Below are positions 1-64,000 of a stretch of DNA of 64,000 nt, one piece after another. Position numbers and translations under genes: made by a program. The notes below the pieces were generated by a model. It was not told the origin of the DNA. It was given only the letters and a program-made list of their open reading frames with translations, and searched no databases. The stretch is from Acidobacteriota bacterium. Its GTDB lineage: Bacteria; Acidobacteriota; Holophagae; Holophagales; Holophagaceae. Where the stretch lies: NCBI GenBank assembly GCA_005788175.1, contig SXYX01000014.1, forward strand, positions 1 through 64,000. The letters are read 5' to 3'. Every line of letters begins with the position of its first letter. Position 1 is the first letter of the stretch.

Positions 1-566
1 ACATCTCGAACCGGGAAGGATTCTGCAATAGAAGCGATAGCAGGAGTGTCCTTAGCTGCCAAAAAACAAACTCCTTGTCGGCTTTCTTGTTTCTTGGCTG
101 CGTGGTTAGCAAGTTTAGCGAGTGTTTTAGTCGGCCCAATACCGACACACACAGGAAGTCCGATCCATTTCTGAATTGTGTGGCGAATATCGCGGCCTAA
201 ATCGATGATAGTTCTTTCCTGCAGATCTCCAACCCCTAGAAAACACTCATCAATCGAGTAGATTTCTTGAGTGGGACTAAAATTCCGTAAGGTGGTGATA
301 AATCGATCACTCATATCACCATAGAGATCGTAGTTGGAACTCAAGGCTAGGATGTGATGAGTTTTGGCGAGATCTCGAATCTTAAACCAAGGGATGCCCA
401 TGGGCACACCCAAGGCTTTGACTTCGGCACTACGCGAAACGACACAGCCATCGTTATTACTTAGAACAACCATGGGGGTTCGAGCCAAGTCAGGGCGGAA
501 GACCCGCTCGCATGAAACGTACATGTTGTTCACATCGATCAAAGCGATGAGGTTATGGGCTTTCAT
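1..566 (-). CDS. umuC: DNA polymerase V catalytic subunit UmuC (Y-family), 3' end truncated by the window edge
   Basis: Minus-strand translation from ATG at 566 reads [57 protein letters not shown]..., typical UmuC N-terminus; its start overlaps the end of umuD by ATGA. Confidence 0.93.
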
Positions 567-1171
567 ACCTTATGCAGGACACGTGTGACGACACCCCAAA
601 TCGTAATTTCTTGAGCTTTATCTACAATGATCTCGGGGTAGTCTGGATTTTCGGAAACGAGACGAATGATATGGCCTGATTTTAGAAGACGCTTACAGGT
701 CAATTCATTATCGACGACAGCGATAACAATATGGCCATTTTGAGGTTCGAGTGATCGATCTACGATGAGTTCATCCCCGTCATGGATTCCTGCTTGCAAC
801 ATGGACCAACCTGAAACTCTTAAAATAAAAGTAGATTCACGTCGGTGAATCAGATGTTCATTTAAATCAATGGATCCATGAAAATAGTCATCCGCTGGGG
901 AAGGAAATCCAGCCGGAACGCTAGAAGGAATGAGTGGAATCGAGCGAAGACGGGTGTCGCGCTGAATCCGATGAAGTTCTAGCGTGATCACTTCACCTCT
1001 CTTGAGTCGAGGGGCTCCCGAAGAGTGACGATATTGAGCCAAGTGGTTTTTAAGCATGCTCAGTTGGCTTTCGGGTACTCGGAGTGCCTGGGTTCGTTCA
1101 CCATAAGGCCCTTTTCCGGGTTTTCTTCCCGCTCCGGCTCGGGAACCACCTTGCTTTGATTTAATAGGCAT
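563..1171 (-). CDS. umuD: UmuD-like autoproteolytic (S24 family) subunit with extended basic N-terminal region
   Basis: [21 protein letters not shown] plus SGWSM...K Ser/Lys dyad region as in UmuD; start [21 protein letters not shown] chosen at 1171 rather than the longer ORF start at 1303. Confidence 0.88.
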
Positions 1172-1179
1172 AAAACCTC

Positions 1180-1207
1180 TTTTTGAATAGTGTACACTAT
1201 TCAAAAA
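1180..1207. promoter_or_regulatory. 28-bp perfect palindrome TTTTTGAATAGTGTACACTATTCAAAAA, candidate SOS/UmuD-family operator of umuDC
   Basis: Perfect inverted repeat read directly; lies 8 nt upstream of the umuD ATG, abutting the GAGG Shine-Dalgarno. Confidence 0.65.
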
Positions 1208-1317
1208 AAAGATCAACCTACTACTAATCGTGTCTCCATCAAGGGATGACATATAAAAGCTGAAGCAATTTATGTAGAGTTGAATATCTGCCTGATCTAC
1301 CAAGGAGGGTTAAGGCC

Positions 1318-2235
1318 ATGGAAACCTTTCAGACCAGTAATGAATACAGTCCTCAAGGCCCTTGGGCTTTTATTAAAAAATCCCTAAAGCCAAATTGTAG
1401 TCGTGAAGATGGTGAATTTATTTTGAGTTGGGTAGCACTCGCCATTGCAGGAGCATGGAGCCTTAAAAGTCGATGGCTGGATTTAATGTCCTATTCAAAT
1501 GGCTCTAGTATGCTTGCTCAAGATTGGGGTACGCGTCTCAGTGGTAATGACTTACTTTATTTTATAAAAGGAAGTCCAAGAATTACTGATTTTGAATCCT
1601 TTACGGGACCGGTCTTCATTATTTTGACATTAGGAATTATTTTTCTCATTTTAAGAAATGGTTGGCGTCTACAAGCCCACACGCTTGGACAACCAGCAAA
1701 CTTTTCTCCTTGGCTTAAGGGATTGGGGGATGCCCTTATCATAGGCCTCCTACCCACCCTTTTACTGGGTTGGCTATTGGGATTTCTAGGTGATGGTCTT
1801 GTTTGGGTGGGGACCTTATCGACTATGTGGGCCGCTTTTCTGTGGGGTATCTTACTTCCCGTAGCACTCACAAGTTTTGGGATGTTTCAGTGGTCTATTT
1901 GTAGAGTACAGCGACTCATAGAGCCCACGACGAGCTATTTTCAGCATCTTCGTTTTTGTCTAAATACCGTTTGGAAAAATTTAGGCTCATGGCTAAGTCT
2001 TGCGATGATCTCGACGGCCCTGCGTCTTGTACTGTCTTACGGAGCTCTTTGGGTAACATGGCGACTAGGAGCAGGAACTTCAGTTGCCCTTGGGTCGGTG
2101 ATCCTCATACAAGTAGGCGTGACCCTTTTAAATGCTCTGATTTTGCGAAGCCTTTTGCTTAACATCGTTCACTTCCTGTCCAATCAATATTTTGTTTTGA
2201 AAACGGTTGAAGATCTTAAAAGGCGGGTGTTATGA
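1318..2235 (+). CDS. Polytopic membrane protein of unknown function
   Basis: ORF with multiple hydrophobic segments; overlaps next gene by 4 bp. Confidence 0.7.
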   Translation: METFQTSNEYSPQGPWAFIKKSLKPNCSREDGEFILSWVALAIAGAWSLKSRWLDLMSYSNGSSMLAQDWGTRLSGNDLLYFIKGSPRITDFESFTGPVFIILTLGIIFLILRNGWRLQAHTLGQPANFSPWLKGLGDALIIGLLPTLLLGWLLGFLGDGLVWVGTLSTMWAAFLWGILLPVALTSFGMFQWSICRVQRLIEPTTSYFQHLRFCLNTVWKNLGSWLSLAMISTALRLVLSYGALWVTWRLGAGTSVALGSVILIQVGVTLLNALILRSLLLNIVHFLSNQYFVLKTVEDLKRRVL

Positions 2236-4172
2236 AGCGCTTACTGACTTATCTTTTACTCGCCCTTCTATCCCTGACCCTCCGGGCACAGGTCTCTAAC
2301 CCTGTTTGGTTTAAAACACCATTAACTCCCCGTCTTGCTAATTACGATATCGATGCCTATGTAAACCCTGCTGAATATGTTTTGACAGGTTCCATGAAAT
2401 TGACTTGGAAAAATGCAGGGACGATGTCCACGAGCCAGTTCCCGCTGCATCTTTATTTGAATGCTTTTAAAGGTCCCAATTCTATTTTCATGAAGGAGGG
2501 AAGCGGGAGTCTGCGTGGAGACCAGATGGGAGATGCAAAGCTTGAATCCTCATGGGGCTATTGCCGTCTCTTATCTGTGACCTCGGAGGGCAATAAACTC
2601 AGCGGAGCGTATGGAGAGGACGAGACGGTTTATTGGATTAATCTAGCACGCGCTATTCCTCCTGGCGGATCGGTGACGGTTGATATTAAATGGGAAAGTA
2701 AATTTCCACGAGTCTTTGCTCGGACGGGATGGGCTGAAGGATTCCTGATGGCCGCTCAGTGGTTTCCTAAGGTAGGGGTTTACCAAGGATCGAAATGGAT
2801 TTGTGATGCTCATCATGCAGATACTGAATTCTTTTCAGATTTTGGAACCTATGATGTCCGGGTGAACATCCCACGTGGTTTCTGGTTAGCGCATTCCGGT
2901 GAAGCGATCAGTTATCTCGATCCTGTCGATGGATTGAAGAAAGATGCCTGGCCGGATCCTGCAGATTCTAAACGTATGATCTATAAATTGCACGCCGAAG
3001 ACATCCATGACTTTGCGTTTACCTTGAAAAGCAATTTAGATTGGAAACGAAGAGATTTCACCTACCGCGGCGTGAAAGTCTCGCTCTTTTATGAGCCCCG
3101 AAATCATCTGATGATCGACCGACATGTGGCTGCCATTGAAGCATCACTTCGTCTTAGTGAAGAATGGTATTTCAAATATCCGTATCCTGTATTAACAGTA
3201 GTCGATCCTCCCGAAAATGCCTCAGGAGCAGATGGGATGGAATACCCCACCATGATCATGGCGGGGACTAGTTCGTTTGATCCTTTTGGATATCGTATAC
3301 CTGAAATTTTGACTGTGCATGAATTCGGTCACCAATATTTCTACGGAATCCTAGCCAGTAACGAAGTGGACGAGCCCTGGTTAGACGAAGGCTTTACTAG
3401 TTTTTTTGAATCTAAGGCTATCCAGCGACAGTATTCAGGTATTTTCAACACCCGTCGCTTTCAGCTCCCTGGGAATTTTCAATCTTTAGCAAGTTATTTG
3501 AATACTCCCAATTCAGATCCCTTGACGCGTAAGGGTTATGAAAATGCAACCTATGGAAATACCGCTTACTCCAAACCCGACATGGTCTTACAACAGCTCG
3601 AAGCCCTGTTGGGTTCCGAAACCATGGGTAAAGTAATGGGCGGCTATACGCGGGATATGGCCTTTAAACATCCAACCCATTTAGATTTTAAAAAGATCGT
3701 GGAGCGTATTTCGGGCCGTCAATTAGATTCCTTTTGGTCTAATTTCATTACCGGAACAGGAACTTTGGATTATCAAATTGAGCGGGTGAGTGTTTTGACC
3801 TCACGCGAGGGTGGATGGCAAATTAACGAACCCGACAAAGTCTCTTTCGAATCTATTAAAACCCTTTTGCCTGAGGGACGGATTAAATTAATACGCGTGG
3901 GTGATATTGTTTACCCTATTACACTTTGGGTTAAATTATCGACCGGAGAGGAACGAAAGGTCAGATGGGATGGAAAAGATCGATGGGTTCACTATGATTT
4001 TCCAGCGCCTATCATTCAAGCTCAACTTGATCCCGATAACGAATATCCGATGCTCATAGATCGAATGCATGCCTCATGGAGTCCAAAGGCTCCCGCAACT
4101 GGTATTGCCTATTGGGCTCATTTAGTGACGACCTTTTTGACCTATTGCTTACAGGGTATTGGACTCATTTAA
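2232..4172 (+). CDS. M1-family zinc metallopeptidase, secreted
   Basis: Signal peptide; HEFGHQYFYG with downstream DEPWLDEGFTSFFE (HEXXH-X18-E). Confidence 0.9.
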   Translation: MKRLLTYLLLALLSLTLRAQVSNPVWFKTPLTPRLANYDIDAYVNPAEYVLTGSMKLTWKNAGTMSTSQFPLHLYLNAFKGPNSIFMKEGSGSLRGDQMGDAKLESSWGYCRLLSVTSEGNKLSGAYGEDETVYWINLARAIPPGGSVTVDIKWESKFPRVFARTGWAEGFLMAAQWFPKVGVYQGSKWICDAHHADTEFFSDFGTYDVRVNIPRGFWLAHSGEAISYLDPVDGLKKDAWPDPADSKRMIYKLHAEDIHDFAFTLKSNLDWKRRDFTYRGVKVSLFYEPRNHLMIDRHVAAIEASLRLSEEWYFKYPYPVLTVVDPPENASGADGMEYPTMIMAGTSSFDPFGYRIPEILTVHEFGHQYFYGILASNEVDEPWLDEGFTSFFESKAIQRQYSGIFNTRRFQLPGNFQSLASYLNTPNSDPLTRKGYENATYGNTAYSKPDMVLQQLEALLGSETMGKVMGGYTRDMAFKHPTHLDFKKIVERISGRQLDSFWSNFITGTGTLDYQIERVSVLTSREGGWQINEPDKVSFESIKTLLPEGRIKLIRVGDIVYPITLWVKLSTGEERKVRWDGKDRWVHYDFPAPIIQAQLDPDNEYPMLIDRMHASWSPKAPATGIAYWAHLVTTFLTYCLQGIGLI

Positions 4173-4251
4173 GTCACGTTGGAACACAGCGTATTTCCTG
4201 AGAGAATAGAAGCAGACTCTCACAGGAAATACCTTGGTTTCTCCAGCATCT

Positions 4252-4953
4252 ATGCACCCCCGAGATCGCCTGATCGTAGCCCTTGATGTTCCCAAAGCTT
4301 CGGATGCCTTACGTTTAGCTGAAGAACTCTCGGGTGAGGTTGGTTTATTAAAAATAGGACTCGAATTATTCTGCGCGGAGGGTCCCGATTTAGTAAAACG
4401 CCTTGCTAAGCACGCCCCAATTTTTTTAGACCTCAAATTTTTGGATATTCCTAATACCGTTCAGGGAGCTCTTAAATCGATTCTTCCTCTAGATCCCTAC
4501 TTTTTGACCCTTCATGCGACAGGGGGAGCTCGAATGATGGAGGGGGTAAGGGATTTGCTCCGAGCTCATCGTCAACAAGGAGGCCGAACTCAATCCTTGG
4601 CTGTAACTGTCTTGACCAGCTTCAATGAAGAGGTGTGGAAAGAATTAGGACACGCAAATGACACGCGTTCATCAGCCTTGAATCTTGGATTGCTCGCACA
4701 ACATTCAGGAATGGATGGTGTGGTATGTTCTCCACAGGAAGTCGGTCATCTTCGTCAACATCTTGGTCCACACTTCAATTTGATTTGCCCCGGTATTCGA
4801 CCTAGTGGAAACTCGCTTGGTGACCAAATTAGGGTTTCAGATCCCACTTCAGCGATTCGGGCTGGGGCTAATTATTTAGTTGTAGGTCGACCCATTACCG
4901 AAGCGACTAGTCCCCGCGAAGCCGCTCGCCTATTGATTCAATCCATACAATAA
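4252..4953 (+). CDS. pyrF: Orotidine 5'-phosphate decarboxylase
   Basis: RLIVALDVP, LDLKFLDIPNTV, CPGIRP, VVGRPITEA motifs; start at internal ATG (MHPRDRL) preferred. Confidence 0.93.
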   Translation: MHPRDRLIVALDVPKASDALRLAEELSGEVGLLKIGLELFCAEGPDLVKRLAKHAPIFLDLKFLDIPNTVQGALKSILPLDPYFLTLHATGGARMMEGVRDLLRAHRQQGGRTQSLAVTVLTSFNEEVWKELGHANDTRSSALNLGLLAQHSGMDGVVCSPQEVGHLRQHLGPHFNLICPGIRPSGNSLGDQIRVSDPTSAIRAGANYLVVGRPITEATSPREAARLLIQSIQ

Positions 4954-4958
4954 CATCG

Positions 4959-5519
4959 ATGCAAACATCTTCGCCAAGCCCCTCAATTTTTCGTGCTTCT
5001 TTTTTCCACCGCATTTTATCTTTAGTTATATTCATAGGTTGCTGGGTTTCTTCGATGAGTATGCTCAGTCAAATTATCGAAAGATTGCCCTTTCTCTGGA
5101 CTCAAGTTCATTTTCTAAAACTTCAGGGAGAATCCCCAGGATTTCTCTATGGATCCATCGGTATTTTAATAGTCAGTGGCCTTTTATCAGTTGTGATTTT
5201 AATCCTAAGTATTATTTTTCTAATACTTGTTGAGACGACACAAGTTGTTATTGATGACATAGGAATTACGATTCAACATCAAGTTATTCCAGCGTGGCTC
5301 TCAAAACGACTAGGAGGCGGTCGCCTGACATGGAAGCGAATTGTGAGACTTCAAAGAAAGTTCTTTTTATTTCATTTATCTGCAGAGATTGATCAAGAGA
5401 TCCCCGAATCGCTTGCCGTACTTCGTATTCATTTCGTTTTAGTTGAGTATCTAGAGGAATTAATCACCATCATTGTGAATAAGAGCCCACATCTTCGCTG
5501 GACAGATACTAATGATTAA
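4959..5519 (+). CDS. Membrane protein of unknown function
   Basis: ORF with two long hydrophobic segments between pyrF and pnuC, overlapping pnuC start. Confidence 0.6.
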   Translation: MQTSSPSPSIFRASFFHRILSLVIFIGCWVSSMSMLSQIIERLPFLWTQVHFLKLQGESPGFLYGSIGILIVSGLLSVVILILSIIFLILVETTQVVIDDIGITIQHQVIPAWLSKRLGGGRLTWKRIVRLQRKFFLFHLSAEIDQEIPESLAVLRIHFVLVEYLEELITIIVNKSPHLRWTDTND

Positions 5520-6099
5520 TTTTATGGTCCAAAATCAGATGGAGATATTCAGCTGGACCTCAGGTGCCTTATGCGTTTGGTTGATTACCAAGGAAAATAT
5601 TTGGAATTGGCCTATAGGTATGGTTAATAATCTTGTCTTGGGATTCGTCTTTTTGACCTCTAAACTTTATGGTCAATTCATACTTCAAATTATTTTCTTT
5701 GTCATCAGCATTTATGGTTGGTGGTATTGGACTCGACCTGTATCAGATCGTCCTAAAGTTCCCATTACACGCCTGACCATCTCACAATGGGGAGCGGGAT
5801 TAGGAATGGCAGGATTAGTTTGGTGGGCCGTTAGTAGTGGTCTCCAGAATTGGACAGACGGAAGTCTTCCCGTTATCGACGGTTTGATTCTGGTTCTAGG
5901 TTTAACTGCTCAGATTCTGATGGCGCTCAAGAAACTTGAAAATTGGTGGATTTGGATTCTATTTAATACATTGTCTAGTTTGACGAGTGCCTTTAAAGAT
6001 TTGTATATTATCGCTTCTCTTTATATGCTTTTCTTAGTGCTCTGTCTGTCTGGCTTGCATCTGTGGACAAAGAGTTACCGCAAAGGAGGAGCCCTATGA
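5512..6099 (+). CDS. pnuC: Nicotinamide riboside transporter PnuC
   Basis: NWPIGMVNNLVLGFVFLTSKLYGQFILQIIFFVISIYGWWYW signature. Confidence 0.92.
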   Translation: MINFMVQNQMEIFSWTSGALCVWLITKENIWNWPIGMVNNLVLGFVFLTSKLYGQFILQIIFFVISIYGWWYWTRPVSDRPKVPITRLTISQWGAGLGMAGLVWWAVSSGLQNWTDGSLPVIDGLILVLGLTAQILMALKKLENWWIWILFNTLSSLTSAFKDLYIIASLYMLFLVLCLSGLHLWTKSYRKGGAL

Positions 6100-7079
6100 G
6101 AGGACTGATCATTGGACGATTTCTACCTTTACATCGGGGGCACCAATACCTAATTGATACGGCTCTGACCATTGTGTCTCATTTAACAATTTGCGTTCGC
6201 GATACCCAAGATGCCACTATCCCCTTATCCATACGAATGTCTTGGCTACGGGAAATGTACCCTGAGGCACAGATTATAGGAATGCCGGATCTTGAGGATG
6301 ACTTAGATACCCAAGCTTGGGTATCTCACACTCAATCTTTCTTAGGGTTTACTCCAGATATTTTTTTCAGTTCCGAAAGCTACGGGGATGATTTTGCTAA
6401 AATCTTAGGAATTCGTCACATCATGGTAGACCAAGCCCGAATGGCTTTTCCAGTTTATGCAGCTGAAGTTCGTAAAGACCCCTTTCTTTATTGGAATTAC
6501 CTTGAGCCTTGCGTTCGAGCGTACTTCGCCCTTCGTATTAGAGTCTTGGGCGCTGAAAGTACCGGGAAAACAACTTTATGTCAGGAATTAGCTCGATGTT
6601 ATAAAACCTCGTGGGTACCCGAGTATGGCCGAGAATATACCGAGCGCGTTAAGAAAGGCTTTTCGGAAGGCATGTGGACAAGTCAAGAATTTATCCATAT
6701 AGGACGAGAGCAGAATCGTCTCGAAGATCAGATGGCACGTCAAGCTAATCGACTCCTTATTTGTGACACCGATGCCTTAGCAACTGCAGTATGGCATGAG
6801 CGCTATATGAAATTTTGGTCACCCGTAGTTGCCAATTTCACTGCAACCCAAGGGTACGCTCTCACGATCGTCACAGGAGATGAAATTCCGTTTGTTCAGG
6901 ATGGCTTTCGAGACGGAGAGGGTATTCGAAATTGGATGACACAACGCTTTATTCAATTACTCCAAGACCGCGACGAACACTATGTACTTGTTAAAGGTAG
7001 CCCTGAAGAACGTTTAGCTACCACCATTCAAGAAATCCAAAGCGTCATCAAAAATAAATCATACTCTCTCAGTTCTTAA
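6096..7079 (+). CDS. nadR: NadR-like bifunctional NMN adenylyltransferase / ribosylnicotinamide kinase
   Basis: N-terminal GRFLPLHRGHQYLI nucleotidyltransferase motif; C-terminal RVLGAESTGKTTLCQEL P-loop; ATGA overlap with pnuC; no obvious N-terminal HTH. Confidence 0.88.
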   Translation: MRGLIIGRFLPLHRGHQYLIDTALTIVSHLTICVRDTQDATIPLSIRMSWLREMYPEAQIIGMPDLEDDLDTQAWVSHTQSFLGFTPDIFFSSESYGDDFAKILGIRHIMVDQARMAFPVYAAEVRKDPFLYWNYLEPCVRAYFALRIRVLGAESTGKTTLCQELARCYKTSWVPEYGREYTERVKKGFSEGMWTSQEFIHIGREQNRLEDQMARQANRLLICDTDALATAVWHERYMKFWSPVVANFTATQGYALTIVTGDEIPFVQDGFRDGEGIRNWMTQRFIQLLQDRDEHYVLVKGSPEERLATTIQEIQSVIKNKSYSLSS

Positions 7080-7127
7080 TCTTGGAGTCGCTATCTCTTC
7101 CGAGATAAAATAAAGTGAGGAGAGGTC

Positions 7128-9437
7128 ATGTCAACCAGGCAATTCGTACAAGATCCTGAGGTGACCGAAGCTCTCGCCCTTCAACTGGGGCTCAGCGCAG
7201 AAGAATGGAAATCTGTGCTTCGGCTTACAGAAGGTCGAACACCTACTTATCCTGAGTTGGGAATATTTTCAGCGATGTGGAGCGAGCACTGTTCTTATAA
7301 ATCATCTCGAATTCATCTCAAACACCTACCCACTGAAGGTCCTAGCGTCTTGCAGGGGCCCGGTGAAAATGCAGGGGTCGTAGACATTGGTGATGGCTGG
7401 GCTGTGGCCTTCAAAATGGAAAGCCATAATCATCCGAGTTTTATTGAGCCCTTTCAGGGAGCCGCTACGGGGGTGGGTGGAATTTTACGTGATGTATTTA
7501 CCATGGGAGCTCGTCCGCTTGCTAATTTAAATTCGCTTAGATTTGGAGAACTTAATGCTCCCCGTATGTCGTCTCTAGTTAAGGGTGTTGTCGCAGGTAT
7601 TTCAAGTTACGGAAATTGCATGGGCATTCCCATGTTGGGTGGTGATGTGGGATTTGACGGCTGTTACAACGGAAATATTTTGGTTAATGCTTTCAATCTA
7701 GGGCTTCTTCGTTCAGATCGGATTTTTAGAGGTACGGCTTCAGGCGTGGGGAATCAAGTTCTTTATATAGGTTCTAAAACGGGCCGCGATGGTATCCATG
7801 GTGCGAGCATGGCTAGCGCAGAGTTTTCAGAAGGTGACGAAGAGAAGCGTCCTACGGTCCAAGTCGGTGATCCTTTTGTAGAAAAATTATTACTTGAGGC
7901 TTGCCTGGAAATCTTTAGTCATGATTGGATCGTTGGTATACAGGATATGGGTGCAGCTGGCCTGACCTCGAGTAGTTTTGAGATGGCGAGTCGAGCCGGT
8001 ACCGGACTAGAACTTCGCTTAGATGAAATACCCATGAGAGAAGAGGGTATAACTCCCTTCGAGTTGATGCTTTCAGAAAGTCAGGAACGTATGTTACTTG
8101 TCGCGAAGCCTGGGCACGAGAAGGATGTCATCCGAGTGCTCCACAAATGGGGGCTCGACGCCGTTTCGGTCGGTGAAGTAACAAACAGCGGGCGTTTTAT
8201 TGGTCGTTGGCATGGCGAAATAGTCATCAATCTTCCTATTCAACCCTTAGCCGATGCTGCTCCTAAATACGACCGTCCCAAACAAATACCAGGGTATTTA
8301 GCAACCGTGACTCAAGTTCCCTACCCTGCAGATCTTCAGATTCAAGATATCGCAGCAACTCTTCAGACGCTCGTGCAAACACCTACATTGGCAAGTAAAC
8401 ATTGGATTTTAAGACAATATGATGGCACTGTTCGTGGCAATACGCTCCTGGGCATGGGAGATGGAGATGCCGGTGTAATTCGTATCAAAAATGAGGATGG
8501 ATCAGAGTCAGGTAAAGTTGTAGCTCTTACTAGTGATTGCAACAGTCGATTTTGCTATCTAGATCCTTTCTGGGGGGCAGCGCATGCAGTCGCAGAGGCG
8601 TGCCGTAATTTATCCTGTGTTGGAGCTGAACCTATTGGACTGACTGATTGCCTGAATTACGGAAATCCAGAAAAACCAGAGAATATGTGGACTTTTGAAC
8701 AGGGATGCCTTGGTATTCGACAAGCCTGTCTAGCCCTTGGAGTACCCATTGTCTCAGGGAATGTTAGTCTCTATAACGATACGGAAGGACAGAGTATTTT
8801 TCCAACACCCATGATTGGTGCGGTAGGACTTATTAATCGTTGCTATTCTTCTGTCCCCCTTGAGGAGGATCAACCCGATACTTTTTCGGCCGATGTTAAT
8901 TATTATTCGGGCTCATCTTTTCGGTCACCCGCCGATGTGATTTATCTTTTAGGAACGACACGAGATGAATTGGGTGGATCAGAATATCTTAAGTGGCGAA
9001 CGGGTCGTGTGACAGGTCCGTGCCCCGAACTTCATCTTGATGATGAATTGGCTTTACAGCAATGTTTACGTGAAGGGATTCGTATGGGACTCATTCGAAG
9101 TGCTCATGACCTCTCCGAAGGGGGGTTATTAATGGGATGCATCGAATCAGCCCTAAAAGGATCTTTTGGTTTTCAACTAGAGATCTCTCGCGGTGGTCTT
9201 CGATTTGACAGTTTGCTATTTGGAGAATCCGCTAGTCGAGCCGTCATTAGTGTACACGGCGAAGCGACCGACACCCTAGAGCAGTTGGCTCAAAATCATA
9301 GCGTTCCTATTGCTAAACTTGGAGTAGTGGGCGGCAAGTCATTTTCGGTTTCGATAGATGATGTTAGAGTTTTCGATATTCCCTGCATCGATCTGCAACG
9401 TCTTCATCAAGAATCGCTAGAGCGACAGCTCGGTTGA
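7128..9437 (+). CDS. purL: Phosphoribosylformylglycinamidine synthase subunit II
   Basis: [41 protein letters not shown] motifs. Confidence 0.97.
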
Positions 9438-9460
9438 TCATCGTAGGTTAAGGAGTTCTT

Positions 9461-11068
9461 ATGGTTTCGCTACCCAAAGTCATTCATCGTCGGTCTTTCT
9501 TGGTCGGAAGTCTATTCGCAACTACGGGGCACCTATGGGCTCAATCGAAGATCTCCAGACCAACTTTTCCCATAGAAGAAGCATCTATCGAATCACTTCA
9601 AAAAGCTATGGCACAAGGAAGTATTACCTCGGTTGAATTGGTTAGGCAATATATTCAACGTATCCAAACACTTGATCGATCCGGTCCAACCCTTCGTAGC
9701 GTTTTAGAAGTCAATCCAGATGCTTTAGATATTGCTAGAAGCCTCGACATTGAGCGAAAAACAACAGGTCCTCGGAGCCCTTTGCATGGTATTCCCATTC
9801 TCATCAAAGACAATATTGATACGGCCGATAAAATGAAAACGACAGCGGGATCCTTAGCTCTCATGAATGCACCAAGACCTAAAGAAGATGCGCCTCTAAT
9901 AACTGCGCTTCGCAATGCGGGAGCCGTAATTTTAGGAAAAACTAATTTGAGTGAATGGGCTAATTTTCGATCGACAAGAAGTTCGAGTGGTTGGAGTGGT
10001 CGGGGTCTCCAGACCAAAAATCCTTATGCCTTAGATCGAAATCCAAGTGGGAGTAGTTCTGGAACGGGGTCTTCCATTAGCGCGAATTTTGCGACAGTCG
10101 GCATTGGGACTGAAACGGACGGGTCTATTGTGAGTCCAGCTAATGCCAATGGACTTGTTGGTTTCAAGCCCACTGTGGGCCTTGTCAGTCGCCGGGGAAT
10201 TATCCCAATTTCACATACCCAAGATACGGCAGGTCCGATGGCACGAAGTGTTCGAGATGCTGCCTTGGTCCTCTCGGCTATTGCCGGTGTTGATCCGAAG
10301 GATTCAGTGACACTCATGGCTAAGGGGAAAATGAAGAAAGATTATACCGAAGGCTTTGAGACTACTTCACTGAAAGGCGTTCGCTTAGGTCTTTTAAAAA
10401 CGTACGTGAGTCGCCATCCTGAAGTTGAAAAGGTCACGCTAAAAGTTCTGGATCGTCTGATTGCAGCTGGGGCCATTCTTGTGGATGTGGAGTTACCCAA
10501 TCGATCTACTTTTGGAGAAGCGGAGCGAGAAGTCCTCTCCTATGAGTTCAAAGCCGGTCTCAATGCCTATCTTGCAGAACGTGGTGGAGACATCAAGACC
10601 TTGAAAGATCTCATAGATTTTAATGAAGCCCATAAAGATACCGAGATGCCATTTTTTGGACAGGAAATTTTCCTGGCTGCTCAGGCTCGAGGTGATTTGA
10701 AAGAGGAACCTTATCTTCAGGCGCTGTCGATTTGTGCCCAAGGGGCTCGAAAAGACGGGATTGATGCCTATCTAGAGAAATATAAGGTCGAAGCCCTTAT
10801 TTCTCCGACATCGACCCCTGCTTGGCTGACCGATCACATCAATGTGACGGGTGGTGGTGGTTTTAGTTGCTCTTCACTCCCTGCGGTTGCAGGTTATCCC
10901 CATTTGACAATCCCCATGGGTGCTATTCATGGTCTTCCTGTGGGCATGTCGCTCATCGGTAATGCCTGGTCGGATCACCGTATATTGCAGCTAGGCTATG
11001 TGTTTGAAAAAATCACGCAGGCCCGCTTCGCTCCGCGCTTCTTAATTTCTGCCGAGGTACCCAGCTAA
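9461..11068 (+). CDS. Amidase signature family protein, exported
   Basis: GIPILIKDNID, GSSSGTGSSISANFATVGIGTETDGSI amidase signature; N-terminal signal sequence. Confidence 0.9.
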   Translation: MVSLPKVIHRRSFLVGSLFATTGHLWAQSKISRPTFPIEEASIESLQKAMAQGSITSVELVRQYIQRIQTLDRSGPTLRSVLEVNPDALDIARSLDIERKTTGPRSPLHGIPILIKDNIDTADKMKTTAGSLALMNAPRPKEDAPLITALRNAGAVILGKTNLSEWANFRSTRSSSGWSGRGLQTKNPYALDRNPSGSSSGTGSSISANFATVGIGTETDGSIVSPANANGLVGFKPTVGLVSRRGIIPISHTQDTAGPMARSVRDAALVLSAIAGVDPKDSVTLMAKGKMKKDYTEGFETTSLKGVRLGLLKTYVSRHPEVEKVTLKVLDRLIAAGAILVDVELPNRSTFGEAEREVLSYEFKAGLNAYLAERGGDIKTLKDLIDFNEAHKDTEMPFFGQEIFLAAQARGDLKEEPYLQALSICAQGARKDGIDAYLEKYKVEALISPTSTPAWLTDHINVTGGGGFSCSSLPAVAGYPHLTIPMGAIHGLPVGMSLIGNAWSDHRILQLGYVFEKITQARFAPRFLISAEVPS

Positions 11069-11766
11069 GAAACCAAGCGACGACTGTGTTCTAAGGATTG
11101 AAAGATACCCAGCCCATCCACCATTCCTAGACTTGCTTCGCAAGCTCGCTCAGGGTGAGGCATGAGTCCGAGCACATTCCCAGATTGATTCACGATACCG
11201 GCAATTTGTTCGAGAGATCCATTAGTAGCCGAAGTATCATTGATCTCTCCGGATGGATGGGCGTATTTCAAAATAATCTGACGGTTTGCCTTTAACGAAG
11301 CCAACGTATCCTCATCACAGGTATAGTTACCTTCGCCATGAGCTATGGGCATCTCAAGCAATTGACCCTGATTTAAAGAGGCCGTAAAGGGTGTGTCGTT
11401 ACGCTCGACGCGGAGATGAACACGCTGATGTAAAAATTGAAGCCCACGATTCCGCAGGAGAGCCCCGGGAAGAAGTGCAGCCTCACAAAGGATTTGAAAT
11501 CCGTTGCAGATTCCCAAGACCAATCCACCCTCACTCGCATGGCGATGAACAGCCTTCATGATAGGAGCGAGAGATGCAATAGCCCCACATCTCAAGTAAT
11601 CTCCATAGCTGAAGCCACCGGGGACAATGACTAAATCAGTGTTTACCGGAAGCTCGCTATCTTGATGCCACACGGAAATCGTCTTCCATCCCATTAATCT
11701 TTGGCTGACATGAAGTGCATCATGATCACAATTTGATCCTGGAAAAATAAGGATAGAAACCTTCAA
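11065..11766 (-). CDS. purQ: Phosphoribosylformylglycinamidine synthase subunit I
   Basis: VSILIFPGSNCDHDA, GGFSYGDYLRCGAIA, GICNGFQILCEAALLPGALLRN; best start is TTG at 11766 overlapping the purS stop (TTGA). Confidence 0.93.
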   Translation of the reverse strand: MKVSILIFPGSNCDHDALHVSQRLMGWKTISVWHQDSELPVNTDLVIVPGGFSYGDYLRCGAIASLAPIMKAVHRHASEGGLVLGICNGFQILCEAALLPGALLRNRGLQFLHQRVHLRVERNDTPFTASLNQGQLLEMPIAHGEGNYTCDEDTLASLKANRQIILKYAHPSGEINDTSATNGSLEQIAGIVNQSGNVLGLMPHPERACEASLGMVDGLGIFQSLEHSRRLVS

Positions 11767-12002
11767 GGGAGGACCTCGATCACAGCTTTTTCCATAATGG
11801 GATTGACCAGAAGCGCTTCGCACATTTTCTGCGCCTCATCTCGCGCTTGTTCGGTAGTAGAAGCCTCTACCTCAAATTCGATTGCGCGACCAATGCGAAC
11901 ATGGTGTGCTTTGAATCCCAGAGATTGGAGGCCTTGTTCAACCGCTTTTCCTTGGGGGTCTAAAATGGCGGGCTTGAGTTGAACTGTGACCTTGATTTTC
12001 AT
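11763..12002 (-). CDS. purS: Phosphoribosylformylglycinamidine synthase subunit PurS
   Basis: KIKVTVQLKPAILDPQGKAVEQGLQSLGF signature directly upstream of purQ. Confidence 0.93.
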   Translation of the reverse strand: MKIKVTVQLKPAILDPQGKAVEQGLQSLGFKAHHVRIGRAIEFEVEASTTEQARDEAQKMCEALLVNPIMEKAVIEVLP

Positions 12003-12069
12003 GGAGGATCCCCGCTAACTATTTTTACACGACACATAAATTATGCCAATTAATTGAGCAACTACTAAA

Positions 12070-12100
12070 CCAAAAAGACCCCCGAAGGGGTCTTTTTGGT
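12070..12100. terminator. Rho-independent terminator following the porin gene
   Basis: CCAAAAAGACCCC-CGAA-GGGGTCTTTTTGG hairpin with A/T tracts on both sides. Confidence 0.85.
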
Positions 12101-12119
12101 AATGCAGGGAAAACCTTGG

Positions 12120-13325
12120 TTAGAAAGAAACCTGAAGGGCAGCGATGACTGAGTCACCGCCTTGGTTACCGACTTGGCCAGCGCGAGGAGACAAGAAATT
12201 ATTAGATCGCTTGATGTAATTCAACTTAATATTTGCCTTGGTAGTGGCCTCGGGGAGGAATGAATAGGTATATCCTATAGTGACTTCTTTGTAGTTAGGT
12301 GAGAAGTTGCCTCCAGCTGTAGGTGTGTAGGGATTGGTAGTGCCATAAAACTTATTGTCAGAGTTGTAGTTCATTTGGTCATAACGAAGAACAAAACTAT
12401 GACCGCCATCGATGGTGTACATAATGGTACCTACAACACCGGTGAATTTTTGATCCAAGTGGTCACGTTTAGCGGCAGAGGCATTAGAACCATAACCTTG
12501 GAAGCGACGTCCTAAATCCCCCGTCATATATTCCAATTCGATACGGTAAACCGAATCCATGAATTGGTAGTAGGCACCCATGCTGCTTGTTTTGTCACGA
12601 TTTTCAAAGATAGCTGCAGCGGTAGGTCCTGAAGTACCGAATGCTAGAGGTGTAGTAGTGGCGGTGAAGGAATCCTTGACATCCGTTGACCCATTCAATC
12701 CATAAAAGCCGAATTTATTGAATTTGTCGGCATTGACTTCAAGACGAGCAACGAAATCTTTTTGTGAGTTTGTATCAACTAGTTTTCCTTGTCCGTTGAA
12801 TACACCTGCAACAAAGCGACCAGTTACGCCACTTTCCATTGTGAAAGGTTTAATGAAAACAAAACCTCGATCACGGTTATCTCCGAAGACACGAGCAAGT
12901 TGTGATCGTTCAGCGAGAGGAAGCGCACTAGAAGAGACTAAACCTTCGAAAGATTGATAGTTCTTCATCTGACCAGCTCGTAGATCTAAACCAGAGCCAA
13001 GAAAATTCTTGTAAGTTAAAGTGAGATCTTGAATAATCGCACCGCTAGATATAACGGGATCAATCATGTATTCCCATTCTAAATCGTCGGTAATCTTTCC
13101 GGTCATCTTAAATTCAGCACGGCGAAGTGCGGTCGTATTCTCTGCAAATTCAGATCGCAGGTTGTAGTACTTTTTTCCAAAGGTAGAATTCCATCGGAGA
13201 TTGTTATCCACCATTTGGGTTTGCCATACTTGTATCAACCCACTCATTTTAGGTTGGGCTAATAGGGGGAAGGTTCCGGCTAAGGAAAGAGCGACAAGAG
13301 CGACTCGTGATATTGTGGGTTTCAT
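12120..13325 (-). CDS. Outer membrane porin (OprO/OprP-like)
   Basis: Signal peptide, alternating beta-strand pattern, C-terminal ...SVIAALQVSF ending in Phe. Confidence 0.78.
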   Translation of the reverse strand: MKPTISRVALVALSLAGTFPLLAQPKMSGLIQVWQTQMVDNNLRWNSTFGKKYYNLRSEFAENTTALRRAEFKMTGKITDDLEWEYMIDPVISSGAIIQDLTLTYKNFLGSGLDLRAGQMKNYQSFEGLVSSSALPLAERSQLARVFGDNRDRGFVFIKPFTMESGVTGRFVAGVFNGQGKLVDTNSQKDFVARLEVNADKFNKFGFYGLNGSTDVKDSFTATTTPLAFGTSGPTAAAIFENRDKTSSMGAYYQFMDSVYRIELEYMTGDLGRRFQGYGSNASAAKRDHLDQKFTGVVGTIMYTIDGGHSFVLRYDQMNYNSDNKFYGTTNPYTPTAGGNFSPNYKEVTIGYTYSFLPEATTKANIKLNYIKRSNNFLSPRAGQVGNQGGDSVIAALQVSF

Positions 13326-13455
13326 TTAAATCTCCTAAAGTCCAAGGGGACATGAAGAAAGTTTCAACTCATGATGTAAAAAAGGTGTGTCCAGATAGTA
13401 TTCTTTTTGTATCTTGTACAATATTTCATCTTTTAGGGGGTTATTCCATCTGAAG

Positions 13456-14514
13456 TTATTTATATCCGACCTTATCTAGGATTCGCTGTGCAGCCATTTG
13501 GTTACGACCAATAGCCGCCACTGAGATCTTCTCGACTTGATGAGGTCCTAAAGCTTCCAAAGCGGGGTTATTTACCTTCACTGAGGTAACTACAGGCCAT
13601 TCATTATTCCCATCGGCGAGATAAATCTGTGCAGCATCGCTGGCTAGATACTCTAAAAACTGGACTGCTGCTTTTGGGTTTGGCGCATTTTTAGCTACCC
13701 CACCCCCAGAAATATTCATATGCACACCCCCGGAATTCTGATTAGGCCAAACATGGCCAATCTTCCTAACAACTTCGATATCTTCAGGTTTGCCAGAACG
13801 CATCAGACGCGCAAGATAATAAGAGTTTGTGATTGCAACGCTGCACTCTCCAGATGCAACCGCTCTGATTTGATCAGTATCGCCTCCTTTGGGATCGCGA
13901 GCCATATTGAGAACCATGCCCCTAGCCCACTGCTCGGTGGCTTCTAGTCCCACCCGCTCAATCAAGGCGCCTACCAATGACAACATATAGGGATGTGACC
14001 CTGAGCGTGTACAAACCTTCCCCTTATTGACTAGATCAGCAAGCTTTTCATAGGTATTAATATTTTTAGGATCAATCATTGCTTTGTTGTAAACCATAAT
14101 ACGAGCCCGCGTGGAAAAGCCATACCATGCTATTCCGTCTACATCAGCATCAGCTCGAAAGTTTGCTTGAATACGTTCGTTCAAATATTTTGATTGAATA
14201 GACTTAAAGTAATTATTAGTTTGCGCACGCCAAAGTCGTGCAGCATCGACTAATAGAATTACATCAGCAGGGCTTCTTGAACCCTCGCTATTTAATCGTT
14301 CCAGTAAAGCATTGTCATCGGCTTCAATGCGATTAATTTTAATTCCAGTTAGCTTGGTGAAGTTGGCATATAAAGCTTCATCTGTTTGGTAATGACGCGC
14401 TGAATATAGATTAAGTTCTTTATTCTGTTGGGCGGCATAACCTACATTTGATAAAGCAATGCATATAGACATTGCAAGGTTTACTATTTTTGTAATCCAA
14501 GAGCTAAAGGTCAT
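13456..14514 (-). CDS. Iron(III)-type ABC transporter substrate-binding protein (FbpA/FutA family)
   Basis: LNLYSARHYQTDEALYANFTKLTGIKINRIEADDNALLERL...; start at the internal Met giving a signal peptide. Confidence 0.85.
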   Translation of the reverse strand: MTFSSWITKIVNLAMSICIALSNVGYAAQQNKELNLYSARHYQTDEALYANFTKLTGIKINRIEADDNALLERLNSEGSRSPADVILLVDAARLWRAQTNNYFKSIQSKYLNERIQANFRADADVDGIAWYGFSTRARIMVYNKAMIDPKNINTYEKLADLVNKGKVCTRSGSHPYMLSLVGALIERVGLEATEQWARGMVLNMARDPKGGDTDQIRAVASGECSVAITNSYYLARLMRSGKPEDIEVVRKIGHVWPNQNSGGVHMNISGGGVAKNAPNPKAAVQFLEYLASDAAQIYLADGNNEWPVVTSVKVNNPALEALGPHQVEKISVAAIGRNQMAAQRILDKVGYK

Positions 14515-14729
14515 AAATTCCCAATTAATACAACATTTATTATTATTAATGATACTGAGTCTAAATATCAATATATTTTTTATGTTTGTTCTCTGGCAAT
14601 TTTTAATCCTTGGCCTTAGAAGGAGCCAAATATCGAAGAAAGGCCCGTAAACATTGGCCTCGCTAGTATATTGTTGGAAAAGTTGCCATGATTAAGGATT
14701 GGTGTCACTAAACCTACCAGAAGGAACTT

Positions 14730-15785
14730 ATGATCGAGCGCGAATACGTTATTATCGGGGGCGGTATTGCTGGCCTTTCCACGGCGATTGCCTTAGCCAA
14801 AGAAGGCAAAAGAAGTATTGCACTGATAGATCGAGAACTTAGTTCCTCATATCATGCCTCGGGAAAAAATGCCGGGATTGTCCGAACTCTGACGGGAGAT
14901 CTAGATTTGACTACTTTAACAAAAGAGGGTCGAACCATGCTCGTACAAGCTGGGTTAATGAAACACACTGGAGGCCATCTACTCGCTGATAAGCGGGAAC
15001 TTCTTTCGCCTTATCTCAAAGAAGCAAGAAAATTGGGCATTTCAGCATCCGTAGGTAAAGGATCTGGAATCATGGGTCTTAAATCAGAAGAACATCTCAA
15101 GATCGATGATGATGGGACATTAGATATTCCTGCGGTTTTAAAATACTGCTCCGAAAGTTTAGAACGCTCAGGTATTGATCTTTTTTTTAATTCTCCTGTG
15201 ACTGCTATCACGCCGTCTGACAAGGGAATGATTGTCACCATTCCGAGCAATGAAATTCGTGCCAAAACACTGATTAACGCAGCAGGAGCCTGGGCTTCAA
15301 GGATCAGCGAAATGGCAGGAGGTACGGCCCTACCCTTCACCACACATCAGCGTCATCTCTCCTGGTCCGCCGCCCCCTATCCTTCAAAGGGCCCGTGGGC
15401 TTGGTGGTTAGATCAATCTTTATATCTGAGGGCGCTCGATGGCGGGGTTCTATTTTCTCCCTGTGATAATGCTCCCGCCGAAGCTCCAGCGTCGCATGTC
15501 TATCCTGTTGATACACAGGTCATTCAAGAGCTTTCAAATACTATTAAAACTGTCGCCCCAGTCTTTAAGGACACACCTCTTGGAAAAACATGGAGTGCCC
15601 TAAGAACATTTACGCCAGATAAGAAATTTGTCATTGGTTGGGATAAGGTAAATCCGAGACTCTTTTGGGTGGCCGGACTAGGTGGACATGGAATGACCGC
15701 TGGATTAGCAATCGGCGAATTAGCGAAAACCCTTATATTGAACCCTCAAAAACATGTACTGAATCCAGATCGTATCAAGATCTAA
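14730..15785 (+). CDS. FAD-dependent oxidoreductase (DAO family)
   Basis: YVIIGGGIAGLSTAIALAKEGKRSIALIDRE Rossmann motif; C-terminal WVAGLGGHGMTAGLAIGELAKTLIL. Confidence 0.88.
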   Translation: MIEREYVIIGGGIAGLSTAIALAKEGKRSIALIDRELSSSYHASGKNAGIVRTLTGDLDLTTLTKEGRTMLVQAGLMKHTGGHLLADKRELLSPYLKEARKLGISASVGKGSGIMGLKSEEHLKIDDDGTLDIPAVLKYCSESLERSGIDLFFNSPVTAITPSDKGMIVTIPSNEIRAKTLINAAGAWASRISEMAGGTALPFTTHQRHLSWSAAPYPSKGPWAWWLDQSLYLRALDGGVLFSPCDNAPAEAPASHVYPVDTQVIQELSNTIKTVAPVFKDTPLGKTWSALRTFTPDKKFVIGWDKVNPRLFWVAGLGGHGMTAGLAIGELAKTLILNPQKHVLNPDRIKI

Positions 15786-15786
15786 A

Positions 15787-15814
15787 TAAAAATCCCCCTA
15801 TAAGGGGGATTTTT
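15787..15814. terminator. Rho-independent terminator between convergent genes
   Basis: AAAAATCCCCCTATAAGGGGGATTTTT. Confidence 0.88.
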
Positions 15815-15842
15815 ACGATGCATGACAGAACCAGGTCTGATT

Positions 15843-17966
15843 TTATTTTTTTTCTAGTTTCTTGAGAGGGCCTACTGGCATGGGTCGTGGGGTTTCTATT
15901 TCATCAAGACTTCCCAGAAGCTCCTTAGTTAGATTGCCAGCTCCATAAATCTTGTTAAGGGATTCGATGATGAATCGAGCATCGACAGATACGGCACGAT
16001 TAGCAGTGACATCGTAGATGTATCTTCCGGGTAGCGACTCGATATTGCCATCGAAAATTAAACCAACCAGTTCACCTTGGGTATTGATGACAGGAGAGCC
16101 CGAATTCCCCCCAATAATGTCCACGCTATGAACAAAATTAAGTGGGGTTTTCATATCGAGTTTACCGGCCGCCTCTTTCCATAAAGGTGGGAGCGCCCAA
16201 GCGCCGTTTTCGGCTTTATCACCCCATCCCCATGCACGATCATAGAGACCTGCAATAGTTGTGAAGGGTTGTATCTTGGTTCCATTGGCAGGATAGCTCT
16301 CTACAGGACCATAAGTTAACCGCAAAGTGAAGGTGGCATCAGGATAGATTTCTTTTCCATAAACAGCAAAACGCGCTTTTGCAATTAGGGTGTTCTGTTC
16401 ATTAATCACGGCACGAAGATCTTGATTTTTCTTCGAGATTAATCGGGTCATCGGTTCAAGGGCAAGAGCCATTTGTACCAAAAGATCTTTGGATGCTTTC
16501 ATTGCGGGAAGACCCCCATCCACAAGCGCTTTTCGATCCGCCGCATTATTAAGAGTCGTAGCGGCTAAAGTTGACTTAGCGACTTCTGAGGGTGTTCGAT
16601 TGCCCAGCGTGATTTTGATAAAAGGATGTTGATTACCTAGCGCTTCTTGGGCTTCTTCTAGTCCACGTGTAAAATTGACCAACTGAAGTTCAGCATCGTA
16701 GTTGGGATCTGGAGTGGCTAAACGGGTCTTGGTTGCCTTAAGATTAGCTTCTTTAAACATTTGCATACGATCATCATTAGGTTTATTTACTTCGGTTGTC
16801 ATCCGAACCATAGTGAGGGCTGCACCCAGAAGACTGCTGCCTCGGGCATCAACAAAATTAAGATCATTAGCCATGGAAGAAATTTGAGACTGCGCTTCCT
16901 TAATTTTTTTCCAGGCGCTTCTTGCATAGGCAAGCGATGGTGTGGTCATCACAGCAGACTTTAAAGCAGCTTCCTTGGCTTCTAAAGTTTTGACAGTTTC
17001 GGGATTTTGTAAAGTATCTTTGTAGCGAATACTTCGTTTTTGATCGTTCTCAATAGAAAAGAGAGTAGTAGAAACCTTACGAGCTGCCTCTTCAGAAGTC
17101 TTGGCGTAGGCGCGTAGGGCTTTCAGGCGGCCTTCGTAACTCTTAAGGGTGATTGGAAGAAAGACGTTTGAATCAGCTTTCATTTGATCGACTGTGATCA
17201 GGCGAGAGGTGCTGCCGGGATGCCCGGTAACAAAGGTCAGATCTCCATTTTTGAGATCCGTACGACTCCACTGAAGAAAATGTTCTGAGCGATAGGGTTT
17301 TCCATTTTCATAGACACGGAAAAAGGCAAAATCAGCATCGTGGCGAGGATAGGTAAAATTATCAGGATCGCCGCCAAAAAAAGCAATTTGTTCTTCAGGG
17401 GCAAAAACTAAACGGACATCGGTATGAACTTTATAGCCATAAATCCAAAATTCGCCACCTTGGTAAAGACGGACCACCTCGCAATTCAAACCTGATTTTT
17501 CACTCATGGATTTAGATAAGTCAGCTAAAGCCTCATCGCGTAATTTAGCTGCAGCCTTATCATCTTTTCCGACAACGACGCGGTTAATTTCTTCCGTGAC
17601 ATTTGTCATCATCATTAGCGTGCGGAGTTGATAACCTCTAACAGGAATTTCTTTTTCATAATTTTCAGCATAAAAGCCATTTTTAATATAATCAGCTCCG
17701 GGACCTGAGACTTGCTGTATAGCGCCTCTTCCCACATGATGATTAGTGAGTACTAGTCCATCCTTGGAGACAAAACTACCTGAGCCACCGGGAAAACGGA
17801 TGCTAGATAAACGCACATGATCTAACCAGGCTTGATTAGGCGCGAAGTTGTATTTGGCCTTCATTTTTGCCGAAGGAATATTGTCGAAAGTCCACATGCC
17901 CTCCTCGGCGCTCACACCTGATACCAGCAATAATGCAACTAACGAGCAACGCAAATTACGATACAT
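15843..17966 (-). CDS. S46-family dipeptidyl peptidase (DPP7/DPP11-like)
   Basis: GSGSFVSKDGLVLTNHHVGRGAIQ (catalytic His) and DIIGGNSGSPVINTQGELVGLIFDGNIESLPGRYIYD (catalytic Ser). Confidence 0.93.
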   Translation of the reverse strand: MYRNLRCSLVALLLVSGVSAEEGMWTFDNIPSAKMKAKYNFAPNQAWLDHVRLSSIRFPGGSGSFVSKDGLVLTNHHVGRGAIQQVSGPGADYIKNGFYAENYEKEIPVRGYQLRTLMMMTNVTEEINRVVVGKDDKAAAKLRDEALADLSKSMSEKSGLNCEVVRLYQGGEFWIYGYKVHTDVRLVFAPEEQIAFFGGDPDNFTYPRHDADFAFFRVYENGKPYRSEHFLQWSRTDLKNGDLTFVTGHPGSTSRLITVDQMKADSNVFLPITLKSYEGRLKALRAYAKTSEEAARKVSTTLFSIENDQKRSIRYKDTLQNPETVKTLEAKEAALKSAVMTTPSLAYARSAWKKIKEAQSQISSMANDLNFVDARGSSLLGAALTMVRMTTEVNKPNDDRMQMFKEANLKATKTRLATPDPNYDAELQLVNFTRGLEEAQEALGNQHPFIKITLGNRTPSEVAKSTLAATTLNNAADRKALVDGGLPAMKASKDLLVQMALALEPMTRLISKKNQDLRAVINEQNTLIAKARFAVYGKEIYPDATFTLRLTYGPVESYPANGTKIQPFTTIAGLYDRAWGWGDKAENGAWALPPLWKEAAGKLDMKTPLNFVHSVDIIGGNSGSPVINTQGELVGLIFDGNIESLPGRYIYDVTANRAVSVDARFIIESLNKIYGAGNLTKELLGSLDEIETPRPMPVGPLKKLEKK

Positions 17967-18169
17967 AATAAACTCCTTATGAGTATCTTGAATTTTCACA
18001 TGAACTCGCTTTCTTCGATATGAAAGAAGGATGGCTAATTAAATCGATCCGCCCATCTGCCCGGGATTAAGGCCTAATAGAAATAGGGGATCAATACCTG
18101 AATGTCTCCTGATGTCAAGTCAGCCCCTTAAGGTCAACATGCAACGAAAAAGGGGCAACTTGATAATCT

Positions 18170-20536
18170 CTAGAACTGATATTTAATTCTAATATTAAAT
18201 GTTCGAGGGGGAATTACGTGCGTGCCACTAAACACCGATAAAAAGTTATAGAGGCCCTTTTTATCAAAGATATTTAGTGCATCTAACCCAACATCGATAT
18301 TCCTTTTTTTATCGAATTCAACAACACGGAATCCAACGCTAACACTCCATATAGTTCGTGGCTTGATACGGAAGATAGATCCGAAAGTGGGATCATTTAC
18401 TTCTTCGACGTACGGGATTCCAAAACTATAATCTGTGCCCGTGCCGTCGGCAGGATCACCAGCAACTAGGCCTGAATCATATCGGCCCATCACTTGGACA
18501 TAGGTATTATCTTTTTGGTAGCGGAGTCCTAAAACTGCAGCGAGTTCTTGATCATGATCAATAAGGAATGCTGTTCCCGGAGAGAATTCAGCTTCTTCCA
18601 ATAAGAGGCCGCCCGTGAATGGGGCCACAAAAATAGCTCGGGTTTTACCGAGGCTTAGAAAAGACGACCAGTCTTCGTGGCGAGCATCAAATCTGAAATT
18701 CCATCCTCGATAATTACCTTTATCGAGATGGATGGGAAATAAAATACCCGTGTTGAACAATTGCTCAGCATCGGCAGCATTTTTTGCTTGCTTATCCCAA
18801 TATTCAACAAAGATGCGGCCCCATGATCCAAGACCCTGTTCGATACCGATAGCCATACTGTTCTGAAGTTCGGGCTTTAAGATATTTCCACGCGATGAAA
18901 TAGCGAGAAATTCGTTATCGGGAATAATTAATAATCGATCGTAGGATGCTCGAATGAGAGAATTGGTTTGGTCAAAACGATAAGAAACACCAAGACGAGG
19001 TTGAAGCTCAGATGTCTTGTAGTCTCGATAGCTGTACTGATCTGCGCGTAAACCTAAGGCAAGTTTCCAAGGCCCTTGATGATAATTGACCTGACTAAAT
19101 GCTGAATTTAATCGGGGTTTAATCGAATCATTGAAATTATTGAGTTGGCCAGAAGGGAAACTTATATCGGGGGTGAATGTTACTGAACGAGGACGACCTG
19201 ATTCCGCCTCCTCTTCTTCTAAAACATAAAAACTCAAAGCTTCACGAATGGGAAATGTAATGAGTTCTATACCGTGCTTCATATTTCCCCAATCAAAGCT
19301 TTGACTATAGACGGCCGAGGTACCCATAGTCTCTAATGTACGATCAGAACTGATCCAGGCTGGAAAATCTGGGCCACCTAAAGGATCCGCAGCGTTGAAA
19401 GGTCTTGTAGGATTTAATTCGCTAGTTCCGCGTCGATAAAAAGTTCTCAACTCAAAAGCTGTACGATCTGTCAATACGCGCGTATAGGATAGAGATACAT
19501 TAATATCCTGATTTTTTTGGCTAATGTTTTGGCCTTCCGCCTCTTGACTCGCTAAATTAGGAATTCCGAAGGCTGATGATCCACCACTAAAACTGAATTT
19601 ATAAATGTCTCGGTCGCTGTCAAGGTAATCAAAACGTGTATAAAATCGCCTGCTGCTTCCCTGATTATTCAGATTTTCGAAGTTAACAGGATCCAGGAAT
19701 CGGTCGGTTTTCGAATCAGCTACCGAGGCAAAATAACCTAGCGTATTTGAGCCTCCACGAACTTGAGCGGTAGTCTCTCTGGCGCTAAAACTTCCTGCAC
19801 TAACTGATACATTTCCAACAGGATCTCCTAAGCCAAGGCCCGACTTAGTTGTCAGATTGAAAACAGCAATAGGCTTACCACCATATTCAGCCGGAATTCC
19901 ACCGGTCAGAACCTCAATATTCTGGAGATCTTCAGGATTCAGAGTATTTGAATACATGGCTTGAATTTTATCGGTTATAGGTATTCCATCCACAACGTAG
20001 GTAGATTGACCATGAGTGCCTCGGAAATGGAATCGGCCGTTCTCGTCAGCAGCAAAACCCGGTGTCATCATCAATAATTGCTCTAAACCACGTGTTCTAG
20101 AATTAGTTGGTATGGTATCGATTAGATTTTTCTCAATATTAATGAAACTAGATGGTGAATCAGGGATTAAAACGGCTTCATCTGTAACATTAACCGTTGC
20201 AGATTTAATGGATTTTAGAACTATCGATAATTTTAATGGGAGAGAAGTTGTAATTTCAATCGTGCTATGGCTTTGTCCTTCACCTTCTTTAATGGCTTCG
20301 ATATGATAAGAGCCGGAAGGTATGTTGGTTAGAAAAAATGTACCGTCATTCGAAGACATCGTGGTATTGCTATAGCCTGAAATAACATTATTAATCTTCA
20401 CCAAGGATTGCCCAACAGGACGACCCCGTTCATCAACAATCTGTCCTCGTAATGTCCCGCTTAGAGTAGATGCAGTTATGATGGAACTTGTCATCGCAAG
20501 AACTGTTAAAAGCCTTAAATTTTTTGACATTGGCAT
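18170..20536 (-). CDS. TonB-dependent outer membrane receptor with N-terminal carboxypeptidase-regulatory-like domain
   Basis: LRGQIVDERGRPVGQSLVKI... CarbopepD_reg-like domain, then plug (GLEQLLMMTPGF...YVVDGIPI) and beta-barrel; start at internal Met preferred. Confidence 0.88.
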   Translation of the reverse strand: MPMSKNLRLLTVLAMTSSIITASTLSGTLRGQIVDERGRPVGQSLVKINNVISGYSNTTMSSNDGTFFLTNIPSGSYHIEAIKEGEGQSHSTIEITTSLPLKLSIVLKSIKSATVNVTDEAVLIPDSPSSFINIEKNLIDTIPTNSRTRGLEQLLMMTPGFAADENGRFHFRGTHGQSTYVVDGIPITDKIQAMYSNTLNPEDLQNIEVLTGGIPAEYGGKPIAVFNLTTKSGLGLGDPVGNVSVSAGSFSARETTAQVRGGSNTLGYFASVADSKTDRFLDPVNFENLNNQGSSRRFYTRFDYLDSDRDIYKFSFSGGSSAFGIPNLASQEAEGQNISQKNQDINVSLSYTRVLTDRTAFELRTFYRRGTSELNPTRPFNAADPLGGPDFPAWISSDRTLETMGTSAVYSQSFDWGNMKHGIELITFPIREALSFYVLEEEEAESGRPRSVTFTPDISFPSGQLNNFNDSIKPRLNSAFSQVNYHQGPWKLALGLRADQYSYRDYKTSELQPRLGVSYRFDQTNSLIRASYDRLLIIPDNEFLAISSRGNILKPELQNSMAIGIEQGLGSWGRIFVEYWDKQAKNAADAEQLFNTGILFPIHLDKGNYRGWNFRFDARHEDWSSFLSLGKTRAIFVAPFTGGLLLEEAEFSPGTAFLIDHDQELAAVLGLRYQKDNTYVQVMGRYDSGLVAGDPADGTGTDYSFGIPYVEEVNDPTFGSIFRIKPRTIWSVSVGFRVVEFDKKRNIDVGLDALNIFDKKGLYNFLSVFSGTHVIPPRTFNIRIKYQF

Positions 20537-20549
20537 GTTTATATCTCCA

Positions 20550-20570
20550 AAATGCAACTCAGTTGCATTT
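20550..20570. promoter_or_regulatory. 21-bp perfect inverted repeat AAATGCAACT-C-AGTTGCATTT upstream of TonB receptor, candidate operator
   Basis: Read directly; lies just upstream of the GGAGAT Shine-Dalgarno of the receptor gene. Confidence 0.55.
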
Positions 20571-20619
20571 ACAAGACTAGCCCTCAAATCCCTGCTTTGT
20601 CAAGGCTTAAACTTAAGAA

Positions 20620-21255
20620 ATGCTTAACGAACTGCTTTCGAAAGGGATTCTGAGATTACGATACGCTAACTCAAGCGATATCGAACAAATCCTCGAACTT
20701 GTGAATCGAAGTTATCGAGGTGAATCTTCTCGTGTAGGTTGGACTACGGAAGCAGATCTCCTGGATGGACAACGGACAGACCATCCCATGCTAGAGTCGC
20801 TTCTTAATCAATCTAATAATTTTATTTTTCTGATTGAATGTCAAGCTCATCTCTTGCATCAAGATATATCGGATGACTCCTTGATTACAATTCTAAAGCA
20901 AATTGTTGGGCCAGATAAATCAAAGAAAATTCTTGTTGCATGCGCGCATCTTGAGTTAACAGAAATGGGTCTCTATTTTGGAATGCTTTCAGTGCATCCC
21001 TGCATTCAATCGTTTGGTCTCGGCCGTTTTTGTATAGAGCAATTCAAAGCTTTGGCAAAGTCCAAAGACGCCTCACGTGTATGGATGACTGTTATCGAAC
21101 AACGCCAAGATTTGATTGCCTATTACGAGCGGCGTGGATTTATTAGAACTGGCTTTGTCCATCCTTTCCCTAACCATGATCCTCGTTATGGTATTTCTAA
21201 GGTTGGGGACCTAAAATTAATTGAAATGGATCAGAAGATCTCAAAATATCAGTAG
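20620..21255 (+). CDS. GNAT-family N-acetyltransferase
   Basis: LRYANSSDIEQILELVNRSYRGE...; GMLSVHPCIQSFGLGRFCIEQFKALAKSKDASRVWMTVIEQRQDLIAYYERRGF. Confidence 0.87.
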   Translation: MLNELLSKGILRLRYANSSDIEQILELVNRSYRGESSRVGWTTEADLLDGQRTDHPMLESLLNQSNNFIFLIECQAHLLHQDISDDSLITILKQIVGPDKSKKILVACAHLELTEMGLYFGMLSVHPCIQSFGLGRFCIEQFKALAKSKDASRVWMTVIEQRQDLIAYYERRGFIRTGFVHPFPNHDPRYGISKVGDLKLIEMDQKISKYQ

Positions 21256-21347
21256 GATACCCTTATAGATAGATCGAACTTACGGAACTTTTAAATAAAT
21301 CCAGGGTAATTTTAGCCTATGTATTTTCCTTCATTTTTAGACACAAT

Positions 21348-22640
21348 ATGACATCCCTTATGAATGATCAACTAAGTTCAAATCTTGAAGCTCCCCTATC
21401 GGTTTCTTTTTTCTTGGAGCATCTCAAGAAAAATACTGAACCCAAATATCGTAGTCTTTATTTAGTTGGAGAAGTCTCGGGTCTTAAGTCATCGGGAGGC
21501 CATCTTTACTTTAGTTTAAAAGAAGATAATGCATCTGTATCTTGTGCAATTTGGCGAACCGTTTTCCCTTCACTTAAACATATACCTAAAGATGGTGAGC
21601 GGATCATCATACAGGCAAATTTAAGTTTTTATATTCCTCGTGGCACATTGACCCTCGCCATCACTTACTGTGAACTAGCTGGCCAGGGAGATTTGCAAGC
21701 AAAATTGAAACAACTTGAAGCTCAACTTCGTATCGAGGGAGTGTTTGATCGAATCCGAAAAGAGTTACCTCTTTCCCCTAAACGGGTTGGGGTGATAGCT
21801 GCCTTAGGGGGTGCTGCACTCCAAGATGTTCTTCGGGTAACCGCACGCCGGGCTCCAGGCATGAATATCTTAATCTTCCCTGCGGCCGCTCAGGGCGAGC
21901 GTTGTGTCCCAGAAAATCTCCACATGCTTGAAGAAGCCCAACAAGCTCACTGGGGCTGCGATGTCCTTTTAATGGTTCGCGGTGGAGGATCGCCCGAAGA
22001 TTTATGGAGCTTTAATGATCCCGCACTCGTACGTGCAGTCGCTAATTGTCGCCTGCCCTTGGTGACTGGGGTTGGTCATGAAATTGATACGACACTCGTC
22101 GATCTCGCAAGCGATCAACGTGCAGCGACACCATCTCAAGCAGCCGAAATGATTACAACAGAACGGAACGAACTCTCTCTTCAGGTATTAGCCCAAGTTC
22201 AAGAACTGACTCGAGTCATTAAAGAAGTAATTGGTCGTTGTGAAACTGAATTTAATTTATTGAGCGATCGAGAGGGTCTTTACGTTGTTCCAGACAAAAT
22301 AACTAAATTGATGCACCAACGCGAAATCTATCATGCTCGACTAAAGGGGAGAGATCCTATTCGCCGAGTTGAATTATTCAAAACACAACTAATTAGTAAT
22401 ATTAATCGAATTCTCAACTTTAATATTCGCCCTATTATTAAAGAACGTTATTTGGCATTAACCACTCAAATGACATCTCTTAATCCCGAAGGGCCTCTTA
22501 CTCGTGGCTTTGTTCTCACCCTAGATGCGAGTGGTCGGCCAATTACGTCAGCTAAGCAGGTTGCTATTGGGGATAAATTGAATTTAAAATGGGCGGATGG
22601 AGCACAATCGGCTCAAATCATTAAACCCACTAAGCCATAA
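21348..22640 (+). CDS. xseA: Exodeoxyribonuclease VII large subunit
   Basis: OB-fold GEVSGLKSSGGHLYFSLKEDNASVSCAIWR; VRGGGSPEDLWSFNDPALVRAVANC..VTGVGHEIDTTLVDLASDQRAATPSQAAE. Confidence 0.96.
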   Translation: MTSLMNDQLSSNLEAPLSVSFFLEHLKKNTEPKYRSLYLVGEVSGLKSSGGHLYFSLKEDNASVSCAIWRTVFPSLKHIPKDGERIIIQANLSFYIPRGTLTLAITYCELAGQGDLQAKLKQLEAQLRIEGVFDRIRKELPLSPKRVGVIAALGGAALQDVLRVTARRAPGMNILIFPAAAQGERCVPENLHMLEEAQQAHWGCDVLLMVRGGGSPEDLWSFNDPALVRAVANCRLPLVTGVGHEIDTTLVDLASDQRAATPSQAAEMITTERNELSLQVLAQVQELTRVIKEVIGRCETEFNLLSDREGLYVVPDKITKLMHQREIYHARLKGRDPIRRVELFKTQLISNINRILNFNIRPIIKERYLALTTQMTSLNPEGPLTRGFVLTLDASGRPITSAKQVAIGDKLNLKWADGAQSAQIIKPTKP

Positions 22641-23376
22641 ACATGCCGCCATTTACCCCAAGAGTCTGTCCGGTGATGTAGGATGCTTCTTCCGAGCACA
22701 AAAAAGCAACGGCATGGGCTACATCCGAGGCACGGCCCAGACGTTCAAGCGGAATGTGTTTAATAAAATCTGCAGTCATAGCGTCGCTTAGATTTTGTGT
22801 CATTGCCGATTCAATATAACCAGGAGCAATAGCATTACACGTTATGTTTCTAGATCCTAGTTCACGAGCGACTGTTTTCGTTAGCCCTAAAAGGCCTGAC
22901 TTAGCGCTGACATAGTTTGCCTGACCAGCATTACCCATTTGTCCAACTACGGACGCAATATTCACAAAACGACCCCAACGCTGTTTCATCATCGGACGTG
23001 TAGCAGCCTGCATCATCAAGAAGGGTCCTCGAAGATTTGTATTGAGTACAATGTCCCATTCTTCGGGTTTCATTTGAATCATAAGTTTATCCTTTGTGAT
23101 TCCCGCATTATTGACAAGGCAATGAAGGGTACCGAATTTTTGAACAACGGTATCGACTATACGCTTAGCTTCTTCGGGCTCTGCAATATCGCCCACCAAA
23201 CTCTCGGCAGATCCCCCTGCTTGTTGAATCCTCTCAACAGTTCGTTTTAAATTGGCTTCATTGCGAGCCACAGCGATAACCTGGGCTCCCTGTTCAGCTA
23301 GAACATTTGCTATTGACTCCCCGATACCCTGAGAGGCTCCTGTGATGATTACAATTTTTCCTTGAAGAGAAAACAT
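22630..23376 (-). CDS. fabG: 3-oxoacyl-[ACP] reductase
   Basis: TGASQGIGESIA, NNAGITKD, YVSAKSGLLGLTK, ITGQTLGVNGGM SDR motifs. Confidence 0.93.
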   Translation of the reverse strand: MFSLQGKIVIITGASQGIGESIANVLAEQGAQVIAVARNEANLKRTVERIQQAGGSAESLVGDIAEPEEAKRIVDTVVQKFGTLHCLVNNAGITKDKLMIQMKPEEWDIVLNTNLRGPFLMMQAATRPMMKQRWGRFVNIASVVGQMGNAGQANYVSAKSGLLGLTKTVARELGSRNITCNAIAPGYIESAMTQNLSDAMTADFIKHIPLERLGRASDVAHAVAFLCSEEASYITGQTLGVNGGMFMA

Positions 23377-23395
23377 GAGCCTCCTAGGTTTGCAT

Positions 23396-24334
23396 TCAGT
23401 TTAACAAGGCTAGGTCTTCTTCGGTTCCAATGGAAATACTAGTGATGCCTTCGCGTTGTCGATCAAGGGCTTGTCGTTTAACCAATCCGCTCAAAACCTT
23501 TCCCGGACCACACTCAATGAAGGTTGTAACTCCCGCGCCCAAAAGATAATCGACGGTATCTTCCCAAAGTACTGCATGATCAATCTGCTGAATTAGGCCC
23601 TGACGCAATAATTGAGAATCTCGAGTGGGGAGTGCGCTAATATTCTGAACCAAGGGTATGTTTGCTTTTTGAAATGATAGATTTTCAAGAATAGGGGTCA
23701 TGCTTTCTCGAGCGGGTAACATCAGAGGGGAATGGAAAGGAGCGCTGACAGGGAGCTCGATTGCACGCTTGCCTTTGATTTTTTTCGCTTCTTCGATGGC
23801 TGTATGCACAGTTCTTGTATGACCAGCAATAACGATTTGGCCTGGACCATTATAGTTAGCTGGAGAAACGATTCCGCCGGATATCTTCATCGCTGAATCG
23901 CAACAGCTGATGACTTCCTCACGACTCATGCCGATCATAGCAGCCATAGTACCCTCACCCTCCGGTACGGCTGACTGCATCGCTTGACCTCTTTGATGAA
24001 CTGTATGAAGAGCTTCTTCGAATGTAATAACACCACTAGCAACACAGGCTGAATATTCCCCAAGAGAATGTCCTGCAACAAAATGAGGAACAGGAAGACG
24101 ATGCTTGAAGGATGTCATGACCATCCATGAATGGGTCAAAATGGCAGGTTGAGTGAACTGCGTCAATTTCAGCTTCTGCTCAGGTCCATGCTCCATAAGA
24201 TTCTGAAGAGAAAACCCTAACATTTTTTCAGCTGAGGCTAACACAGCTCGATTTTCAGGAAGATGACTAAGGGCCGAACCCATTCCAACAAATTGAGATC
24301 CTTGACCCGGGAAAAGCCAGGCGACCTCGGTCAT
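23396..24334 (-). CDS. fabD: Malonyl CoA-acyl carrier protein transacylase
   Basis: FPGQGSQFVGMG; VAGHSLGEYSA; VSAPFHSPLM. Confidence 0.96.
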   Translation of the reverse strand: MTEVAWLFPGQGSQFVGMGSALSHLPENRAVLASAEKMLGFSLQNLMEHGPEQKLKLTQFTQPAILTHSWMVMTSFKHRLPVPHFVAGHSLGEYSACVASGVITFEEALHTVHQRGQAMQSAVPEGEGTMAAMIGMSREEVISCCDSAMKISGGIVSPANYNGPGQIVIAGHTRTVHTAIEEAKKIKGKRAIELPVSAPFHSPLMLPARESMTPILENLSFQKANIPLVQNISALPTRDSQLLRQGLIQQIDHAVLWEDTVDYLLGAGVTTFIECGPGKVLSGLVKRQALDRQREGITSISIGTEEDLALLN

Positions 24335-25353
24335 AAGGATCCCATTTTGGCTATACCTTCAGCAATACGACGGGGTAGTTCATATTTAATATTTTCCATG
24401 GCGGCTCTAATAGCATTTTTCACTGCTCGGGCATCGCTACTTCCATGACCAATGATCGAAACGCCCTGAATTCCTAAAAGAGGTAATCCTCCAAATTCTT
24501 TATAATCAAGTTTTTTGAAAAAGGATCGTAGGGGTTTCATAATTAAAAGAGAGCCTAAGCGTGCAAGCAAATTAGAAGTTAGAGCTTCTTTAATACCGTT
24601 CTTTAAAAGTTTGGCAGTACCTTCAGCGCTTTTTAGTAGCACATTACCGATATATCCATCGCAGACAATGACATCGAATTTCCCATTCCATACATCTCGA
24701 CCTTCTGCATTACCTTTGAAATTAAGTTTTGAACTGCGCATGAGTTCGGCAGCCTTTAGAGTTACTTCGGTACCCTTCATTTCTTCCTCGCCGATACTCA
24801 TGACACCTACAGTCGGCCGATTAATACCAAAAATTTGCTCGGCGTAAATTGAACCCATAATTCCAAAACAGACCAAGTGTTCCGGTCGAGAATCAATACT
24901 CGCACCCACTTCAATTAAAATTGTAGGGGTAGATTTTGTGTTGGGCATTGGGCTAGCAAGTCCTGGGCGGTCTACGCCCTCTAATTTACCAATTACAAGG
25001 GTGCTGGCGACCATGGCTGCGCCAGTATGCCCAAGACTTACCATGCCATCACAAGCTCCCTCCCGAACAAGTTGAGCTGCTACGCGAATTGAACTATCTT
25101 TTTTTTCTTTGAGAATCACCATGGGATGATCATTGAAATCTACAATCATAGATGCATGAGCGAAGCTCACTCTTTGTTTCAAATCAGAAGTCCAAGCCTT
25201 TGATTTACACTTCTCTCGTAGAAGGGCCTCTGGACCCACCAAAGTGAGATGGAGTTCTGGCCAAGCGCTGAGAGCATCCAAGGCCCCTTGAAGGGTGGCC
25301 TCAGGAGCGAAATCGCCTCCCATGACATCGAGTGCGATCCGATACTCAGACAA
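24331..25353 (-). CDS. plsX: Phosphate acyltransferase PlsX
   Basis: IALDVMGGDFAPEATLQGALDAL; VSLGHTGAAMVAS; ATG overlap with fabD. Confidence 0.96.
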   Translation of the reverse strand: MSEYRIALDVMGGDFAPEATLQGALDALSAWPELHLTLVGPEALLREKCKSKAWTSDLKQRVSFAHASMIVDFNDHPMVILKEKKDSSIRVAAQLVREGACDGMVSLGHTGAAMVASTLVIGKLEGVDRPGLASPMPNTKSTPTILIEVGASIDSRPEHLVCFGIMGSIYAEQIFGINRPTVGVMSIGEEEMKGTEVTLKAAELMRSSKLNFKGNAEGRDVWNGKFDVIVCDGYIGNVLLKSAEGTAKLLKNGIKEALTSNLLARLGSLLIMKPLRSFFKKLDYKEFGGLPLLGIQGVSIIGHGSSDARAVKNAIRAAMENIKYELPRRIAEGIAKMGSL

Positions 25354-25370
25354 TACGCTCTATCCTTTGT

Positions 25371-25556
25371 CTAGACAGTAGCCGAGACTCGCGTAACGAG
25401 TTTACCTCGGTAAAAACCACAATGTGGGCAGACGCGATGAGGAAGTTTGGATTCCCCACAATTTGAACATTTAGCTAGAGAAACAGGGGCTAAGGCGTCA
25501 TGCGCGCGACGTCGATCACGGCGGGCTTTGGAATGGCGTCGTTTTGGATTTGGCAT
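25371..25556 (-). CDS. rpmF: 50S ribosomal protein L32
   Basis: MPNPKRRHSKARRDRRRAHDAL; zinc-binding CSNCGE...CPHCGFYRG. Confidence 0.96.
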   Translation of the reverse strand: MPNPKRRHSKARRDRRRAHDALAPVSLAKCSNCGESKLPHRVCPHCGFYRGKLVTRVSATV

Positions 25557-25586
25557 GACAAACTCCGAACTTCTAATGATAACAAA

Positions 25587-26108
25587 TTAGTCATTTAAGT
25601 CTAGTTTAAGTTTCTTCAGGGCTAGGGCTAGGGCTGACGGTTCAGAGATCAATTCTTGTTGGCAATGGCAAGATCCCTTGTTCCAATTCTTGCCACATTG
25701 GGGGCAGAGACCTTGGCATTTTTCATCACATAAAACACAGGATGGAACTTGAAGTTCAATCTGTTCACGTAAGAAATCTTGTTCTTCAATTTCATGGGAT
25801 TCGAAATAGATCACATCCAGATCTTGTTTTCCAACAGTGTGATCTCCTCCTTCAAGAAGATCGGGGTCAAAACTACCCATAAACTGAATATTGAAGGAGA
25901 GAGAAACATCTACAGGAGTAAGGCAGCGAGAACAAGCACCTAACCAAGTACATTGAGATTTCAAATCAATATAGATATCTTCTTTTGAAGGCAACAGCAA
26001 CAGTTCATAAGTGATGTTTTCAGCAGTAGATCCATCCGTGAGTCTAAGTCGATCACAGCGATCACGCTTACGCCATCCTTCTTCGGGAAGAGTTTTAAGA
26101 TCGATCAT
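25587..26108 (-). CDS. YceD/DUF177 family protein
   Basis: Position upstream of rpmF; CLTPVDVSLSF and C-terminal CVLCDEKCQGLCPQCGKNWNKGSC. Confidence 0.85.
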   Translation of the reverse strand: MIDLKTLPEEGWRKRDRCDRLRLTDGSTAENITYELLLLPSKEDIYIDLKSQCTWLGACSRCLTPVDVSLSFNIQFMGSFDPDLLEGGDHTVGKQDLDVIYFESHEIEEQDFLREQIELQVPSCVLCDEKCQGLCPQCGKNWNKGSCHCQQELISEPSALALALKKLKLDLND

Positions 26109-26113
26109 TGGAC

Positions 26114-26539
26114 CTAAGTTCCATTAGCGGATTCATTGCCTGTCACCTGAAAAGGTGTCCGTGTTACTCCGGAGTATTCATTAGTACGGTCTGGCACACC
26201 TAGGTATTTAAGTTCATATGTATTCTTTGTAGCTCGCCCCTGATAGGGTTGACCAAAAGGGTCGCTGTTTTTCATTCCAACTTTTATAAAATTCTCTTTT
26301 AGGAGGGGAGAATTCGAGGCCACCATTGATTCATAAGAGGGTAATTCAGGGTATTGACCATACTTCAAATAATATTGATCCAAACCCTCGGCAACAATTT
26401 TTATATCATCCTGAGCTTTGATATGCCTTGAGCTCATGGAATAACGTTGATACTGCTGAAACCCTAAAGTACCCAAAAGAGCAATGATCGTCATGGCAAC
26501 CAGAAGTTCGAGAAGTGAAAAGCCTTTGTTGGACATCAT
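26114..26539 (-). CDS. Type II secretion/type IV pilus pseudopilin (GspG-like)
   Basis: Prepilin site NKGFSLLELLVAMTIIALLGTLG; C-terminal NSDPFGQPYQGRATKNTYELKYLG. Confidence 0.86.
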   Translation of the reverse strand: MMSNKGFSLLELLVAMTIIALLGTLGFQQYQRYSMSSRHIKAQDDIKIVAEGLDQYYLKYGQYPELPSYESMVASNSPLLKENFIKVGMKNSDPFGQPYQGRATKNTYELKYLGVPDRTNEYSGVTRTPFQVTGNESANGT

Positions 26540-26672
26540 CGAACCTCTCTTGAGAAGATCCCATAGGTTAGGTATGCGTTAGTTTCTCATAATTCTTCTA
26601 TAATTCAATTTAGAAACCCTTGGTCTGTCTAAGTTATCTAACGCTTATCTCTTTAATTTTTAGGGAATCTTT

Positions 26673-27800
26673 TTGAAACATATCTTGTTTGCTCATCGAA
26701 AGCTGTCCTTCGGAGGAGGCGAGCGGGTTCTCGTCGAACAGATTGCTTCACTGTCTCATTTACCCGTCAAGATTTCCGTACTCTTTAGAAAAGACAAGCG
26801 CCGAAGAGATCTTGAATCTGAGATTCGTAGGCGCAATCCTCAAGTTGATGAAATTGAATATCGGCCCTCAGTTTGGAGTGTCTACCGATGGATCATAGCC
26901 CATCGACCCGATGTTATTGTTCTCTGTAATCACAAAGGAGCAATTTTAGCCCTACTCCTTCTATCTCTTCAAGGAATTAAGATTCCTACATTAGTGACCC
27001 TGCACGAACATTATCCACGTCATTTAAAAAAATACCGTTGGATTGCGAAGTGGGTCGACGCGTGGATTTGTACTTATGATTTTTCCATCGCCGTGCATCG
27101 TGAACTTAGCCAAGCTCCCTGCCACATCATGCATCCTATTTATTTGGATCATCTACCCCAGATCCCTCATGAGATTGATGAAGTTTCTCGACAAGAAAGT
27201 CGAGTTCTATGGTCCATTCCCCCTGAGGCTTTAGTGTTGGGCTATTGTGGACAGGTTGATACACGAAAAGACCCTCATGCCTTCATTCAGCTTGGCGTAT
27301 ATCTAGAATCGTATCTAGGACGTCCAGTAACTCTGGTATTGGCTGGACGAATTGATCCCCTTTTTAGAGATCAGATCAGAAATTACGCTACAAAAAGTAG
27401 GCTTCGTGGCTCCCTAATTATGACGGGGGCTCTCGAGCATTTTGAGAATGTATTTAGATGTTTAGATCTCTTTGCCTTGACCAGTCGAAATGAAGGTTTT
27501 TTTCCTATTTCACTTTTAGAATCCTTGCATTATGGAGTACCTATCGTAGCTCCGACAGTGGGAGGAATCGAATCTGTTGCTCGAGGACACCGTGGTGCCT
27601 TTTTAATCGATAAAGATGATGATCGGCAAGCGATACCTTTGTCGGCTCTTAAGAAAACAGCCCGACAAGTAGCCACTGTACTGAAGCATAAGCACCGATG
27701 GGAGGCTGAAAAAAAGGGCACTCGAGATCTCTTGTTAACATTAGTAGATGCAGTTAAACATCAACCAACTCTCGAAGATATCCTAGCTCCATGGATTTAA
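26673..27800 (+). CDS. Glycosyltransferase family 4 (GT-B), TTG start
   Basis: HRKLSFGGGERVLVEQI; LFALTSRNEGFFPISLLESLHYGVPIVAPTVGGI. Confidence 0.88.
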   Translation: MKHILFAHRKLSFGGGERVLVEQIASLSHLPVKISVLFRKDKRRRDLESEIRRRNPQVDEIEYRPSVWSVYRWIIAHRPDVIVLCNHKGAILALLLLSLQGIKIPTLVTLHEHYPRHLKKYRWIAKWVDAWICTYDFSIAVHRELSQAPCHIMHPIYLDHLPQIPHEIDEVSRQESRVLWSIPPEALVLGYCGQVDTRKDPHAFIQLGVYLESYLGRPVTLVLAGRIDPLFRDQIRNYATKSRLRGSLIMTGALEHFENVFRCLDLFALTSRNEGFFPISLLESLHYGVPIVAPTVGGIESVARGHRGAFLIDKDDDRQAIPLSALKKTARQVATVLKHKHRWEAEKKGTRDLLLTLVDAVKHQPTLEDILAPWI

Positions 27801-28762
27801 TCCCACTAAATGCCACATGGGTACGATTCCCTAGGTTTGTAGGGGATGCTGCTATGCAGATGCCCGTCCTCAGATTACTTCGGATGCTTGGAATCGGCCC
27901 CATAGTCATATGGGGCCCTCGAATGACGGTTGAAATTCTTAAAGGAAGTGATCTTTGTGATTTCATCGTTCCCGAAGATCAAAAACCCTCCGCTTGGACG
28001 ATGGCAAGATCTTTGCGACAATATCAACCCGCGCGCTCAATCCATTTCACTAAGTCTATGCGTCCCGCCTTCGCAGCTTGGCTGGCCAAAGTACCTGAGC
28101 GAATTGGGGTTTCGGAAAGTCTCGCAGGTTTTTTCAATACGATCAGTCGGCCCTTTTGGAGCGCTAAAGGACCCTTTTTACTGCGCTACCATCATGTGCT
28201 TCGACAGCGATGGCCCGAGAGTCCCGATATGCCCTTTGCTGATTTTAAGCCTCATATCAAGATTGATACTCCTGCGCAACCTTATGTCGTGATGATGCCT
28301 GGATCTACTTGGACTTCAAAAATGTGGCCTGCCGATGCTTATCGCCAACTGCTTTTACTATTTCGCTCTGAAGGGTTTCAAGTTGTTATATTGGGCTCCC
28401 CTGAGGAAGTTGGCCTGTGTGATGCCATCGCCCAAGGAGACGGAATCAATCTAGCTGGAAAAACAACGCTTAAAGAAGCTGCAGCATGGCTTCATCAATC
28501 ACGACTAGCAATAGGAAACGATTCGGGTTTATCTCACTTAGCAGCAGCTACGGGAACCAAAACGCTTACCTTTTATGGGGCTACGGATCCAGAAGGTTCT
28601 TTGCCTTGGGGTCCTTACAGTAGCGAAATGCGTAAAGCTGGCATCTCCTGTTCGCCCTGTTTTAAATCTAAGTGTTTTGTAAAAAATCATCCCTGCATGA
28701 CAAAGCTTACAGCTATGGATGTATGGGTCACCGCAAAATCTTTAGCAGGATCATCTCAATGA
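27791..28762 (+). CDS. Lipopolysaccharide heptosyltransferase-type glycosyltransferase (GT9)
   Basis: FVGDAAMQMPVLRLLR; PGSTWTSKMWPADAYRQLL; IGNDSGLSHLAAATGTKTLTFYGATDPEGSLPWGP. Confidence 0.9.
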   Translation: MDLIPLNATWVRFPRFVGDAAMQMPVLRLLRMLGIGPIVIWGPRMTVEILKGSDLCDFIVPEDQKPSAWTMARSLRQYQPARSIHFTKSMRPAFAAWLAKVPERIGVSESLAGFFNTISRPFWSAKGPFLLRYHHVLRQRWPESPDMPFADFKPHIKIDTPAQPYVVMMPGSTWTSKMWPADAYRQLLLLFRSEGFQVVILGSPEEVGLCDAIAQGDGINLAGKTTLKEAAAWLHQSRLAIGNDSGLSHLAAATGTKTLTFYGATDPEGSLPWGPYSSEMRKAGISCSPCFKSKCFVKNHPCMTKLTAMDVWVTAKSLAGSSQ

Positions 28763-29430
28763 AAAAATTAATTCTTAGTCTATCGATAACTATAATACTA
28801 GGATCTCTTCAGGGTCAAACCGTTTCATTCCAAACAAAGATGTTAGATCTAGGATCCGTAAAGAGTAATACAAAAGTTAAAGGTACATACAAAATCAGCA
28901 ACCAAGGTAACGCATATCTTCAGATTTCTGAATTACGTCCATCCTGTGGATGCGCATCGACCGTACTAGGACAATGGGGACTCCAACCAAAAGAGATTTC
29001 AATCATTGAAGTCACGCTTGATACAACCGGAATGAAAGGCGATGTAATAAAAAGTATACAAGTTGTTACAAATGATCCTCAAAGCCCTACCACGCTACTA
29101 ACCCTAAAAGCTAAGGTGATTCCAGATTTGGATATTAGTCAAGAAGTTATCTTTTGGGTTAATTTATCTGAGAAACCTTCCGCTAAAACAACAATTCGTT
29201 TTCATTCAAATATAGATCAACAGGTCGATATCAATGCTATAGATACCCGTTCATCGGGATGGATCAAGGCATCGACAAATATTGAAGGAAAAGATGCTCT
29301 TTTGATTATCGAAGGTAATGCTGAGAAACTAAATTCGAAAAAGCGTTATGGTATCGACATAATTAACGTTGACATCATAGGCAACCATAAAGCTCGAATT
29401 CCCATAAAGATTGTTTGGGAGCTTGATTAA
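28759..29430 (+). CDS. DUF1573 domain protein, exported
   Basis: LDLGSVKSNTKVKGTYKISNQGNAYLQISELRPSCGCASTV; signal peptide; ATGA overlap with GT9 gene. Confidence 0.83.
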   Translation: MKKLILSLSITIILGSLQGQTVSFQTKMLDLGSVKSNTKVKGTYKISNQGNAYLQISELRPSCGCASTVLGQWGLQPKEISIIEVTLDTTGMKGDVIKSIQVVTNDPQSPTTLLTLKAKVIPDLDISQEVIFWVNLSEKPSAKTTIRFHSNIDQQVDINAIDTRSSGWIKASTNIEGKDALLIIEGNAEKLNSKKRYGIDIINVDIIGNHKARIPIKIVWELD

Positions 29431-29439
29431 GGATTCCAA

Positions 29440-30366
29440 ATGAATGTACCGCAACGTGCCTCCCATTTTAGTGGTCTTTTTTTTATTTTATTAACGTCGC
29501 TAATATGGGGACTCACTTTCCCAATCGCCAAATATCTCTTAATGACGGGTTTGACTCCTGAATTACTTCTAGGTATACGCTTTACCATCGGATCTTTGAT
29601 ACTTTTAGTATTCGTGTTGACGCAACCCTTACGGTTCCCTCGTCAGACTTATATCGATGGCTTGGTACTAGGTATTGGTTTAGCAGCTATCTTTTGGCTT
29701 CAAATGCACGGACTTCAAACAACAACCGCAACTAAGTCAGGATTTATCACTGGCTTCTATGTCATTTTCACTTTTATCTTAGCAACACTTTTAGGCGATA
29801 AGTTTAATCGATATCACGTCATCGCTTCATTCATAGCGATTCTTGGATTAGGTCTTTTTGTTTATAGTCCCAAACAGCCCTTTGGTGGATGGACTGTAGG
29901 AGATTCTCAAACCCTCCTCTCTGCTTTTCTAATTGGAGTGAATATTGTCTTAACGTCTATCTACGCTAAACGTTCGGCTCCTCTCATCTTGGCTCTCCTT
30001 AAATGTTCTGTTGTAGCTATTGTTCTCAGCGCTATGGCTTTTGTTCAAACAACCCCTGAACAATTTAATCTCCTAAAGCAACTCAGTTATCAAACTTCTT
30101 TTTGGATTCCACTACTGTACCTAGCGATTTTTGCAACCTCCATAGCTTTCTGGCTTCAGTGTCGCTTTCAGCCTTCTCTTACCTCCACAGAGACAGGGGT
30201 GATCTTTTCTCTTGAGCCAGTATTTGGGGCCTTGCTTGCAGCGACAGGTTGGATTCCGGGTATTCGAGATCAGTTAGGTTTAATTTCAATTTTGGGAGCT
30301 ACGTTGATGTTCTTTGCCACCTTAATTAGCCAATGGCCTACCAAGAAATCTCCTGAAGGCCTCTGA
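29440..30366 (+). CDS. EamA/DMT-superfamily transporter
   Basis: TSLIWGLTFPIAKYLL; two repeated EamA halves with multiple TM segments. Confidence 0.9.
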   Translation: MNVPQRASHFSGLFFILLTSLIWGLTFPIAKYLLMTGLTPELLLGIRFTIGSLILLVFVLTQPLRFPRQTYIDGLVLGIGLAAIFWLQMHGLQTTTATKSGFITGFYVIFTFILATLLGDKFNRYHVIASFIAILGLGLFVYSPKQPFGGWTVGDSQTLLSAFLIGVNIVLTSIYAKRSAPLILALLKCSVVAIVLSAMAFVQTTPEQFNLLKQLSYQTSFWIPLLYLAIFATSIAFWLQCRFQPSLTSTETGVIFSLEPVFGALLAATGWIPGIRDQLGLISILGATLMFFATLISQWPTKKSPEGL

Positions 30367-30382
30367 TCCACAAATGCTTCGA

Positions 30383-31921
30383 TCATAAAGTGCCTTCCGC
30401 CATTTTCTGTAAACTCAATGCTGCTTGCGTTCGAATCGCCCGTTTTTTTTCTGGCGTAAACTTATCCCATGTCGAAAATACGTACGGCATGCGTTGATTA
30501 CCGCGAAACTTGTCTTCGTTACGTACCAGAAAATCCCAATACAGCGCATTAAATGGGCAGGCCTTTTCACCCGTCATTTCATCGGGGTCATACTTACACT
30601 TTTCACAATAATTGCTCATACGGTGAATGTATTTTCCGCTAGCGGCATAAGGCTTGCTGGCTACGACTCCACCATCACCAAACAATGCCATGCCTAGCGT
30701 ATTGGGCATTTCTACCCATTCATACGCATCGGAGTAGACTGCGAGATACCACGTCTGTACCGCCTTCACATCCAACCCTGTGAGTAGTGCAAAATTACCT
30801 GTTACCATTAGGCGCTGAATATGGTGGGAATAGGCATGATCGCGTGTGTGACGCACCGATTCTGCCATACAAAACATATGGGTCGGAGCACCCCAGTAAA
30901 ATTCTGGCAATGGTCGCGTGGCATCAAGGCTGTTGCGCTCCCCATATTCGGGCATGAGATGCCAATAAATACCGCGAATATACTCTCGCCAACCGAGAAC
31001 TTGACGAATAAAGCCTTCTACTGCATTCAGCGGTGCTTTTCCTGTGCGATAAGCTACTTCCGCCTGCTGACATATCTCTAGCGGTAACAGCAAACCCGCG
31101 TTGAGATAGCTGGAAATCAGCGAATGATAAAGATACGGCTCACCCGCCACCATGGCATCCTGATAGTCACCGAAATTAGGAAGAAGATGCGTGGCGAAAT
31201 GCTCAAGCTCCATCAGTGCTTGTTTACGTGTAACCGCATACTGAAATGGCTCCAGCGTTCCAAAATGATGACTAAAGCGTTCTTTGACCAAGGTCAATAC
31301 TTCGTTGGTGATAATTGATTTTTGATGACTCATGCGAAGAGGCACGGTCATACCTGATTTCGGTGGTTTACGATTCTCCTTGTCATAATTCCATTCGCCA
31401 CCCGTGGGTTTGTCACCTGGTTCAATTAGTAACCCATATTTTCTACGCATTTCGCGGTAGAAAAACTCCATGCGGAGCTGTTTTTTGTCCTTTACCCATG
31501 CTGCAAACTCTGCATGCGTTGCCAGAAAGCGTTTGTCGGGAAGAATTTCCACCGGAATATCGAACGTTTTTTGCCAGGCTTTCATCATTTCTAGCAAACG
31601 ATATTCACCAGGTTCGGTCACTACCACATTTGAGGGTTTTAATTCTTGAACTGCACGTTTCAGTTCACCGGTGAAACTACCTGTATTTTTAGAATCATTC
31701 AATTTTACGTATCGCACCCGTAAGCCACTTGATTCTAACTCCGCTGCAAAATGTCGCATGGCAGAAAATAAGAACGCAATTTTTTTTGGGTGATGAGGAA
31801 CGCAACTAGCTTCCTCCATCACTTCACATAGCATGATGGTGTCCCTTTTTTTGTTTATCCCTTGCAGTGATGTAATAGATTCAGAAAGCTGATCAGCGAG
31901 AATCAGACGAAGAACGGTCAT
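30383..31921 (-). CDS. FeS-cluster-type cryptochrome/photolyase (deoxyribodipyrimidine photolyase-related protein family; prokaryotic (6-4) photolyase-like)
   Basis: LRLILADQLSES..., NFALLTGLDVKAVQTWYLAVYSDAYEWVEMPNTLGMALFGDGG, CEKCKYDPDEMTGEKACPFNALYWDF Cys pattern; start at 31921 (MTVLRL). Confidence 0.9.
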   Translation of the reverse strand: MTVLRLILADQLSESITSLQGINKKRDTIMLCEVMEEASCVPHHPKKIAFLFSAMRHFAAELESSGLRVRYVKLNDSKNTGSFTGELKRAVQELKPSNVVVTEPGEYRLLEMMKAWQKTFDIPVEILPDKRFLATHAEFAAWVKDKKQLRMEFFYREMRRKYGLLIEPGDKPTGGEWNYDKENRKPPKSGMTVPLRMSHQKSIITNEVLTLVKERFSHHFGTLEPFQYAVTRKQALMELEHFATHLLPNFGDYQDAMVAGEPYLYHSLISSYLNAGLLLPLEICQQAEVAYRTGKAPLNAVEGFIRQVLGWREYIRGIYWHLMPEYGERNSLDATRPLPEFYWGAPTHMFCMAESVRHTRDHAYSHHIQRLMVTGNFALLTGLDVKAVQTWYLAVYSDAYEWVEMPNTLGMALFGDGGVVASKPYAASGKYIHRMSNYCEKCKYDPDEMTGEKACPFNALYWDFLVRNEDKFRGNQRMPYVFSTWDKFTPEKKRAIRTQAALSLQKMAEGTL

Positions 31922-32115
31922 TGTTCTAACTCCGACCAAAGCAATTCAGTTCGCTTTTCATACTTCATACTGCATCCTGAACCATATTTGTCCCATAGAG
32001 TAAAACTCCCTACTTTTAGGTTACTACGAATGATTTTTGTACCTTCAGCCTCACCAAGTCCGCATTTATTAATTTTATGAAATGACACATCATCCGCCCA
32101 TACGATGTGGGTAAT
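31918..32115 (-). pseudogene. TIGR03643/DUF2805-like small protein remnant (65-codon open frame, no standard start)
   Basis: Minus-strand frame ITHIVWADDVSFHKINKCGLGEAEGTKIIRSNLKVGSFTLWDKYGSGCSMKYEKRTELLWSELEQ*, stop overlaps photolyase ATG; in-frame TAA at 32116-32118 and 32140-32142. Confidence 0.55.
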
Positions 32116-32160
32116 TTAGTTGATGAAGGTTTCTGTATATTAAATTCTCATGCTTTCATC

Positions 32161-32195
32161 AAAAAAAAAGGGCGCCTAAGCGCCCTTTTTTTATA
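32161..32195. terminator. Rho-independent terminator downstream of atpE
   Basis: AAAAAAAAAGGGCGCCTAAGCGCCCTTTTTTT. Confidence 0.92.
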
Positions 32196-32204
32196 TATAA
32201 AGAT

Positions 32205-32507
32205 TTACTTGATGGCAAATGCAGCCACAAGTGCATAAATGACAAGCGCTTCAATAAGAGCAAGTCCAATGATCATAGTTGTGCGAATCTCACCGGCAGC
32301 TTGAGGATTTCGTGCGATGCCTTCACAAGCAGCGGCAACAGCCTTTCCTTGAGCAAGACCACAACCCACTGCAGCAATAGCAAGGGAAAGATGAGCTAAA
32401 AATTGACCTTCAAAGATTGACTTAGTAACGGCAGGTGTAGCTTCTTGCATCCCAAAAAGCGATAGGGAGATTCCGAAGATGAAAGCCGTTGTGAAGAACT
32501 TTTTCAT
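32205..32507 (-). CDS. atpE: ATP synthase subunit c, with N-terminal signal-like extension
   Basis: [55 protein letters not shown]. Confidence 0.96.
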
Positions 32508-32551
32508 ATAAACTCCTAAAAATGAGCAGGATTCACTGCTTCGTTGGAAAA

Positions 32552-33307
32552 TTAATGATCATGGGCAACAGCGCCCGACAAATAAATAATAGAAAGAACC
32601 GTGAAAACAAAGGTTTGAATTAACCCGAAGAACAATCCTAAAAATAACATTGGGATGGGCAAAAAGAGAGGCAAAATACTAAAAAAGATGCCGGCTACGA
32701 GATGTTCACCGGCAATATTGCCAAAAAGTCGAAGCGAATGGCTTAAATTACGACTTAAAAGACCCAAAATTTCTAAAGGGAACATTAGGGGTATAAGAAA
32801 AACTACCGGGCCTGCGAAATGACCCCAGTAGGACCAGAATCCCTTCGCTTTCATGCCATGAAAATTGTAGTAACAGAAAACGACCAGAGCCGCGCCAAGA
32901 GTCACATTCCAATTGCTCGTTCCTGGGGATAATCCTGGCGTAATACCAAACAGATTATTGAAGAACACAAAAAGAGCGATGGTACCAATAAAGGGTAAAT
33001 AACGTTCGGCATGGTGTGCAATACTCGCCTTGACCATATCGTCTAGTCCACTAATAACCATTTCGAATATCTGCTGGATCGGGCTTGGAATCTTATTCAT
33101 ACGAGAACGAATCCAGGTCGCAATAATCATTGCAGCTAGAGCGGCCAAGGAAGCATTCAACAAATGATCATAACGTTCAAGAATTGAAAATGATTCATGA
33201 ACTAATTGTCCGTTACGTTCTAAGATGCCAAATCCAGTCCACTGGTAACGCGCCAGGCCAAAAATTTCAGTCAGCCATTTGGCGATATATGATGCGTGAT
33301 GTTCCAT
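32552..33307 (-). CDS. atpB: ATP synthase subunit a
   Basis: [51 protein letters not shown]. Confidence 0.95.
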
Positions 33308-33310
33308 GCG

Positions 33311-33703
33311 CTATACCCTTGTTGAACCTTTAAGAAATATCGAACGTAAAGCCTCGAGAAGAATACTAGCTGGAAAAAGACTTATGCCAAAAGCCAAAGG
33401 TATGCCTTCGCTTGGATAATACTTCATAATCTCACGCACAAACAAAATGATCAATATCAGTTTACTTCCGAATAGACTTCCATAAACCCAGCGACGTCTC
33501 AGATTTTCAGACAGCATACGATCAAGAAAGATACGTTGCGTAGCCCAAAGAAGAAGACTCAGGCTTCCCGACAAAGTAAAGACGATGAAGCTATTAAAGG
33601 ACGTCCATCCGTAAATCAAGAGGCCCGTGATCCAAAGCCCTGCCTGGAATTGACTGAGTCTTTTTAGGGTCTCCCCTCCAGGAATTGCCGAGGAAATTCC
33701 CAC
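33311..33703 (-). CDS. ATP synthase subunit I-like membrane protein
   Basis: Small polytopic protein between atpZ-like and atpB genes. Confidence 0.6.
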   Translation of the reverse strand: MGISSAIPGGETLKRLSQFQAGLWITGLLIYGWTSFNSFIVFTLSGSLSLLLWATQRIFLDRMLSENLRRRWVYGSLFGSKLILIILFVREIMKYYPSEGIPLAFGISLFPASILLEALRSIFLKGSTRV

Positions 33704-33960
33704 TACTTTTCCTTGGGATCAGTATTTTTGCGATTTAGACGTTGGGACGTCTTAGCGAGTTCGTAAAATGCAGTCGCAATCCCCCAGATTAAACCGATCC
33801 ATTGACCACGAGTAGCATTTCCAAACCACCCCCCTATCCATTTTCCAAGAAAGAAACCTACAGTAATGGAAATAGGAAATACAAAAGCAAGAGAGCTAAG
33901 ATCACTCCACAAGGCACGCTCATTGGGCCCCGAATTCTTTGGATTTTGATCTGATTTCAT
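33703..33960 (-). CDS. AtpZ/AtpI family putative F0F1 assembly/ion-transport membrane protein
   Basis: SLAFVFPISITVGFFLGKWIGGWFGNATRGQWIGLIWGIATAFYEL. Confidence 0.75.
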   Translation of the reverse strand: MKSDQNPKNSGPNERALWSDLSSLAFVFPISITVGFFLGKWIGGWFGNATRGQWIGLIWGIATAFYELAKTSQRLNRKNTDPKEK

Positions 33961-35438
33961 AATTTAATGTTATCAACAACCTCAATGAGCCATCGGCCTG
34001 CTGAGACACCCAATAAGACTACGATGGCACAAATACTAACTAGATAGCCTGTCACACGATCTGTTTTAAGCGGCTCTTTATTCGGATGAGATCTAAAATA
34101 CATTTGGTTGATGACTCCAAGATAATAATACGCACTCACAGCACTCGTTAGAACAGCGATCACTGTCAGAAGAACGAAACCTCTCTCAAGGGCCATTTTA
34201 AAGAGTATGAATTTACTGAAAAAACCAATGAGGGGCGGAATTCCCGCCAGACTCAATAGGAATAACATCATGGCAAAAGCTAGCCAAGGATTGCGATGAG
34301 ATAGACCCCTAAAATCTTCGATACGTTCTCCTTCGCCCTTCCCTTGGAGAAAAGTAATGACAGCGAAAGCACCGAAATTCATAAAAAGATAGGAGAAAAC
34401 GTAAAGCCACAGAGTCTGGACCCCTGAGAAACTCATAACTGAGAGATTAGGATCATTGGAGAGTATCGCTAGCATCATATAGCCTACGTGAGCAATAGAG
34501 GAGTAAGCCAACATGCGTTTCATCGATTGCTGACGCAAAGCAGCAACATTTCCCAAGATCATGCTTGCTGCGGCCATGTATTCCATCCCAAGAATCCATG
34601 TGTTGGAAATATTATGAAAGCCAACTCCAAAAATCCTAGCAAAAGCAAAAATAGCAGCAGCTTTTGGAGCGCTCGCCATAAATGCTGTGATCGGAGTAGG
34701 AGCGCCATCATAAGCATCCGGAGTCCACATATGAAAGGGGACAACGGCAACCTTGAAGGCCATGCCTACAAGGACCATCAAGACACCTAGAGTCACCATT
34801 GTGGCCCGTGAATCCATTGCGATGACCAATTCAGAGGCTAGACGATCAAGATTGGTAGTTGTTCCTCCGGTCGCACCGAATACTAGACTGATGCCATAAA
34901 TCATAATGCCACTCGAAAAAGCCCCGAGAAGGAAGTATTTTACTCCCGCTTCAATACCTCTTTCTTGCTCACGAAGGTAGCCAACTAAAACGTAAATAGG
35001 GAGTGCCATCAATTCAATAGAAAAATAAATAGTCACAAGATCCGTGGCACCACAAAGAAATAACATTCCTGACAAGGCGAAGAGTAAAAGTGCGTAGAAC
35101 TCGACGGTATGTTCATGCATGAGATCTAACAACTTAGTAGATAGTGCCACAGTCGCTATAGTAGCCAGAGTGCAGATTAACTGAAAAGCTTGCGTCATCG
35201 TATCGATACGCAACATGCTAGAAAATCCTGACCGATGAGGCGTGAGGATAATTAGGAAGATCGTGATAGCAAGTGTGATCTGAGTTAAAAGTGACCAACG
35301 ACGCTTTTTATCCCGGGGAATCAAAAGGTCGCCAGGCCACAACATGAGACTCGCAACCCCAATTAGGAAAAAGGGGGCTTGTACAAGCGGTGCATCTTGC
35401 CAAAGAGCGGCTAAAAGACTTTGGGCAAAACCGGGCAT
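33957..35438 (-). CDS. nuoN: NADH-quinone oxidoreductase subunit N
   Basis: YFSIELMALPIYVLVGYLR; FKVAVVPFHMWTPDAYDGAPTPITAFMAS. Confidence 0.95.
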   Translation of the reverse strand: MPGFAQSLLAALWQDAPLVQAPFFLIGVASLMLWPGDLLIPRDKKRRWSLLTQITLAITIFLIILTPHRSGFSSMLRIDTMTQAFQLICTLATIATVALSTKLLDLMHEHTVEFYALLLFALSGMLFLCGATDLVTIYFSIELMALPIYVLVGYLREQERGIEAGVKYFLLGAFSSGIMIYGISLVFGATGGTTTNLDRLASELVIAMDSRATMVTLGVLMVLVGMAFKVAVVPFHMWTPDAYDGAPTPITAFMASAPKAAAIFAFARIFGVGFHNISNTWILGMEYMAAASMILGNVAALRQQSMKRMLAYSSIAHVGYMMLAILSNDPNLSVMSFSGVQTLWLYVFSYLFMNFGAFAVITFLQGKGEGERIEDFRGLSHRNPWLAFAMMLFLLSLAGIPPLIGFFSKFILFKMALERGFVLLTVIAVLTSAVSAYYYLGVINQMYFRSHPNKEPLKTDRVTGYLVSICAIVVLLGVSAGRWLIEVVDNIKL

Positions 35439-37069
35439 TAGCGCTTCTCCTCGATGACTTCAGAGTTGCCAGTATTGTTTGGGTTTTGAGGCGCTTCCAT
35501 TCCTCTCATTCCTTCTTGTTTTGCTTTCTCTTGATCTGCACTCAGTGAAGGAGCTTGGTAATAATCCGGGCTTAATTGTCTTACTAATTTCGCCACTGGA
35601 CGATCCATTATGTCCATTAAAGGACGAGGGTAAAGCCCAATCCAGATAGCCATCACCACCAAAGGTGCGAAGACTATGATTTCACGTGGGGTCAAATCAG
35701 GCATTTTGCGATTGACATCTGAAATAGATCCAAACATTACACGCTGAAACATCCACAACATATAAGCAGCGCCCAAGATAATACCAGTAGTAGCGACCAC
35801 GGCTGCCCAAGGGAATGCTTGGAAAGAACCCTGAAGAATAATTAACTCACCAATGAAACCGTTTAAAAGAGGTAACCCAATAGAGCTCATTGTCATAATC
35901 ATAAAAATTGTTGAGTAAACCGGCATGGTCTCGGAAAGACCCCCAAAATCTGCAATCATTCGCGTATGACGTCGATCATAGACAACAGCCACCGCAAGGA
36001 ACAAACCAGGCGTACTGATTCCATGATTAATCATTTGGAAAAGAGCTCCCTTAAATCCATAAGGATTTAAAGCGAAGATACCCAACATACACATACCCAA
36101 ATGGCTTACCGAACTATAGGCCACTAGCTTCTTCATATCCTTCTGAATCATGGCTACAAGGGCTCCATAGATAATCCCAATGAGCGATAGAGCGATGAAC
36201 CAAGGCATCAAATCCTTGACGGCTGTAGGGAAAATTGGAAGCAATAAACGTACAAAACCGTAAGTGCCCATTTTTAATAAAATACCGGCAAGAATGACGG
36301 ATCCAGCGGTAGGTGCTTGGACGTGCGCATCTGGCAACCAAGTATGAAATGGAAACATGGGAACTTTGATCGCAAAAGCAAGAAAGAAAGCAAGGGCGAG
36401 GAGGGTTTGATAAGTCCTGGTTTGCTCGGCAATAACGGGAGCCATGGCTTGAAATGATGCCAAAGAGAAATCAAGAGTCCCATTGGTCTCAACTTGCAAG
36501 AAATAGATTGCAAGAACAGCTACCAGTAAAAGGACAGAACCGGCGAGTGTATAGAGAAATAACTTGATCGCCGCATAAAGCTTTTGGGGACCTCCCCAAA
36601 TACCAATCAAGAAATACATTGGAACGAGCATAACTTCCCAAAAAACATAAAATAGAAACATATCCTGGGTAATAAACACGCCAAGCATCGCAGTTTGGAG
36701 CACTAATAACCAGACGTAATATTCCTTGAGTCGCTCAGTAATGGCTTCCCATGAACATAGAATGGCAATAGGTCCAATAAACGTAGTTAGCAACCACAAC
36801 AGCAAGCTTATCCCATCCATTCCAACACTAAACTGAATACCTAGTGAAGGAATCCATGACCAACTCTGGGCCCATTGAACTGCATCACTTGTACGATCGT
36901 AAGCGAAGAAGAAGGGGACGCTAAGCGCGAAGCTAAGAACAGTGGCAAATAAAGCACCTTTCTTGAAGATTTCACTTCGATCCTTTGGAACAAAGAGCAA
37001 TACTATGGCTGCAACAAAGGGTATAAAAGTTGCTGCTAGCATGAGGAGAGTATTAGCAAATTGACTCAT
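35438..37069 (-). CDS. nuoM: NADH-quinone oxidoreductase subunit M
   Basis: FYVFWEVMLVPMYFLIGIWGG; FPFHTWLPDAHVQAPTAGSVILAGILLKMGTYG. Confidence 0.96.
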   Translation of the reverse strand: MSQFANTLLMLAATFIPFVAAIVLLFVPKDRSEIFKKGALFATVLSFALSVPFFFAYDRTSDAVQWAQSWSWIPSLGIQFSVGMDGISLLLWLLTTFIGPIAILCSWEAITERLKEYYVWLLVLQTAMLGVFITQDMFLFYVFWEVMLVPMYFLIGIWGGPQKLYAAIKLFLYTLAGSVLLLVAVLAIYFLQVETNGTLDFSLASFQAMAPVIAEQTRTYQTLLALAFFLAFAIKVPMFPFHTWLPDAHVQAPTAGSVILAGILLKMGTYGFVRLLLPIFPTAVKDLMPWFIALSLIGIIYGALVAMIQKDMKKLVAYSSVSHLGMCMLGIFALNPYGFKGALFQMINHGISTPGLFLAVAVVYDRRHTRMIADFGGLSETMPVYSTIFMIMTMSSIGLPLLNGFIGELIILQGSFQAFPWAAVVATTGIILGAAYMLWMFQRVMFGSISDVNRKMPDLTPREIIVFAPLVVMAIWIGLYPRPLMDIMDRPVAKLVRQLSPDYYQAPSLSADQEKAKQEGMRGMEAPQNPNNTGNSEVIEEKR

Positions 37070-37091
37070 GAAATCTCCAAACTATAAGGTG

Positions 37092-39305
37092 TTAAACAAG
37101 GAATTTAAAAAATATTAGAAGAACAAAACCCAAAAGCATTACAAAGGCGTAATTTTGAACTCGACCAGATTGAAAAGCTTTGAATAGAGAAGCAAATTGT
37201 TGAAATATCCACGCTACAAAATTAACGAGGCCATCAACAATATAGGTGTCGAACCAATAGCTCAAATCTGCCAATAGAAGGGTCGCACGACTAGCGCCAT
37301 TGACCATCCCATCAACAACCCAGGTGTCAAAAGACCATAACTGACCACCGAGTCGCTTCATAGGTTTGATTATCAAAGCTTCATAAAATTCATCAATATA
37401 ATATCGAGCATGCACCCATTCAAAGAGACCAGGGTAGTTTTTGACAAAGGCCTGAGCACGTGACCATGAAGGATCTGATGCGTACATCCAGTAAGCAAGG
37501 GCCATAGCTCCTGGAGCCCAAATCACCGTTGCCCAAATCATAAGAACATATTCCATCTTAGAAACGGCTTCGATGCCTTCTGGAATTGATGCGACCTGAT
37601 AAAGGATCGGAGAAATCCATTCAGAGAAATAAGAATGACCTAAAAAATGGAGGGCATGGGGTACATTCAGAAAACCGCCGCCCACAGCCAAAAGTGCCAA
37701 AATAAAAACGGGTACCCACATATTCCATGGGACCTCATGGGGCACATGTGTGCCGCCTTGGTGATGATCGTGGCCATGAGCTTCTTCATGAACGGTCAAA
37801 TGATAGGGATCATCACCATTACCGCGGTAATTACCCAGGAAGGTCATACAAATTAGTCGCATCATATAAAATGCGGTAAAGAAAGCAGCGACCATCCCCA
37901 TCAACCACGTTGCAAGATAAAGGGTAGATCCTTGATAAGTTCCCCCTTGATACCACTCTTCGAAAACTTTCCAAAGAATTTCATCTTTGGAAAAGAATCC
38001 GCTGAACGGGAATATGCCTGCGATAGCAAAAGTTGAAAGCAACATTGACCAGAAGGTCCACGGCATATATTTTCTCAATCCGCCCATGTTGCGCATATCT
38101 TGTTCGTGATGACAAGCCATAATCACAGAACCGGAACCTAGAAATAGGCATGCCTTGAAAAATGCGTGCGTAAAGACATGGAACATACCTGCAGTAAAAG
38201 CTCCTGCACCCATACCCATGAACATAAATCCGAGTTGTGAGACGGTGCTGTAAGCAAGTACCTTTTTGATATCATTTTGGGCTAACCCCATTGAGGCTGC
38301 CATGAGAGCCGTCAAAGCGCCGACAAACAAAATCAAATGAAGCGCAGCAGGCGCGTTAATGAAAATAAAATTAAGTCGAGTAATCATATAGAGACCTGAT
38401 GTGACCATCGTCGCAGCATGAATAAGTGCCGAAACAGGCGTGGGGCCTGCCATGGCGTCAGGTAACCATACATAAAGAGGAATTTGTGCGGATTTACCCA
38501 TAGCCCCAACGAATAAACAACCTCCAATGAGATTCATCCAAAAAGTAGGAGTAGCGGTGTGGCCAAAAAGAGTGATTGACTGTGAAGACATGATAGATCT
38601 TGCTGAACCCATTAGGGTATCGAAGTCTAAAGATCCAAAAACCATAAATATCAGAAAGAAACCTAGCATAAAGCCGAAGTCACCAATACGATTTGTAACG
38701 AATGCCTTCTTGGCGGCATCGCCCGCATAGGTTTTATCAAAATAGAAACCAATGAGAAGATAAGAGCAAAGTCCGACGCCTTCCCATCCTAAAAACATCA
38801 TTAAGATATTGGCGCCTAGTACCAGATTGAGCATGCTAAATATAAAGAGGTTAAGATAAGCCATGAAGCGGTAATACCGATGATCTTTTTGCTCTTCTTC
38901 CATGTATCCAGTGCTAAAGAGATGGATCAGAAAGCCTGCTCCCGTAACTAACAGGGCCATGGTTGCGCTCAATACATCAAATTTATAAGCCCACTCCACT
39001 GTGGCATACGTTAGGACGTTACCTGCAATACGGGCGCCGCCTACGTCGAACCATGTCCACAAAGATTGGTGAAGACTTCGAGAGGCCTCGGGTAGTTGTA
39101 GGAGCTGGAAAAAATAAAATGCCGAGAGTAAGAACGAAACTCCAACAGAGCCTAGAGCAATACCATTGACCAATTGATTATTACGAAGATATTTACCCGT
39201 TAATCCATTGATTAGAAATCCAAATAGAGGAAGAAATGGAATGAGCCATAAATAGGAAACTGAATGAGAGACTGCCATTAAATGAGGAATTGATGATTCA
39301 TTCAT
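37092..39305 (-). CDS. nuoL: NADH-quinone oxidoreductase subunit L
   Basis: FLGWEGVGLCSYLLIGFYF; GKSAQIPLYVWLPDAMAGPTPVSALIHAATMVTSG. Confidence 0.97.
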   Translation of the reverse strand: MNESSIPHLMAVSHSVSYLWLIPFLPLFGFLINGLTGKYLRNNQLVNGIALGSVGVSFLLSAFYFFQLLQLPEASRSLHQSLWTWFDVGGARIAGNVLTYATVEWAYKFDVLSATMALLVTGAGFLIHLFSTGYMEEEQKDHRYYRFMAYLNLFIFSMLNLVLGANILMMFLGWEGVGLCSYLLIGFYFDKTYAGDAAKKAFVTNRIGDFGFMLGFFLIFMVFGSLDFDTLMGSARSIMSSQSITLFGHTATPTFWMNLIGGCLFVGAMGKSAQIPLYVWLPDAMAGPTPVSALIHAATMVTSGLYMITRLNFIFINAPAALHLILFVGALTALMAASMGLAQNDIKKVLAYSTVSQLGFMFMGMGAGAFTAGMFHVFTHAFFKACLFLGSGSVIMACHHEQDMRNMGGLRKYMPWTFWSMLLSTFAIAGIFPFSGFFSKDEILWKVFEEWYQGGTYQGSTLYLATWLMGMVAAFFTAFYMMRLICMTFLGNYRGNGDDPYHLTVHEEAHGHDHHQGGTHVPHEVPWNMWVPVFILALLAVGGGFLNVPHALHFLGHSYFSEWISPILYQVASIPEGIEAVSKMEYVLMIWATVIWAPGAMALAYWMYASDPSWSRAQAFVKNYPGLFEWVHARYYIDEFYEALIIKPMKRLGGQLWSFDTWVVDGMVNGASRATLLLADLSYWFDTYIVDGLVNFVAWIFQQFASLFKAFQSGRVQNYAFVMLLGFVLLIFFKFLV

Positions 39306-39310
39306 AAAGG

Positions 39311-39613
39311 TTATCCATTCAGTAAATTAATATCGTCGGCCTGGATCGTATCTTTACGTCGATACAACGCTACGACTAGAGCAAGGCCTATTGCAACTTC
39401 AGCTGCTGCAAAGCCCATTACTAGGAGTGCAAAAGCCTGACCTTCTACGGTTCCGCTCTGTCTAGAAAATGCGATGAGATTAAGATTTGCAGCATTGAGC
39501 ATGAGTTCAACCGACATTAAAATAATCAATACATTACGTCGAATTAAAACACCCGCAACTCCGATGAAAAACATCAGAGAAGAGACAAAAAGGACGACAT
39601 TGAGTGAGATCAT
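39311..39613 (-). CDS. nuoK: NADH-quinone oxidoreductase subunit K
   Basis: GVLIRRNVLIILMSVELMLNAANLNLIAFSR. Confidence 0.96.
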   Translation of the reverse strand: MISLNVVLFVSSLMFFIGVAGVLIRRNVLIILMSVELMLNAANLNLIAFSRQSGTVEGQAFALLVMGFAAAEVAIGLALVVALYRRKDTIQADDINLLNG

Positions 39614-40164
39614 GCCACACGCTCTGATTTTGCAAGAACGAGCGCCCCTACGAGAGAGACCAATAGGATCACGGAAAGGATTTCAAGAGGTAATAAGAAC
39701 CCTGCAAACAAGCCTCGACTCACACTTTGAGCATTTTGAGCACTTACAGAAAGGCCTTGAACAAGATCTGGAGGTAGCGTTAAGGCAACTGAAGCCGGGG
39801 CGTTAAATAAATTAGATTTCATTGTGTAAGCAAATGTAGCCATCGCAACTAAAATAAGAGGAATAGACCATTTGGTCTGCAGGGCAAATAAACTTTTTTC
39901 TTTATACTTGGTTAGTTCAACAAGCATGACGACAAAAAGAAAAAGAACCACAATACCACCGGCATAAATGAGGAGTTGAGCCATACCTAAAAATTCTGCA
40001 CTTAGACATAAAAAACAAGCAGCTACCATAATCATAGAAAATAAAAAACTAAGAACGCTATGAACTGCAGATTTAGAAAGAACCATGGCTGCAGCCCCAG
40101 CACAGGCCAAAAGACCGAACACGAAGAAAAGATTTTGACCAATTGTAATGAATAATGCATTCAT
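39610..40164 (-). CDS. nuoJ: NADH-quinone oxidoreductase subunit J
   Basis: FLGMAQLLIYAGGIVVLFLFVVMLVEL. Confidence 0.95.
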   Translation of the reverse strand: MNALFITIGQNLFFVFGLLACAGAAAMVLSKSAVHSVLSFLFSMIMVAACFLCLSAEFLGMAQLLIYAGGIVVLFLFVVMLVELTKYKEKSLFALQTKWSIPLILVAMATFAYTMKSNLFNAPASVALTLPPDLVQGLSVSAQNAQSVSRGLFAGFLLPLEILSVILLVSLVGALVLAKSERVA

Positions 40165-40176
40165 AGATTGTGCCTA

Positions 40177-40704
40177 TTAGGTGTAATCAGGAGAATCAGG
40201 GTTTTTAGTTGATGATATAGAGTGTTGACCTACAGGTGAGACGCGAAACATGTCTTGAAATTGCCCTTCCATACCAATCGAGAAATCCTCTCGGTTGTAA
40301 GCTGCTAACTCAAACTGATGATTTAGGATGATTGAATCGAATCCGCAACTTTCAACACAGAACTCGCAGAAAATACAGCGTTCCATCTCAAAGTCATAGC
40401 GAGTCGGAAAGGGGGTTTTACGTCCTTCTTTTTTACCCTTACTAATTGTAATAACCTGAGTAGGACATATTTTTTCACATGCCAAACAACAAACGCACTT
40501 AATCTCACCCTGCTCATCGCGGAGCATTTGGAGTCGCCCTCGAAAGCGCGGGGCAATTGAGATAGGCGTTTCGGGGTATTCCACTGTGATATGAATATGC
40601 TTTTTGGATCGATTGGCCTGCAAGAAATTTCTACCGAAGTATTTTCCAGTCAACTTCATGCCTGAGGCAATATCCAAGGGAAGTAGTTTTTTTAAGATAG
40701 ACAT
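40177..40704 (-). CDS. nuoI: NADH-quinone oxidoreductase subunit I
   Basis: CVCCLACEKICPTQVI and CIFCEFCVESCGFDSI 2x[4Fe-4S] motifs. Confidence 0.95.
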   Translation of the reverse strand: MSILKKLLPLDIASGMKLTGKYFGRNFLQANRSKKHIHITVEYPETPISIAPRFRGRLQMLRDEQGEIKCVCCLACEKICPTQVITISKGKKEGRKTPFPTRYDFEMERCIFCEFCVESCGFDSIILNHQFELAAYNREDFSIGMEGQFQDMFRVSPVGQHSISSTKNPDSPDYT

Positions 40705-40711
40705 AGTGATC

Positions 40712-41890
40712 CTAAAAAATTAGCCGAATAGTTGCAGCGATGACAAGGTTAACAAGGGTGACAGGAATAAGCCATTTCCAACCTACGCTCATCAGCTGAT
40801 CGTATCGATATCGAGGGAGCGTGGCGCGTACCCAAAGAAAGGTAAAAAGTAAAAAAAAGACTTTACCAAAGAAGAATAACAAACTAGGTTGAGCAAGAAA
40901 GGGAATGGAATCAGGAACAAATCTTTGGAGGCCGAAAGGTAATAAGTAGTGTCCGCCGAGGAAAAATCCTGCTGCAATGGCCGAAACTGCCATCATGTTT
41001 GCATATTCAGCCAACATGAACCAGGCAAACTTCATGCCGCTATACTCCGTATGAAATCCTGATACCAACTCAGTTTCAGCTTCGGCCAAATCAAATGGAA
41101 CACGATTGGTTTCTGCAAAGCCACATGTGATGTAAAAAAAGAATCCAAAGAATAAGGGGATTGCTGCAATTAAGGGCATCTGCACGATCTCTCCAGCGGC
41201 CGTGACCATGGGAACACCTGCTAGATAAAGCGAGAGTTCTCTAAAATTTAATGTTCCAGAAAGCACTACTGCTACTAGGAGAGAAAGGCTCAGAGGAATT
41301 TCATAACTGATTATTTGAGCTGCACTTCGGAGACCCCCAAGAAGAGGATATTTCGAATTAGAAGCCCAGCCCCCAAGAACGATCCCATAAACACCAATTG
41401 ACCCAACGGCCATAATGTACAGTAAGCCTACGTTTATATCTGTCAAGAAACCCGTGAAGGGCAAGCCGCCTATGATGGGAAATGTTGTTGGAAAGGTGAA
41501 TAGGGTTCCAGGATAGAAGCAGATGACTGCGAAAGTTGCGAAGGCAGGAATCATACAAATGACCGGTGCAATGACGAATACAAAACGATCCGCTCGATCA
41601 GGAACAATATCTTCCTTAAGAAGGAGCTTTAATCCGTCGGCAGCAAAAACGGGTAGACCTCTGAAGAACGATAAGATGGGTATTCGACCCATGGCCCAAG
41701 AAAGTTTATTGATCCCAGCGGCAAAACCTCGTATCCCTCCAGCTTGGCGGGTCGCTCCTAGGCGAACCTGGATGTAACCGATGACTTTTCTTTCGGCGAA
41801 TGTCATTAGCGGCACGATCAAAAGAATGATTGAGACCAGTACAGTAATTTGAATTATGGCCATTACGACCTGCTGAACGGGAGTCATCAT
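40712..41890 (-). CDS. nuoH: NADH-quinone oxidoreductase subunit H with enlarged first loop
   Basis: FAERKVIGYIQVRLG...ADGLKLLLKEDIVP; GFAETNRVPFDLAEAETELVSGFHTEYSGMKFA. Confidence 0.96.
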   Translation of the reverse strand: MMTPVQQVVMAIIQITVLVSIILLIVPLMTFAERKVIGYIQVRLGATRQAGGIRGFAAGINKLSWAMGRIPILSFFRGLPVFAADGLKLLLKEDIVPDRADRFVFVIAPVICMIPAFATFAVICFYPGTLFTFPTTFPIIGGLPFTGFLTDINVGLLYIMAVGSIGVYGIVLGGWASNSKYPLLGGLRSAAQIISYEIPLSLSLLVAVVLSGTLNFRELSLYLAGVPMVTAAGEIVQMPLIAAIPLFFGFFFYITCGFAETNRVPFDLAEAETELVSGFHTEYSGMKFAWFMLAEYANMMAVSAIAAGFFLGGHYLLPFGLQRFVPDSIPFLAQPSLLFFFGKVFFLLFTFLWVRATLPRYRYDQLMSVGWKWLIPVTLVNLVIAATIRLIF

Positions 41891-42987
41891 CGGTCTACCT
41901 CACCTAGAACGACATCAAGTGTTCCAATAGCGGCGATCACATCTGCAAGTAAACGGCCTTCCGTCATTTGCGGTAGGGCTTGTAAATTAACAAAAGAGGG
42001 ACCCCGAACATGAAAACGATAAGGGTTTTGTCCACCCTTCTCCCCAACTAGGTAATACCCAAGTTCGCCTTTCGGCGCTTCAATAGGATGATAAATTTCA
42101 TTCACTTCAGATTTTAATACTTTGGGAATCTTTGCCATCACATTGCCCTCGGGGAGCCCGTCAATACATTGCTGTATGATGTGATGACTCTGTCTGAACT
42201 CTTCGAGACGAACGAGATAGCGAGCGTATGTATCCGCTTCTGTTCGGGTCGGTATTTCGAAATTCATTTCTGCATATGCGGCGTAAGGAAATGCTTTTCT
42301 GACATCATATTTGACGCCGGCAGCACGAAGAACTGGGCCCGTGACTCCGAAAGCAATACATTCATCTGCATTTATAGGAGCAATACCAATGGTTCTCCTT
42401 TTCCAGATACGATTTTCGGTCAATAAAGTCTCGTATTCATCGATACAGTCTAAGAATCTATCTTGAAAAGCTTGAACCTGCTTGATGAATCCCGGAGGAA
42501 TGTCTTCGCGCAAGCCTCCAATCCGAAAAGCTGTCGTGGTTAGACGTGCCCCACAAAATGACTCAAAGCAATCGAGAATCTGTTCGCGCTCTCGGAAGGC
42601 ATAAAGAAATACGGTCATAGCTCCAATATCTAGTGCATGAGTTCCGAGCCATAACAGATGGGAGCTGATACGATTCAGTTCTGTCATCATCGTTCGAACG
42701 TAATGAGCTCGACGCGGTACATGAATACCAAATAATTTTTCTACTGACTCTGCCCATCCAAGATTATTACTTACAGCGGCCACATAATCCATACGGTCGG
42801 TCCAGACCTGACCTTGAAAAAAAGTTTTATTCTCGCAAATCTTTTCGACTCCGCGGTGGAGGTAGCCCACAATGGGCGTGCATTTGACGATCGTTTCACC
42901 ATCGAGACGAAGTTTAACTCTAAGCACACCGTGGGTTGAAGGATGCTGAGGTCCGAGATTAATTTCTAATTCCTCATTTTTAAACAC
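41887..42987 (-). CDS. nuoD: NADH-quinone oxidoreductase subunit D
   Basis: EINLGPQHPSTHGVLRVKLRLDGE; GYLHRGVEKI; WTDRMDYVA. Confidence 0.97.
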   Translation of the reverse strand: MFKNEELEINLGPQHPSTHGVLRVKLRLDGETIVKCTPIVGYLHRGVEKICENKTFFQGQVWTDRMDYVAAVSNNLGWAESVEKLFGIHVPRRAHYVRTMMTELNRISSHLLWLGTHALDIGAMTVFLYAFREREQILDCFESFCGARLTTTAFRIGGLREDIPPGFIKQVQAFQDRFLDCIDEYETLLTENRIWKRRTIGIAPINADECIAFGVTGPVLRAAGVKYDVRKAFPYAAYAEMNFEIPTRTEADTYARYLVRLEEFRQSHHIIQQCIDGLPEGNVMAKIPKVLKSEVNEIYHPIEAPKGELGYYLVGEKGGQNPYRFHVRGPSFVNLQALPQMTEGRLLADVIAAIGTLDVVLGEVDR

Positions 42988-42998
42988 CGATCAAACTC

Positions 42999-44543
42999 CT
43001 AGTTGGCTTCTGGTTTCTTGAGATTTATATTGAGATTTCCTGCTTTTTCTAAAGACAGGCGCATTAAAACACCAGATCGATCTTCACGGAAATCTATTTC
43101 ACGCTGCCCAAGTCCTAAGGTGGGATATTCCTTGCGCAAAGGATACCCTTCCCAATCGTCGGGACAGAGAATTCGTCTAAGATCGGGATGGTTTTTAAAA
43201 CGTATTCCGAACATATCAAACACTTCTCGTTCAAGCCAATTGGCACCAGGATAAACAGATACTGCGCTTTCTACATCATAGTTTTCAGGTATTAATATGC
43301 GTAATCGCAGGCGACGTTGACGAGAAAGACTAGTCAAATGGTAAACAATAGAAAATTTAAATTCATCAGCTACAGGATAGTGCGTTGCTGTTTCATCAAC
43401 AAGCATTTCAAATTTTAATGCTGGATCATCTTTACATAATACTAATGCTTCTAGAATTGCTTCGGGAGCCACTTGACATACTAATTCTCCAGATTGTTGG
43501 AAGATTTCTTGAACGCTAGCTCCAAGCTTCTCCCTCAGATAAAGAAGTTCTGGAGCATCGGCTGAAGCGGGTACCGGAGCAATCATATCGTTATCATCTT
43601 TTTTGGGTGCAGGACGAACGGGAGCCTTGGGTGGCTCTTTGTTTTCACCGAGAGCCTTGGTTTTATTGATTTCATAATCAGCCAATTGCTTTTGCCACTT
43701 GGCTTCATCGGCAATTTTTTGTGCCTCTTGTTCGGCTAAAAAAGTCCTCAGACTTGGAAGAGGGATTGTTTTGGGCATCACTACAACTCGATTGGGTGCG
43801 GCGGCGATGTCCCAAACAAAAGATCGAACTGCATCGGGACTATGATCATGCACTGCATCGAGTTTCTTTTCGATCTTAGGCACATCTCCAAAGACGCCAT
43901 ATTTAATAACATCTACAGGGCAACCTGCAGCTGCCGAGATAATTTTTTCAACTAACGATTCCCCTAGTACTTGCTTAATTTTAGACTTTTCAAATCGATT
44001 TTCGTTTTCTTTTCCATCAAGTCGAACATCGGCTTTGATATGACAACTATCTGCTGTCACATGGAAGACTTCTGGGCACTCAGCTTCGCATGCATTACAT
44101 ACGATACAACCTTCATCAATCCAGACTTCTGTAATCCGAGGTTTCGGCGCAGAAGTTATTGTTTCGGAAATCACGGATTGAACTTTAGCCAAAGCAGGCT
44201 CAGTTTCCGCGACCATTGGAACCACAGAGGTAATAACTTCTATCGCAACCTCTACTTCAATCTTGGGAGGCTCGATAGGTATCTGTGAAATTATTTGTTC
44301 GTATTGAATTACGTTAACTGGGCATGCTACAGCCGCTGCAATAATGCTGGTTTCTAAAGATGATTGAAGTCCGTTCTGAAGGACAGATTTAGAGGAACGA
44401 TTTTCATCTTCTTGACCATCTATTCTGGCATCAGCCTTGATATGACAACTATCGGCTGTGACATGAAATACATCGGGGCATTCTGCCTCACAGGCGTTGC
44501 ATACGATACAACCTTCTTCAATCCATACTTTGGTAATAGGCAT
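42999..44543 (-). CDS. nuoC: Tandem ferredoxin-NuoC fusion: two [4Fe-4S] ferredoxin domains plus NADH-quinone oxidoreductase subunit C
   Basis: GCIVCNACEAECPDVFHVTADSCHIKAD...ACPVNVI and GCIVCNACEAECPEVFHVTADSCHIKAD...GCPVDVI followed by NuoC signature YPGANWLEREVFDMFGIRFKNHPDLRRILCPDDWEGYPLRKEYP. Confidence 0.94.
   Translation of the reverse strand: MPITKVWIEEGCIVCNACEAECPDVFHVTADSCHIKADARIDGQEDENRSSKSVLQNGLQSSLETSIIAAAVACPVNVIQYEQIISQIPIEPPKIEVEVAIEVITSVVPMVAETEPALAKVQSVISETITSAPKPRITEVWIDEGCIVCNACEAECPEVFHVTADSCHIKADVRLDGKENENRFEKSKIKQVLGESLVEKIISAAAGCPVDVIKYGVFGDVPKIEKKLDAVHDHSPDAVRSFVWDIAAAPNRVVVMPKTIPLPSLRTFLAEQEAQKIADEAKWQKQLADYEINKTKALGENKEPPKAPVRPAPKKDDNDMIAPVPASADAPELLYLREKLGASVQEIFQQSGELVCQVAPEAILEALVLCKDDPALKFEMLVDETATHYPVADEFKFSIVYHLTSLSRQRRLRLRILIPENYDVESAVSVYPGANWLEREVFDMFGIRFKNHPDLRRILCPDDWEGYPLRKEYPTLGLGQREIDFREDRSGVLMRLSLEKAGNLNINLKKPEAN
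43893..44141 (-). repeat. Ferredoxin-domain repeat copy 2 within the nuoC fusion (residues 135-217)
   Basis: Same motif layout CIVCNACEAECP...GCPVDVIKY; clearly alignable to copy 1 at DNA level. Confidence 0.9.
44298..44543 (-). repeat. Ferredoxin-domain repeat copy 1 within the nuoC fusion (residues 1-82)
   Basis: 40 of 47 residues identical to copy 2 across ITKVWIEEG...DENR / ITEVWIDEG...NENR. Confidence 0.9.
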
Positions 44544-44546
44544 TGG

Positions 44547-45062
44547 TTACCCAACAGACTCGAAAATTTCACCATAACGATCCGACATGCTGGACGTCAT
44601 AATTTTATCTTGTAGTTTTAGAAAACCATAAATCAAGCTCTCAGGACGAGGAGGACATCCAGGTATGTATACATCTACGGGGATAATTTTATCGACCCCC
44701 TGAATAGTGTGGTAACTATCAAACGGTCCCCCTGCTGTAGCGCAGGATCCCATGGCGATTACCCATTTGGGTTCTGGCATTTGATCATATAGTTTCTTGA
44801 TCACGGGAGCCATCTTATAAGTAACCGTTCCGGCGACAATCATCAAGTCCGATTGTCGTGGAGTTGCACGAAAAATTCCTGCGCCGAATCGGTCGAAATC
44901 AAAACGACTAGCACCCGCTGCCATCATTTCAATTGCACAACAGGCCAATCCAAAGGTCATCGGCCATACCGATGAGGCTCGTGCCCAATTGACTACTTTT
45001 TCTACTTTAGTAGTAATCAATATGTGTTCGAGTGATGAGGGTTGATTAAGTATAACGGACAT
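44547..45062 (-). CDS. nuoB: NADH-quinone oxidoreductase subunit B
   Basis: [43 protein letters not shown]. Confidence 0.97.
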
Positions 45063-45065
45063 GAA

Positions 45066-45419
45066 TTACTCCCAATTTAGGGCGCCTTTTGACCAAATAT
45101 AGGCGTACCCAATTAACAACAAAAACAGAAATATACCCATCTCTACTAATCCAAAAATCCATAACTCTTTCATCTGAAGAGCCCAGGGAAGCAGAAAAAC
45201 GGTTTCGACATCAAACACTAAGAAAAGGACCGCGACAAGATAATATCTAACACTGAATTTTTCTCGGGCATCAGTGGTCGTTGCAATTCCACACTCGTAG
45301 GTTGAATGCTTTGATACGCTGTAGAAACTTGGGCGAATTAAGCGAGAAAGACTCCACACTAAAGCAGGTAAGGTAAGGGATATAGCAATGAGCAACAAAA
45401 TAGGTGCATAGCCTTGCAT
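45066..45419 (-). CDS. nuoA: NADH-quinone oxidoreductase subunit A
   Basis: YECGIATTTDAREKFSVRYYLVAVLFLVFDVETVFLLPWAL. Confidence 0.95.
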   Translation of the reverse strand: MQGYAPILLLIAISLTLPALVWSLSRLIRPSFYSVSKHSTYECGIATTTDAREKFSVRYYLVAVLFLVFDVETVFLLPWALQMKELWIFGLVEMGIFLFLLLIGYAYIWSKGALNWE

Positions 45420-45537
45420 GGGATCTCCGCCTAGTTATATTGTGGGGTTTTGACAGTACTTGGGTCAATCATCTAATCAAGGGATAATAGAATTTAGACT
45501 CGACGAATCTTGCTATTTTTCTCAACACAAATAGAAA

Positions 45538-47175
45538 ATGGTCGCATTTATGAATCCATTACCCCAAAAAGGTGCACCCAAGCCTAATTCCGCTGAAGCC
45601 TCAGAAAATTCAGTGTTGAAATACATGGGTTTGTACCCCGAACTAGACCTCGCTATTGAGGCCGTGGATTTCACTTTATTCAAGTCTGTCTCACTCGATT
45701 TAATGTTGAAATACCAATTTGTCCCCGTGAAAATTTCCGGAGACAAATTAATCTTGGCCATGGTAGATCCGCTAGATGTCCGTGTTCAAGATATTTTGAG
45801 ATTTGAGATAGGTCGACCTTTAACTTTCACGGGAGCTCCCGCCCATCAGATTCAAGATGTTCTCAAGAAATCTGAGAGCGGTCAAAAAATCCTCGATGAA
45901 GCAGGCGAAGCATTAAAAGTTCAGGTACTACGGGAAGAAGATATCGTCGAAGAAGTACTCGATTTTGAAAAATTGACAGACAAAGATGAGGCGCCCATTG
46001 TTCGCCTCGTAGATACTACTATTTTTAATGCACTACAAAGGCGTGCAAGTGATATACATCTTGAAACATCTGCAACGCACATCTTGCTTAAGTACCGGAT
46101 CGATGGCAGTCTCTACTCTGCTTCTGAGCCTATCGATCGTCGATTTGCGCCATCAATCATCTCTCGAATCAAAGTCATGTCTGAATTAGATATTTCAGAG
46201 AAGCGCCAACCCCAAGATGGTCGATTCAAATTGAAAGTTCGTGGGCGCGCCATCGACTTTCGAGTATCTATTATGCCAACCATACACGGTGAAGATGCAG
46301 TCATCCGTATCTTAGATAAAGAAAATTTAACACGAGAATTCTCAGCCTTAAATTTAGATATTTTAGGCTTCTCGCCTACTGAACTCGCTCGTTTGCGTCG
46401 CTTCTCGAGAGAACCCTATGGAATGTTTCTGGTCACAGGCCCTACAGGCAGTGGAAAGACAACAACTCTTTATGCGGTCCTGAGTGAAATCAAAAATACA
46501 GAAGATAAAATCATTACAATCGAAGATCCCGTAGAATACCAACTAGAGGGTGTCACTCAAATCCCCGTCAACGAAAAAAAGGGTCTTACTTTTGCCCTAG
46601 GTTTGAGATCTATTCTTCGACACGATCCAGACAAAATATTGGTTGGAGAAATTCGAGATGCCGAAACAGCTCAAATCGCAATCCAGTCAGCTCTAACGGG
46701 TCATTTAGTTTTCACAACGGTCCATGCTAATAACGTTTTTGATGTCATTGGTCGATTCACACACATGGGTATCTCAACGGCAAATTTTGTATCCTCTCTC
46801 AACTGTATTCTCGCTCAACGCTTGGTCAAAATCCTTTGCCCTGCTTGTAAGCGTCCCCATCAACCCACTCAAGAAGAACTCCAAATGAACGGAGTTCAAT
46901 CTGATTGGGCTGTAGGAGGAACCTTCTTTGAAAAACAAGGTTGTGTTGAATGTACAGGAACGGGCTTTAAAGGTAGGCAAGCCATTGTAGAGTTTCTCGG
47001 CTTAAACGATGAAATGAGAGAGAAGCTTTATCAAAATGCCCCACTCAGAGAACTTAAATCCCTAGCCAAACAGCATGGTATGCAAACACTCCGAGAAAGT
47101 GCTCTTGAAAAAGTAAAACTTGGACTTACCACTTTTCAGGAAATCAATAAGGTTACTTTCCGAGAGGGACTTTAG
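45538..47175 (+). CDS. Type IV pilus/type II secretion assembly ATPase (PilB/GspE family)
   Basis: RASDIHLE, GPTGSGKTTTLYAVLSEI, GEIRDAETAQIAIQSALTGHLVFTTVHAN; zinc motif CPACKRPH...CVECTGTGFKGR. Confidence 0.93.
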   Translation: MVAFMNPLPQKGAPKPNSAEASENSVLKYMGLYPELDLAIEAVDFTLFKSVSLDLMLKYQFVPVKISGDKLILAMVDPLDVRVQDILRFEIGRPLTFTGAPAHQIQDVLKKSESGQKILDEAGEALKVQVLREEDIVEEVLDFEKLTDKDEAPIVRLVDTTIFNALQRRASDIHLETSATHILLKYRIDGSLYSASEPIDRRFAPSIISRIKVMSELDISEKRQPQDGRFKLKVRGRAIDFRVSIMPTIHGEDAVIRILDKENLTREFSALNLDILGFSPTELARLRRFSREPYGMFLVTGPTGSGKTTTLYAVLSEIKNTEDKIITIEDPVEYQLEGVTQIPVNEKKGLTFALGLRSILRHDPDKILVGEIRDAETAQIAIQSALTGHLVFTTVHANNVFDVIGRFTHMGISTANFVSSLNCILAQRLVKILCPACKRPHQPTQEELQMNGVQSDWAVGGTFFEKQGCVECTGTGFKGRQAIVEFLGLNDEMREKLYQNAPLRELKSLAKQHGMQTLRESALEKVKLGLTTFQEINKVTFREGL

Positions 47176-48925
47176 AGTCCGCTTTATGAGTCAATTCGTA
47201 TTCAAGACTCTGTAATTTTTTAAGCCGTGAATAGAGTCCATCGGATTTAGCTAATTCCTCAGAGGTTCCCTCTTGAATAATTTGACCTTCTTCAAGTACT
47301 AAAATTTTCTGACATGATTCTGCTACAAATACCCGATGCGAAGTTAAGATGAGAGTTGTCTTACCAAGATAAGATCTAAGGTTAATAAGAATTTGGCTTT
47401 CGGTTTCTGCATCAACAGCTGATAGTGCATCATCGAGAAGAATAAGTCGAGGACGACGAAGCAGTGCACGAGCCAAGGCAGTCCGCTGACGCTCTCCACC
47501 ACTCAAAATGACACCGCGCTCTCCTACGACCGTATCCAGGCCTTGTGGTAATCGTTTGATTAAATCATCCATACAGACAACCCGAGTAACTTCGTGAATC
47601 TCTTCGAGAGATGCTTGCGGATAGCCCATAGTCAAATTTTTACGCAACGATTCGGAAAACAAAAAAGCTTCTTGGGGAACCCATCCTAAATTTTCCCAGT
47701 GTTTTCTTAAAGAAGTTTCATCTAAGATTTTTGAATCGACAAATACTTGACCACTTTGGGGGTGGCGAAGTCCTGCTAAAACTTGTAGCAAAATAGTTTT
47801 GCCAGAGCCAACACCGCCTACGATAGCTAGGGATGTCCCCGCAGAGAGGGAAAGACTTAAGGGGCCCAAGCCTCTGGAGCTCTCGAAGCGATAAACTAGA
47901 TCTTTGACCTCAAGAGAAGCAGGTTCTGAAATTGAAATGGATATAGAAGGAGGATCAAGGGGCCTCTCAATGGGAGCCATCAGTTCATCAATACGTGTCT
48001 GGCCAGCACGTGCTCGCTCAAAAAGATTGATAGCCCAACCAAGAGACATCACAGGCCACGCTAGGGTTACCAAGTAACCTGAAAAAGCCGTCAGATCTCC
48101 TAGGCTTAAAGCTTGTTGGAGATATAAAGTACCTCCATAACCAATTAAAGACAGAGTAGCAAGAGCTCCTATAAACATTGCCATAGGGCCGTAAGCACCA
48201 TAAATCACGTTTTGTTTCATGCTTAACGTCGCGTGCGCGCGACTGAGATTATCAAATTTTTCTACGCGCATACTCTCTAAGCCAAAAGCCTGTACAACGC
48301 GCTCACCACTTATAGTCTCATGACTAAAAGTACTTAAATTAGAGAAAGCTACTTGGAGTTTTTCTTGCACTGCATGGCTCAGTCGTCCAAGGAAATAAAA
48401 TCCAAATGCTAATAGAGAAAACGGAAGCATAACAGCCACCGTTAATTTCCAACTAGTAGAGAACATCAAACTAAGGGTTACAGGTAAGACACTAGCTACT
48501 TGTAAAAAACTTAAGAGTCCTGGACCTGTGGCCATTCGAACGGTACTGACATCCTCCCCAATTCGACTCATGAGATCCCCAATTTTTTGACGTTCATAAA
48601 AAATATATGGGCGGGTAAGGAGAAAATCATAAATTTCTTCGCGTTGCTCTTTTTCTATTTCACGAGAAAGCCCGATGAGATATTTACGCATTATGTATCT
48701 ACCTACACCGGCAAGAGCAGTAAAAATAAGCATCCAGAGTAAAAAAACGCGAGACTGATCCCAGTTTTTTACCTCCAAACTATATACTGCTTTCCCAGAC
48801 CAATAGGGAACAAAACTAGCTGCTGTACTACAGGCAATCGTTGCCAAAAGACCTAAGATAAGGGTTTTTTTGTGGGGTACGACGAGAGGCCACCACCATA
48901 GCCGTTTTAACAAATCTGACAGCAA
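47153..48925 (-). CDS. ABC transporter, fused permease/ATPase (MsbA/MdlB-like)
   Basis: Walker A GGVGSGKTILLQVL; signature LSGGERQRTALARALLRRPRLILLDDALSAVD. Confidence 0.92.
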   Translation of the reverse strand: MLSDLLKRLWWWPLVVPHKKTLILGLLATIACSTAASFVPYWSGKAVYSLEVKNWDQSRVFLLWMLIFTALAGVGRYIMRKYLIGLSREIEKEQREEIYDFLLTRPYIFYERQKIGDLMSRIGEDVSTVRMATGPGLLSFLQVASVLPVTLSLMFSTSWKLTVAVMLPFSLLAFGFYFLGRLSHAVQEKLQVAFSNLSTFSHETISGERVVQAFGLESMRVEKFDNLSRAHATLSMKQNVIYGAYGPMAMFIGALATLSLIGYGGTLYLQQALSLGDLTAFSGYLVTLAWPVMSLGWAINLFERARAGQTRIDELMAPIERPLDPPSISISISEPASLEVKDLVYRFESSRGLGPLSLSLSAGTSLAIVGGVGSGKTILLQVLAGLRHPQSGQVFVDSKILDETSLRKHWENLGWVPQEAFLFSESLRKNLTMGYPQASLEEIHEVTRVVCMDDLIKRLPQGLDTVVGERGVILSGGERQRTALARALLRRPRLILLDDALSAVDAETESQILINLRSYLGKTTLILTSHRVFVAESCQKILVLEEGQIIQEGTSEELAKSDGLYSRLKKLQSLEYELTHKADSKVPLGK

Positions 48926-49019
48926 AGGAACCTCTCTATCTTTAGATTAACAAGAATTAAGAAATTCGTCCCTTTCTAAGGGTAAGATACAGAACAGAAA
49001 TAATATAGAAAAAGGTCAG

Positions 49020-49484
49020 ATGAACTTGGTGGGTAAAAAAATTCCTCCGTTTAATCTTGTTGATGTGGATGGATTTGTCATTGATGAGAGCCTCTTCAAA
49101 GGCCAATGGACGGTGCTTTATGCCTATCCAAAAGACGCGACTCCGGGATGCACACAAGAGTCTTGTGATTTTCGGGATATGTGGTCGAAGCTCAAGCGAA
49201 TGAAAGTTCAAATTCTTGGTATTAGTCGAGATAGTTATGCTAGCCATAAGAAATTTACTGATAAGTACGAACTTCCTTTTCCACTATTGTCAGATCCAGA
49301 TGCAAAACTCTTGAAGCCCCTGGGGGCTTTCGGTAAAAAAGTAATGTATGGAAAAGAGATTACAGGAATTATTCGATCAACATTCATTGTCGATCCAAGA
49401 GGAGTTATTCGTTTCACTTGGCCCAAGGTATCGGTGAAGGGTCACGTAGACGAGGTGATTGAACGGATTAAGGCACTCAAATAA
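49020..49484 (+). CDS. bcp: Peroxiredoxin, Bcp/PrxQ type
   Basis: AYPKDATPGCTQESCDFRDMW; FPLLSDPDAKLLKPLGAFGKK. Confidence 0.92.
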   Translation: MNLVGKKIPPFNLVDVDGFVIDESLFKGQWTVLYAYPKDATPGCTQESCDFRDMWSKLKRMKVQILGISRDSYASHKKFTDKYELPFPLLSDPDAKLLKPLGAFGKKVMYGKEITGIIRSTFIVDPRGVIRFTWPKVSVKGHVDEVIERIKALK

Positions 49485-49504
49485 AATCAAAAGAAAATTT
49501 TATA

Positions 49505-49738
49505 TTAGTGGCTGATCTTCATATGATTGTTAGTCCACCAACGATCTATGATCCAATACCAAAAACCGCTCATCAAGGGTCCCAGGATTGCGGCTGTCCC
49601 AGCTACTTGAAACTCAGCTCCAGTGATAAGTGAGATCGCAACGGTTTCAATAAAAATATGGCCTACGGTATATATAATAGTTCGGACAGTTGTTGCCGTA
49701 TAACTTACTTTGAAAAGTGAGCCGAGATATTCTTTCAT
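49505..49738 (-). CDS. DUF2061-like small membrane protein
   Basis: MKEYLGSLFKVSYTATTVRTIIYTVGHIFIETVAISLITG...WYWIIDRWW; start at 49738 preferred over 49855. Confidence 0.6.
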   Translation of the reverse strand: MKEYLGSLFKVSYTATTVRTIIYTVGHIFIETVAISLITGAEFQVAGTAAILGPLMSGFWYWIIDRWWTNNHMKISH

Positions 49739-49760
49739 TCTGTTTCTCCTAGGAATTTTT

Positions 49761-50525
49761 TTAAAGGGCCATAATACTGTAACCGCCGTCAACGTATAAG
49801 ACCTGTCCAGTGATACCCCTACCCATATCACAAAGAAGGAATACTCCAGCGTCACCGACCTCCTCTAACTCTGTATTTTTTCTGAGAGGAGCCTTGGTTC
49901 GATGTAAATCTAATATGGAAGAGAAGCCTCCGATGCCGGCTGCAGCAAGAGTCTTAATCGGTCCAGAAGAAATACAATTAACCCGTATATGTGAGGGGCC
50001 GAGATCGTTGGCAAGATAGCGAGTAGCACTTTCAAGAGCAGCTTTTGCAACACCCATGACATTGTAGTTCGGCATGACCCTTTCGCTGCCCAGATAAGAG
50101 AGTGCCAGAATACTTCCTCCATGTGCCATGAGGGGTTTGGCAGCATGCGCCAATACAGGAAGGGAGTAGGTGCTAATATCGAGCGCTGTCCTGAAATCTT
50201 CTCGAGTGGTGCTAACAAAATCACCTTCAAGCGCCTGACGGGGAGCGTAAGCAACGGCATGAACAAGGAAATCGATTTTTCCCCAAGACTTTTCGAGATG
50301 AGTGAAACCTTGTTTGACCTGAAGATCGTCGCTAACATCCATTTGGAATAAAAGAGAGCCTGGAAGATCATTCGTTAATTCTTTAACATTTTCGCCTAAT
50401 CGCTCACTTTGGAAACTAAAAGCACATTGGGCTCCTTGCTCTACGCAACGTTGTGCAATAGCCCAAGCAATAGATCGCTTATTGGCTACTCCTACAACGA
50501 GACCTTTTTTTCCGGCCATAAGCAT
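49761..50525 (-). CDS. fabI: Enoyl-[ACP] reductase (NADH)
   Basis: GLVVGVANKRSIAWAIAQ; YNVMGVAKAALESATRYLANDLG; VLYVDGGYSIM. Confidence 0.94.
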   Translation of the reverse strand: MLMAGKKGLVVGVANKRSIAWAIAQRCVEQGAQCAFSFQSERLGENVKELTNDLPGSLLFQMDVSDDLQVKQGFTHLEKSWGKIDFLVHAVAYAPRQALEGDFVSTTREDFRTALDISTYSLPVLAHAAKPLMAHGGSILALSYLGSERVMPNYNVMGVAKAALESATRYLANDLGPSHIRVNCISSGPIKTLAAAGIGGFSSILDLHRTKAPLRKNTELEEVGDAGVFLLCDMGRGITGQVLYVDGGYSIMAL

Positions 50526-50603
50526 AGTAGAACTCCTGGTCATAATTTTAAATATGCATACAAACTTGCTTGCATACTAGGATTAAGTATATTTACGTTA
50601 ACG

Positions 50604-51710
50604 ATGAACGCGAAGCATTCTATGAAAATCCTTTTAATCATCACCCTGTGTTTATCCTTGGGTAGGGCTGACGATGTGCCTAGAACACTGAGGCTTCTGA
50701 TTAAAGAGGGCCGTTTTATTGAAGCTGCTAGTGCCTCCGATCGATTGATATCATTAGATCCTAAAAATGTAGAGGCTCTCGCTACCAAATCTCAAGCCCT
50801 CTCTGCATTTCTTGATTTCGATGAAGCTCTGGTCCTTTCGCAACGAGCACTACAACAGAATCAAAAATCCGCTGAGGCTCGTCTTGCAAAAGGTATAGCT
50901 CTGATGGGACTAGCTATTCAAAATATCACTCTTAGAAGTATCGTCCGGGTTTCTCAGGCTCTCGATGAAATGCTCGAAAGTACCAAACTAGATCCTGGCT
51001 ATGGTTATGCATGGTTCACATTGGGGCTTAGTCAAGGCAAACTACCGCTGCTCTTTGGAGGCTCTAGGGCATCTAGTATAAAGTGTGCTGAAAATCTGAA
51101 AAAAATCGATCGATCTTGGGGTCTTGTATTGGAGGGTACTCTTGTAGGTACTTTTGAAAGCTGGAAGCAGTCTGAGTCTTTTTTTCTAGAAAGTATAAAA
51201 TTAGGTGGGTCTAGATCCCTTGCTATCACAGCATATTTAGAAGTTCTCATGGGAGATAAAACTAAAGACCAATTAGGGCTTGAAGATCAAAAGAAATATG
51301 TGCATGAAGTAGCTAAAAATTTATTGAACATAAAGGAAATAGATGTTCATGCTCTTGAAAGTCTAGGAGATGCATTTCTATTTTCTGGTCATCCTGAAGA
51401 GGCTTGGGAATTGATGCAGTTATCAATACCTAAATATAAAGAATCTAGTTTACTGAAACTACAAAGTGCCAAAATTGCTTCGCGTTCCGGCTTATATTTG
51501 AATGAGGCTTTAGTGCTTATTGAAGAGGCACTTTTGGGCCCCATTGAGGGAGGATCTGGAGGACGTGAAGGGGGACTCGTTCGACAAGGTCAAATACTTA
51601 AGCATCTGGGAAAACTAATAGAAGCCAAAAAAAGTTTCGAGGAGGCGCTTGAGATTAATCCTCGCCATCGGGGGGCCCAAGAGGGTTTGGCTAACATCAC
51701 TAAAGATTAA
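50604..51710 (+). CDS. TPR-repeat protein, exported
   Basis: Signal peptide MKILLIITLCLSLGRA and TPR repeats (LDPKNVEALATKSQAL..., EINPRHRGAQEGLANI); annotated ORF start at 50409 overlaps fabI and is unlikely. Confidence 0.8.
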   Translation: MNAKHSMKILLIITLCLSLGRADDVPRTLRLLIKEGRFIEAASASDRLISLDPKNVEALATKSQALSAFLDFDEALVLSQRALQQNQKSAEARLAKGIALMGLAIQNITLRSIVRVSQALDEMLESTKLDPGYGYAWFTLGLSQGKLPLLFGGSRASSIKCAENLKKIDRSWGLVLEGTLVGTFESWKQSESFFLESIKLGGSRSLAITAYLEVLMGDKTKDQLGLEDQKKYVHEVAKNLLNIKEIDVHALESLGDAFLFSGHPEEAWELMQLSIPKYKESSLLKLQSAKIASRSGLYLNEALVLIEEALLGPIEGGSGGREGGLVRQGQILKHLGKLIEAKKSFEEALEINPRHRGAQEGLANITKD

Positions 51711-51714
51711 ATAG

Positions 51715-52845
51715 TCACTTTTGTTTTTTTTTCGGGCCGAATACTTTACTGAAAATAGAATCTTCAGATTTATTTTGAGGGACTGAAAAAGCTTGCTTTA
51801 CATTTGCTAATGCTTGTCTTTGGATTTCTGTGAGTTGATTAGGTACCCAGGCTCTCAGCCGGATATATAAATCTCCGCGGCCAGATCTTTGAACTCTCGG
51901 TACCCCCGCATTAGCTAGTCGGACCACCTTGTCTGAAGGTGTCCCAGCCTGAAGAATAATCGTCTCCTCTCCGTACAGGGTTTCAATCTTAAGCTTGCCA
52001 CCCTCGACAAAAGTTACCCATGGGACGTCTATAACTTCATGAAGATCGTCCCCTTCTCTGCGATACCTGGAATCATTTTCTACCTCAAATAGAATATAAA
52101 GATCCCCAGCGGGTCCCCCTAAGGGGCCTATATCACCCTGCCCGTTTAAGCGAAGGCGTGTTCCATTATCAATACCGGCCGGAATTTTAAAGCTCGTTTT
52201 GTAAGAACGCTGTGTGCGACCTTCCCCTCCACAAGTCTTACATGGATTAGGAATCAAAGATCCTTTTCCTTTGCATTTTGAACAAGCAACCGCCATTTGA
52301 AAAAAGCCTTGGCTTATGATTTGTTGACCTGTGCCGCGACACTGAGAACATGTTTGTGCACCAGTGCCTTTTTGACAACCAGAACCTTCACAAATTTCAC
52401 AACGTTGTAATTTTTTTAATTCAATTTCTTTTTTATCTTTGCCAAAAACACTATCTTTAAAAGGGACTTGAACTTTTATTTGAAGATCAGATCCCTGATT
52501 CGATTGATTAGTCCCCCGTTGACCAAAGAGATCCCCAAACATACTTCCGCCAAAGAAACTCCCGAGAATATCTTCGAAGCCTTGAAACTGACTAGGATCA
52601 AATTGAAATTGCTGTCCACTGCCGCTAGAACTCTGATGGCCAACTTGATCGTATCGTTGACGCTTTTCGGCATCAGATAAAATACTATACGCTTCGGCAG
52701 CTTCCTTAAACTTTTCTTCGGCCTCACGGTTATTAGGATTACGATCTGGATGAAACTCTAGTGCTAGTTTTCGGTACGCTTTTTTAATCTCATCGAGGGA
52801 TGCGGAACGACCTATACCTAATATTTCGTAATAATCTCTTTTCAT
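51715..52845 (-). CDS. dnaJ: Chaperone protein DnaJ
   Basis: KRDYYEILGIGRSASLDEIKKAYRKLALEFHPDRNP; four CxxCxGxG zinc repeats. Confidence 0.97.
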   Translation of the reverse strand: MKRDYYEILGIGRSASLDEIKKAYRKLALEFHPDRNPNNREAEEKFKEAAEAYSILSDAEKRQRYDQVGHQSSSGSGQQFQFDPSQFQGFEDILGSFFGGSMFGDLFGQRGTNQSNQGSDLQIKVQVPFKDSVFGKDKKEIELKKLQRCEICEGSGCQKGTGAQTCSQCRGTGQQIISQGFFQMAVACSKCKGKGSLIPNPCKTCGGEGRTQRSYKTSFKIPAGIDNGTRLRLNGQGDIGPLGGPAGDLYILFEVENDSRYRREGDDLHEVIDVPWVTFVEGGKLKIETLYGEETIILQAGTPSDKVVRLANAGVPRVQRSGRGDLYIRLRAWVPNQLTEIQRQALANVKQAFSVPQNKSEDSIFSKVFGPKKKQK

Positions 52846-52858
52846 AATTAACTCAAAT

Positions 52859-53413
52859 CTATGCGGATTGATCCGGAGAATCGGATGGTGTCATATCCTG
52901 ATGTCGATTCACTACAACTCGAGCAGGACGAACTAATTGACCACGAAGCCAATAGCCTTTTTCGAAGACAGTAAAGATTGTATTATCTGCCATATTAGGT
53001 TCATTGACAGTAGTAAGAGCTTCTGCGTAACTAGCGTCAAATAAATCTCCGGTCTGAATTTTAATGGGCTCAAGACCTAGCCGCTTAAGCGAGTCCGAAA
53101 GTTGCTTTTGAATGAGACTCACATCTTGTTGAAGCGCAGGGGCTTCCTGATAGCTTGTAGCTAAACATCTATCTAGTGAATCTAGGCTTTGTAATGCCTC
53201 CAAAAGAATCTTTTTTTCAGTGAGCTCTATTGATAGTTGAATATCTTTTGTTACACGATTTTGGTAATTCTTAAAATCGGCAGCCAAACGTAAATATTGC
53301 TCACGCAACTCTTTCTCGGAGGTACGTAATGTTTCTAATTCAGATATTTCGGGGGAAATCTCAGGAGTAAGATTAGAAGATTCTTCGGAAGGTAGTAAAT
53401 TTTCAGTATTCAT
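52859..53413 (-). CDS. grpE: Nucleotide exchange factor GrpE
   Basis: RLAADFKNYQNRVTKD; VFEKGYWLRGQLVRPARVVVNR. Confidence 0.93.
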   Translation of the reverse strand: MNTENLLPSEESSNLTPEISPEISELETLRTSEKELREQYLRLAADFKNYQNRVTKDIQLSIELTEKKILLEALQSLDSLDRCLATSYQEAPALQQDVSLIQKQLSDSLKRLGLEPIKIQTGDLFDASYAEALTTVNEPNMADNTIFTVFEKGYWLRGQLVRPARVVVNRHQDMTPSDSPDQSA

Positions 53414-53427
53414 GAGTTAGTTCACTT

Positions 53428-54492
53428 TCAAGAATGAGATCGGTTACTAATTTCATTGGCCCACCATGATAAACCGCCTAGAACATGAGGATAATCCATT
53501 CGCATAGGCGCAATCAGTGCCAAAGTTACGAACCCGGATGAATCGAGCTGAACGTGCCGAACTGTAGTTGCTAAACCCAAATTGCTGAGATAGGGATTCT
53601 CGCTACCTAAAATAACCTGAGTAGATTTAGATGCTTTTTCAGAAAATGCACTTAATAAATGCACTAAGCGACTCTGCTCTTCGAAATATTCAACTAAGTT
53701 TTTTAACCGGTCTAGGTCAGAGAACTCAGGTAAATGAGTGAGTTGCGAGAGTCCTTGGATTACGACGCTTGATTGACTACTAGATGACTTCTCTTGCCAA
53801 TCTTTCGCCACTACTTGTAGTTGAGTTAGAAGTTTTTTTACCTCATGTACATCTTCACCTATGTCATCTATCATTTTTTTCTGTATTTGTGATAAAGTAA
53901 GTCCTCGAAAATGTGTGGTGGCAAAATTACCCATTTCGACTAATTGGTGGGGCTGATAATGAGAATTATTTTCGATAATGCGATGTTCTACTTCGCCCTG
54001 GTTGTCGATCCAAATTGCAACGATTTTATCCCGATCTAAAGGGACAAATTCAAGTTTCATAAGAGTAGATAAGACCATACGAGATGGTAGGGCAATACAC
54101 ACACCACCTAAAACTTCCGAAAGAATGCGGCTTGCACGTTGAGCCCATGGTTCAAGGTCAATTTCAGGTATCTGTAGCAATGCTTCGAGATCTTGCTTGG
54201 TACTGATACTGGGTCGCTTGGTCACGAATTCGTCTAACCAACGATCAACATAATAACGATAGGCTTTTTCTGTTGGAATACGTCCTGCAGAGGTATGAGG
54301 CTGAGTTAGTAATGAGTCATGCTCAAGATCGGATAGAACTGTCCTAATAGTGGCGCTTGAAAGAGGTTCGATATGTCGCTCCGCGATCAATTTCGAGCCA
54401 ACGGGTTCTTTTTCTCGATAGTAAGTTTCAATTAGAGTACGGAGAATAGATTCTCGTCTCGCTGATAAAGATAAAGAGAGTTCTTTTGACAT
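53428..54492 (-). CDS. hrcA: Heat-inducible transcription repressor HrcA
   Basis: LSARRESILRTLIETYYREKEPVGSKLI; SSATIRTVLSDLEHDSLLTQPHTSAGRIPTEKAYRYYVD. Confidence 0.96.
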   Translation of the reverse strand: MSKELSLSLSARRESILRTLIETYYREKEPVGSKLIAERHIEPLSSATIRTVLSDLEHDSLLTQPHTSAGRIPTEKAYRYYVDRWLDEFVTKRPSISTKQDLEALLQIPEIDLEPWAQRASRILSEVLGGVCIALPSRMVLSTLMKLEFVPLDRDKIVAIWIDNQGEVEHRIIENNSHYQPHQLVEMGNFATTHFRGLTLSQIQKKMIDDIGEDVHEVKKLLTQLQVVAKDWQEKSSSSQSSVVIQGLSQLTHLPEFSDLDRLKNLVEYFEEQSRLVHLLSAFSEKASKSTQVILGSENPYLSNLGLATTVRHVQLDSSGFVTLALIAPMRMDYPHVLGGLSWWANEISNRSHS

Positions 54493-54517
54493 ATGTACCT
54501 AGATTTATCCTAGCATC

Positions 54518-55603
54518 TTAGTTCCCAGTTAGTTCCGAAGCCTGAAGGCGATCGGCTTCATACTGAGCACGGAGTGGTTCTAAGATTGCATCGAGATCCC
54601 CTTGCATAAACTTATCCAAACTGTGGATAGTCACATTTACACGATGATCACTCACGCGACTTTGTGGAAAGTTATAAGTACGAATTTTTTCACTTCGATC
54701 TCCTGAGCCGACCTGGGATTTACGAAGTGCCGCATTGGCTTGATTTTGTTCATCCATAGCTTTTTGTAAGAGACGCGAGCGCAAGACAGTCATGGCCTTA
54801 GCCATATTTTTAATCTGACTTCGCTCATCCTGACAGCTCACAACTGTATTAGTCGGAATGTGAGTTAGGCGTACAGCTGAATAGGTAGTATTAACCGATT
54901 GACCTCCCTTACCGCCAGAGCAGAAAGTATCGATTCTTAAATCTTTATCCTCAATTTTGATATCTACTTCTTCCGCTTCTGGCATCACGGCAACAGTAGC
55001 AGCTGAAGTATGAACACGACCCTGAGTCTCGGTTTTCGGAACACGTTGAACACGATGAACACCGCTCTCAAATCTAAACATGGAGTATGCCCCTTTTCCC
55101 TCTATTTCTGCGACAACTTCTTTATACCCTCCTGCCTCGGCCTCGCTCACATCGAGGGTTCGTGTTTTGAATCCCTTTTGCTCAGCAAAACGAAGATACA
55201 TGCGGTAAAGTTCAGAGGCAAATAATGCTGCTTCCTCACCACCTGTTCCAGCTCGAATTTCAAGAATGACATTCTTATGATCGTTGGGATCTTTGGGGAT
55301 CAATAAACGTTTGAGTAGAGTATCTCCTAATTCAATTTGATTTTTGAGTGGTCCAATTTCAGCCTCTGCCATCTTCTTCAATTCAACATCTGAAGATTTA
55401 TCCGAAAGAATCTGCTCAGCTTCCATAAGCTGATGTAAAAGATTTTTTTGAATCTCATAGGCTTTTACAACGGGCTCAAGTTCACTTCGTACCTGGGAGA
55501 GTTCGCGCAACTTATGATGATCCGATACAATCGCAATATTCTGTAATTGATTTTCAATATCAATGAATCTTTGTTTTACTGCTTCAAGTTGTTTTAACAT
55601 CAT
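54518..55603 (-). CDS. prfA: Peptide chain release factor 1
   Basis: VILEIRAGTGGEEAALFASELYRMY; SGGKGGQSVNTTYSAVRLTHIPT. Confidence 0.96.
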   Translation of the reverse strand: MMLKQLEAVKQRFIDIENQLQNIAIVSDHHKLRELSQVRSELEPVVKAYEIQKNLLHQLMEAEQILSDKSSDVELKKMAEAEIGPLKNQIELGDTLLKRLLIPKDPNDHKNVILEIRAGTGGEEAALFASELYRMYLRFAEQKGFKTRTLDVSEAEAGGYKEVVAEIEGKGAYSMFRFESGVHRVQRVPKTETQGRVHTSAATVAVMPEAEEVDIKIEDKDLRIDTFCSGGKGGQSVNTTYSAVRLTHIPTNTVVSCQDERSQIKNMAKAMTVLRSRLLQKAMDEQNQANAALRKSQVGSGDRSEKIRTYNFPQSRVSDHRVNVTIHSLDKFMQGDLDAILEPLRAQYEADRLQASELTGN

Positions 55604-55672
55604 GAAAAATCCTCAAATTAATACGTCAAAAGATGAACTCGATCACGAGTCCTCCACCTACTTTGAGCGTAG

Positions 55673-56044
55673 CTAAGCTTGAGGTTGTTTTTTTGCTTTT
55701 GTAACTTTAGCGGGGGCTTTGGTCTCATTAGTAATAGAAGCACCGGCCTTACCAGAAGTTTTGCGTTCAAGCGTCTTTTTCTTTTTGGGCGTGGCAGCAA
55801 CCATCGGGGCATCAACCACTACCTTAGGAGCTTTAACTACTATGGGCTTGGGTGCGTATTTACGATTAAACTTATCGACCCGACCTTCGGTATCCATGAG
55901 TCTTTGTTTACCGGTCCAGAAGGGATGGCAAGCAGAACATACTTCTACGCGTAATTCTTTTTTCACTGATCGCGTCATAAATTCATTGCCACACTGACAA
56001 TGAACTTTTACGATATGCATTTCTGGATGAATAGTCGCTTTCAT
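55673..56044 (-). CDS. rpmE: 50S ribosomal protein L31 with Lys/Ala-rich C-terminal extension
   Basis: [26 protein letters not shown]...[29 protein letters not shown] core. Confidence 0.95.
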
Positions 56045-56172
56045 GAGGAAACTCCTGTGTGGCCGACCGTAAGTCTATAGTTTTATACTCACCGCTTGCC
56101 CATTGTGGACTCTCTAGAATACGTCGAAAAGCCGTTGGCATCAAGGAAGAAAGGCTTATGGTGCGTACTAAT

Positions 56173-57402
56173 CTAGGCTTTCATGGCTTCAGTAAGGGGG
56201 ATATTAGACGCACGCCAGGCAGGTAGTAGACCCCCTAAAATTCCCATACCGATGCTAAAGAATAGCCCCTGTCCAATAAGAGCTGGAGTAATCGTGAATG
56301 CGAAACTAATATCACTAAATGTATCAAAACTAGTGGTACCCGTTTGTATTCCATCAGCTAAAAGACTCAATAAAGATCCCCCGAGACCTCCTAGCGTACA
56401 TAACACGATGGCCTCCCATTGGAAACTTGCTAATATTTCTCGGCGGCGGTAGCCAAGTGCTCGCAGAGTACCAATTTCCCTAGTGCGGCTTGCAACTGAT
56501 GCATACATTGTATTCATTGCAGAAAATATGGCTCCGATCGTGAGAATGACCGTGATCAAATTACCGATAATACGAATTGGATCTCCAGCTTTGGTAAGCT
56601 CCTTGAAATAAACTCGTTCGGGCACTACTTCAAGTTGGAGCCTTCTTTCATTCTCTACTTCAAAAGCGAAGACCCTAAGATCTTTTTCTGCTCGTAATCG
56701 AACCAAAACGGTTGAATAGTCATCACGCTTGAAAGCCTGCATGACGTCATCCACATCGCTCCAAATTTCCGAATCAAAGGAAGATCCTGCGGCATCAAAA
56801 GAACCCACGATATTCCATTCTCGACCACCCATCCTGAAACTTCGACCAACGGCTAGTTCGGGATAACGTAATTGTATTTTGGCGGGTATGGTTACTTCAG
56901 ATAGGCCGGGTTGAAACCAGCGCCCTGAAATCAATCTCACTTGGGGTCGCATACTTATCCCTCTTGGTTCTATACCTCTCACGGTGATATTTGAACCAGC
57001 TCCATCTGCTTTATTAAAAAGTTTAATGACAATCACTTCAGCTGATGCAATAGCATTATTTCCATCTTTACTTACTAGTGGACTTAATTTTAGGATCCTG
57101 GCTTGATCACGAGTAATCGTTGAGTTTAATTCAAAACGAGAGCTGGGACGCATAACAAGAGCTTGATTGGGTAAACCTGAAGTAATGAAAGCTTTGGAAA
57201 TACCTTGGGCTAGAGATAAAACGACAATGAAAATACTAACAACAAGAGAAATCGCTGACGCAGTCGTTAGTGTAGATGACTTTCTCTGCCATAAAGATCT
57301 GATGTTATAGACAAAGGGAACGGGAAACTTGAAAACTGCGTAAATAAGCCAAATTAGATAGCCCACAAATATAAGGGAAATGAATCCAAAGAAAAAAAGC
57401 AT
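56173..57402 (-). CDS. ABC transporter permease (MacB/FtsX family)
   Basis: MacB periplasmic-type region and FtsX TMs ASRTREIGTLRALGYRRREILASFQWEAIVLCTLGGLGG. Confidence 0.9.
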   Translation of the reverse strand: MLFFFGFISLIFVGYLIWLIYAVFKFPVPFVYNIRSLWQRKSSTLTTASAISLVVSIFIVVLSLAQGISKAFITSGLPNQALVMRPSSRFELNSTITRDQARILKLSPLVSKDGNNAIASAEVIVIKLFNKADGAGSNITVRGIEPRGISMRPQVRLISGRWFQPGLSEVTIPAKIQLRYPELAVGRSFRMGGREWNIVGSFDAAGSSFDSEIWSDVDDVMQAFKRDDYSTVLVRLRAEKDLRVFAFEVENERRLQLEVVPERVYFKELTKAGDPIRIIGNLITVILTIGAIFSAMNTMYASVASRTREIGTLRALGYRRREILASFQWEAIVLCTLGGLGGSLLSLLADGIQTGTTSFDTFSDISFAFTITPALIGQGLFFSIGMGILGGLLPAWRASNIPLTEAMKA

Positions 57403-58559
57403 TACAGAGCCCTTAGGCCTTCTACAATTGATTTACGTGTTGCAACTATGGCCGGGATAATTGTTGAAATCAATCCAATTGCTAGGGTCAGGCCCATACA
57501 AATCAAAATGGTTTCATTGGCTAGTCTAAAATCTTGGAGAAACATAAGCGCACTTCCAAGAACTTCTCTCAAGATTTTAGCAACTAAGCTTGCTAGACCA
57601 ATACCCAAGGCACCCCCAAGAGTAACCAAAAGCAACCCTTCTCCCATAAGGAGAAAGAGAACCCGCGATGCACTGAATCCCATAGCTCGAAGTACGGCGA
57701 TTTCCGTTGTACGTTCTTTAAAAGCCATTGACATGGTCCCGATTGTCACGATCGTGATCGCAATGATAACAGCGATAGTCACGCCGTGAATAATGGCTCC
57801 AATGTTTCCAAGCATTTTCACAAAGGTTAAGTAAAAGGCATTTTCTGTCTCACTCAAAGTTTCCTCTGGTGAATTAGCAAAATGGTTATCAATTCGGTTA
57901 GAGAGGCGCGGAAGATCTTCTGGCGTTTTGGTCTTCACCCAAAAAGCACCTGTTTTGCCTTTCATAAAAGGAACACTCTCTTCAAGAAGTTTATAGTGAA
58001 AATAAAGAGTGTTTTCGTCGGATGCCAGGCGGGCCTTGAAAATTCCCCTGATTGTCAAGCGGGGGCTAATGGGGAAAATAGTCCCAGTCAAAGGAATGGT
58101 GTCTCCCACCTTCCAACCGAATTTATCAGCCAAAATTTGGCCAACAATGCATCCCGTACCATCTCTCTGATATTCCTTAATTTCAGCATCTGTCATTCCT
58201 GCAACCGTGTCTGAAAATACAGTGAACATTGTTGTATGGTCGTTGGCAAAATTAGCGAAGAAATTTTTAGGGTCCTGATAGTAACCTCCGAACCACTGAG
58301 AATTTGCTACTGCGATTACTTCCGGTTGTTGCCTAAGATAATCCCCATAACTAATGGGTAGAAACTGAGTCAATCCGCTCTTGTGTCTAACGATAAAGCG
58401 ATTACCTTCTGTAGATTGGTTAGAAACTGAATCCAAGGTTGCAAGTAGTGATTGAAGTATCGTAATTAAAAAGACCGACAAGACGAGAGTGCCTAAAATC
58501 AAAAAGGTTCGACGCTTCGAGCGCATTAAGGATTTGAATATAAGGTTAATAAATTTCAT
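57402..58559 (-). CDS. ABC transporter permease (MacB/FtsX family)
   Basis: MAFKERTTEIAVLRAMGFSASRVLFLLMGEGLLLVTLGGALG. Confidence 0.9.
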   Translation of the reverse strand: MKFINLIFKSLMRSKRRTFLILGTLVLSVFLITILQSLLATLDSVSNQSTEGNRFIVRHKSGLTQFLPISYGDYLRQQPEVIAVANSQWFGGYYQDPKNFFANFANDHTTMFTVFSDTVAGMTDAEIKEYQRDGTGCIVGQILADKFGWKVGDTIPLTGTIFPISPRLTIRGIFKARLASDENTLYFHYKLLEESVPFMKGKTGAFWVKTKTPEDLPRLSNRIDNHFANSPEETLSETENAFYLTFVKMLGNIGAIIHGVTIAVIIAITIVTIGTMSMAFKERTTEIAVLRAMGFSASRVLFLLMGEGLLLVTLGGALGIGLASLVAKILREVLGSALMFLQDFRLANETILICMGLTLAIGLISTIIPAIVATRKSIVEGLRAL

Positions 58560-59269
58560 CGATTAACTTCCACTGTTTTATCTAGTACGCCTTTCTCTAG
58601 GTGAACCTGGTGACGAGCAAAATTTGCTGCTTTAGGATCGTGAGTCACCACTAGAATAGTCTTACCAAATTCCTCATTGAGCTTCTGCATCATCGCAAGG
58701 ACTTCATCTGCATTTTTAGCATCTAAAGCACCCGTTGGTTCATCGGCAACTAAAAGCATTGGATTTCCTACGATCGCACGAGCAATAGCCACACGCTGTT
58801 CTTGTCCCCCACTAAGTTGTCGTGGGTAATTTTCAAGTCGATCCATTAAATTAACTAAAGTCAGGGCTTCTTCAACCTTTTCTTTACGTTGCGTACGAGT
58901 CAGAGGGGTCAATAATAAAGGTAATTCCACATTTTCGAAAGCATTCAGGACGGGAATTAGATTGTAATTTTGAAAGATGAAACCAACATTTTGGTTTCTC
59001 CAAGATGCTAACTCATCGTCATCAAGTTGATTGAGATTAGAGCCGCATACTTCAAGAACCCCCCCCGAAGGACGATCGATTCCAGCAATCAGGTTCAGTA
59101 GGGTGGTTTTCCCGGAACCACTTGGTCCCATGAGCGCATAGAACCCCCCCGAAGGAATATCAAGATCTAATCCTTGGAGAACTGGGATCTCCAGAGTCTC
59201 TCGAAAATAACTTTTAGACAGGTTATGAATATGAACGATAGGCGCTTTGAAAGATTGATTCATAGTCAC
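58556..59269 (-). CDS. ABC transporter ATP-binding protein (LolD/MacB type)
   Basis: [55 protein letters not shown]. Confidence 0.95.
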
Positions 59270-60363
59270 AAACGCTTAGCGACGACTTTTTGTCCTGGTT
59301 TCAAATTATCAGGCGGAGCGATGATTAGCTCTGTTGATGCTGTCACACCGGCTACCTCAAAGCCTAAAGGGTTACTTGTATTTTTGATTAGGAGTGATTT
59401 TTTAGTGGCCAGACCGTTTTCAGCAACCCAAGTAAAACTCTCTGATGTTTGCGGATCTCTAAAAACCTGTTCGCGTCCTATGACCAACACATCCTCTTCG
59501 TACGGAACTCCTAAGAATGTAACCTTGGCGCCCATATCGGGAACTAAAAGGGGATTTTTTTGATCTAGGGCAACGCGGACAATGATTGTGGCTTTCTTTC
59601 GATTAGAGCTGGGGTAAATAGCACGCAATCGGCTCTTCAAAACTGCTGAATCTTTTATTTTTTCGAGGGCATCAACTCGAACTTCACAGCTCATTCCAGG
59701 AATAAGCTTTGCAACACCTGATTCGCTTACCTCTACTTCAACTTCTAAGGTATCGAAGTCAGCCATCACTAAAATAGCATTAATAGCGTTGGCTCCACCC
59801 GCGCTTCCAGGAGCTACCGTCTCACCAACTTCAGATAATTTTTCGGTCACGATACCGGTGAACGGTGCTTTGAGAGCCATGCTTTCGAGGAGAGCATCCT
59901 GGTAGGCTAATTGAGCTTTAAGTGTATTCATCTGACTCATGAGACGGTCTGTATTGGCCTGACTCTCAAAACCTGCCTTGAGAAGCGTAGCGCTTCGATC
60001 GAAATCTTGTTGAGCTTGTTTAACTTGAGAAAAAACAGCATTTCGAGAGGCCTCAATATCAGGTGACTCCAATCGAGCCAATATTTGGCCTTTGGTTACA
60101 CGACTTCCCTCTTGAACACCTAAATATGCTACGCGTCCTAATACCTTACTTGAGAGCACTGCGCGCGTCCGAGCTACGATATAACCTGAGGCTGTAACTA
60201 AGGGGGTCTGAGTTCCCTTTTTTAAAAGGATCGGGGCGTTAGTACTAACGGGAAGAGCATTACCTCCCGACAGCATCCAGCTTATTAAAGCCACTAAAAC
60301 TACTAATCCTACGATGAGCCACCCGATAGGTCGCCTTTTTTTAATTTTTATATCTGAACTCAA
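59266..60363 (-). CDS. Periplasmic adaptor / membrane fusion protein (HlyD/AcrA-like)
   Basis: ASGYIVARTRAVLSSKVLGRVAYLGVQEGSRVTKGQILARLES; LKAPFTGIVTEKLSEVGE. Confidence 0.9.
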   Translation of the reverse strand: MSSDIKIKKRRPIGWLIVGLVVLVALISWMLSGGNALPVSTNAPILLKKGTQTPLVTASGYIVARTRAVLSSKVLGRVAYLGVQEGSRVTKGQILARLESPDIEASRNAVFSQVKQAQQDFDRSATLLKAGFESQANTDRLMSQMNTLKAQLAYQDALLESMALKAPFTGIVTEKLSEVGETVAPGSAGGANAINAILVMADFDTLEVEVEVSESGVAKLIPGMSCEVRVDALEKIKDSAVLKSRLRAIYPSSNRKKATIIVRVALDQKNPLLVPDMGAKVTFLGVPYEEDVLVIGREQVFRDPQTSESFTWVAENGLATKKSLLIKNTSNPLGFEVAGVTASTELIIAPPDNLKPGQKVVAKRL

Positions 60364-60459
60364 GCAAATAGTCCTCTCATAAACTCACCTAATTATATAC
60401 TATGGGGCGGTTGTGCAATTTTTACTAAACTTACAATACCTGGAAAAAGTTGATCAATT

Positions 60460-61494
60460 CTAGACGGCCTTGCGAAATAGATAGTGCGAGACAATCCATT
60501 CCTCACCTTGTTTGTATTTCCATAATTCAGCACAGGCCATAAAGAATATTCGCCAACGGGCTAACTGGAGTTCCGATTCTGAGGTCGTCATCGAAACTGA
60601 AAATAAATCTTTAAGGGTTTCGTAATGCCTGTCGAGATTTCTCAGCCAGGCTTCGGAGGTATGGGCATAATGTAATCCGCCGAGACGCCAGTGGTCCTCT
60701 ATTTTCAATGATTCTTGAAATGCCAAGAGATAGTTGTCACCCGGCATCATTCCGCCGGTAAAAAAGTATTTGGACATCCAATCTGTATTATCTTTCACTT
60801 CGTAAGGGTAGGTTAGTTCTCGGTGAGTGAAGATGTGAACGAATAATTTACCTTGGGGCTTTAACCATCGTGCAATTTTGTTTAAGAGTTCTCGGTGGTT
60901 ACGCATATGTTCAAACATTTCAACTGAGACAACACGATCATATGTTTGATCTGTCTCAAAAATATTCATATCACGCGTTAAGACTGTAAGATTACCAAAT
61001 CCACGATCGGCAGCCTGCTGTTCAATATAAAGTCGCTGATCATTTGAATTAGAGACCGCCGTGATACGAGAGTTTGGAAAATGCTCAGCCACCCACAAGG
61101 AAAGAGAGCCCCAACCACATCCTAATTCAAGAATTGTTTGTCCATCCTTCAACTCTGCTCGCTCACATGTTAACTTCAACATCGCACGCTCAGCATCTTC
61201 AAGACTCTGTTGTCCGTTATCAAACCAGCAGCATGAGTATTTGAGATGGGGGCCTAAGACTTTCTGGAAAAAAGCAGGGGGCACCTCGTAATGTTGATCA
61301 TTTGCTTCTTGTGTATTAATGGCAATCGGTCCCTGGGACCAATCGGCTAATCGTTTACGAAATCGATCGTGCACAGACTGGACTCCTCCGGCATATTCAT
61401 CTTGAAGCCGAAGACGTATGAGCCTGCGTATTTGTAAACGAATCGCGAAGTCAGGAATCCAACCTCTACGAATGAGATCATCGGTCAAATTCAT
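60460..61494 (-). CDS. SAM-dependent methyltransferase of the cyclopropane-fatty-acid-synthase superfamily (divergent paralogue)
   Basis: ANDQHYEVPPAFFQKVLGPHLKYSCCWF; ILELGCGWGSLSLWVAEHFPNSRITAVSNSNDQ. Confidence 0.88.
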   Translation of the reverse strand: MNLTDDLIRRGWIPDFAIRLQIRRLIRLRLQDEYAGGVQSVHDRFRKRLADWSQGPIAINTQEANDQHYEVPPAFFQKVLGPHLKYSCCWFDNGQQSLEDAERAMLKLTCERAELKDGQTILELGCGWGSLSLWVAEHFPNSRITAVSNSNDQRLYIEQQAADRGFGNLTVLTRDMNIFETDQTYDRVVSVEMFEHMRNHRELLNKIARWLKPQGKLFVHIFTHRELTYPYEVKDNTDWMSKYFFTGGMMPGDNYLLAFQESLKIEDHWRLGGLHYAHTSEAWLRNLDRHYETLKDLFSVSMTTSESELQLARWRIFFMACAELWKYKQGEEWIVSHYLFRKAV

Positions 61495-62282
61495 TAAGAG
61501 ATCCCTTTCTTAGGAAACCAAGGAATAAACACAGACGTTTCTTCCTGATAACGTCGGTAGTCCTCAGGTCTACTTCGCAAACTTTGAGCTTCTGTAGCGG
61601 GAATCCCTGTGACACGAAGCAAGAAATAAAGCATGAGAGCGGGACATACTAGTGACCAACTACCTCCTGGGGATTGAATCGCCATAAGCGTAAAAGCTAC
61701 CCATATCAACCACTCAAAGAAATAATTGGGATGCCTTGAATAGCGCCAAAGTCCTGACCGACAGGTTTGACCTTTATGATTAGATTCAGCTTTGAACCTT
61801 GCGAGCTGATGATCCGCCAAAGCTTCTCCAAACATCGAGATAATCCATAGTGCTAGGCCTAGAATCTGAGTCCACCTGAGTCCATCATTTATGTCTTGAA
61901 CGACAAAGAGAAAGGGGATTGAAAGAATTACATCTAGTAAGGCTTGCGCTTGGAAGAAAACAAAGAACTTTAATGGCAAATTCGTCTTCCATCTTTCCTT
62001 CATCTCGGTATAACGACCATCCTCTCGTTCGTTTTTAACTCGAAAGTACAGATAAGTTCCAAGACGAGCACTCCACAGACCTCCCATGACTCCGGCCAAA
62101 AGTCGGTTAGTGGGACTTCCTGCGCCTGCGAATGCATAAAATAGAACGATCAAGCCTAGCCCATACGCCCAGCCTACATCGACCCAAGCGGCGTGATCTG
62201 TGGCACGATAGTAAAGCCAAAGTAAGAATTGAAGAATAGAGACGATAAGTAAGGCTGAAATAGCAAGCTGTAGAGTGCTCAT
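61494..62282 (-). CDS. DUF1295 (steroid 5-alpha-reductase-like) membrane protein
   Basis: DHAAWVDVGWAYGLG; CRSGLWRYSRHPNYFFEWLIWVAF; start at 62282 giving ATGA overlap. Confidence 0.88.
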   Translation of the reverse strand: MSTLQLAISALLIVSILQFLLWLYYRATDHAAWVDVGWAYGLGLIVLFYAFAGAGSPTNRLLAGVMGGLWSARLGTYLYFRVKNEREDGRYTEMKERWKTNLPLKFFVFFQAQALLDVILSIPFLFVVQDINDGLRWTQILGLALWIISMFGEALADHQLARFKAESNHKGQTCRSGLWRYSRHPNYFFEWLIWVAFTLMAIQSPGGSWSLVCPALMLYFLLRVTGIPATEAQSLRSRPEDYRRYQEETSVFIPWFPKKGIS

Positions 62283-62749
62283 TGAACGATCTCCATCTTC
62301 TTTTGAGCCCGAGTAAAGACGTTGCTCAGAATTAGACCCAAAACGATTACCGCAGGAATGGCGACTATTAACCATACAACTCCTGCTTGCCAAAAACTGG
62401 TCCAATAGGTCTCAAGCGTAGCGAAAGGAGAGAAGGCTCCCGTTCTAACTTCTTGAATAATTTTTGGTACGATGTGAGGTTGATTAAATACTTTTTCGCC
62501 CGCATAAATAAAGAAGAAAAGTAAAGGAAACTGGAAGGGTGACAGAATTAGGTGAGAAATTTGAATAGCTGGATGATTCAAACGAAAGATAAATCCGACG
62601 ACAACACAAAGAATAGTTGAAGTCCCGATTAGCGGGCTTAAGCCAATGCCGATTCCTGTAGCCACGCTCCAGCCTAGTTTTGTCGGCGTAGTACCCTCTT
62701 TCAAGAGAGCCATAAGCCGATCAATGCTCTTTTGTAGCCACTTTTTCAT
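62279..62749 (-). CDS. DUF2062 membrane protein
   Basis: GTTPTKLGWSVATGIGIGLSPLIGTSTILCVVVGFIFRLNHPAIQ. Confidence 0.82.
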   Translation of the reverse strand: MKKWLQKSIDRLMALLKEGTTPTKLGWSVATGIGIGLSPLIGTSTILCVVVGFIFRLNHPAIQISHLILSPFQFPLLFFFIYAGEKVFNQPHIVPKIIQEVRTGAFSPFATLETYWTSFWQAGVVWLIVAIPAVIVLGLILSNVFTRAQKKMEIVQ

Positions 62750-63069
62750 GTGGCATCACGACGAAACAGGTCTGAAATATTTTGAGCTTTATGAATTGCC
62801 TTCAGTAGATAAATAGCCATTGCAATATTACCCAAAAGGCAAATGGCAATGAGCCAACCGAAGGTTGGAATAGACCAATTCTCTCGATAGACAATCCAAA
62901 GCCAAAAGAAAATGAAGGCAAAATAAGTATCAAACAGAGTGGCTATCCACCATGGATCCTTGGAAAAGTTATTAATCAGATCGAAGATTGATTGAATATT
63001 CGAAGCCCAAGCAGTGACGATCAACATGGCAATTAAGACAATCCATGCCCATAATTTTAGATAGATCAT
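62746..63069 (-). CDS. DUF1475-like membrane protein
   Basis: DPWWIATLFDTYFAFIFFWLWIVYRENW; ATGA overlaps with both neighbours. Confidence 0.65.
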   Translation of the reverse strand: MIYLKLWAWIVLIAMLIVTAWASNIQSIFDLINNFSKDPWWIATLFDTYFAFIFFWLWIVYRENWSIPTFGWLIAICLLGNIAMAIYLLKAIHKAQNISDLFRRDAT

Positions 63070-64000
63070 AAGCGCCCCCATGGCTCATGGCTCACCCTAG
63101 TTGCATCAGGGTGACCTAATAATAATTGTGAATCACCAATGTATCTTTCGGCAAAGGATCCTGAACAATAGGCTAAATACCAATCCCACATTCGAATAAA
63201 TTCATCGCTATAGCCGAGAGAGCGTACTTGATGAATCTGAGCCCAAAAACGTTGGCGCCAAGCATCTAAAGTGCGATGATAATGAGCTCCAATATCTTCG
63301 TGATGTAGGATACGAAGAGACCCCGTTCGACCTAGTGACTTAAAGATTTCAGACATTGAGGCAAGCTCTGCACCTGGAAAAATATATTGCTGAATCCAAT
63401 CTGTTCCATTGATATAGGTTTTCCAGTGAGTTTCGTTCATCGTAATAGTTTGAACTAAGGCAAGCCCTTTTGGTTTGAGACATCGATATATACACTTGAA
63501 GTAATCATCATAATGTTTCAGACCCACTGCTTCGAACATTTCAATGGAAACAATTTTACTGAAGGCTCCCTCAAGAATACGATAATCATCTAATCGTATG
63601 TCTATAAGATGATTGACACCTTCCCGTTCGAAAAGAGATTTAGCATATGCGAACTGCTGCTTGCTAATGGTTGTGGTCGTGATACGACACCCTATATTTT
63701 TTGCAGCATACAGAGCAAATCCTCCCCATCCTGTACCAATCTCTAGTAAATGATCATCCCGATTTAAACAAAGTTTTTCTACGATAAGAGAATATTTTTG
63801 AATTTGTGCATTTTCTAGAGAGTCCTTCTCTGATCGATAGTATGCACAACTATAAGCCAAGGTTGAATCGAGCCAAATCTTATAAAACTGATTTCCTAAA
63901 TCATAATGGTGTGCAATATTCGATTGCGAACCCTTTGGATGATTATCTTTAGCGAGATGACGTAACCGGTTTATCTTTTTCCCAAACCAGGAGAATAGAC
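63066..64000 (-). CDS. cfa: Cyclopropane-fatty-acyl-phospholipid synthase, N terminus beyond window
   Basis: Open frame continues past the listed Met at 63860: NIAHHYDLGNQFYKIWLDSTLAYSCAYYRSEKDSLENAQ; LEIGTGWGGFALYAAKNIGCRITTTTISKQQ. Confidence 0.92.
   Translation of the reverse strand, partial: LFSWFGKKINRLRHLAKDNHPKGSQSNIAHHYDLGNQFYKIWLDSTLAYSCAYYRSEKDSLENAQIQKYSLIVEKLCLNRDDHLLEIGTGWGGFALYAAKNIGCRITTTTISKQQFAYAKSLFEREGVNHLIDIRLDDYRILEGAFSKIVSIEMFEAVGLKHYDDYFKCIYRCLKPKGLALVQTITMNETHWKTYINGTDWIQQYIFPGAELASMSEIFKSLGRTGSLRILHHEDIGAHYHRTLDAWRQRFWAQIHQVRSLGYSDEFIRMWDWYLAYCSGSFAERYIGDSQLLLGHPDATRVSHEPWGRL

Follow-up and report, generated by a model that had tools for sequence, protein, structure and literature searches.

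A NuoC subunit carrying two tandem ferredoxin domains, a candidate tethered electron donor for an 11-subunit complex I in Holophagaceae

Results

In the 64,000-nucleotide stretch of Holophagaceae DNA analysed here (hereafter the window), the nuoC gene of a complex I cluster encodes a protein in which two single-cluster ferredoxins precede the NuoC domain. We propose that the corresponding enzyme oxidizes reduced ferredoxin with quinone and that this donor, which usually diffuses freely, is in part anchored to NuoC, with electrons passing from KorAB through the tethered ferredoxins to NuoI and on to quinone. From the sequence evidence below, we give this reading a probability of roughly two in three.

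The fused NuoC

The gene starts 3 nt past the stop codon of nuoB, and its domains are given in Table 1 together with the rest of the cluster. The first-pass annotation had described a 514-residue NuoC with two complete ferredoxins (residues 1-82 and 135-217, here placed at ~3-82 and 137-217) and a canonical NuoC domain at the C-terminal side; profiles and cysteines agree with it on the ferredoxins, and profiles and structure comparison on the NuoC domain. Pfam finds Fer4_13 on two stretches of the protein (E=2e-9; Fer4_15, E=3e-9) and Complex1_30kDa (PF00329) at residues 357-475 (E=6e-41, 140 bits versus a cut-off of 22.5). The curated cut-off of TIGR01961 (NuoC_fam) is also passed (134 versus 122). 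A Holophagaceae ferredoxin HMM matches at 44295-44540 (152.5 bits) and at 43896-44135 (151.3 bits); these scores give position and no independent proof, because the model was built with these two domains included.

Table 1. Features of the fused nuoC gene and of the surrounding 11-subunit cluster, in window coordinates.
Feature	Coordinates	Strand	Evidence and remarks
nuoC-1	42999..44543	(-)	514 aa; order FdA - linker 1 - FdB - linker 2 with helix - NuoC
Ferredoxin domain A (FdA), residues 3-82	44298..44537	(-)	Fer4_13/Fer4_15, HMM match; ligands C12, C15, C18, C74
Linker 1, residues 83-136	44136..44297	(-)	fast-evolving
Ferredoxin domain B (FdB), residues 137-217	43893..44135	(-)	Pfam, HMM; ligands C146, C149, C152, C208
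Linker 2, residues 218-330	43554..43892	(-)	includes predicted helix 265-299 (43647-43751)
Canonical NuoC domain, residues 331-514	43002..43553	(-)	PF00329, TIGR01961, Foldseek
nuoA-1	45066..45419	(-)	sequence
nuoB-1	44547..45062	(-)	PF01058; N2 cluster ligands present
nuoD-1	41887..42987	(-)	PF00346
nuoH-1	40712..41890	(-)	PF00146
nuoI-1	40177..40704	(-)	two 4Fe-4S motifs (N6a, N6b); TIGR01971 102.5 bits, just under the cut-off of 113
nuoJ-1, K-1, L-1, M-1, N-1 (membrane arm)	33957..40164	(-)	sequence, tblastn to relatives

FdB and FdA are identical at 55/80 residues, with cysteines at positions 12, 15, 18, 22, 33 and 74 in FdA and 146, 149, 152, 156, 167 and 208 in FdB. The CxxCxxC motif and the distal CP are invariant across all fused and free copies read, whereas Ser or Thr replaces the fourth Cys of CxxCxxCxxxC in some free copies and in the domain B sequences of genus g11. 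The ligands are therefore best read as CxxCxxC plus CP, the ligand set of a single-cluster [4Fe-4S] ferredoxin, which both domains possess. Thus the Thermotoga-type layout recognized in the first pass stands, and we reject the fourth Cys as a cluster ligand.

The small ferredoxins of known structure closest to the domains, those of Thermotoga maritima (1vjw), Pyrococcus furiosus (2z8q) and Bacillus thermoproteolyticus (1iqz), share these CxxCxxC...CP ligands, whereas the Holophagaceae domains, tethered and duplicated, differ by an extended loop that carries a conserved motif of the RxDGxExEN type. This loop, RxDGxExEN(R/K), is conserved in free and fused ferredoxins, absent from the Thermotoga ferredoxin and lost in the free copy of one genome (G007); it could be a partner-docking signature. 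No PDB chain matches both the ferredoxin and the NuoC parts, the full-length matches spanning the NuoC side only.

An AlphaFold2 model (23-row alignment) is confident over the NuoC domain and over a 35-residue helix in linker 2 (pLDDT ~76-91), and a Foldseek search with it matched complex I 30-kDa/NuoC chains (rmsd 1.4-1.9 Å over ~145 columns). The ferredoxin domains, with few aligned rows, reach pLDDT ~45-65, their assignment resting on the profile match, and prediction of the fusion without an alignment gave pLDDT 35. Residues 218-330 had been taken for a charged, Pro-rich linker. A linker it is, but not a merely flexible one, since the predicted helix region is conserved also in relatives without ferredoxin on NuoC, where this region and NuoC are ~60-67% identical to the fused form. 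With 113 residues, including the predicted helix, linker 2 would give the tethered ferredoxins ample reach.

Conservation of the fusion

Two congeneric species show the same FdA-FdB-NuoC layout, with 81% identity. In comparisons between congeneric species, identity is 86-94% for domains A and B and 87-95% for NuoC, versus 38-59% for linker 1. In the ferredoxin domains, dN/dS, taken only from comparisons with unsaturated dS, is ~0.03-0.05 (~0.03-0.04 in domain A), similar to NuoC. Purifying selection acts on the two ferredoxin domains about as strongly as on NuoC, and linker 1 drifts. The window genome is represented by a fragmented draft of 85% completeness. Even so, the possibility that an assembly error or a frameshift, both named as possible refutations in the first-pass annotation, or a chimera fused a ferredoxin gene with nuoC can be dismissed, because these congeners share the layout, other Holophagaceae genera have the fusion or a form of it with a single ferredoxin (the latter also in the single-contig genomes G007, G016 and G023), the frames are open, and all three domains are under purifying selection. 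Ligand loss in close homologues, another foreseen objection, did not materialize, as all four ligands are kept in every copy read.

An 11-subunit cluster beside a second, NADH-type complex I

The window cluster, nuoABCDHIJKLMN, keeps A, B, C, D and H-N together with no extra genes between nuoA and nuoN, and relatives share its gene order. As first noted, nuoE, nuoF and nuoG are absent from it. It thus has the gene set of an 11-subunit complex I lacking the N-module, with intact N6a, N6b and N2 ligand motifs, and not that of a canonical 14-subunit NADH complex I, which has NuoEFG in the same system. In several other Acidobacteriota, the NuoC-containing cluster (L087, L089, L092, L096, L101, L102 and L136) likewise shows no nuoEFG over the part that was read; complexes I of 11 subunits may therefore be widespread in this phylum. 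The second motif of NuoI-1 is CxxCxxCxxxCG instead of CP in all Holophagaceae copies read (10/10), and NuoI-2 has the usual CP; this replacement might tune cluster N6b.

Elsewhere in the genome, nuoA2B2C2D2EF lies at ~185-190 kb of contig C14 (L033, 5128-9878), nuoH2-N2 at ~113-120 kb of C14 (L059, 1048-8481), and a gene for a 499-residue NuoG on contig C7 (L060, 7727-9226). The NADH-type genes are scattered over these three places, and NuoG is short and scores under the NuoG equivalog cut-off. Since every family genome examined has at least two NuoH (24/24) and nuoEFG is complete in a separate system, the gene content indicates that the genome encodes an NADH-type complex I as well as an 11-subunit one, and that the tether belongs to the latter. 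A cell without NuoEFG is rejected by the complete NADH-type set, and two interchangeable peripheral heads on a shared membrane arm by the second NuoH-N set.

Because this second full set is encoded, the ferredoxins are no stand-in for the lost N-module of a sole complex I. The covalently wired input suggested in the first pass is the best-fitting reading of the fusion; the idea that it replaces the N-module of the only complex I does not hold. The ferredoxins supplement a distinct 11-subunit paralogue that occurs throughout the family and that Geothrix and others keep without them.

Distribution of fused and free ferredoxins

The Holophagaceae (Acidobacteriota) comprise Geothrix and uncultured relatives, including G011 (JACPUT010000006.1), G019 (SZAS-17) and G025 (a MAG). 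A search for the same architecture across genomes, proposed with the first-pass annotation, found NuoC with two ferredoxins in the window genus, in G011, which represents a distinct genus, and in genus g11, and NuoC with one ferredoxin in g6 (except G035) and in G019. Geothrix and most other family members have NuoC without ferredoxin. On the NuoC tree, the fused state requires at least four changes among two, one or no ferredoxins; the ferredoxin tree, with its 75 columns, is too weak to distinguish a single from a repeated origin of domain B. We extracted the same ferredoxin as a free protein of ~84 residues from 20 genomes, fusion carriers included. This free form is present in every genome where it was searched for by sequence, and it is identical to domain A at 54/80 residues.

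The first-pass annotation had not recognized the architecture from described complex I enzymes, and it has no precedent that we could find outside Holophagaceae. No ferredoxin of this type was detected at E<=1e-10 in the Acidobacteriota outside the family (217 Acidobacteriota genomes), no CxxCxxC occurs in 14 long non-Holophagaceae NuoC frames among the matches listed from a survey of 149 Acidobacteriota genomes, and no NuoC-ferredoxin fusion appears in 50 scanned NuoC loci of other lineages. The 14 long frames were rejected as precedents, being Pro/Ala-rich tails, read-through upstream of the start, or NuoCD/BCD fusions. Nor did a scan of viral contigs return relatives, and the openly licensed literature yielded no description of a NuoC-ferredoxin fusion or of a Holophaga complex I. 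Very long N-terminal tails rich in Pro, Ala, Lys and Arg occur on several Acidobacteriota NuoC (L189, L190, L193, L198 and L200).

Metabolic setting

Two congeners that are at least 96% complete have genes for KorA, which passes the TIGR03710 cut-off, and for KorB, which stays under that of TIGR02177; neither has a 2-oxoglutarate dehydrogenase E1. The search for KorAB in the 85% complete assembly of the window genome found none. KorAB is the only POR-type enzyme found in this small-genome genus, and such a 2-oxoacid:ferredoxin oxidoreductase is, from gene content, the likely source of its reduced ferredoxin, with 2-oxoglutarate probably the substrate. In M. tuberculosis under air, KorAB closes the oxidative TCA cycle (PMC2773412). 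A Fer4_7 scan revealed no other small ferredoxins in the genus, a scan that other ferredoxin types could escape. The fusion is no consistent marker of 2-oxoglutarate dehydrogenase loss, since G007 (g6) has one fused ferredoxin together with this enzyme.

Assemblies of the window genus (G000, G001 and G002) measure 0.9-1.2 Mb, versus mostly 2-5 Mb in relatives. This small-genome genus retains two complexes I, a haem-copper oxidase and ATP synthase genes.

Discussion

In the mechanism that we propose, KorAB would make most of the reduced ferredoxin from a 2-oxoacid, probably 2-oxoglutarate, and pass electrons, possibly through the free ferredoxin, to FdA/FdB on NuoC. Since NuoG is missing, N6a, the outer cluster of NuoI, should be exposed, and FdA/FdB would swing on the long linker to the NuoI surface thus left open, delivering electrons to N6a, N6b, N2 and quinone and driving proton pumping. 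The tether would raise the local donor concentration and fix specificity. That clusters assemble in both domains, that their potentials suit forward electron flow, that the domains dock on NuoI and that tethering brings a quantitative benefit is what we infer here. The two domains might further act in series, as a covalent relay from free ferredoxin or KorAB through FdA and FdB to N6a, which would turn the donor into a built-in, countable part; we consider such a relay about as likely as not. Any benefit of the tether is conditional, because most of the family manages without it, and the tether is an evolved option, given that relatives keep this complex with a single tethered ferredoxin or none, alongside the free form.

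Ferredoxin input has been considered for other complexes I without an N-module. The 11-subunit enzyme of Desulfitobacterium has the same NuoABCDHIJKLMN composition without NuoEFG, and ferredoxin was proposed as its cytoplasmic donor (PMC11238625); there, unlike in the window, the donor is separate and still a list of candidates, and no NuoC-fused ferredoxin is described. Cyanobacterial and plastid NDH-1 also lacks an N-module, and the route proposed here is the same as in that enzyme, where ferredoxin binds at the end of the arm to reduce N6a in NdhI, electrons continuing through N6b and N2 to quinone (PMC7021789). In NDH-1, a free [2Fe-2S] ferredoxin docks transiently, helped by NdhS/V/O (PMC7021789), whereas in the window enzyme the domains are of the [4Fe-4S] type and covalently joined to NuoC, and the operon has no genes for additional subunits. 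NuoC also takes part in the NuoCD and NuoBCD fusions (PMC12361115), which join existing complex I subunits, whereas the fusion described here adds an electron-carrier protein.

The enzyme might instead run in the opposite direction, with the pmf driving quinol oxidation and the tethered ferredoxins serving as a product-release site that supplies low-potential electrons for biosynthesis. Complex I-type enzymes are reversible, the 2M complex I of Nitrospira was proposed to reduce ferredoxin in reverse (PMC6606698), and exchange between the acidic ferredoxin domains and the free copy would take place whichever way the electrons go. We nevertheless consider this direction unlikely: with KorAB as the only POR-type enzyme found and E1 missing, reduced ferredoxin is produced in the oxidative direction and not consumed, and the haem-copper oxidase encoded in the genus indicates respiration.

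Slightly less probable still is a mainly structural or recruiting role, in which the domains cap the open NuoI/NuoC end at the place of the absent NuoG, or recruit KorAB or another partner to the membrane, and the free ferredoxin delivers the electrons. Long cluster-free N-terminal extensions are common on Acidobacteriota NuoC, and the conserved helix and linker occur also in relatives lacking the ferredoxins, as such a role would allow; a purely structural role, however, would not need the four ligands that every fused copy read has kept.

For many 11-subunit complexes I without the NADH module, the electron donor is an open question, because a diffusible donor is hard to identify. Here a candidate donor is written into NuoC, and ferredoxin input therefore becomes directly testable. 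The fusion also suggests how a carrier could be wired to an energy-converting enzyme, and the series of zero, one or two tethers within one family is a natural set for measuring the effect of donor tethering on a proton-pumping enzyme. For the Holophagaceae themselves, the occurrence of zero, one or two ferredoxins among relatives suggests a proton pump that keeps its own electron feeder on a leash.
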